Below, in pieces: positions 1 through 31,165 of a stretch of 31,165 bases of DNA. Made by a program: the position numbers and the translations under genes. The DNA is from Nonomuraea sp. (GTDB lineage: Bacteria > Actinomycetota > Actinomycetes > Streptosporangiales > Streptosporangiaceae): the NCBI GenBank assembly GCA_013362835.1, contig JABFVJ010000390.1:1-31165 (forward strand), given 5' to 3'. How positions within the stretch are numbered: the first letter of the stretch is position 1; the number at the start of each line of letters is the position of its first letter. The notes below the pieces were generated by a model. That model had not been told where the DNA came from and ran no database searches. It saw only the letters and a program-made list of their open reading frames with translations.

Positions 1-5
1 AACCG

Positions 6-79
<74 letters not shown>

Positions 80-173
80 GTTGTGTCGGCCGCCCCCTGC
101 GGGGCGGGACGTCATAACCTTAGCGCACATCAGAGGTAGGCGCGTACACGGAAAGCGGGAGCGGAGGGCCAGG

Positions 174-599
174 GTGGGGCGGAGGCCGAGCGTTGATCGG
201 GCGGAGCTGGCGAGGCTGGTGGCCGAGGGGATGAGCGTGCAGGAGCTGGCCGTTCACTTCGGGGTCAGTGAGTCGGGGGTGCTCCAGGCCAAGCGGGCCG
301 CCGGGCTGGCCAAGCCGATGCTGGACCACAGTGCCGCGGTGCCGTGGAAGCTGGCCCGGGTGCACGCCCAGTCGGGGCCGGCGACCAATCTGCGTAACCT
401 CTCCTCGGCGGCGCAGGGGAAGCCGCCGGCGGCGGAGCGGCTGAACACGGCTCTGCGGTGGGCTCAGCGGCTCGTGGACGCGGGGCTCGACGTGCGGTAC
501 GACGTGGCGGAAGGGTTCAGTGAGGTCCCGGCCTCACCAGCGGGCTCACACGTCGCCTCGGTGCTGGAGGCCGCCAGGCAAGGGCTTGCGGCGCGCTGA
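174..599 (+). CDS. Small helix-turn-helix DNA-binding protein, phage-type architecture
   Basis: The open frame extends further left, into the tRNA, but GTG at 174 has a GGAGGG ribosome site at 163-168 and is the best start, giving 141 residues. An N-terminal helix-turn-helix is visible at about residues 8-40 (AELARLVAEGMSVQELAVHF, then a Gly-Val-Ser-Glu turn and second helix). The C-terminal half has a PW..H pattern, a run of leucines, then a V.YD...GF..VP segment. From memory this layout resembles small HTH proteins found in actinophages and integrative elements; I could not check this. No operon partner is evident: the next gene starts 70 bases downstream. Function unknown; DNA binding is the only inference I would make. 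Confidence 0.72.
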   Translation: MGRRPSVDRAELARLVAEGMSVQELAVHFGVSESGVLQAKRAAGLAKPMLDHSAAVPWKLARVHAQSGPATNLRNLSSAAQGKPPAAERLNTALRWAQRLVDAGLDVRYDVAEGFSEVPASPAGSHVASVLEAARQGLAAR

Positions 600-605
600 A
601 CGCGC

Positions 606-648
606 GAGTTTCGACAGCCTGTTCGCGGGCAGTCGCTGTGGTCAACAC
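606..648 (+). promoter_or_regulatory. Possible promoter/operator region upstream of the 670 gene
   Basis: GTTT at 606-609 is followed after 15 bases by GGGCAG at 625-630, a partial match to the SigB/F-type pattern GTTT-N13-17-GGGTAT. Just downstream, CTGTG (634-638) and CACAG (644-648) form a short dyad around GTCAA. Both are weak signals; position directly before a three-gene set is the main support. Confidence 0.25.
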
Positions 649-669
649 AGAGACCGGAGGCGAACATCA

Positions 670-1215
670 ATGACCACCTTCATCTGGGTGGCCGTCGTCG
701 TGGTCGCGGTGGTGGCGCTCGCCGCAGTGGGCTATGTCGTGCTACAGCAGCAACGCCGCAGCCGTCTCCGCGAACGTTTCGGCCCCGAGTACGAGCGTAC
801 CGTGGCCGAGAGTGACAACCGGCGTGAGGCCGAGCGGGAGCTCATCGCCCGCGAGCAGCGCCATTCCGAGCTCGACATCCGGCCACTGCCGGAGGAGTCG
901 CGTGACACCTACGCCAATCGGTGGACCGAGGTCCAGGAGCGTTTCGTGGACGCGCCCGGGTTCGCGGTGACGGAGGCCGATCAACTGGTCACGTCGGTCA
1001 TGGCGGAGCGCGGTTACCCGACGGACGACTTCGAGCAGCGCCTGTCCGACCTGTCGGTCGGGCACGCGGCCACTCTCGACCACTACAGGAAGGCCCACGA
1101 GATCAGCGGGCGGGCGGCCAGGAAGGAGGCCTCGACCGAGGAACTCCGGCAGGCCATGGTGCACTACCGCGCGCTGTTCGAGGAACTGCTGCACGAGACC
1201 ACGCGAGGGCGGTGA
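670..1215 (+). CDS. Conserved single-pass membrane protein
   Basis: ATG at 670 is preceded by GGAGG (656-660), giving 181 residues. Residues about 5-26 are a strongly hydrophobic Val/Ala-rich membrane segment, followed by a basic QQQRRSRLRERFGPEY stretch and a charged helical cytoplasmic or external domain. The region after residue about 80 (RW.EVQ.RFVD.P..AV.EAD.LV) is repeated in the C-terminus of the next gene product, so the two are related. I recognise this as a widespread actinobacterial hypothetical protein without a known role. It is the first gene of a tight set (670-2292): 4 bases to the next gene, then an overlap of Shine-Dalgarno and stop. Membrane anchoring is seen directly; function is unknown. 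Confidence 0.85.
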   Translation: MTTFIWVAVVVVAVVALAAVGYVVLQQQRRSRLRERFGPEYERTVAESDNRREAERELIAREQRHSELDIRPLPEESRDTYANRWTEVQERFVDAPGFAVTEADQLVTSVMAERGYPTDDFEQRLSDLSVGHAATLDHYRKAHEISGRAARKEASTEELRQAMVHYRALFEELLHETTRGR

Positions 1216-1219
1216 AGAG

Positions 1220-2089
1220 ATGAGCAGCAGTAGCAGCGAGGACGAGCTCAAGGTGCCGTCGCAACGATCGGACGAGGCACGCAGGGCCGAGGAGGACAGG
1301 GACCGCGCGAACGACGCCTACGCCGCCGACCAGGCCGATGACGACGGCTTCGGAGGCAGAGGGGTTCGGGAGGACGACGGTTCCGCGCTCGTCCGCGACG
1401 AGGACGACCGGCTTGTGGCCGGTGGCGACCGTACGGCGAGTGCCGACCACACGAACGACGACGAGCCGGCACGTGACGGCACGGTCTACGACGAGCACGC
1501 ACGTGACCGCACCGACGACGAGCTGGTGCGGGACCGCACCGGCGACGAACTGGTAAGTGACCGCACGGACGACGAGCTGGTACTGGACCGCGCCGACGAC
1601 GAGCCGGTGCGGCACGACCCCGCCGCCTACACCCCGGCGACCCACGGATACACCCCCACCATCCCCACGGACGACGACGAGTCCCCTTACAAGGACCCCT
1701 ACGCCGCCGGCGACACGGCGGCAGACCCCGACCCCGCCCACGCGGACGTCCACTCCGACGAGATGCCCTCGCACGCGGCTCCCCAGGAGGTCGCGCTGTT
1801 CGACCAGGATCCGGCGCAGGTGCAGGCCCGCTGGCGCGACCTGCAGGCGTCCTTCGTCGACGATCCCGGTGAGGCGGTGCAGCGCGCCGACGGCCTGGTC
1901 GGCGAGGTGGTGGAGTCGCTCACGAGCTCGATCACGAACCGTACCCACGCCCTGCGCGAACGCTGGAAGGACGTGGACTCCCCCGACACCGAGGATCTGC
2001 GTCAGGCGTTCCGCGACTACCGCAACGTCCTGGAACGACTGCTGGCTCTCTCCACGCAGAGCCAGGGCACCCAGGAAACGAGGAGGTGA
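1220..2089 (+). CDS. Acidic low-complexity protein with C-terminal domain shared with its neighbour
   Basis: The 289-residue product starts at ATG 1220, four bases after the previous stop, suggesting translational coupling. Residues 1-185 are highly acidic and likely disordered, rich in Asp, Glu, Arg and Ala. Residues 94-129 are four tandem nine-residue units of the type (V/A)xDRTDDEL. Residues about 190-280 form an ordered helical domain (RWRDLQASFVDDPGEAVQRAD..V) clearly similar to the C-terminus of the preceding gene product; both end with an LRQA..YR...E.LL helix. No membrane segment or signal peptide is visible. The last codons contain the ribosome site of the next gene. A role as a soluble partner of the membrane protein is my inference; no function is known to me. 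Confidence 0.82.
   Translation: MSSSSSEDELKVPSQRSDEARRAEEDRDRANDAYAADQADDDGFGGRGVREDDGSALVRDEDDRLVAGGDRTASADHTNDDEPARDGTVYDEHARDRTDDELVRDRTGDELVSDRTDDELVLDRADDEPVRHDPAAYTPATHGYTPTIPTDDDESPYKDPYAAGDTAADPDPAHADVHSDEMPSHAAPQEVALFDQDPAQVQARWRDLQASFVDDPGEAVQRADGLVGEVVESLTSSITNRTHALRERWKDVDSPDTEDLRQAFRDYRNVLERLLALSTQSQGTQETRR
1499..1606 (+). repeat. Four tandem 27-base in-frame repeats
   Basis: Codons 94-129 of the acidic protein encode four nine-residue units: ARDRTDDEL, VRDRTGDEL, VSDRTDDEL and VLDRADDEP. The units are also similar at DNA level (gacgacgagctggt recurring), so unit number could vary by slippage. An earlier degenerate unit may lie around residues 80-93. Confidence 0.8.
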
Positions 2090-2094
2090 CTGAC

Positions 2095-2292
2095 ATGCTC
2101 GCGATCGTCGCGGCGATCATCTTCGGGCTGGGCTTCCTGCTCGACCTGATCGGCACGAGAATCCCCGGCGGGATCTCCGGTATGACGTTCATGCTGCTCG
2201 GGCTGACCCTGCTGGCCCTGCATCAGGCAGGCGTCGGCACGGCGAGCATCCGTACCGGATCCGGCAACTGGCGCGGACGCGCCCGCCGCTAG
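2095..2292 (+). CDS. Small two-helix membrane protein
   Basis: The frame is open from GTG 2086, but AGGAGGTGA (2081-2089), which overlaps the stop of the previous gene, sits ideally for ATG 2095, so I choose 2095 (65 residues). Two hydrophobic segments, about residues 2-20 and 29-46, are joined by a short GTRIPGGISG loop; the C-terminus is basic (NWRGRARR). Small proteins of this form are common in actinobacteria and have no assigned role that I know. It is the third gene of the set and is followed by a strong hairpin. Co-translation with the acidic protein seems likely because the ribosome site lies within that gene's end. Confidence 0.8.
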   Translation: MLAIVAAIIFGLGFLLDLIGTRIPGGISGMTFMLLGLTLLALHQAGVGTASIRTGSGNWRGRARR

Positions 2293-2314
2293 AGGAAGAC
2301 CAGGCGAAGAACAG

Positions 2315-2340
2315 GGGGCCGGCCACGGGCCGGCCCCTTT
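2315..2340. terminator. Bidirectional intrinsic terminator
   Basis: A perfect 10-bp stem GGGGCCGGCC (2315-2324) / GGCCGGCCCC (2328-2337) with a 3-base ACG loop is followed by TTT. It lies between the convergent ends of the small membrane protein gene (2292) and the anti-sigma gene (2353), so it can serve both. Confidence 0.8.
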
Positions 2341-2352
2341 CATGCGTGTACG

Positions 2353-2766
2353 TCAGCTTTTACCGGGGAACCGCATGATCACCGTGCTGCCACCACTGCC
2401 CACTCGCAGCGTGAGATCGGACGAGAGCAGGCGGGCCACCCACAGCCCCATGCCGCCGATGGCCCCGGGCAGCGGGCCCGGCTTCCACGTGCCTTCGTCG
2501 TGCACCTCGACCACCAGGTCCCCGCTCACCGCCCACGTACGCAGGGCCGCACGGCCGGCGCCGTGGGTGACGGCGTTGGTCGCCACCTCGTTGACCGCGA
2601 TGACGAAGTCGCCGACGGCCTCCTCGGGCATGCCGGTGGCGCGGGCCTCGTCCTCGGCGAACTGCCGGACGCGCGGGAGGTCCGGCAGCCGGAAGCGCAG
2701 TTCCTTCACGGGCACGCCGGGTGGCGGGCCCGTGTGGCCCGACTGAGGCTCGACGTCCTCGTTCAC
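2353..2766 (-). CDS. Anti-sigma factor / HATPase_c_2 serine kinase (RsbW-like)
   Basis: A 137-residue GHKL-fold protein starting at GTG 2766. The ATP-binding N box reads NEVATNAVTHG (residues 59-69), the G1 box is HDEG (89-92) and the G2 box is GGMGL (104-108). In partner-switching systems such proteins bind a sigma factor, and phosphorylate a serine on a STAS antagonist to stay bound to sigma. The gene lies 24 bases downstream of a SigB/F-type sigma gene on the same strand, so that sigma factor is the obvious target. The ribosome site is weak (GAAGAAGG well upstream), which suggests coupling to sigma translation. Family assignment is firm; the exact partner is inferred from position. Confidence 0.92.
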   Translation of the reverse strand: MNEDVEPQSGHTGPPPGVPVKELRFRLPDLPRVRQFAEDEARATGMPEEAVGDFVIAVNEVATNAVTHGAGRAALRTWAVSGDLVVEVHDEGTWKPGPLPGAIGGMGLWVARLLSSDLTLRVGSGGSTVIMRFPGKS

Positions 2767-2790
2767 CCGGCGACTCGCCCTTCTTCTCGC

Positions 2791-3564
2791 CTAGCCGACC
2801 AGCAGATCGTTGCGGAGCTGGTCGAGGACCTTGCGGAGGATTCGTGAGACGTGCATCTGCGAGATGCCGAACTCGGCGGCGATCTCGGCCTGCGTCATGT
2901 TGCCGAAGAAGCGCAGCAGCAGGATGTGCTTCTCGCGGGAGGGCAGCGCGTCGATGAGCGGCTTGACGGCCTCCCTGTCGACCATGGTGCTCAGCGTGTC
3001 GTCGTCCTCGGGGATGACGTCGCCGAGCGAGGCCGCGTCGTCGTCGGTGCCGAGCGGCGCGTCGAGCGACAGGGTGCTGTAGGCGGCCGAGGCGTCGAGG
3101 GTGAGCAGGACGTCCTCCTCCGAGATGTTCATCTTCGCGGCGAGCTCCGACACGGTCGGGGACCGCCCGAGGTCCTGGCTGAGGTCGGCGACGAGCCTGT
3201 TGAGCTCGGACCGGCGCTCCTGGTAGAGGCGCGGCACCCGGATGGCCCAGGTGCGGTCGCGGAAGTGGCGCTTGACCTCACCGGTCATCGTGACGACGGC
3301 GTAGCCCCTGAAGGCGTGGCCGAGGCTCGGGTCGAAGCCGTTGACGGCCTTCATCAGGCCAACATACGCGGCCTGGAGGAGATCCTCCAAAGGTTCGCCC
3401 CGGTAGCGGTAGCGCCTGGCGATCTCCATGGCGAGCGGCCGGTGCATCTCGACGATGCGTTCGCGCAGCCGCTCCCTGTGGCTGTCGGGTGTGCCTTCCC
3501 TGGCCATCTCAGCCAGGAGATCTTCTGCTGTCATCTCCTCGAGGACGTATTCCTGCACAGCCAT
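2791..3564 (-). CDS. RNA polymerase sigma factor, SigB/SigF/SigG (group 3) type
   Basis: A 257-residue sigma factor, normal length for the SigB/F/G class. ATG 3564 has GAGGAG six bases upstream. Region 2 is at about residues 37-107 (LEDLLQAAYVGLMKAVNGFD, then GEVKRHFRDRTWAIRVPR), region 3 at 115-187 (RSPTVSELAAKM) and region 4 at 203-253 with the HTH TQAEIAAEFGISQMHVSRIL. The anti-sigma gene follows directly, and STAS, ANTAR and PP2C genes sit nearby, so it probably drives a general stress or developmental regulon under partner switching. A matching promoter-like site lies at 6722-6748. Which paralogue it equals in Streptomyces or Mycobacterium cannot be settled by eye. Confidence 0.95.
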   Translation of the reverse strand: MAVQEYVLEEMTAEDLLAEMAREGTPDSHRERLRERIVEMHRPLAMEIARRYRYRGEPLEDLLQAAYVGLMKAVNGFDPSLGHAFRGYAVVTMTGEVKRHFRDRTWAIRVPRLYQERRSELNRLVADLSQDLGRSPTVSELAAKMNISEEDVLLTLDASAAYSTLSLDAPLGTDDDAASLGDVIPEDDDTLSTMVDREAVKPLIDALPSREKHILLLRFFGNMTQAEIAAEFGISQMHVSRILRKVLDQLRNDLLVG

Positions 3565-3733
3565 CGCTGCTCCTCATATGGGTCGCAGGGCGGCCTCCGC
3601 CAGCAGAAAAGCCCAGGCAGAGGCACGCCTCGCTCTACTCTCGAGACGAAAGCCCTCTGCTGGACTTCGGATCCAGTCTCCCCCCTGCCGCGGGAAGTAT
3701 TCCTCGGTCGTGCGGTGACAGTAGGGTTGCTTC
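3565..3733. other. Divergent intergenic region, sigma gene / STAS gene
   Basis: This 169-base region holds the promoters for both directions. I see no clear GTTT/GGGTAT site for autoregulation. A short dyad GGAAGTATTCC lies at 3693-3703 upstream of the STAS gene, and CTGGA/TCCAG stems (3660-3664, 3672-3676) flank a 7-base loop. Neither is strong enough to name. Confidence 0.4.
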
Positions 3734-4096
3734 GTGACAATGCCCGAAAACGGCGACGGGCCCGTGGCGGCCCTGAGCCTGACGTCGTCGGCCGTGGACG
3801 AGATCACGGTGGTCAAGGTCGACGGCGTGCTCGACGCCACGACGCGCGAGCAGTTCGCCGACTACCTGTCGCTGGCCGGTGCCGACCTGATACTCGACCT
3901 GGCCGGGGTGACGTTCATGGATTCGCGCGCGCTCGGGCTGATCGTCCACCACTGGCAGACGAGCCTGGCGTCAGGTGCCAGGTTCGCGCTGGTGGGGGTG
4001 GAATATTCCAAGTCGAAGGTCATGTGGATCACCGGGCTGGCCCAGCGCCTGCCCCTGTACGACACGCTCGACGATGCGCTGGCCGCCATCGGCTGA
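3734..4096 (+). CDS. STAS-domain anti-sigma factor antagonist
   Basis: The 120-residue product is a single STAS domain. The conserved phosphorylation loop reads FMDSRALGLIV with Ser64 in the place phosphorylated in SpoIIAA/RsbV; the usual DSSGLG is DSRALG here. GTG 3734 has AGGG upstream at a normal distance; ATG 3740 is an alternative. In the family, the unphosphorylated form captures the anti-sigma kinase and frees sigma. Divergent placement from the sigma/anti-sigma pair and proximity to the PP2C gene fit a complete partner-switching circuit. Its stop is only two bases from the convergent GAF-ANTAR gene. Confidence 0.92.
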   Translation: MTMPENGDGPVAALSLTSSAVDEITVVKVDGVLDATTREQFADYLSLAGADLILDLAGVTFMDSRALGLIVHHWQTSLASGARFALVGVEYSKSKVMWITGLAQRLPLYDTLDDALAAIG

Positions 4097-4098
4097 CT

Positions 4099-4821
4099 CT
4101 ACGAGCGGCGGCTCGACTTACGCTGATGCTCCTCGACCAGGAGTCTGGCCAGATCGGCCACCTTGACCTGGTGGTGCTGCGAGATCCTGCGCAGCTCCTC
4201 GAAGGCGGCCTCTGCCGTGCATCCGCTGGTCTGCATGATGATGCCCTTGGCCTGGTCGATCACCGACCGGCCGGCCAGGGCCTCCTGGAGCTGGGCGGCG
4301 TCGGTGCGGACCTCCTCGAAGTCCCACATGTTGGCCATGGCCACCCCGACCTGCTCGGTCAGCATGTCGGCCAGCGAGTGGGCGGCCTGCGGGGAGAACG
4401 CGCGGGGGCGTACGGAGTAGAGGCCGACGATCAGTTGCGCGGGGGCCACCTCGATGGGCAGGACCAGCACGGAACGCACGCCCCAGCGGGTGGCGAGGGC
4501 GTCGTAGCGGGGCCAGCGGCTGCCGCCGAGCACGTCGCTCACGCCGGCGCGGGCGCCGCTCTGGCGGGCCTCGATGGAGGGGCCTTCGCCGAGGTCGCGC
4601 TCGCCCTCGACAAGCATGATGAGCTCGCTGTGGGAGCCGGAGACCAGCACCCGCTGGTCGCGCCAGTGCTCGGCCGAGCCGCCCGAACAACCGGGCACTC
4701 CGGCCGCGAGCGCCGTCGTCAGCCCGCGCAGCACGCTCTCGGTGGAGGTGTCCTCGCCCAGCCGCCCCAGCGCCGCCAGGTCTCGGGCGAGCCCGGGAGT
4801 GATCATCGCCGTCGATTCCAT
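4099..4821 (-). CDS. GAF and ANTAR domain-containing protein
   Basis: A 240-residue protein with a GAF domain at about residues 25-165 and an ANTAR RNA-binding domain at about 177-231 (VIDQAKGIIM..., AFEELRRIS, VKVADLARLLVE). ANTAR proteins bind paired hairpins in nascent RNA and prevent termination; GAF senses a small ligand or redox cue. GAF-ANTAR proteins are common in actinobacteria and often sit near stress-sigma genes. ATG 4821 lacks an obvious Shine-Dalgarno. The gene is divergent from the PP2C gene with 58 bases between, so shared control is possible. No RNA target hairpin pair is evident in the window. Confidence 0.92.
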   Translation of the reverse strand: MESTAMITPGLARDLAALGRLGEDTSTESVLRGLTTALAAGVPGCSGGSAEHWRDQRVLVSGSHSELIMLVEGERDLGEGPSIEARQSGARAGVSDVLGGSRWPRYDALATRWGVRSVLVLPIEVAPAQLIVGLYSVRPRAFSPQAAHSLADMLTEQVGVAMANMWDFEEVRTDAAQLQEALAGRSVIDQAKGIIMQTSGCTAEAAFEELRRISQHHQVKVADLARLLVEEHQRKSSRRS

Positions 4822-4879
4822 AGCAAGAAGCCCCTACCCCTTATGGCTACCGTTATCCCCGGTGGCGTAGCGTCAAAGG

Positions 4880-6712
4880 ATGACCATGCCGGACCTCGAA
4901 CACGCCCTGGACGCGCTTGCGGGACGCGTGTCGTCGTTGCGTGAGGCGAGGACCGCCTACCCTACCGATCTCGCGCCGACTCTCGACGCCGCGCTGGCCG
5001 AACTCGACACCGCGTCCGAGTTGCTGGCCGAGGCGCGTGACGCGCTGCGCAGGGCGCCCAAGCGGGCGGGCGGCAAGAAGGACGGCACGCAGCGTGAGCT
5101 GAAGCTGCTGCGCCAGGTGTTCAGGGCCTTCCCGGTGCCGGTCATCGTGCTCGACGGCGGCGGCGTGGTCAGGCGGATCAACCCCGAGACCTCGCGGGTG
5201 CTCGGCAGTCCCGACGGCTACCTGGTCGGGCGGTCGTTCCCGCTGCTGGTCGACGTCTCCAGGCGGGCGGCGTTCCGTTCGCACCTGAACTCGGTGCTGC
5301 AGACCGGGCAGCCGGCGGCGTTCGAGACGCGCCTCGCGCACCAGGGCAGGACGCACACCGTGCAGCTCGCCCTGACGCGGGTGACGATGCCGGGCGAGCC
5401 GCAGCAGATGGTGGCGGCCGTGGCGCTGCCGACCGAGGTGCAGCTGCCCGAGCCGGGCGCGCGGCGGCCCGAGCAGTCCGACGGGGCGCTGCTGCTGGCC
5501 GCGTCCAAACGGCAGGACCTGCTGGCCAGGATAGGCGCGCTGCTGCTGGACGAGGAGGCGCTGCTGCGCCCGGTGGCGCTGCCGCGGGCCACGCGGCTGC
5601 TGGCGGCCGAGTGGGCCGACTGGGTGATCGCCGACCTGGTGCGTGACGGGCTGCCGCGCCGTTCGGTGGTGGTGGCGCCGAAGAACCATCCGCTGGGCGA
5701 TCTGGTGCGGCAGGTGGAGTCGGCCGACCCGGCGGGCAGCCAGGTGGTGGCGCAGGTGCTGGAACGCGGCTCCGGCGTGGTGCACGAGATGGTCGACGAC
5801 GAGACGCTGCTCGGCTTCTGCTCCGAGGGGCCGCTGCTGAACACGATGGGCGCGGGCTCGATGCTGGCGGTGCCGATCGGGCCCGCCGACGGGGTGCTGA
5901 CGCTGGTGCGCATGCACGACAGGCCGCCGTTCTCGCTGGCCGACCTCGGTGTCATGCAGGACGTGGGGATGCAGCTCGGCCTGGCCGTACGCGCCCAGTC
6001 CAGCTTCCAGAGCCGTTCGCGCGCCGCCGACGCGCTGTCGGCCAGCGTGGCCCCGCGCAACCTGCCCGACGTGCCCGGCTACGAGGCGGCGGCCGTCTAC
6101 CATCCCGGCTCGTCGGTGGGCGCGGAGTTCTACGACGTGTTCCCGGTCTCGGGCGGCTGGGGGTTCGCCCTCGGCGGCGCGGCGGGCAAGGGCGAGGAGG
6201 CGGCCTCGGTGAGCGCCATGGTGCGCGGCGGCCTGCGGGTGCTCAGCACCTGGGAGACCGATCCCGACCTGGTCATGCGCAAGGTCAACCAGGCGCTGGT
6301 CGCGCAGGGCACGGGCATGTTCGTGATGGCCGTGGCGGGGTTCGTGAAGGGCCGGACGATCCACCTGTCGTCGGCCGGTCACCATCCCGCGGCGCTGCTG
6401 CAGCCCGACGGCAACGTGCGCTTCGCGGCGGGGGGCGGCGTGCCGCTCGGCATCTCCCCCGAGGCCGAGACGGGCGTGCAGGAGCTGACCGTCTCGGTCG
6501 GCGAGACGCTGGTGGTCTACTCCGAGGGCCTGATCTCCTCCCGGAACGACACGGGCGAGCCCTATGGCGAGGAACGCCTGGCCGACGTGCTCGGCCGGTG
6601 CGCGGGGCAGGCGCCGGCCACCGTGGTCAAGGCGGTGGAGGCCGACCGGCACGCCTTCTCCCGCGGCCAGGTCTGGGACGAGATCGTGGTTCTGGCCCTA
6701 AGGGGTGTCTGA
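4880..6712 (+). CDS. PAS-GAF-SpoIIE (PP2C-type) protein with altered metal-site residues
   Basis: A 610-residue protein: N-terminal helical part (1-70), PAS domain (about 75-185), GAF domain (about 210-372) and PP2C SpoIIE domain (about 395-610). Such proteins dephosphorylate STAS antagonists after sensing a signal. Family landmarks remain (FYDVF, AGKGEEAA, SSAGHHPAALL, GGVPLGI), but acidic metal ligands are changed: GGD is GAE (Glu416), the GD of GD..GKG is GG (Gly433), and the late DG is EG (Glu549); the terminal DD is DE (600-601). It may be a weak phosphatase or a non-catalytic sensor. AAAGGA (4875-4880) abuts ATG 4880 and suits ATG 4886 better, so the start may be six bases later. Confidence 0.9.
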   Translation: MTMPDLEHALDALAGRVSSLREARTAYPTDLAPTLDAALAELDTASELLAEARDALRRAPKRAGGKKDGTQRELKLLRQVFRAFPVPVIVLDGGGVVRRINPETSRVLGSPDGYLVGRSFPLLVDVSRRAAFRSHLNSVLQTGQPAAFETRLAHQGRTHTVQLALTRVTMPGEPQQMVAAVALPTEVQLPEPGARRPEQSDGALLLAASKRQDLLARIGALLLDEEALLRPVALPRATRLLAAEWADWVIADLVRDGLPRRSVVVAPKNHPLGDLVRQVESADPAGSQVVAQVLERGSGVVHEMVDDETLLGFCSEGPLLNTMGAGSMLAVPIGPADGVLTLVRMHDRPPFSLADLGVMQDVGMQLGLAVRAQSSFQSRSRAADALSASVAPRNLPDVPGYEAAAVYHPGSSVGAEFYDVFPVSGGWGFALGGAAGKGEEAASVSAMVRGGLRVLSTWETDPDLVMRKVNQALVAQGTGMFVMAVAGFVKGRTIHLSSAGHHPAALLQPDGNVRFAAGGGVPLGISPEAETGVQELTVSVGETLVVYSEGLISSRNDTGEPYGEERLADVLGRCAGQAPATVVKAVEADRHAFSRGQVWDEIVVLALRGV

Positions 6713-6721
6713 TCTGCGGGG

Positions 6722-6748
6722 GTTTGCGATCCGGTCAAACATGGGTAT
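6722..6748 (+). promoter_or_regulatory. Candidate SigF/SigB-type promoter for the glycosyltransferase gene
   Basis: GGTTT (6721-6725) and GGGTAT (6743-6748) are separated by 17 bases, matching the GGTTT-N15-17-GGGTAT pattern known for mycobacterial SigF and related SigB promoters. The site lies 69 bases before the downstream ATG 6818. The window encodes a sigma factor of this class (2791-3564), so a direct link is plausible. No other close match was seen in the window. Confidence 0.55.
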
Positions 6749-6817
6749 CGTCAAGGCGTAGAACGACGTGCCTAAGACGCAGGCACACCTTGAAGGCTTT
6801 CCACGCTGAGGTGTGCC

Positions 6818-7921
6818 ATGAATATCGCGATTGTCGCTTCCGCCAAGGGTAACCAGCGCCACCGTATCCTCGCCGTCGCACGCGAGCTGGGGCGCGAGCA
6901 TCACGTCACCATCTACTCCCGTCGTGACGACGCCGAGGGCAAGCCCAAGACGCGGGTGGCCCCGGGGGTCATGCTGGAGCAGATCGACGTGGGCCCGGCC
7001 CAGGACTTGACGCCCGACGATGTCGTGCCGTACCTCAACGACGTGGGCGAGCATCTGATGAAGCGGTGGAACCACGAGCGCCCCGATGTGATCCACGCGC
7101 ATTCGTGGACCTGCGGGCTCGCCGCCGTGGCGGGCGCGAAGGGGCTGGACGTGCCCGTCACGCAGACCTTCCACATCGTCGACGCCGCGCACCAGAAGCT
7201 GGAGCGGGCGCTCGGCCGCCGGGCCAACGCGGTGATCGCCGGTTCGGGTGACGAGGAGTCGGCGCTGATCAGGCTGGGCGTGCCGCGCGGGAACATCGCG
7301 ATCGTGCCGTACGGGGTCGACACCGAACGGTTCCAGCGGCGCGGCGCCATCGCCACCAAGGGCATCCGCAGGCGGCTGCTGCACGTGGGTCCGCTGTCGC
7401 CGGAGCGCGGGGCGTACACGGCGGTGCGGGCGCTGCAGGGGCTCGGCGACGTGGAGCTGGTCATCGCGGGCGGCCCCGAGCCGGAGGACCTGAACGAGGA
7501 CCGCGACGCGCGCCGGCTGCGCGCCCTGGCCGACCAGCTCGGCGTCGGCGACCGGGTGACGCTGCTCGGGCACGTGAAGCGGGCCGCCGTGCCGAAGCTG
7601 ATGCGCAGCGCGGACGCCGTGATCTCGGTGCCGCGCGAGGCCGTGACGGGGATCGTCGCGCTGGAGGCCATGGCCTGCGGCGTCCCGGTGATCGCCTCGG
7701 CCGTGGGCGCCCACCTGGACTCCATCATCGACGGCGTGACCGGGCTGCTGGTGCCGCCGGACCGGCCGGCCCGCACCTCGCGCCTGGCCCGTGAACTTCT
7801 GTGCGACCCGACGCTGCGTACCGCGCTCGGGTACGCGGGCGCCGACCGCGCGCGCTCGCGCTACTCCTGGGAGCGGGTGAGCCAGGAGCTCGTCCGCGTC
7901 TACGAGGCGGCCTGCGCCTGA
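6818..7921 (+). CDS. GT4-family glycosyltransferase
   Basis: A 367-residue GT-B fold glycosyltransferase, likely cytosolic. The N-terminal half holds DVIHAHSWTCGLAA and the domain boundary IVPYGVDTERF; the C-terminal half has LLHVGPLSPERGAYTAVRAL, GHVKRAAVPKLMRSAD and LEAMACGVPVIAS. The usual GT4 E-x7-E motif is altered: in PREAVTGIVALE the first Glu is one residue too early, with Ala at the normal position. TGAGGTG upstream of ATG 6818 serves as ribosome site. The gene stands alone between two hairpin or promoter regions, under a possible stress promoter. Donor and acceptor sugars are unknown; trehalose, glycolipid or wall glycan roles are all possible. Confidence 0.88.
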   Translation: MNIAIVASAKGNQRHRILAVARELGREHHVTIYSRRDDAEGKPKTRVAPGVMLEQIDVGPAQDLTPDDVVPYLNDVGEHLMKRWNHERPDVIHAHSWTCGLAAVAGAKGLDVPVTQTFHIVDAAHQKLERALGRRANAVIAGSGDEESALIRLGVPRGNIAIVPYGVDTERFQRRGAIATKGIRRRLLHVGPLSPERGAYTAVRALQGLGDVELVIAGGPEPEDLNEDRDARRLRALADQLGVGDRVTLLGHVKRAAVPKLMRSADAVISVPREAVTGIVALEAMACGVPVIASAVGAHLDSIIDGVTGLLVPPDRPARTSRLARELLCDPTLRTALGYAGADRARSRYSWERVSQELVRVYEAACA

Positions 7922-7931
7922 GGCGGAACAC

Positions 7932-7963
7932 CACGAGCGGGCGGTGGCAGCCGCCCGCTCGTG
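7932..7963 (+). terminator. Strong hairpin after the glycosyltransferase gene
   Basis: A perfect 13-bp stem CACGAGCGGGCGG (7932-7944) / CCGCCCGCTCGTG (7951-7963) with a 6-base loop starts 10 bases after the stop codon. No T run follows, which is common for actinobacterial terminators. Confidence 0.65.
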
Positions 7964-8002
7964 CCATGTCCGGACGGGATCAGGTGTGCCAGTGTGGCCT
8001 TC

Positions 8003-9417
<1,415 letters not shown>

Positions 9418-9430
9418 CATCTTTGCTTCG

Positions 9431-10156
9431 ATGGTCCGCATGTCTACTCGCGGTTCGATCCTGGCGGCGGCGGCGATCGTCACGGCCCTCGCCCTCCCCC
9501 AGAGCGCACAGGCGGAGACGTCGAGGTGGGGCGCGCCCGTCCTCGTCGAGAACTTCAACGGCTCCTCGGTCGGCACGAGCAGGTGGATGGTCTACCACTC
9601 GCCGGACGCGGAGCGTAACCCGCGTACCGGGAAGGCCGCGACGGTCGCGAACGGGATGCTGCGCCTCAAGGGCGGCAGGTACGGCGGCAAGGACCTGTCC
9701 GGCGGCGTGGCGACGAAGCTCGCCCAGCGGTACGGCAGGTGGGAGGTCAGGTTCAGGGCGGAGGCGGGCAACGGGTACACGCCGGTGGCGCTGCTGTGGC
9801 CGACCGCCCAGGGCGAGGGCGACGGCTACGCCGAGGTCGACTTCGCCGAGATCGTCGACCCCAGGCGGCAGGGCGGCGGGATCTTCGTGCACGGCGGTCG
9901 CGGAAGGGCGCAGCGGCAGCTGCGGGCCGACTTCACCCGCTGGCACACGGTCGCGGTCGACTGGCTGCCGGGCAGGCTGACGTTCTGGCTGGACGGCAGG
10001 AAGGTGTGGGACTACCGCGGCCCGTACGTGCCGGACGGGAAGATGGGCCTCGCGCTGCAGAACGACGTGGTGTGCGAGCCGCGCTGCCGCGACTCCTCCA
10101 CTCCGGCGACCGTGTCCATGTACGTGGACTGGGTGAAGGTCTACCGCCTCTCCTGA
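9431..10156 (+). CDS. Secreted glycoside hydrolase family 16-like protein
   Basis: A 241-residue exported protein. The signal peptide spans about residues 4-28, with cleavage after AQA and before ETSRWG. The concanavalin-like fold is indicated by VLVENFNG, W.VY, RYGRWEVRFR and DWVKVYRL at the end. The GH16 active-site motif E-x-D-x-x-E is present as EVDFAE (Glu135, Asp137, Glu140), with the first Glu as nucleophile and the last as acid/base in the family. It probably hydrolyses a beta-1,3 or beta-1,4 glucan or galactan outside the cell. Start could be ATG 9431 or 9440; neither has a good ribosome site. Its 3' end overlaps the convergent PucR gene by 16 bases. Confidence 0.85.
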   Translation: MVRMSTRGSILAAAAIVTALALPQSAQAETSRWGAPVLVENFNGSSVGTSRWMVYHSPDAERNPRTGKAATVANGMLRLKGGRYGGKDLSGGVATKLAQRYGRWEVRFRAEAGNGYTPVALLWPTAQGEGDGYAEVDFAEIVDPRRQGGGIFVHGGRGRAQRQLRADFTRWHTVAVDWLPGRLTFWLDGRKVWDYRGPYVPDGKMGLALQNDVVCEPRCRDSSTPATVSMYVDWVKVYRLS

Positions 10157-11229
10157 GGCAGCAGCCTGGCCGCCTTCAGCCCGAGGTGCACGGTCAGCCG
10201 GTCGTCGCCGTCGGACAGGTCGCGGTGCAGGAGGCGTTCGGCCTTGCCGAGGCGGTAGTAGAGGGTCTGGCGGTGGATGCCGAGCTCGGCGGCCGTCTTC
10301 TGGGCGTGGCCGCCGAGGTCGAGGTAGACCTCCAGGGTCTGGGCCAGCTCGGCGTCGAGCGCGGCGGTCTCGGCGGCGAGCTCGCGCAGGTCGGAGCCGC
10401 CGAGCCGGGCCAGCAGCCGGTGCACCCCCAGGTCCTCCCAGCGGGCGATGGGGGCGTGGCGGGGGAAGTGCTCGGCGATGCGCAGCGCCTGGCGGGCCTC
10501 GCGCCAGCTCTGCCACGCCTCGCCGGGGTCGTTCCTGGGGGCGCCGATGCCGGCGGCGGTGCCGTACGCGCTCTGCAGGGTCTGGGCGACCTCGGCGGCC
10601 AGGTGGGCGGGGGTGAGCAGGGCGACGGGCGAGCCGGTGCGGGCGAGCACGCCGCGTGGCAGCGTCCAGAGGGCGGCCACGCGCTCGCTCGACTCGCGGA
10701 CGGCGACGGCGGCGACCGGGCCGGGGAGCTCGATGGAGGCGGCGGCGCGTTCCTCGGGGTCGGCGGAGAAGAGGGCGAGCAGGCCGCGCCCGAGGTCCTG
10801 GCGGCTCCTGGCCTCCTGGGCGAGCGCGGCGGCGGCCCTGGCGACCAGCGGCCGGACGCGGTGCAGCTCGTCGTCGGTGAGGGTGCCCGAGTCGAGCAGC
10901 CACAGGTAGCCGTAGGTGACCTCGGCGTGGCGCAGCGGCCAGCAGACGCGGGCCAGCACCTTGAGCTCGGCGTCGGCGGGGATCCTGACCGGGCCGTTCG
11001 CCCTGGCGATGCCGTAGCGTTCGAAGTAGTCGCGGACCTCCCCCGTGGCGCGCCGGCGCAGGATCGACTCCTGGCGGACCGTGTCGATGTCGCCGTGCTG
11101 GGCGCCGTAGGCGAGCAGGCGGAACGAGCGGTCCTCCAGCGTCGCGGACGCCCCGAGCGTGGCGGCGATCTCGTCGACGATTTCCTGGAGGTCTGAGGTG
11201 TTGTGCATTTGTATGACAGCCTGCCACAT
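10141..11229 (-). CDS. PucR-family transcriptional regulator, likely of proline catabolism
   Basis: A 362-residue protein with a variable N-terminal sensory part, a GGDEF-like middle region and the C-terminal PucR helix-turn-helix (LDLGGHAQKTAAELGIHRQTLYYRLGKAERLL). ATG 11229 is used; ATG 11208 is an alternative start and neither has a strong ribosome site. PucR-family activators control proline use in Bacillus (PutR) and are often beside put genes in actinobacteria. Here the gene is divergent from the proline dehydrogenase gene with 55 bases between, so a PutR-like role is likely. The symbol is withheld since the assignment rests on context. Confidence 0.88.
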   Translation of the reverse strand: MWQAVIQMHNTSDLQEIVDEIAATLGASATLEDRSFRLLAYGAQHGDIDTVRQESILRRRATGEVRDYFERYGIARANGPVRIPADAELKVLARVCWPLRHAEVTYGYLWLLDSGTLTDDELHRVRPLVARAAAALAQEARSRQDLGRGLLALFSADPEERAAASIELPGPVAAVAVRESSERVAALWTLPRGVLARTGSPVALLTPAHLAAEVAQTLQSAYGTAAGIGAPRNDPGEAWQSWREARQALRIAEHFPRHAPIARWEDLGVHRLLARLGGSDLRELAAETAALDAELAQTLEVYLDLGGHAQKTAAELGIHRQTLYYRLGKAERLLHRDLSDGDDRLTVHLGLKAARLLPQERR

Positions 11230-11284
11230 CGGTCGTTACGCGCGTTCATGGCCCCTTCTGACCTGCGGTTTTTAGACTTGAGGC
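11230..11284. promoter_or_regulatory. Divergent promoter region between pucR-type gene and put genes
   Basis: The 55-base gap must hold the promoters and operator of both the regulator and the proline genes. A TAGACT box (11273-11278) could be a -10 element for the put genes, which would make the transcript nearly leaderless. I see no clear dyad. Confidence 0.35.
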
Positions 11285-12202
11285 ATGTTGGGTCAAGTGC
11301 TCCTTGCCGCCTCCGGGAGCGGCGTCGTACGCCGCGCCGTGTCAGGCTTCCCGCTCACCCGCAAGGTGGTCGAGCGGTTCGTCGCGGGCGAAAGCGTCCA
11401 GGAGGCGCGGGACGCCATCGAACGGCTGCGCGACGCCAACCTGGCCGTGACCATCGACCACCTCGGCGAGGAGACGCGCGACGCGCGGGCCGCCGAGGAC
11501 GTCGCGGGGGCGTACGTGCGGCTGCTGGAGGCGCTGAAGCCGCTCCAGCTCGGACGCCGGGGCGAGGTGTCGGTGAAGCTGTCGGCGGTCGGGCAGCGGC
11601 TCGACGACGCGATGGCCCTGGAGCACGCCCGCGAGATCTGCGCCGCCGCCGCGGCCAACGGCTCCACGGTGACGCTCGACATGGAGGACCACACGACCGT
11701 CGACTCGACGCTCGGCATCCTGCGCAAGCTGCGCGAGGACCACCCCTCGACGGGCGTGGCGATCCAGGCGTACCTGTTCCGCAGCGAGGACGACTGCCGC
11801 GACCTGGCCCACGAGGGCTCCCGCGTACGGCTGGTCAAGGGCGCCTACCGCGAGCCCGCCTCGGTCGCCCACCAGGACAAGCAGGCCGTGGACAAGGCGT
11901 ACGTGCGATGCCTGCGCATCCTCATGGCGGGGAAGGGTTACCCCATGGTGGCGACGCACGACGACCGGCTGATCTCGATCACCGAGCTGCTCGCCGACCG
12001 CTTCGGGCGGACGCTCGGCGACCACGAGTTCCAGATGCTCTACGGAATCCGCACCGACCGGCAGGAGGCCCTGGCCGGGGCCGGTCACACGGTCCGCGTC
12101 TACGTGCCCTACGGCGACGACTGGTACGGCTACTTCATGCGCCGGCTGGCCGAGCGCCCCGCCAACGTCGCCTTCTTCCTTCGTGCCCTTGGGGGTAAGT
12201 AA
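11285..12202 (+). CDS. putB: Proline dehydrogenase (FAD-dependent)
   Basis: The 305-residue product has the length of the monofunctional actinobacterial/Bacillus enzymes. It oxidises L-proline to pyrroline-5-carboxylate with FAD, passing electrons to the membrane quinone pool. The TIM-barrel signature is clear: VTLDMEDHTTVD, AIQAYLFRSEDD, RVRLVKGAYREP and MVATHDDRLI, with the C-terminal substrate helix YGDDWYGYFMRRLAERPANV. GAGG lies directly before ATG 11285. The stop abuts the ATG of the P5C dehydrogenase gene, so the two are co-translated and act in sequence. Control by the divergent PucR-type protein is likely. Confidence 0.93.
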   Translation: MLGQVLLAASGSGVVRRAVSGFPLTRKVVERFVAGESVQEARDAIERLRDANLAVTIDHLGEETRDARAAEDVAGAYVRLLEALKPLQLGRRGEVSVKLSAVGQRLDDAMALEHAREICAAAAANGSTVTLDMEDHTTVDSTLGILRKLREDHPSTGVAIQAYLFRSEDDCRDLAHEGSRVRLVKGAYREPASVAHQDKQAVDKAYVRCLRILMAGKGYPMVATHDDRLISITELLADRFGRTLGDHEFQMLYGIRTDRQEALAGAGHTVRVYVPYGDDWYGYFMRRLAERPANVAFFLRALGGK

Positions 12203-13828
12203 ATGGATGCCATCAGCAACGTCCCCGTCCCCGCCAACGAGCGCATCCTCGGCTACGCGCCGGGCAGCGCCGAGCGTTCGGCACTGGAGGACCGCGTCAA
12301 GGAGCTGTCCGGCTCCTCCATCGACCTGACCATGACCATCGACGGCGAGCAGCGGCTCGGCGGCGGCGCGCCCATCGACGTGGTGCAGCCGCACAACCAT
12401 GCCTCCGTCCTGGGCCGTACCAACGACGCTACGGCCCGGGACGTGCAGGACGCGATCGACGCGGGCCTGCGCGCGGCGCCCGCCTGGCGGGCGCTGTCCT
12501 TCGACGAGCGGGCGGCGGTCTTCCTCAAGGCCGCCGACCTGCTGGCCGGCCCGTGGCGGCAGACGCTGAACGCCGCCACCGTGCTCGGGCAGTCGAAGTC
12601 GGCGCAGCAGGCGGAGATCGACTCGGCCTGCGAGCTGATCGACTTCCTGCGCTTCAACGTGGCCTACGCCCGTCAGCTCTACGCCGACCAGCCGATCTCG
12701 TCGCCCGGTGTGTGGAACAGGATGGAGTACCGGCCCCTTGAGGGGTTCGTGCTGGCGATCACGCCGTTCAACTTCACCGCCATCGCCGGAAATTTGCCGA
12801 CTTCTGCTGCTTTGATGGGGAATGTCGTCGTCTGGAAGCCGTCGCCGACGCAGCAGTTCGCGGCGCACTTCACGATGCGGCTGCTGGAGGCGGCGGGGCT
12901 GCCGCCCGGAGTGATCAACATGGTCACCGGCAACGGGCAGGCGATCTCCGAGGTCGCGCTCAGGCACCCGGCGCTGGCCGGCATCCACTTCACCGGCTCC
13001 ACGGCGACCTTCCAGCACCTGTGGGCGACCGTCGGCTCGAACATCGCCTCCTACCACGGCTACCCGCGTCTCGTCGGCGAGACCGGCGGCAAGGACTTCG
13101 TGCTGGCGCACCCGTCGGCCGACCCGGCCGTGCTCACGACCGCGCTGGTCAGGGGCGCGTTCGAGTACCAGGGGCAGAAGTGCTCGGCGGCCTCCCGCGC
13201 GTACGTGCCGCGTTCGGTGTGGAACCGGATGCGTGACGACTTCGTGGGCGTGGCCGAGTCGCTGACCGTGGGCGACGTGGGCGCGGACCTGTCGACGTTC
13301 ATGGGCGCGGTCATCGACGGGCGGGCCTTCGCCAAGCACAAGGAGGCCATCGACCGGGCGCGGGCGGCCTCGGACATCGACGTGCTCACCGGCTCCTACG
13401 ACGACTCCGTCGGCTACTTCGTCAAGCCGGCGATCCTGGAGTGCGCCGACCCGGCCGACGACATCTTCGTCAAGGAGTACTTCGGGCCGATCCTCGGCGT
13501 GCACGTCTACGAGGACCGCGACTTCGACACGGTGCTCGACCAGATGGAGGGCATCGCGCCGTACGCGCTGACCGGGTCGGTCATCGCCCAGGACCGGTAC
13601 GCCATCGCGGCGGCCTCGGAGCGGCTGCGCTTCGCGGCGGGCAACTTCTACGTCAACGACAAGCCGACGGGCGCGGTCGTGGGCCAGCAGCCGTTCGGCG
13701 GCGCGCGCGCCTCGGGCACCAACGACAAGGCCGGCTCGATCTTCAACCTGATCCGCTGGGTGAACGCCCGCACGATCAAGGAGACCTTCGTCCCGCCGAC
13801 CGACCACCGCTACCCGCACATGGGCTGA
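12203..13828 (+). CDS. pruA: L-glutamate gamma-semialdehyde (P5C) dehydrogenase
   Basis: A 541-residue NAD-dependent aldehyde dehydrogenase, full length for group PruA. Catalytic Cys327 lies in GQKCSAASR and Glu293 in VGETGGKDFV; the Rossmann region includes ITPFNFTAIAGNLP and HFTGSTATF. It converts glutamate semialdehyde to glutamate, completing proline degradation begun by the gene immediately upstream. ATG 12203 follows the previous stop with no gap and GGGGGTAA just before serves as ribosome site. A strong hairpin follows at 13842, closing the two-gene operon. Confidence 0.95.
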   Translation: MDAISNVPVPANERILGYAPGSAERSALEDRVKELSGSSIDLTMTIDGEQRLGGGAPIDVVQPHNHASVLGRTNDATARDVQDAIDAGLRAAPAWRALSFDERAAVFLKAADLLAGPWRQTLNAATVLGQSKSAQQAEIDSACELIDFLRFNVAYARQLYADQPISSPGVWNRMEYRPLEGFVLAITPFNFTAIAGNLPTSAALMGNVVVWKPSPTQQFAAHFTMRLLEAAGLPPGVINMVTGNGQAISEVALRHPALAGIHFTGSTATFQHLWATVGSNIASYHGYPRLVGETGGKDFVLAHPSADPAVLTTALVRGAFEYQGQKCSAASRAYVPRSVWNRMRDDFVGVAESLTVGDVGADLSTFMGAVIDGRAFAKHKEAIDRARAASDIDVLTGSYDDSVGYFVKPAILECADPADDIFVKEYFGPILGVHVYEDRDFDTVLDQMEGIAPYALTGSVIAQDRYAIAAASERLRFAAGNFYVNDKPTGAVVGQQPFGGARASGTNDKAGSIFNLIRWVNARTIKETFVPPTDHRYPHMG

Positions 13829-13841
13829 ACGCCCTCTTCGA

Positions 13842-13875
13842 GCAACGGCCGGCGCCCTCAGGCGCCGGCCGTTGC
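13842..13875 (+). terminator. Hairpin terminator of the proline operon
   Basis: A perfect 15-bp stem GCAACGGCCGGCGCC (13842-13856) / GGCGCCGGCCGTTGC (13861-13875) with a CTCA loop lies 13 bases after the pruA stop. It is followed by CAATT rather than a T run. Confidence 0.78.
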
Positions 13876-13922
13876 CAATTCCCGTCAGCACCGGTCCCCC
13901 CACGCCGGTACGGGGGCATGAC

Positions 13923-13938
13923 CGCCACGGGCGTGGCG
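13923..13938. promoter_or_regulatory. Inverted repeat upstream of the GlxA-type regulator
   Basis: CGCCAC (13923-13928) and GTGGCG (13933-13938) flank GGGC, forming a 16-base dyad 57 bases before ATG 13995. It may be an autoregulatory site, but AraC-type proteins often use direct repeats, so this is uncertain. Confidence 0.3.
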
Positions 13939-13994
13939 TAATGAGCAATGTTCGTGTCGTTGACGCCATTCCGGGGCCGGAGCAGCATGGAAGC

Positions 13995-14957
13995 ATGCAG
14001 CGGCGCGTCGTGATCGTCGTCTTCCCCGGCTTCCAGCTTCTGGACATGGCCGGGCCCGCCGACGTGTTCTCGACCGCCGACCTGTTCGCCCGGGGGCGCG
14101 GTTACCGGGTCGAGGTGGTCGCCGTACGGGCCGGGGTCGTGCGGGCACAGAACGGGATCACGGTCGTCGCCGGGGCGCTCGGCGAGGTGGCGGGGGCCGT
14201 CGACACGCTGCTCGTCGCCGGCGGGCTGTCGGTGCCCGAGCAGGTGGAGGATCGCGAGCTCGTCGCCGCCATCGGCCGGGTCGCCCCTCGGGCGGGGCGG
14301 GTGGCGTCCGTCTGCAACGGGGCGTTCCTCCTGGCCGAGGCCGGGCTGCTCGACCGCAAGAGGGCCACCACGCACTGGCTGGCCGCCGAGGACCTGCGCC
14401 GGCGCTACGCGGAGGTGGAGGTCGATCCCGACCCGCTCTACATCGAGGACGGCGACGTGTGGACCTCGGCAGGCGTGCTGTCCGGCGTGGACCTCGCGCT
14501 CGCCCTCGTGGCCAGGGACCACGGCCACGCGCTGGCCCGCGACGTGGCCCGCAGCCTCGTCGTCTACCTGCACAGGCCGGGCGGGCAGAGCCAGTTCAGC
14601 ACGCCGATGCGGGCGATGACGCCGCGCAGCCTGCCGCTCAGGGAGCTGCAGGGCTACATCGACGCCAACCCGGCCGAGGACCTGAGCGTGCCCGCGCTCG
14701 CCCGGCGCGTCGGCATGAGCGAGCGCCACTTCTCCCGCGTCTTCACCGAGCAGACCGGCCTCCCGCCCGGCCGGTACGTCGAACGCAGCCGCGCCGACGC
14801 CGCCCGGCGCCTCCTGGAGATCACCGGGCACCCGCTGGAGACGGTGGCCAGGGAGTCGGGGCTCGGCACGCCGGAGACCCTGTACCGCGTCTTCCGCCGC
14901 CACTGGCGGATCTCGCCCGGCGAGCACCGCCGCAGATTCCAAGCCAAGGAGAAGTGA
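13995..14957 (+). CDS. GlxA-type transcriptional regulator (DJ-1/PfpI domain plus AraC HTH)
   Basis: A 320-residue protein. Residues 1-190 are a DJ-1/PfpI-like class I glutamine amidotransferase fold (VVIVVFPGFQLLDMAGPADVF, LLVAGG) with elbow VCNGAFLLAEAG holding Cys107 and a downstream ATTHW; residues about 215-315 carry two AraC helix-turn-helix units (LSVPALARRVGMSERHFSRVF and PLETVARESGLGTPETLYRVF). The frame is open upstream, but ATG 13995 with GGAAGC before it begins the conserved domain. It is followed after four bases by a DJ-1/PfpI enzyme gene that it probably controls; this pairing is frequent in actinobacteria. The ligand is unknown. Confidence 0.92.
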   Translation: MQRRVVIVVFPGFQLLDMAGPADVFSTADLFARGRGYRVEVVAVRAGVVRAQNGITVVAGALGEVAGAVDTLLVAGGLSVPEQVEDRELVAAIGRVAPRAGRVASVCNGAFLLAEAGLLDRKRATTHWLAAEDLRRRYAEVEVDPDPLYIEDGDVWTSAGVLSGVDLALALVARDHGHALARDVARSLVVYLHRPGGQSQFSTPMRAMTPRSLPLRELQGYIDANPAEDLSVPALARRVGMSERHFSRVFTEQTGLPPGRYVERSRADAARRLLEITGHPLETVARESGLGTPETLYRVFRRHWRISPGEHRRRFQAKEK

Positions 14958-14961
14958 CATC

Positions 14962-15585
14962 ATGCACGTGGCCATCCCCCTCTACCCCCGTTTCACGGCC
15001 CTGGACGCGGTCGGCCCCTACACCGTGCTGGCCTTCGCGCCCGGCGTCACGGTGACGTTCGTGGCCGGGGAGGCGGGGCCGGTGCTCGACGACCGGGGCA
15101 GCCTGTCGATCGCCGCCACGGCCTCGTACGCCGACGTGCCGCGTCCCGACGTGGTCATCGTGCCCGGCGGTCCCGGCACCCTCGAAGCCCTGTCCGACGA
15201 GGCGTTGCTGGGGTGGCTGCGCGAGGCCCACGAGCACACGCGGTGGACGACGTCGGTGTGCAGCGGCTCGTACCTGCTCGGGGCCGCGGGGCTGCTCACG
15301 GGGCTGAGGGCGACGACGCACTGGGGCTTCCTGGACGGCCTGCCGAGCTTCGGCGCGGAGCCGGTGAGCGAGCGCGTGGTCGTCGAGGGCAAGGTCGTCA
15401 CGGCGGCCGGGGTGTCGGCCGGGATCGACATGGCCCTGATGTTGCTGGCCCGGACGAACGACGTGGAGACGGCGCAGGCGGTGCAGCTCGCGATCGAGTA
15501 CGACCCGCGGCCGCCGTTCGACGCCGGCTCCCCCGCCACGGCGCCCGAGGGCACGGCCGAACGCGCCATGAGCCTCATCGTCTGA
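14962..15585 (+). CDS. DJ-1/PfpI family protein, isonitrile hydratase-like
   Basis: A 207-residue stand-alone DJ-1/PfpI fold. Asp15 (FTALDAVGPY), Cys100 in the nucleophile elbow TSVCSGSYLLGAAGLL, and Ser101 match the positions of Asp17, Cys101 and Thr102 of Pseudomonas isonitrile hydratase InhA, as I recall them; the ATTHW segment is also typical. Isonitrile hydratases convert isonitriles to N-formamides. Other members are glyoxalases, proteases or of unknown role, so the substrate is open. AAGGAG at the end of the upstream regulator gene provides the ribosome site, four bases separate the genes, and the two share the Cys-containing domain, suggesting duplication within one operon. Confidence 0.88.
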   Translation: MHVAIPLYPRFTALDAVGPYTVLAFAPGVTVTFVAGEAGPVLDDRGSLSIAATASYADVPRPDVVIVPGGPGTLEALSDEALLGWLREAHEHTRWTTSVCSGSYLLGAAGLLTGLRATTHWGFLDGLPSFGAEPVSERVVVEGKVVTAAGVSAGIDMALMLLARTNDVETAQAVQLAIEYDPRPPFDAGSPATAPEGTAERAMSLIV

Positions 15586-15592
15586 CCTCGAC

Positions 15593-15630
15593 GCGGCGCG
15601 CCCCTCCGGATCGACGGCGGGGCGCGCCGC
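15593..15630. terminator. Bidirectional hairpin terminator
   Basis: A perfect 12-bp stem GCGGCGCGCCCC (15593-15604) / GGGGCGCGCCGC (15619-15630) with a 14-base loop sits between the convergent ends of the DJ-1/PfpI gene (15585) and the ArsR-like gene (15636). It can act in both directions. Confidence 0.72.
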
Positions 15631-15635
15631 GCCGG

Positions 15636-16217
15636 TCAGGAACCCGCGCCGAGCGGCAGGACGTCGAAGTGCACGACGACGTGGTCGGCGCCGGGCGCGC
15701 CGTCCCTGCCGTCGGACAGCGTCCGGTAGCGCTCCAGGACCTCCATCACCTGGTCACGCAGGTCGGACGTCTCCGACGGGGTGAGCCGCAGCGAGCGGCG
15801 GCCGAACACGCTCGCCTCCACCCACTCCTCCGGCGCCGTCGCGGACGCCTCCCGCCATCGGGCCAGCTCGTCGCCGCGCTGCCGGAGCAGGTCGTCCATC
15901 AGGAACTCCAGCGCGCTCGCTCTCTCGGGGTCGTCCTCGGCGGTGCCGTAGCCGAAGCCGCCGGGCGTGACGCGCCAGTACTTCTCCTTGCCGCGCCCCA
16001 GCTCGGGCGCGGTCTCGATCATGCCGTGCCGGGCCAGCTCCCTCAGGTGGTAGCTCGTGGCCCCGGTGTTCTGCCCGAGCAGGCCCGCGAGGCCCGTGGC
16101 CGTGGCCGGGCCGTGCTCGTCGAGCAGCGCGTAGATACGCAGCCGCAGCGGGTGCGCGAACGACTTCAACGCGTTCGCGTCGAGGGTCCGCGCGGAGAAG
16201 CTCTTGCCATCGCTCAC
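15636..16217 (-). CDS. ArsR-like winged-helix transcriptional regulator
   Basis: A 193-residue protein with an N-terminal winged helix at about residues 12-85 (LKSFAHPLRLRIYALLDEHGPATATGLAGLLGQNTGATSYHLRELARHGMI) and a C-terminal helical region that may bind a ligand or form the dimer. No metal-binding Cys motif is seen. The only start is GTG 16217, with no good ribosome site; it is directly at the edge of a 36-base dyad. The gene is divergent from an MFS transporter, the usual partner of this type, so it most likely represses the transporter and itself by binding that dyad. The inducer is unknown. Confidence 0.9.
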   Translation of the reverse strand: MSDGKSFSARTLDANALKSFAHPLRLRIYALLDEHGPATATGLAGLLGQNTGATSYHLRELARHGMIETAPELGRGKEKYWRVTPGGFGYGTAEDDPERASALEFLMDDLLRQRGDELARWREASATAPEEWVEASVFGRRSLRLTPSETSDLRDQVMEVLERYRTLSDGRDGAPGADHVVVHFDVLPLGAGS

Positions 16218-16253
16218 TGTGCAAGCCTATCTTTGCAAAGGAATCCATGCACA
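16218..16253. promoter_or_regulatory. Nested dyad operator between regulator and MFS gene
   Basis: A perfect 10-base palindrome CTTTGCAAAG (16231-16240) is flanked by TGTGCA (16218-16223) and TGCACA (16248-16253), each seven bases away. Both dyads share one centre at 16235.5. The A/T content is higher than the surroundings. It covers the regulator's ribosome-binding region and lies 30 bases before the transporter start, the place expected for an ArsR-like operator. Confidence 0.65.
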
Positions 16254-16282
16254 CTTTTCCTTACACACTATCGGAGTGAGCC

Positions 16283-17530
16283 GTGGCACGTCTTGGCCGA
16301 TCGTTCGGTTTCCTGTGGTCGTCCACCGCGCTGTCGAACCTGGCCGACGGCGTGCTGCGGGTCGGCGCGCCGCTGCTGGCCGTGTCCATGACCCGCTCCC
16401 CCACGCTTGTCTCGCTCGCGGGCGCCGCCGCGACGGCGCCGTGGCTGCTGTTCGCGCTGCACGCGGGGGCCATCGCCGACCGGGCCGACCGCCGCCGGGT
16501 CATGGCGTGGGCCAACGCGGCCCGTACGGCGGTGCTGGCCGTGGCGGCGCTGCTGGCCGCCGCCGGGCTGCTGGACCTGTGGGCGCTGCTCGCGGTGGTG
16601 TTCGCGGCGAGCGTGAGCGAGGTCTTCGCCGACACCTCGGCGCAGTCCGTCCTGCCGATGACCGTCTCCCAGGGGAACCTCACCCGGGCCAACGGCCGCA
16701 TCGTCAGCGTCCAGACGATCGGCAACGACTTCGTCGGCGCGCCCGTGGCCGGCCTGCTCGTCGGAGTGCTCCCCGCCGCCCTCTTCGGCGCCCCCGCCCT
16801 CCTGTACGGCGCCGCCGCCCTGCTCCTGACCGGCATGCGCGGCGGCTTCAGCACCGCCGCCGCCGGGCCGCGCCGCCCGCTGCGCGCCGACATCGGCGAG
16901 GCGCTGCGCTACCTGTGGTCCCACCCCTTCCTCAGGACGCTGGCCGTCGCGGCCGGCCTGATGAACGTCGCCAACGCCGCCTACTTCGCCGTCTTCGTCC
17001 TGTGGGTGGTCGGCGACGGCTCGGCCATGGGGCTGGAACCCGGGGGCTACGGGCTGATGATGACGGCCTTCGCGGCCGGCGCGGTGCTCGGGTCGCCGCT
17101 CACCGCATGGGCCACGCGGCTGCTCGGTGAGGCCCGGACGCTGGTCGGGGCGTGGCTGACGACGAGCCTGCTGCTGCTCGCGCCGGTGCTCGTGCCCTCG
17201 CCGTGGACGTTGTACCCCACCGCCGTGGTGTGGGGCGTCGTCGGAGCGGCGGCCAACGTGCTGGTCGTCTCGCTCCGCCAGCGGGTGATCCCGGGCGAGC
17301 TGCTGGGCCGGGTGAACTCGGCGTACCGGTTGGTCGGGATGGGCGGCATGCCGCTCGGGGCGGCGCTCGGCGGGGTGGTGGCGGAGTTCGCCGGGCTCGC
17401 GGCCGTGCTGGCCGGGGCGGCGGGGGTCTGCCTGGTGGCGGTGTGGCTCGCGTGGCGCGCCATGTCGGGGCGAATTTCTGCGGCTCTGACCAGCGAACCT
17501 ACACTTTCCGACATATCCAGATCACGTTAG
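16283..17530 (+). CDS. MFS transporter (drug or siderophore exporter type)
   Basis: A 415-residue polytopic membrane protein with about 12 hydrophobic segments. The loop 2-3 motif A is present as GAIADRADRRRVM (around residues 62-74). Overall pattern resembles the MFS_3/EntS-like exporters, which expel small molecules by proton antiport. GTG 16283 has CGGAGTG six bases upstream. It is divergent from the ArsR-like gene and shares its operator, so expression likely rises when the regulator binds an inducer, possibly the exported compound. The C-terminus is a polar tail with Ser/Thr/Arg. Substrate cannot be read from sequence. Confidence 0.9.
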   Translation: MARLGRSFGFLWSSTALSNLADGVLRVGAPLLAVSMTRSPTLVSLAGAAATAPWLLFALHAGAIADRADRRRVMAWANAARTAVLAVAALLAAAGLLDLWALLAVVFAASVSEVFADTSAQSVLPMTVSQGNLTRANGRIVSVQTIGNDFVGAPVAGLLVGVLPAALFGAPALLYGAAALLLTGMRGGFSTAAAGPRRPLRADIGEALRYLWSHPFLRTLAVAAGLMNVANAAYFAVFVLWVVGDGSAMGLEPGGYGLMMTAFAAGAVLGSPLTAWATRLLGEARTLVGAWLTTSLLLLAPVLVPSPWTLYPTAVVWGVVGAAANVLVVSLRQRVIPGELLGRVNSAYRLVGMGGMPLGAALGGVVAEFAGLAAVLAGAAGVCLVAVWLAWRAMSGRISAALTSEPTLSDISRSR

Positions 17531-17557
17531 GCACCCTACGCCGTGTGCGGAGGTGAC

Positions 17558-17617
17558 ATGATTATCCCCGAGCTTGAGGGGACGGTATGCGGGAGATCGG
17601 CGGACGGTACCTCCTGA
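17558..17617 (+). other. Possible 19-codon upstream ORF overlapping the kinase start
   Basis: ATG 17558 is preceded by GGAGGTGAC, the best ribosome site in this stretch, and opens a 19-codon frame ending with TGA at 17615-17617. It spans the kinase start (17587) in a different frame. Translation could modulate kinase expression, or the site may merely be an artefact. Confidence 0.35.
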
Positions 17618-18393
17618 ACGAGGAGGCCGGTCGTGGGGGTATGGGAGTCGTCTGGCGGGCGTTCGATCGGCTCCTCCACCGAGAGGTGGCGTTGAAGGAG
17701 CTGACTCTGGCCGGTGAGGCAGAGATGGTCCGCCGGCGGGTGCTGCGTGAGGCCAGGATGGCCGCCGGGGTGACGCACCCCAACATCGTCACGGTCCACG
17801 ACCTGATGGAGGAGGGCGGCAAGCTCTGGATCGTCATGGAGTACCTGCACGGGCTCTCGCTCCACCAGCTGCTCTCCCAGGTGGGCACGCTGCCGGCGCA
17901 GTCGGTCGCCGCGATCGGGCAGCACCTGCTCGCCGCGCTGCGCACCGCGCACAAGGCCGGGGTGCTGCACCGTGACGTGAAGCCCGCCAACGTGATGCTG
18001 ACCGGCGACCGTGTGGTGCTGACGGACTTCGGCATAGCGACGGCCGAGGGCGACATCCGCATGACGACCTCGCGGCGGCTGCGGGGCACGCCGGCGTTCA
18101 TGGCGCCCGAGCGGTTGCACGGGGGGCCGGCCAGCAAGGAGGCCGACATGTGGTCCTTCGGCGCGACCCTCTACAGCGCCGTCGAGGGCCAGCCGCCCTA
18201 CCCGGGGCAGGACGCGGCGACGGTGCTCGGCATGGCGCGCAGCGGGCCCTACCCGCCGCCGCGCCGGGCCGGGGTGATGCGTCCCCTGATCGAGGGGCTG
18301 CTGCATCACGACCCGGTGCGCCGCTTCACCCCGGAGCAGACGGCGGGCCTGCTCGCCGGCATGCGCGCCAGCGCCTACCAGGCCGCCATCTGA
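17587..18393 (+). CDS. Serine/threonine protein kinase, catalytic domain only
   Basis: A 268-residue Hanks-type kinase with all core motifs: glycine loop GRGGMGVVW (15-23), Lys37 in VALKE, catalytic loop [10 protein letters not shown] (Asp130), DFGIA (147-151) and APE (173-175). Unlike PknB-type kinases there is no transmembrane segment, PASTA or other sensor domain; the protein ends just after the kinase fold, so it is probably soluble and takes input through a partner. GAGGGG lies six bases before ATG 17587. The 3' end faces the acyltransferase gene with four bases between. Substrates are unknown; neighbours give no clear hint. Confidence 0.93.
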
Positions 18394-18397
18394 CCGG

Positions 18398-19144
18398 TCA
18401 CTCCTGGCCGGCGCGGGCCTCGGCCTCGGCGGCGTCCATGGCGGCCGCCTCCTCGGGGGTGGGCGCGGTGCCGCCCAGGTGGGCGGGCTGCCACCACACG
18501 CCCGGCGGCACCTCGGGGTAGGTGCGCTGGGCGCGGTCGGCCAGCTCGGTCAGCCGCGCGTGCAGGTCGACCGTGTGCTGGTTGACGTCCTCGCCGCGCT
18601 TGGGGTGGAACGGCTCGCCCACCAGGATGGTGATCGGCACGTGCCGCTGGGTGAGCTGCTTGGGCCGCCCCTTGGTCCACAACCGCTGGCTGCCCCACAG
18701 CGCCACCGGGATGACCGGCACGTTGGTGGCCTGGGCCATGCGGATCGCGCCGTTCTTGATCTCCTTGACGGTGAAGGAGCGGCTGATCGTCGCCTCGGCG
18801 AAGACGCCCACCACCTCGCCGGCCTTCAGCTTGCGCAGCGCGGTGGCGTAGGAGCCGGCGCCCGCGCCCCGGTCGACCGGGATGTGGTGCATGCCGCGCA
18901 TCAGCGGCCCGGAGATGCGGTGGTCGAACACGTCCTGCTTGGCCATGAACCGCACCCGCCGCTTGGACGGCACCGCGGCGAAACCGGCGAAGATGAAGTC
19001 GAGATAGCTGATGTGATTGCTCACCAGCACCGCTCCACCGGTACGCGGAATGTGCTCGGTGCCCTCCATGTGGATGCGGTAGTCGAGCAAACGAAAGAGG
19101 GTCGTCGCGGCGGCGATCACCGGCGGGTACACAATCTCAGCCAT
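18398..19144 (-). CDS. 1-acylglycerol-3-phosphate O-acyltransferase family protein (PlsC)
   Basis: A 248-residue membrane-associated acyltransferase. The frame is open far upstream, but the family N-terminus ([24 protein letters not shown]) begins at ATG 19144. The catalytic HX4D motif is HISYLD (His44, Asp49); the second motif, usually FPEGTRS, is FAEATISRS, with [14 protein letters not shown] further on. It transfers acyl groups to lysophosphatidate or a related lipid at the inner membrane face. The C-terminus is an acidic, Ala-rich tail. It is divergent from dhaK with 90 bases between; both concern three-carbon glycerol chemistry, though a functional link is only a guess. Confidence 0.9.
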
Positions 19145-19234
19145 GACCAGAAGGTAGCCTACTCGGAGCGCTCCGACGGCAGCCGTCCACCTGCGGCGCT
19201 TGCCCCGCCGGGAAAACGGGCAGATGTTCTGACC

Positions 19235-20215
19235 ATGAAGAAGCTCCTCAACACGGCCGAGTCCGTGGTTGACGACGCGCTCGACGGCATGGCGGCGGCC
19301 CACCCCTCCCTGCGGGTGCGTGACCGGGTGGTCTACCGGGCCGAGGGCCCGCGTCCCGGCAAGGTGGGCCTGGTGTCGGGCGGCGGGTCGGGCCACGAGC
19401 CGCTCCACGCCGGATTCGTCGGCCACGGCATGCTCGACGCGGCCTGCCCCGGCGAGATCTTCACCTCGCCGGTGCCCGACCAGATCATCGAGGCCACCAG
19501 GGGCGTCGACGGCGGCGCGGGCGTGCTCCACATCGTCAAGAACTACACCGGCGACGTGCTCAACTTCGAGATGGCCGCGGAGCTCGTCGAGGGCGCGGAG
19601 GTGGCCCGCGTCCTGGTCGACGACGACGTGGCCGTCCAGGACTCCCTGTACACGGCGGGGCGGCGCGGCACGGGGGCGACGCTGTTCGTGGAGAAGATCG
19701 CGGGGGCGCTGGCCGAGGAGGGCGCGCCGCTCGCGGAGGTCGCGCGGGTGGCGGGCGAGGTGAACGAGCGCAGCCGTTCGTTCGGCATCGCCCTGACCTC
19801 CTGTACGACGCCCGCCGCCGGCAAGCCGACGTTCGACCTGCCGGAGACGGACGTGGAGCTCGGCATCGGCATCCACGGCGAGCCCGGCCGCGCGCGGGTG
19901 CCGATGGCCTCGGCGCGTGAGCTGGCCGCCGTCGCCATGGAGGCGATCCACGGCGACCTGCCGCTCCGCGGCGACCTGCTCGTCATGGTCAACGGCATGG
20001 GCGGCACCCCGCTCATGGAGCTGTACGTGGTGTTCGCCGAGGTGGCGGCGTTCGTGAAGGGCAAGAACGCGCGCGTGGCCCGCTCCCTCGTCGGCAACTA
20101 CGTGACGAGCCTGGACATGCAGGGCTTCTCGGTGACCGTGTGCCGGCTCGACGAGACGTCGGCGCGGCTGTGGGACGCGCCGGTCGAGACGCCCGCACTG
20201 CGCTGGGGGCGTTGA
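19235..20215 (+). CDS. dhaK: Dihydroxyacetone kinase subunit DhaK
   Basis: A 326-residue dihydroxyacetone-binding subunit. GGGSGHEP (49-56) forms the substrate pocket and His214 in GIGIHGEPG is the residue that binds dihydroxyacetone covalently in the family. ATG 19235 starts the conserved MKKLLN sequence; the ribosome site is weak. With DhaL and DhaM it forms the PTS-type kinase that phosphorylates dihydroxyacetone using phosphoenolpyruvate-derived phosphate. The stop overlaps the dhaL start by one base (TGATG), showing coupling. No DhaR/DhaS regulator is visible nearby. Confidence 0.95.
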
Positions 20216-20853
20216 TGGACACCGGCTTCTTCGTCGCCTGGCTCGACGAGGCGGCCCGGCTCGTACGCCGCGACCGCGACCGGCTGATCGAGCTCGACGC
20301 GGCGATCGGCGACGCCGACCACGGCGCGAACCTCGACCGCGGCTTCACCGAGGTCGCCAAGGCACTCGCCGACCGCCCTCCGGGCTCGCCCGGCCAGGCG
20401 CTCACCGAGGCCGGCACGGCCCTCATCCGCCGCGTCGGCGGCGCCTCCGGCCCCCTGTACGGCTCGATGTTCCGCCAGATGGGCAGGGCCCTGGAGGCCA
20501 TGGAGGCGCCGGTGACGCTGGCCCGCTTCGAGGCGGCGTTCGAGGCCGGGGTCGTCGCCCTGGAAACGCTGGGCAAGGCGGCGCTGGGCGACAAGACCAT
20601 GGTCGACGCGCTGGTCCCCGCCTCGCGGGCGCTGGCGCTCGCCGTACGCGACGGGATCGGGGCGCGGGAGGCGTTCGAACGGGCGGCGGCCGCGGCGGCG
20701 GAGGGCGCGCGGGAGACGATCCCGCTCCAGGCGCGCAAGGGCCGGGCCGGCTACCTCGGCGAACGCAGCATCGGGCACGAGGACCCCGGGGCGGCCTCGG
20801 CGGCCCTGATCATGGAGGCGCTGGCGTCGGTGGGCGACCGATGGTCGGGCTAG
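20215..20853 (+). CDS. dhaL: Dihydroxyacetone kinase subunit DhaL
   Basis: A 212-residue all-helical ADP-binding subunit. The Mg-ADP site is seen as GDADHGANL (Asp33, Asp35, His36) and GDKTMVDAL. In the PTS-type system the bound ADP is rephosphorylated by DhaM and the phosphate passes to dihydroxyacetone on DhaK. The start overlaps the dhaK stop by one base and the last 13 bases overlap dhaM, so the three proteins are made together at similar levels. Confidence 0.95.
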   Translation: MDTGFFVAWLDEAARLVRRDRDRLIELDAAIGDADHGANLDRGFTEVAKALADRPPGSPGQALTEAGTALIRRVGGASGPLYGSMFRQMGRALEAMEAPVTLARFEAAFEAGVVALETLGKAALGDKTMVDALVPASRALALAVRDGIGAREAFERAAAAAAEGARETIPLQARKGRAGYLGERSIGHEDPGAASAALIMEALASVGDRWSG

Positions 20854-21215
20854 TGCTGGTCTCGCACAGCGCCGGGCTGGCGGCCGAGGCGGCGGCGCTG
20901 GCGCGCGGGATCGCCGGTGAGCCCGTTCCGGTGGCGGCGGCGGGCGGCACCGAGGACGGCGGGCTCGGCACCAGCCTCGACCTCGTCGAGAAGGCGCTGC
21001 GGGCCGTCGACCAGGGTGACGGCGTGGTGATCATTCCTGATCTGGGGAGTTCGGTGCTGACCTCCCGGCTGGTGGAGGAGGACGGGCGGGTGGTGATCGC
21101 GGACGTGCCGTTCGTGGAGGGCGCGGTCGCGGCGTGTGTGGCGGCGTCACTGGGCGGGTCGCTGGAGCAGGTGCTGGCCGCCGCCGAGGAGGCCCGCACC
21201 TACCGCAAACTCTGA
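20841..21215 (+). CDS. dhaM: PTS-dependent dihydroxyacetone kinase phosphotransferase subunit DhaM
   Basis: A 124-residue single EIIA-mannose-type domain. His9 in VLVSHSAGLA is the phosphorylation site; VVIIPDLGSSVLTS and VPFVEGAVAA are family landmarks. Unlike E. coli DhaM it has no fused HPr or EI-like domain, so it needs cellular EI and HPr, encoded elsewhere. The start lies inside dhaL (13-base overlap). The stop is 10 bases from the end of the convergent ThDP enzyme gene, with no clear terminator hairpin between. Confidence 0.94.
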   Translation: MVGLVLVSHSAGLAAEAAALARGIAGEPVPVAAAGGTEDGGLGTSLDLVEKALRAVDQGDGVVIIPDLGSSVLTSRLVEEDGRVVIADVPFVEGAVAACVAASLGGSLEQVLAAAEEARTYRKL

Positions 21216-21225
21216 CACCGCCCGC

Positions 21226-22923
21226 TCAGTGGCCTTTGAACGCCTCCTCCAGCCACCAGGAGCCGCGTTCGCCGGTGATCTTGGCGTGCACCAGGAGGGG
21301 GCGGTCGCGCGGGCCCTTGAGCCATTCGGCGACGCCCGCGAGGTCGGCGGGGGCGGTGACGGTGACGGCGGCGAACCCGTGGCCCCTGGCTATCGCCGCC
21401 AGGTCGGACGGCGGGAACCTGACCGTGTCCAGCGGATGCCCGTGCGGGCCGAAGTGGTGCACCTCCGCGCCGTACGCCTCGTCGTCGTACACCACGACCA
21501 CCATGGGCAGGCCCAGCCTGACGACGGTCTCCAGCTCGGCGATGCCCATGAACGCGCCGCCGTCGCCCAGGGCGGCCACCGGGAGCCGGTCGGGGCGGGC
21601 CAGGGCGGCGCCGATCGCGGTGGCGAGGCCGAGGCCGACGGACTGGAACGCCTGGGTGAAGCAGAACCCGCCCTCGTCCGGGACATCCATGAACATGGAC
21701 GGATATCCCATGAAATTTCCGGAATCGACGGACAGGATGCGTTCGATCGGGAGCAGGTCGTCCAGGCCGATCGTGAGCGTCCTCGGGTCGATCCGGCCCC
21801 CGCCGCTCTCGTCCTGGTACGGGACCGCCCGCCAGCGCCCTTCGCCCCTGATACGCCGCGCGACCTCGGGCGACCGATACCCGTCGACGCCTTCCGGCTC
21901 CGGGTGCCGGGCGGCGAGTGCGCCGGGACCGGAGGGCCGCGTGGCCAGGGTGGCGGCGACGGCTCGTACGTCGCCGGTCACGCCCAGGTCGACGGGCACG
22001 TGGGCGCCGAAGGCGGCGGGGTCGAGGTCGACCTGGGCCACCTTCGCCTCGGGCGGGATGAGCGAGCCGTGCCGGGTGGTCCACATGTTGAGCGCGCAGC
22101 CCCAGCCGACGACCAGGTCCGCGCCGCGGATCAGCTCGGCCGCCAGCGGGGTGGCGAAGCCGCCGCTCACGTCCAGGTCCCACGGGTCGCCGCGGAACAG
22201 GCCCTTGGCGACGGCGGAGGTCGCCAGCAGCGCGCCGGTCCGCTCGGCCAGCAGCTCCAGCTCCCGCCGGGCGTGCCGGGCGCCGCGCCCAGCGACGAAC
22301 ACCGGCCGCCGCGCTCCCTCCAGCATCCGCGTCAGCGCGACCACCTCCCCCTCGGCCACGCTCCCGAGATCGCTCCCGATGCCCGGTGTTCCGGTGCGGA
22401 GGGCGTGGGCGGCGGGGATGAGGCGGTCGAGGGAGTCGCCGGCAGGGGTGGACTGGAGGTCGAGGGGGAGGTTCAGCAGGACGGTGCGGCGTTCGTCACG
22501 GGCCAGCCGGAACGCTTCCAGCGTCTGCTCGCCGGCCCGCTCAGGATCGGTGACCCGCAGCGGGACCGCGCCCACCGCCACGGCCAGCGCGTCCTGGTCG
22601 ACGTGGAAGTTGGAGCGGACGTCCGTGGCCTCGCCGGCCAGCACGATCAGCGGCGTACGGCTCTTGGCCGCCTCGGCGAGGCCGGTCATCGCGTTGGTGA
22701 GCCCCGGCCCCTGGTGCACGGAGACGAGGCCGACCCCGCCGCTCATCCGGGCGTGGGCGTCGGCCATGGTCGCCGCCCCGCCCTCGTGCCGGGCCGCGAC
22801 GAAGCGCACCCCCTGACCGGCCAGCGCGTTGGTGACGTGGAAGTTGCCGCTGCCGACCACGCCGAAGACGATCTCGGCGCCGCAGGCCGCCAGGACCCGG
22901 CCGACGACTTCCGCGACGATCAA
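21226..22923 (-). CDS. ThDP-dependent enzyme (acetolactate synthase / benzoylformate decarboxylase superfamily)
   Basis: A 565-residue, three-domain ThDP enzyme. Catalytic Glu47 lies in ARHEGGAATMADAHARMSG; the cofactor motif starts at GDGGAFMGIAELETVV and ends with YDDEAYGAEVHHF, where Asp takes the usual Asn place. The start is TTG 22923 within TTGA, overlapping the stop of the cyclase gene, so it is coupled to it. No ACT-domain small subunit is nearby and the sequence is unlike IlvB, so biosynthetic acetolactate synthase is unlikely. Decarboxylation of a 2-keto acid made by the cyclase-family partner is my inference; isatinate is one candidate substrate. Confidence 0.85.
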   Translation of the reverse strand: MIVAEVVGRVLAACGAEIVFGVVGSGNFHVTNALAGQGVRFVAARHEGGAATMADAHARMSGGVGLVSVHQGPGLTNAMTGLAEAAKSRTPLIVLAGEATDVRSNFHVDQDALAVAVGAVPLRVTDPERAGEQTLEAFRLARDERRTVLLNLPLDLQSTPAGDSLDRLIPAAHALRTGTPGIGSDLGSVAEGEVVALTRMLEGARRPVFVAGRGARHARRELELLAERTGALLATSAVAKGLFRGDPWDLDVSGGFATPLAAELIRGADLVVGWGCALNMWTTRHGSLIPPEAKVAQVDLDPAAFGAHVPVDLGVTGDVRAVAATLATRPSGPGALAARHPEPEGVDGYRSPEVARRIRGEGRWRAVPYQDESGGGRIDPRTLTIGLDDLLPIERILSVDSGNFMGYPSMFMDVPDEGGFCFTQAFQSVGLGLATAIGAALARPDRLPVAALGDGGAFMGIAELETVVRLGLPMVVVVYDDEAYGAEVHHFGPHGHPLDTVRFPPSDLAAIARGHGFAAVTVTAPADLAGVAEWLKGPRDRPLLVHAKITGERGSWWLEEAFKGH

Positions 22924-23693
22924 CGTTCCACCAGGGCCAGGACGCGGACGGGGCTGCCGGAGCCGCCGACGATGGACAGCGGCGGGGCGACCACGGCGGC
23001 GCCGGTCACCGGCAGGCGGTCGAGGTTGCGGAGCTGGGTCAGGCCGTACTTGCCGGCGCCGAGCAGGTAGGAGTGGCAGGGGAAGGCGGGATCGAAGGAG
23101 TGGGCGGCGCCCGCGTCGGTGCCGACGGTCTCCACGCCGAGGCCCAGGATCGGGGTCTCGGCGGCCAGCCAGGAGGCGCACTCCGCGGAGATGCCGGGCG
23201 TGTGGGGGCCGGTCTCGTCGGCGTTCAGGAAGGCGGCCTGGTCGGCCGAGCGGGCGTCCCAGCCGGTGCGGTAGAGGAGCCAGCCGCCCTCGGGCAGCGG
23301 GCCGTTGGCGCGTTCCCACTCCTTGACGTGGTCGATCTGGAGGAGGAAGTCGGGGTCCTTGGCCGCCTCGGCGGCGAAGTCGAGGACGACCGCGGGGGCG
23401 ATCAGGCTGCGCGGGGGCACCTGGGAGACGTCCTCGCCGTCGCGGGCGGTGACCCAGTGGACCGGGGCGTCGAAGTGGGTGCCGGTGTGCTCGCCGAGGT
23501 GGAGGTTGTTCCAGTACCAGGCGGGGCCGCGGTCGTCGTAGCGGCTGATCTCCTCCAGGCGGAGCGGGATCGTGTTGCCGAACGGCTCGGGCAGCTGGAG
23601 GATCGGCGTGTCCGCGGTGAGGGGCGCGGTGAGGTCGATCACCTCGATCGCGCCGCTGCGCACACTGTCCACGAAGCTCTGCAACACCGACAT
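22920..23693 (-). CDS. Cyclase family metal-dependent hydrolase
   Basis: A 257-residue protein of the cyclase/kynurenine formamidase/isatin hydrolase family. The metal site HxGTHxDxPxH is complete: His69, His73, Asp75 and His79 (HTGTHFDAPVHW). ATG 23693 has a very strong AAGGAGGATGAC ribosome site. The family hydrolyses cyclic amides or formamides using Mn or Zn. The gene is followed without gap by a ThDP enzyme gene, and lies 61 bases after the second ABC permease on the same strand, so it could be a late part of the sugar operon or head a separate two-gene unit. The substrate cannot be assigned from sequence alone. Confidence 0.87.
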   Translation of the reverse strand: MSVLQSFVDSVRSGAIEVIDLTAPLTADTPILQLPEPFGNTIPLRLEEISRYDDRGPAWYWNNLHLGEHTGTHFDAPVHWVTARDGEDVSQVPPRSLIAPAVVLDFAAEAAKDPDFLLQIDHVKEWERANGPLPEGGWLLYRTGWDARSADQAAFLNADETGPHTPGISAECASWLAAETPILGLGVETVGTDAGAAHSFDPAFPCHSYLLGAGKYGLTQLRNLDRLPVTGAAVVAPPLSIVGGSGSPVRVLALVER

Positions 23694-23754
23694 GTCATCC
23701 TCCTTGATGGGCTGAGCGCATCCTCCTACTGTCGCCCCACCTGTGCAAACATCC

Positions 23755-24567
23755 TCACCCCTTGAGCCCGCTGAAGCTCATCGTGGCGACGAAGTGCCGC
23801 TGGGCCAGCACGAACGCGGCCACCAGCGGCAGCACGGCGACAACGTTCCCCGCCATGAGCGCCGACCACTCGGTGTGCCGCGCCCCGGCGAAGGTGGCCA
23901 GGCCCATCTGCAGGGTGTAGGAGTCCTCGGAGGAGATCGCGATCAGCGGCCACAGCAGGTCGTTCCAGGCGCCGAGCAGCGTGAACACGACCAGCGTGGC
24001 CAGCGCGGGCCGGGCCAGCGGCAGCACGACGCGGAAGAACACCCCGAGGCGGGAGCAGCCGTCGATGACGGCGGCCTCCTCCAGCTCGCGGGGCAGCGAC
24101 AGGAAGAACTGCCGCATGAGGAACACGCCGAACGCCGAGGCCAGCCACGGCACGATGGCCGCGCCGAGGGTGTCGATCAGCCCGAGGTTCCTGAACAGCA
24201 GGAACGTCGGGATCATGAGCACCTGGGCGGGGATCATGATGGTGGCCATGAGCGCCCCGAACGCCAGGCCGCGGCCCCGGAACGTGATGCGGGCGAAGCC
24301 GTACCCGGCGAGGGAGCAAAGGACGACGTGGCCGATCACGGCGGCGACGGCGACGACGACGGTGTTGCCGAGCCAGCGCGGGTAGTCGTCCTCGGTGAAG
24401 ATGCGGGTGAAGCCGTCGAGGGTGAAGTGCTCGGGCCACAGCTTGGGCGGGTAGGTGTTGATGTCGGCGTCCGGCATGAACGCGGTCAGCGCCATCCAGA
24501 CCAGCGGCGCGGCGAACAGCAGCGCGAGCGGCATCAGGAACAGGTGGGCGAGGTGGCGCCGCTTCAC
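23755..24567 (-). CDS. Carbohydrate ABC transporter permease (MalG type)
   Basis: A 270-residue membrane protein with six hydrophobic segments. The EAA loop reads EELEEAAVIDGCSRLGVFFRV followed by LPLARPA, the docking site for the ATPase. GTG 24567 has GGAGGGGGA seven bases upstream and overlaps the preceding permease stop as GTGA. It pairs with the MalF-type permease and lipoprotein encoded just upstream to import a sugar. No ATPase gene is in the window; actinobacterial sugar transporters commonly share one ATPase (MsiK), which is probably the case here. Confidence 0.94.
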   Translation of the reverse strand: MKRRHLAHLFLMPLALLFAAPLVWMALTAFMPDADINTYPPKLWPEHFTLDGFTRIFTEDDYPRWLGNTVVVAVAAVIGHVVLCSLAGYGFARITFRGRGLAFGALMATIMIPAQVLMIPTFLLFRNLGLIDTLGAAIVPWLASAFGVFLMRQFFLSLPRELEEAAVIDGCSRLGVFFRVVLPLARPALATLVVFTLLGAWNDLLWPLIAISSEDSYTLQMGLATFAGARHTEWSALMAGNVVAVLPLVAAFVLAQRHFVATMSFSGLKG

Positions 24568-25466
24568 TTCGTCCCCCTCCACAGGGTCAGGCCGGACACG
24601 GCGAGCGTGACGGCGAACAGGACGTAGGCGATGGCGGCGCCGTAGCCGGAGTGGAAGAGCTGGAACGCCTGCCGGTAGAGGTAGAAGACGATCACGGTGG
24701 TGGAGTCGAGCGGCTGGCCCTTGGTGGTGGTGTAGACGAGGTCGAACAGCTGCAGGGCGGTGATCGTCTGCCAGATCACCAGGAACACGGTGGCGGGCCG
24801 GAGCTGCGGGAGCACGACGTGGCGCAGCACGTGGCGGCCCGCGCCGCCGTCGACCCTGGCGGCCTCGGTGAGCTCGCGCGGGATGTCCTGGAGGGCCGCG
24901 AGGTAGACGACGGCGGGCATGCCGACCCCGCCCCACAGCGAGATCACCACGAGGGTGAGCATCGCCTGGTCGGGGTCCTGGAGGAAGCTCATCGCGGGCA
25001 GGCCGAGCGCCTTCAGCCCGGCGTTGACGATGCCGAAGTCGGGGTCGAAGACGAAGTTCGCCAGGATGCCCGTGGCGGCGGCGGAGACGACGTAGGGGAC
25101 GAAGAAGCAGGTGCGGTAGAAGCCGATGAGCCGGATCTTCAGGTTCAGGGCCAGGGCCAGGGCCAGGCCGAGGAGCACCGAGCCGGGCACGAACAGCACG
25201 GTGTAGACCAGGGTGTGGCCGGCGGCGGCGCGCAGGTCGGCGTCGCCCAGCAGGTCGCGGTAGTTCCGCAGGCCGACGAAGTCGCCGCCGTTGAGCAGGT
25301 CGCCGTCGCGCAGCGACAGCAGCAGCGCCCACGCGGCCGGGAACAGGCTCAGCCCGACGATCACGACCGTGGCGGGCAGCACGAACCCCCAGCCGGTCAG
25401 CTCGGGCAGCAGGCGCCGCCGCCGCGCCCGCCGGGCGCCGCTCCCCGCGACCGCCGCCGCCGTCAT
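24564..25466 (-). CDS. Carbohydrate ABC transporter permease (MalF/UgpA type)
   Basis: A 300-residue membrane protein with six hydrophobic segments after a basic N-terminus (ARRARRRRLLPEL). The EAA loop is RELTEAARVDGGAGRHVLRHVVLPQLRP. ATG 25466 overlaps the binding-protein stop as ATGA and the gene's own stop overlaps the next permease as GTGA. Together the genes encode the membrane pore of a sugar importer whose cargo is suggested by the flanking GH4 and GH114 genes. Confidence 0.94.
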   Translation of the reverse strand: MTAAAVAGSGARRARRRRLLPELTGWGFVLPATVVIVGLSLFPAAWALLLSLRDGDLLNGGDFVGLRNYRDLLGDADLRAAAGHTLVYTVLFVPGSVLLGLALALALNLKIRLIGFYRTCFFVPYVVSAAATGILANFVFDPDFGIVNAGLKALGLPAMSFLQDPDQAMLTLVVISLWGGVGMPAVVYLAALQDIPRELTEAARVDGGAGRHVLRHVVLPQLRPATVFLVIWQTITALQLFDLVYTTTKGQPLDSTTVIVFYLYRQAFQLFHSGYGAAIAYVLFAVTLAVSGLTLWRGTK

Positions 25467-26728
25467 CGCGCGCGCTCCAGCACGCGGTCGGCCTCGGCCG
25501 CGGCCTTGGTCAGAGCCTCCTGTACGGGCGTCCCCCCGACGAGCGCCCGGTCGATGGCGTCCCCGACCTTCTCGGAGAACTCCGGGTACGCCGGCAGGTG
25601 CGGCCTGGCCTGCTTGGCGTTGTCCAGGTTGGCGGTGAAGACGTCCATGTCGGGGAAGTCCTTGACGAACTGCGCGTAGGCGGGCAAGGCGGTCGTGGCC
25701 TTGCGTACGGGCAGGTTGCCGAGCCCGAGGGTCCACCGGGCGTCCTGCTCGGGACGGGTGAGCCAGGTGAGGAAGTCGGCGGCGGCCTTGGCCCGGCGGG
25801 AGCCGTTGTCGAACACGACCCAGTTGTCGGGACCGGCGATGGTCTCGTGGTTGCCGTCGTAGCCGGGCAGCACCTGGACGCCGTAGGAGACCTTGTGGTC
25901 GATGACGTCGAGCAGCGCCCACGGCCCGGCGATGACCATGCCGATCTTGCCGCTCTGGAACAACGGCAGAAACTTCTCGCCATTTTGGTCGAGATATACG
26001 GACTTGTCCTGGCGGGCCATCGCGCTCCACAGGTCCAGCGCCTTGACCGCCTGCGGCGTGTTGAACGCCGACTTCTTTCCGTCCTGGCTCACGATCGACC
26101 CGCCCTGCTGCCAGATCATCGGCCAGAACCGCCACACGGTGTCCTCGGCCCCGGTGACCGGGTACGCGGTGCCGTACACGCCGTCCCTGGTCAGCCTGCG
26201 GGCAGCGGCGCGGAAGTCGTCCCAGGTCCAGTCCTTGGCCGGGTACGGCACCCCGGCCGCGTCGAACAGCTTCTTGTTGTAGATCACGGCCAGGTTGTCC
26301 ACCACGGCCGGGATGCCGACGACCTTGCCGTTCACCTCCGACACGGCCCGCTCCGACGGCCAGAAGTCGTCCCACTCGAACGCGGGGGCCTTCACGGTCG
26401 CGGTCAGGTCGTACACCTTGGGGTTCTTGGCCAGGTGCGGCATCCACGTGCCGTACATGTACGCGATGTCGGGCGCCTTGCCGCCGGCCAGCACGGCCTG
26501 GACCTTCTGCAGCATGTCGTCCACGTTCGTGGTGCCGACGGCGGGCACGACCTTCACGTCGGGGTGGGCCTTGTTGTAGTCGGCCGCCAGTCGCTCGATG
26601 ACCTTGGCCTGGGTCTCGACCTGGCCGTGCCACCAGGTGATCTGGACCGGGCCGCCGGCGTCCTCCTGCGACGATCCGCAGCCCGTGAGCAGCGCGGCCG
26701 TCAGCAGCACCGCCGCCGCGCGCCTCAC
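25463..26728 (-). CDS. Sugar-binding lipoprotein of ABC transporter
   Basis: A 421-residue extracellular solute-binding protein of the MalE-like family 1. The short signal ends in the lipobox LLTG-C (Cys17), so the protein is lipid-anchored outside the membrane. Typical segments are ITWWHGQVETQAKVIERLAADYNKAHPDVKV, PDIAYMYGTWMP and WTWDDFRAAARRL. GTG 26728 overlaps the GH4 stop as GTGA. Several aromatic residues (WW, W.W, Y.YG) could stack on sugar rings, fitting an oligosaccharide. It captures substrate for the two permeases encoded next. Confidence 0.94.
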   Translation of the reverse strand: MRRAAAVLLTAALLTGCGSSQEDAGGPVQITWWHGQVETQAKVIERLAADYNKAHPDVKVVPAVGTTNVDDMLQKVQAVLAGGKAPDIAYMYGTWMPHLAKNPKVYDLTATVKAPAFEWDDFWPSERAVSEVNGKVVGIPAVVDNLAVIYNKKLFDAAGVPYPAKDWTWDDFRAAARRLTRDGVYGTAYPVTGAEDTVWRFWPMIWQQGGSIVSQDGKKSAFNTPQAVKALDLWSAMARQDKSVYLDQNGEKFLPLFQSGKIGMVIAGPWALLDVIDHKVSYGVQVLPGYDGNHETIAGPDNWVVFDNGSRRAKAAADFLTWLTRPEQDARWTLGLGNLPVRKATTALPAYAQFVKDFPDMDVFTANLDNAKQARPHLPAYPEFSEKVGDAIDRALVGGTPVQEALTKAAAEADRVLERAR

Positions 26729-28017
26729 GACCGGCTCCGCAGCGACTCGGGCAGCAGGTCGCCGTGGGCCTTCAGCAGCGCCGCGCACAGTTCGTCGATC
26801 TGCTCCACGGTCAGGGTGGCGGCCGTGTTCGGATCGGCCATCATGGCGTGGCGTACGTGCTCGGGGCGTCCTTCGGTCGCGGCGCGTACGGTGAGCTCGT
26901 TGACGTTGACGTAGGCCCGGTTGAGCGCGGCGCACTGGGCGGGCAGGTCGCCCACGGCGACCGGCCGCACGCCGAGCGCGTCGGCCACGACGGGCACCTC
27001 GACCACGCATCCGGCGGGCAGGTTGCCGATCAGGCCGTGGTTGGGCACGTTGCCGTAGAGGGTGCGGCTCGTGCCGGTGGTGAGGCTGTGGATGATCTGC
27101 GGGGCGTATTCCATGGTCCCCTCCGCGGTGATCGGCCGGCCCGCCCTGAGCGCGTCGCGGGTGGCCTCGTAGGTGCGCACGTTCTCCTCGCTGATGCCGA
27201 CGTAGGCGCCCACGGGGATGCGCAGCCGCTCGATCTCGGCCTCGTCGCGCAGGTACCAGGGCACGTACTCGGCCGAGTGCTCGCTCGTCTCGGTCGGGTA
27301 GTGGCCGAGCCTGCGGTACATGTCCACCCGGACCCGGCGCAGCATGCCGGGGTCGGCGTCGATGACCGCGTCGAGGCGCGGGTACAGGTCCCGCCCCCCG
27401 GACTCGAAGCGCAGCAGCCACGACTGGTGGTTGACGCCCGCGGCCAGGTAGTCGACCTCTTCGTACGGCACGCCCACCAGCTCGGCCAGGTCGTGGGCGG
27501 TCCAGTAGATCGAGTGGCACAGGCCGACGACGTTGCGCACGGGCGTGGCCGCCGTCAGGTACCAGACGTTCATGGCCATCGGGTTGGTGTAGTTGAGCAG
27601 CCAGGCGTCCGGGCACACCTCGGCCATGGCGTGGCCGATGCGGTCGAGCGCGGGGAAGGTGCGCAGGGCGCGGAAGATGCCGCCGACGCCGATGGTGTCG
27701 GCGATCGTCTGGCGCAGGCCGTAGCGGGCGGGCAGGTCGAAGTCGACGCGGGTGGCGTCGATCATGCCGACCTGGATCATGTTGATCGCGAAGTCGGCGC
27801 CCTCCAGCGAGCGCCGCAGGTCCAGGTGGGCCGAGACGGTGATGCCCGGCCGGTCGCCGACGATCGCGCGGGCGGCGGCCTCGGCGGTCTCCAGGCGTTC
27901 GGGATGGATGTCGTGCAGGGCGACCTCGAAGCCGCCGAGGTCGGTGAAGGCGGCCAGGTCGGCCAGCAGGCCCTGGGTGAACTCGACGCTTCCCGCGCCG
28001 AGAAAGGTGATCTTCAT
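26725..28017 (-). CDS. GH4 family glycosidase, alpha-galactosidase (MelA)-like
   Basis: A 430-residue cytosolic NAD- and Mn-dependent glycosidase. The NAD site is KITFLGAGSVEFT; the metal ligands are Cys167-His168 (GLCHSIYW) and His197 (GVNHQSW). TIADTIGVGGIFRALRT, NYTNPMAMNVW and ETSEHSAEYVPWYL match the E. coli MelA clade closely, as I remember it, rather than phospho-glucosidases. The family breaks alpha bonds by a redox mechanism at C3. AAGGAG precedes ATG 28017, which overlaps the PfkB stop as ATGA. It likely hydrolyses imported alpha-galactosyl or galactosaminyl oligosaccharides before phosphorylation by the kinase encoded upstream. Confidence 0.92.
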   Translation of the reverse strand: MKITFLGAGSVEFTQGLLADLAAFTDLGGFEVALHDIHPERLETAEAAARAIVGDRPGITVSAHLDLRRSLEGADFAINMIQVGMIDATRVDFDLPARYGLRQTIADTIGVGGIFRALRTFPALDRIGHAMAEVCPDAWLLNYTNPMAMNVWYLTAATPVRNVVGLCHSIYWTAHDLAELVGVPYEEVDYLAAGVNHQSWLLRFESGGRDLYPRLDAVIDADPGMLRRVRVDMYRRLGHYPTETSEHSAEYVPWYLRDEAEIERLRIPVGAYVGISEENVRTYEATRDALRAGRPITAEGTMEYAPQIIHSLTTGTSRTLYGNVPNHGLIGNLPAGCVVEVPVVADALGVRPVAVGDLPAQCAALNRAYVNVNELTVRAATEGRPEHVRHAMMADPNTAATLTVEQIDELCAALLKAHGDLLPESLRSRS

Positions 28018-28952
28018 AGCTCCTTCCAGGCAGGTTGGGCGGCGGTGCCGCCGGCCGCGCGGGTGGACAGCGAGCCGCAGGTCACGGCCACGTCCAGGCA
28101 CTCGCGCATGGTCAGGCCGCGCAGTCGCGCGGCGATGAGTCCCGCGTTGAAGCTGTCGCCCGCGCCGACGGTGTCCACGGGCTCGACCGGTACGGCCGGC
28201 GCCCGCGTCACCTGTCCGGCCTCCCACGCCAGCGCGCCGTCGGCGCCGTCCTTGACGACGACCGCGGGCCCGAGCGCCCCCAGGCGGGCCGCCACGGCCT
28301 CCAGCGACTCCCCGCGAACACCGGCCCCGGCCTCGCCTCGAACGCCGGACAGCCGGGCCGCGACGGCCCTGGCCTCGTCGGCGTTGGGCAGGAACACGTC
28401 GGTCTCGGCGAGCACGTCCGCGAGGCCGTCCCACCGGCCCGCCGGGTCGTCGTTGGTGTCCAGCGACGTCGTGGCGCCCGCCCGGCGCAGCTCGGCGAGG
28501 AGCGCGGGCAGCCCGGCCGCGAGCCCCGGTTGCAGGAAGTACGACGACACGTGCACGTGCCTCGCCAGCCCGCGCGGCACGTCGTCCGCCGTCAGGAAGG
28601 GCAGGCACCCCGGCGAGGTCAGGATCGCCCGGTCCGTGCCGTCGGCGAGCACCACGGTCATCGCCGTGGGCCAGGAGCCGGTCACGCAGCGGGAGACGTC
28701 CACGCCGCGCTCGGCCATCGCGCCGAGCACGAACCGGCCGGCCGCGTCGTCGCCCACCCGGCCGACGAACGCGGTGCGCAGGCCGAGCCTGACGGCCCCG
28801 CACGCGGTGATCGCGCCGGAGCCGCCGAGCACCAGGTCGCCGCCGGAGACCAGCCGTTCGCGCTGGCCGTACTCCAGCTCCCTGGGGGCGCCGGAGAGGA
28901 CCACGTCGGGGTTGGCGTCGCCGACGACCAGCAGGTCGAACTCACTGGCCAC
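28014..28952 (-). CDS. PfkB-family carbohydrate kinase
   Basis: A 312-residue ribokinase-type sugar kinase. The catalytic base lies in DTVGAGDSFNAG (Asp266); the N-terminal GG motif is VLGGSGAITAC with VVGDANPDVVLSG at the start. Residues 203-215 hold a small GVRGE duplication. GTG 28952 lies inside the GH114 gene (11-base overlap) and the stop overlaps the GH4 start as ATGA, so it is embedded in the operon. Substrate is not certain: a monosaccharide released by the GH4 enzyme (galactose, galactosamine or N-acetyl form) is the natural guess from context. Confidence 0.92.
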   Translation of the reverse strand: MASEFDLLVVGDANPDVVLSGAPRELEYGQRERLVSGGDLVLGGSGAITACGAVRLGLRTAFVGRVGDDAAGRFVLGAMAERGVDVSRCVTGSWPTAMTVVLADGTDRAILTSPGCLPFLTADDVPRGLARHVHVSSYFLQPGLAAGLPALLAELRRAGATTSLDTNDDPAGRWDGLADVLAETDVFLPNADEARAVAARLSGVRGEAGAGVRGESLEAVAARLGALGPAVVVKDGADGALAWEAGQVTRAPAVPVEPVDTVGAGDSFNAGLIAARLRGLTMRECLDVAVTCGSLSTRAAGGTAAQPAWKEL

Positions 28953-29802
28953 GGCAGGGCACCCGGTAGGCGTCGAGCTCGTACTTCTTCTTCAGCGAGT
29001 TGAAGTTCTGGGCGTTGGACTTCGCGCAGAACTTCGACGTGGCCAGGTTGTACTCCACCTGGAAGACCGCCTTGCCCGCCTTGACGAACTGGTCGTAGCC
29101 GTAGCCGCCGTTCTGGGCGGTGGTGCACTCGGCGTGCTCCCAGCACTCCTCGTTGACGGCGAAGTCGAAGTAGGGCAGCAGCTTCGGGATCTGCTCGACG
29201 TCGTTCTTCAGCGCCACCGACAGGCCGCGCCTGTGCGCCTCGTTGGCCAGCCAGGTGTTGTACGCGAGCTGGTCGGCCGCCTTGAGCGGGAAGCCGCTGT
29301 CGTTGGCGTAGCCGTCGACGTTGTCGGGCTCGACCGCGTCGAACCCGGCCGCCTCGCACATGTCCAGGCGGGCCTTCATGATCGTGCCGAGCTTGCCGGT
29401 GTAGGCGCGGACGTCGAGCCAGCGCTCGCCCTCCCACTCCTCCAGCGGCGAGCCGAGCACCTCCTTGGGGAACTGCGCGGCGTCGGGCCGCCAGTCCTCG
29501 TACGTGCCCGCGCTGATGTAGCAGACGAGCCCGCGGCCGGGCTTGTCGGCCTTGAGCGCCTTGACGATGGCGCCGTCCTTGGCCGCGAAGCCGTCGATGT
29601 CGTACATCTGGACGTTCGGGTACGGCTTCTTCGGCAGCGACGACAGCTGCCACTGCCAGCTCGTGTTCAGGGCCGGCTTCCAGCAGCCGTCGCAGGGCAC
29701 CGGAGCGGGCAGGGCGGCGGGCACGACGGCGGCCCGCGCGGGGGCCGGGAGAAGGGCGGTGGCCGCCAGGGCGGCGGCGGAGACGAGCACAGGAAGACGC
29801 AT
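28942..29802 (-). CDS. Secreted GH114 endo-alpha-1,4-polygalactosaminidase
   Basis: A 286-residue exported protein. The signal peptide ends near residue 24 (ALLPAPARA). The mature part is a TIM-barrel of the TM1410/GH114 type: TSWQWQLSS, PNVQMYDIDGF, GLVCYISAGTYEDWRPD, GFDAVEPDNVDGY (Glu158, Asp160) and FAVNEECWEH. Eight cysteines fit disulfides outside the cell. ATG 29802 with GAGGAGTGACC is chosen over longer starts since it begins the signal peptide. GH114 enzymes cut alpha-1,4-linked galactosamine polymers such as fungal galactosaminogalactan. It is the first gene of the sugar operon and overlaps the kinase gene by 11 bases. Confidence 0.9.
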   Translation of the reverse strand: MRLPVLVSAAALAATALLPAPARAAVVPAALPAPVPCDGCWKPALNTSWQWQLSSLPKKPYPNVQMYDIDGFAAKDGAIVKALKADKPGRGLVCYISAGTYEDWRPDAAQFPKEVLGSPLEEWEGERWLDVRAYTGKLGTIMKARLDMCEAAGFDAVEPDNVDGYANDSGFPLKAADQLAYNTWLANEAHRRGLSVALKNDVEQIPKLLPYFDFAVNEECWEHAECTTAQNGGYGYDQFVKAGKAVFQVEYNLATSKFCAKSNAQNFNSLKKKYELDAYRVPCRGQ

Positions 29803-30012
29803 GGTCACTCCTCGCGAACGATGGGGTTCGGGATTCGTGGCGATGCGTACTGTTCCGCACTCTCCGTACCGCGTCCGTGCCGGGGACGCCGGAGTGGCGT
29901 GGCCCATAGAACGTAGGGCGATCACGCCAGCACGCTCAGCGTGCCTCCCTTCTGTTGCCGCATAGAATTGCGCGTTGTTGCTCCGTTGTCCAGAGTTTGC
30001 GGCAGGAAAGCG
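29803..30012. promoter_or_regulatory. Promoter region of the GH114 operon with inverted repeats
   Basis: This 210-base gap should hold the operon promoter and the end of the gene at 30013. GCACGCT (29930-29936) and AGCGTGC (29938-29944) form a 15-base near-perfect palindrome about 130 bases before the GH114 start, a candidate repressor site or terminator of the upstream gene. TGCCGCA (29956-29962) and TGCGGCA (29998-30004) form a wider dyad. No sure -35/-10 pair is visible and no regulator gene is adjacent. Confidence 0.4.
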
Positions 30013-30603
30013 TCACACCTTGGTCCACTGTGCGCATCCGGCCGTCTGGAAGGCCTTGTCTGCGGGCTGGATGGTGACGCTCGCCGGGCCGTTCGGGGCG
30101 CCCGCGTCGATCACCGCGGCGGGGCTGGGCGACGTGCTGTTCAGCCGGGCCCAGAAGCAGTTGGTCGAGCCGGGGACCGGACCGGTCGTGCGGTAGGTGC
30201 CGGGCTGGATGTCCACGCCCACGACGAGCGTCCGCATGGTCGCGGCCGGGCCGGTGCTCCCCGTCGGCAGAGCGGCCGGACCGGTCTGCGCGGGCCCGGT
30301 CGGGGCGGGGCCTGTGGGTCCGGGCTGAGTGGGACCCGTCCGGGCGGGGCCGGGGTCGGTGGACTGCTGGGGCTGGCCGGTGGGCTGGTCAGTGGGTGGG
30401 CCAGTGGGCGGATCGGTGGGCGGGTCGGTGTCCTCGGCCGTCACCGTGACCGTGGGCGCGGGCGCCGCCGACGACTCTCCCGCGCCGAACCCGACGAAGA
30501 CGCCCAGCAGGAAACCCAGCACCGCGGCCAGCCCGGCCACCAGCAGGATGATCGTCGGACTGTTCGTCGCCCGAGGGTACTCAGGAGGGGGTCCGTACAT
30601 CAC
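30013..30603 (-). CDS. Membrane-anchored protein with Pro/Thr/Gly-rich linker
   Basis: A 196-residue protein starting at GTG 30603 (ATG 30600 is also possible). Residues 1-16 are polar, 17-42 a membrane segment, 47-122 a disordered linker rich in Pro, Thr and Gly with short repeats (DPPTDPPTGPPTDQPTGQP; GPTGPAPTGPA), and 124-196 a compact domain with VDIQPGTYRT, two cysteines (149, 190) that may pair, and a FWARL segment. That end domain is frequent in actinobacterial surface proteins and has no function known to me. The topology suggests an extracellular domain held off the membrane by the linker, crossing the wall. It lies between the CBS gene and the sugar operon on the same strand. Confidence 0.8.
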   Translation of the reverse strand: MMYGPPPEYPRATNSPTIILLVAGLAAVLGFLLGVFVGFGAGESSAAPAPTVTVTAEDTDPPTDPPTGPPTDQPTGQPQQSTDPGPARTGPTQPGPTGPAPTGPAQTGPAALPTGSTGPAATMRTLVVGVDIQPGTYRTTGPVPGSTNCFWARLNSTSPSPAAVIDAGAPNGPASVTIQPADKAFQTAGCAQWTKV

Positions 30604-30625
30604 GGACCCAAGGGTGCCATCCCTG

Positions 30626-31054
30626 TCAACGGTGGAGGTAGTCGACGAGCGACGCCTTCTCCGTCTCCAGCTCCTCGATCGCGCTCTTGACGACGTCGCC
30701 GATGCTGACGATGCCGACCAGGCGGCCGTTCTCGACCACGGGCATGTGGCGGAACCGGTGGGTCGTCATCGTGCGCCGCAGCTCCTCGACGTTGTCGCCG
30801 GGCCCCGCCGTGCGCACCTCGGTCGTCATGATCGACGAGACCGGCGCGTCGAGGATCTCGGCGCCCCGGTCGTGCAGGCGGCGTACGACGTCGCGCTCGG
30901 AGACGATGCCCTGGATCGTGGCGCCGTCGGTCGAGACGACGACCGCGCCGATGTTGTGGTCGGCGAGTTTGCCGAGCAGTTCCCGGACCGTCGCCGCAGG
31001 CGCCACCGTGGTCACGGCGCTTCCTTTGCCGCGCAGGATCGTCCCGATGAGCAT
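30626..31054 (-). CDS. Two-CBS-domain protein
   Basis: A 142-residue protein made of two CBS domains (about 12-65 and 75-130): DHNIGAVVVSTDGATIQGIVSERDVVRRL and HRFRHMPVVENGRLVGIVSIGDVV. The frame is open further upstream, but ATG 31054 (MLIGTILRGKG) with AGAGGTGG before it fits the family start. CBS pairs bind adenine nucleotides and act as energy sensors; stand-alone forms such as mycobacterial Hrp1 belong to stress and hypoxia regulons. The partner is unknown. A weak SigB/F-like promoter match lies upstream (31100-31122). Confidence 0.92.
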   Translation of the reverse strand: MLIGTILRGKGSAVTTVAPAATVRELLGKLADHNIGAVVVSTDGATIQGIVSERDVVRRLHDRGAEILDAPVSSIMTTEVRTAGPGDNVEELRRTMTTHRFRHMPVVENGRLVGIVSIGDVVKSAIEELETEKASLVDYLHR

Positions 31055-31099
31055 GTGCACCACCTCTGCTCCTGATGTTCCCCGGGCCCGACCCGGCTT

Positions 31100-31122
31100 A
31101 TGCCCCCTCCCCCCAGGCAAAC
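31100..31122 (-). promoter_or_regulatory. Weak SigB/F-like promoter match before the CBS gene
   Basis: On the minus strand GTTT (31122-31119) is followed after 13 bases by GGGCAT (31105-31100), about 45 bases before ATG 31054. The -10 differs from GGGTAT at one base and the spacing is short, so this is tentative. Confidence 0.28.
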
Positions 31123-31165
31123 AACCCGGTGGGGACGACGTCAAGCGGTCAAATAGGCTGGCTTG

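Follow-up and report, generated by a model that had tools for sequence, protein, structure and literature searches.

The locus described here is most probably an operon for the utilisation of alpha-galactosaminan, a substrate predicted from sequence, and we assign this reading a probability of about two in three. It lies in a window (the whole stretch of DNA that was analysed) of 31,165 nt from Nonomuraea sp. A secreted GH114 enzyme would cut an alpha-1,4-linked, GalN-rich polymer (fungal galactosaminogalactan, a Pel-like matrix or polygalactosamine), and a lipoprotein and two permeases would import the oligosaccharides, with an ATPase probably shared with other sugar importers. Inside the cell a GH4 glycosidase would remove sugar units, and the kinase PfkB1 would phosphorylate the sugars freed by GH4. 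The products of a second locus (AgaR-like regulator, AgaS-like isomerase/deaminase, NagA-type deacetylase, PfkB2, class II aldolase) would then account for deacetylation, deamination and splitting to triose phosphates. The structured RNA that precedes the GH114 gene would, as its leader, set expression of the enzyme. Taken together, the GH4 operon and the second locus would outline a GalN/GalNAc catabolism that is fed by imported alpha-galactosaminan.

An operon of this kind was the original prediction for this DNA. The GH114 family and its catalytic pair, the conservation of the neighbourhood and the finding of candidates for the missing steps speak for it, while the proposed range was too wide and GH114 is absent from a part of the related loci.

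The core operon and its enzymes

All six core genes are on the minus strand, as read from start and stop codons. They are listed here together with the two flanking genes and the RNA leader.

28942..29802, minus strand: secreted GH114 endo-alpha-1,4-galactosaminidase-like enzyme (PF03537, 269.8 bits)
28014..28952, minus strand: PfkB1, PfkB-family sugar kinase, proposed GalN/GalNAc kinase (PF00294, 162.3 bits; 11-base overlap with GH114)
26725..28017, minus strand: GH4 glycosidase, proposed intracellular exo-alpha-galactosaminidase or alpha-galactosidase (PF02056/PF11975; ATGA overlap)
25463..26728, minus strand: lipoprotein, family-1 solute-binding protein (SBP) of the importer (PF01547, 141.5 bits; lipobox LLTGC, found by eye; GTGA overlap)
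24564..25466, minus strand: ABC permease A (PF00528; ATGA overlap)
23755..24567, minus strand: ABC permease B (PF00528; GTGA overlap)
22920..23693, minus strand: cyclase-family gene (PF04199), flanking, outside the core
21226..22923, minus strand: TPP-dependent enzyme gene (PF02776/PF00205/PF02775), flanking, outside the core
29829..29951, minus strand: c-leader, a three-way-junction RNA conserved ahead of GH114 and regarded as its 5′ leader (covariance model match, 123.2 bits)

From GH114 through PfkB, GH4, lipoprotein and permease A to permease B, successive genes overlap by 11, 4, 4, 4 and 4 bases. The gene order and the 11-base and ATGA/GTGA overlaps noted beforehand are confirmed by the start and stop codons and by Pfam matches, which exceed the cut-off for all six core proteins (60.3 and 66.2 bits to PF00528 for the two permeases). 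The range of 21226..29802 given at first has to be narrowed, as 21226-23693 holds two genes outside the core. The cyclase-family gene is separated from permease B by a gap of 61 bases and is present in 5 of the 80 GH4 loci described below. The TPP-enzyme gene has a possible TTG start that overlaps the cyclase stop, and all 25 NCBIfam models among the matches listed for its product were far under their cut-offs.

The score to PF03537 (cut-off 27) places the secreted enzyme within the GH114 profile, which also takes in the sister family GH191, according to passages of PMC12054363. Its closest solved structure is Ega3 of A. fumigatus (6oj1, E 5.7e-46; also 6ojb). D160 and E218 of the window enzyme align with D189 and E247 of Ega3, spaced by 58 in both proteins, and the alignment is ungapped over an 88-residue stretch with both catalytic residues, 41/88 being identical. 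In Ega3 the Asp is the nucleophile and the Glu the acid/base (passages of PMC12054363). A loop Trp of Ega3 also occurs in the window enzyme, as read from the alignment. Family profile and catalytic pair thus bear out the GH114 assignment made beforehand. The two proteins share family, catalytic Asp/Glu and spacing, whereas Ega3 is fungal and membrane-bound with a biosynthetic role, and the window enzyme has a Sec-type signal (...APARA, by eye) at its N-terminus and a gene within an uptake operon.

The N- and C-terminal GH4 profiles are both matched by the glycosidase (PF02056, 171.6 bits; PF11975, 177.1 bits). It also exceeds the cut-off of the alpha-galactosidase subfamily NF011657 (547.5 versus 486 bits), a subfamily model that is no proof of substrate. 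PfkB1 reached no NCBIfam cut-off, and its best-scoring solved structures, mostly ribokinases, are uninformative on specificity. A search against solved structures revealed no ligand of the SBP from its relatives.

Conservation of the neighbourhood and the second locus

We selected 80 loci by GH4 similarity alone, 68 with full flanks and 12 cut, and scored the presence of families by HMMs built from those loci with self-chosen bit cut-offs of 130-300. GH114 was found within about 10 kb of GH4 in 48 of the 80 loci (39 of the divergent d-type and 9 of the closer c-type), and in 43 of the 68 with full flanks. The other families were SBP (73 of 80), PfkB1 (65), DeoR (40), aldolase (25), SIS (23) and PfkB2 (16). 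A sample of 120 genomes gave 49 GH114 matches, about 0.4 per genome, and by rough arithmetic from this value GH114 is expected by chance in about 0.1% of 21-kb stretches. Both GH4 and GH114 occurred in 17 of these genomes, within 10 kb of each other in 13. The GH114 and GH4 frequencies in the 80 loci and the 120 genomes rule out a chance neighbourhood. The neighbourhood search that had been suggested with the prediction reveals a set conserved far beyond Nonomuraea.

The stretch lacks GH114 in 32 of the 80 loci, namely 25 of the 68 fully flanked and 7 of the 12 cut ones; 22 of the respective 32 genomes carry GH114 outside the stretch and 10 have none. Conserved neighbourhoods without GH114 had been named beforehand as a result that would speak against the operon. 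Because of these 32 loci and 10 genomes the objection holds in part, while 48 loci keep GH114.

The aga pathway of E. coli comprises the deaminase/isomerase AgaS, the deacetylase AgaA, a tagatose-1,6-bisphosphate aldolase and PTS uptake. In part of the relatives the same GH4/PfkB1 set adjoins genes for an AgaR-like regulator, an AgaS-like isomerase, PfkB2 and a class II aldolase. The original prediction had assumed that missing steps are supplied elsewhere or that the substrate differs, and candidates for deaminase/isomerase, second kinase, aldolase and regulator are indeed found in cis in these relatives. The deacetylase, likewise noted as absent, is of the NagA type and is encoded in trans in window-type genomes, together with isomerase, kinase, aldolase and regulator: a second locus of the order DeoR-SIS-deacetylase-PfkB2-aldolase is present in four Nonomuraea species that share the gene order of the window (genomes of L001, L002, L003 and L004). 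It is probably present in the window's own genome as well.

The deacetylase of L104 exceeds the cut-off of TIGR00221 nagA (265.9 versus 225.65), a model that does not separate GlcNAc- from GalNAc-phosphate. This match provides the N-acetyl-aminosugar-6-P deacetylase of an Aga pathway. Relatives of this protein (at least 72.9% identity) occur in 9 of 11 second loci, whereas the 80 GH4 loci contain no NagA-type deacetylase, a point against the proposed operon reading. For the DeoR protein, AgaR is the best NCBIfam model by E-value (194.8 and 203.8 bits, under the cut-off of 260), and for that of L104 a haloarchaeal GlpR model scores level; E. coli AgaR is itself DeoR-type (passages of PMC4694137). 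The SIS protein matches agaS_fam weakly (33.5 and 37.7 bits versus a cut-off of 529.2), and its solved relatives include GlcN-6-P deaminase, GlmS and putative tagatose-6-P ketose/aldose isomerases. The class II ketose-bisphosphate aldolase model TIGR00167 is exceeded in L018, while L075 stays under the cut-off. PfkB2 of L020 passes the general hexose kinase model TIGR03168 alone, that of L062 none, and neither the aldolase models nor those for PfkB2 distinguish tagatose substrates from fructose ones. We favour galacto over gluco configuration as the probable one.

In N. glycinis (G009) the SIS gene is present in fragments only, yet its locus L015 keeps GH4 and GH114; PfkB1 is also lacking there. 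Phylogenetic co-occurrence of SIS and operon in Streptomyces was rejected as evidence: as SIS is near universal in a Streptomycetaceae sample (187 of 200 genomes), finding it in trans in that group (35 of 38) proves nothing, and the second locus may represent a pathway for aminosugars in general. Comparison by eye gave no convincing operator common to the second locus and the GH114 promoter.

RNA leaders linked to GH114

The c-leader at 29829-29951 is an addition to what had been seen in this DNA before. Its covariance model was built from 8 sequences, the window among them, and its closing helix lies about 40 bases ahead of the GH114 start codon. Double changes were found in 8 of 26 pairs over 14 sequences (0/500 shuffles), the leader folded alone gave a z of -2.53, and all 13 distinct strong matches in other genomes lie upstream of GH114. 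The c-leader may represent a gene switch of a new type. A scan of 29700-30150 found no promoter or terminator.

Streptomyces relatives have a different RNA, the d-leader, upstream of GH114 or of the binding-protein gene, and both leaders are three-way junctions. Over 200 genomes, 28 had d-leader and GH4, 1 GH4 only, 4 the leader only and 167 neither (Fisher p 8e-29). In Streptomyces L029, with an operon lacking PfkB1, a BadF/NagK-type kinase with its own d-leader adjoins a second GH114.

Against Rfam release 15 at gathering score, tRNA alone was matched in the window and no family corresponded to the c-leader. With a limit of E 10, the best values for the leader regions were 0.51 (window) and 0.57 (L018), and 7 loci (50318 bases) gave no match at E up to 0.1. 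Because the stretches scanned had no credible Rfam match, we rejected the idea that the GH114 leaders contain a known riboswitch. We also considered helix P3 of the c-leader as an anti-Shine-Dalgarno element. A P3 strand could be located in 15 of 16 rows (all but L079). In 9 of the 15 the start region has GGAGTG, the complement of the P3 strand CACTCC; this role is not general because L027, L035, L124, L125, L126 and L299 lack GGAGTG. In the minimum-energy fold of the window leader, GGCACGC pairs with the upstream GCGTGCT and P1 is left unclosed; by eye this alternative pairing looks possible in Nonomuraea leaders only, and we mention it as an idea.

Tentatively, and at well below even odds, the two leaders could each stand for a novel class of regulatory RNA. 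They would probably be riboswitches for galactosamine, GalNAc or the phosphates of either (or would sense a partner protein), and would control actinobacterial feeding on the alpha-galactosaminan of fungi and biofilms with new GH4 and PfkB specificities (exo-alpha-galactosaminidase, GalN/GalNAc kinase). Among the RNA papers listed from the open-licence literature we met no earlier account of them, and one may be among the 224 candidate RNAs of 2017 (gkx699).

Alternative readings and known systems

An alpha-galactoside operon (melibiose/raffinose or a galactose-rich oligosaccharide) would combine a MelA-type GH4 with a PfkB acting on a ketose, and GH114 would remove the galactosamine stretches of galactosaminogalactan for no purpose other than releasing its galactose. 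This would agree with the alpha-galactosidase subfamily match of GH4, with the galactose that galactosaminogalactan also contains (passages of PMC12054363) and with the GH4 loci of the 10 genomes without any GH114. We nevertheless consider it unlikely in view of the AgaR-like, AgaS-like, PfkB2 and aldolase genes that some relatives carry next to this GH4-PfkB1 set, and of the NagK-like kinase that adjoins GH114 under the same leader RNA where the operon lacks PfkB1.

The substrate could also be another alpha-GalNAc/GalN glycan or gluco-configured aminosugars, with a GH114 of drifted specificity and with SIS, PfkB2 and aldolase making fructose-1,6-bisphosphate, not tagatose-1,6-bisphosphate. 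The ambiguous aldolase and PfkB2 models would allow this, and passages of PMC12054363 describe a Thermotoga GH191 member with neither activity on nor binding to Aspergillus GAG oligomers, and a Fusarium GH114 inactive on Pel. The closeness of the window GH114 to Ega3 argues against such a drift, and we judge it improbable. Very little weight falls on a GH114 that remodels the cell's own matrix or disperses a rival biofilm, the rest of the operon only recycling sugars: Ega3 does serve polymer maturation in Aspergillus (passages of PMC12054363), but the overlapping importer, glycosidase and kinase genes point to uptake of the products.

If the reading as an alpha-galactosaminan utilisation operon is true, a soil actinobacterium probably digests galactosamine polymers, which are sticky and carry positive charge, from fungi or biofilms and feeds on them, and the locus family predicts a recycling route for GalN polymers. 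The matrix of fungal and bacterial biofilms includes the polymers galactosaminogalactan and Pel, and enzymes for their cleavage are wanted as tools. In passages of the 2025 study (PMC12054363), usable soluble bacterial GH114 enzymes were not obtained; the locus family offers many secreted bacterial candidates, plus transporters and intracellular enzymes. The leaders add two unclassified RNA structures whose neighbour genes point to one sugar.

Among the matches listed from the open-licence literature (titles and abstract starts), no GH114 utilisation operon was described. The msiK leader of actinobacteria (passages of PMC2864571) is likewise a cis-RNA, situated in the potential 5′ UTR of a gene for sugar uptake. 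It forms a long hairpin with a bulge, whereas the c- and d-leaders are three-way junctions tied to GH114. As described in a passage of PMC6097792, the csnREFGHK chitosan-oligosaccharide cluster of Streptomyces likewise has an ABC importer for aminosugar oligosaccharides, a GH4 (CsnH, compared by description), a putative sugar kinase and a paired secreted endo-enzyme. It serves a beta-1,4-GlcN polymer, with the chitosanase gene elsewhere and a ROK regulator in the cluster, whereas the operon described here includes GH114 and a kinase of the PfkB family, relatives encode a DeoR/AgaR-like regulator in their second locus, and RNA leaders are present. The aga GalN/GalNAc pathway of Streptococcus suis (passages of PMC4694137) comprises AgaR, the AgaS deaminase/isomerase, the AgaA deacetylase and tagatose-1,6-bisphosphate aldolase, for which the second locus has candidates. 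Its uptake is by PTS, in contrast to the ABC import of oligosaccharides, the GH4, the separate PfkB kinase and the extracellular polymer-cutting enzyme proposed here.

Layout of the operon and its neighbourhood in relatives

On the minus strand of the window, from 29802 to 23755, the genes for GH114, a PfkB kinase (PfkB1), GH4, the lipoprotein (the binding protein, SBP), permease A and permease B follow one another, and successive genes overlap by 11, 4, 4, 4 and 4 bases. All six products scored above the curated Pfam cut-offs in a profile search. Gene coordinates and Pfam thus bear out the overlapping operon of these six genes that was originally predicted. By-eye reading revealed a Sec-type signal sequence on GH114 and a lipobox in the binding protein. 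MAGs named Nonomuraea encode GH4 proteins identical to that of the window, in line with a Nonomuraea source. The range first assigned to the operon (21226 to 29802) contains the six genes, but also takes in two genes that accompany GH4 in 5 of 80 loci, namely the four closest Nonomuraea and one Sphaerisporangium:

23693-22920, minus strand, cyclase-family gene, past a 61-base gap after the operon
down to 21226, minus strand, TPP-enzyme gene, coupled to the cyclase-family gene

Convergent with the operon, at about 19250-21215 on the plus strand, lie genes that from their translations we take to be the dihydroxyacetone kinase subunits DhaK, DhaL and DhaM. A tRNA gene (6-79, minus strand; Rfam RF00005) is located at the extreme window edge.

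The GH4 protein was scanned against one genome per species, and the loci analyzed are the best 80 of at least 176 relatives among the matches listed, 68 of them with full flanks. Family presence was called by HMMs built from these same loci with cut-offs of our choice: a permease (A-type HMM) in 79, SBP in 73, PfkB1 in 65, GH114 in 48, the AgaR-like regulator DeoR in 40, class II aldolase in 25, the putative AgaS-like isomerase/deaminase SIS in 23, and a second PfkB and amidohydrolase-2 in 16 each. Four Nonomuraea loci (L001-L004) keep the entire gene order of the window, two unrelated upstream genes included. Many loci of Streptomyces, Kribbella and Embleya have the order GH114-SBP-permeases-PfkB1-GH4, and Cellulomonas relatives combine SBP-permeases-PfkB1-PfkB2 with GH4, aldolase, SIS and amidohydrolase; other orders are GH114-GH4-PfkB1-DeoR (L288) and SIS-aldolase-GH4-PfkB1-DeoR (L291). 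Such recurrence of functions in shuffled gene order is as a pathway would predict.

Two further features were seen in these loci. Amidohydrolase-2 (PF04909; L068:12280-13395 and 15 other loci) is a regular member in Cellulomonas relatives, Actinomadura and others, and may be a deacetylase. A two-GH4 cluster type occurs in Nonomuraea and relatives (L010, L013, L014, L015, L022, L027, L035, L042, L049): the GH4 genes face one another with a DeoR gene between them, and the second GH4 is 46-52% identical to that of the window.

As to the GH114-PfkB-GH4-SBP neighbourhood, which the original prediction proposed to look for elsewhere, GH114 is present in 48 of the 80 GH4 loci and absent within the stretch from the other 32 (25/68 with full flanks, 7/12 cut by contig ends). 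Among the 32 genomes concerned, 22 have PF03537 outside the stretch and 10 are without it. Conserved neighbourhoods lacking GH114 had been named as evidence against the prediction, and to this extent they exist. The uptake and GH4 module is therefore able to exist without GH114, and perhaps feeds in such cases on oligomers set free by others. As a chance control, 120 genomes of the window-type family were sampled. PF03537 gave 49 matches in 46 genomes, and GH4 (E no higher than 1e-100, identities as low as 48%) was present in 29. Both occurred in 17 genomes, GH114 only in 29, GH4 only in 12 and neither in 62 (Fisher p 0.015); in 13 of the 17 genomes holding both, the two lie within 10 kb. Co-presence is weakly associated, and adjacency is the striking part.

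The GH114 enzyme and a second locus

Among solved proteins, Ega3 was the best match to the window GH114 (E 5.7e-46); a GH191 enzyme and the Fusarium GH114 also matched, both structures being recognised from their descriptions with PMC12054363. D160 and E218 align with identical spacing to Asp189 and Glu247, which that paper gives as nucleophile and acid/base of Ega3. Across the stretch with this catalytic pair 41 of 88 residues are identical, and in our reading of the alignment W123 corresponds to the Ega3 tryptophan at the mobile-loop tip. PMC12054363 also records a galactosaminidase activity from Streptomyces griseus, the sequence of which is not known. The 48 GH114 loci comprise 9 of the window's c type (49-86% identity to the window enzyme) and 39 of a divergent d type (29-38%). 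Both d-type proteins tested, from L018 and L062, are PF03537 members, and that of L018 is closest to Ega3. The window GH4 is assigned by NCBIfam to an alpha-galactosidase subfamily, and the kinase and aldolase family models do not separate galacto- from gluco-configured substrates.

Deacetylase, deaminase and regulator were said to be missing from the window operon, so that either these steps are supplied elsewhere or the substrate differs; in the relatives L001-L004 candidates for all three were found in trans. In these four genomes SIS has a strong homologue at another site (E no higher than 1.2e-138). The second loci so defined, L101-L104, also contain DeoR as a divergent gene, aldolase, PfkB2 and a deacetylase gene placed between SIS and PfkB2. 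The L104 deacetylase exceeds the cut-off of the NagA equivalog model (265.9 versus 225.65). For the L104 DeoR protein AgaR is the top model by E-value, but its 203.8 bits stay under the cut-off of 260 and are on a par with a haloarchaeal GlpR model. In the Sphaerisporangium locus L105 the genes present are DeoR, SIS, deacetylase and aldolase; PfkB2 was not found in the piece examined. The deacetylase is present in 9 of 11 second loci (absent from L107 and L108) and in 0 of the 80 GH4 loci. Strong SIS was found in 10 of 11 genomes searched, N. glycinis, with fragments only, being the exception. In that genome (G009; L111 near 9774) SIS is fragmented, yet DeoR, deacetylase, PfkB2 and aldolase are still there. 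The gene set would match the aga pathway for GalNAc/GalN catabolism described in PMC4694137. Because 187 of 200 Streptomycetaceae genomes have SIS, finding it in trans in 35 of the 38 genomes that bear the operon is background.

Two leader RNAs before GH114 genes

The window-type GH114 gene is preceded by the c-leader:

29829-29951, minus strand, covarying RNA upstream of GH114

Mean column identity in this region is 70% in 8 leaders, from which the c-leader model was built. With the model, 7 of 11 genomes showed one strong match apiece; it also matched 8 of the 120 genomes (E at most 8.3e-10), plus a ninth at E 0.005, and, across the class, 4 of 394, both larger searches scoring few candidates per genome, so that weak copies may escape. 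All 13 non-redundant strong matches lie upstream of a GH114 gene (13/13, 5 of them model-building loci), also at sites away from GH4 (genomes G007 and G008). Close to three weak matches (E 0.005, 0.05 and 0.73) none of the modelled genes was found.

The c-leader forms a three-way junction with the closing helix GCGUGCUG/CAGYRCGC and an almost invariant helix ACUCC...GGAGAGUG. In 14 distinct model-aligned sequences 94.7% of the cells of the 26 pairs are paired (slid-structure controls, 55% at most) and 8 pairs show both-sided changes (0/500 shuffles), in an alignment fitted to the tested structure and thus biased in its favour. The pre-fitting MAFFT alignment of 8 sequences gave 4 both-sided pairs (2/500 shuffles), and its count of pair types was not above shuffles. 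When the window c-leader is folded alone, the preferred pairing of the closing helix's 5' strand is a different one.

A distinct RNA, the d-leader, is located upstream of d-type GH114 genes in Streptomyces, Kribbella and Embleya, with 45 copies by pattern search (L018:4716-4808 and 44 others) in the loci scanned. Five loci have an extra copy ahead of the SBP gene, and three GH114-less loci have one ahead of SBP. We drew its three-way junction from the same 27 sequences (MAFFT alignment) that were later tested, and there 95.3% are paired (slid controls, 32-47%), with both-sided changes in 7 pairs (8/500 shuffles) and 33 such cells (0/500). The model found a copy in 37 of 40 operon genomes and in 32 of 200 Streptomycetaceae genomes; GH4 is in 29 of the 200: both in 28, GH4 only in 1, leader only in 4, neither in 167 (p 8e-29).

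The pattern recovered 63 copies in 59 of 61 loci (L194 and L210 were missed), 54 placed ahead of GH114, 7 ahead of SBP and 2 unassigned by the script. For one of these, in L047, the next family match is SBP, and we take the script's ORF to be in the wrong frame. The other precedes a kinase gene in the genome of L029, the main operon of which has no PfkB1:

L189:5198-6208, minus strand, BadF/NagK-type kinase adjoining a second GH114; each has a d-leader, that of GH114 weak (E 0.001)

Since this kinase and its d-leader occur where the operon is without PfkB1, PfkB1 is a putative aminosugar kinase; the kinase swap, a single case, is our best evidence. The distance from the end of the d-leader pattern to the start of the longest frame is 26-33 bases in 49 of 54 GH114 copies and 12-16 in the other 5, which suggests translation control. 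No credible Rfam match for either leader was obtained in the stretches scanned. Both leaders are candidate new RNA classes.

Relation to described systems

Among the literature matches listed, no GH114 utilisation operon was found. Of the described systems, the csn chitosan cluster of actinomycetes comes nearest, with an ABC importer, GH4 and a kinase (PMC6097792). By analogy, the window operon would be a csn-like system working for an alpha-GalN polymer; it would differ from the csn cluster in this substrate and in having the endo-enzyme gene inside the operon.
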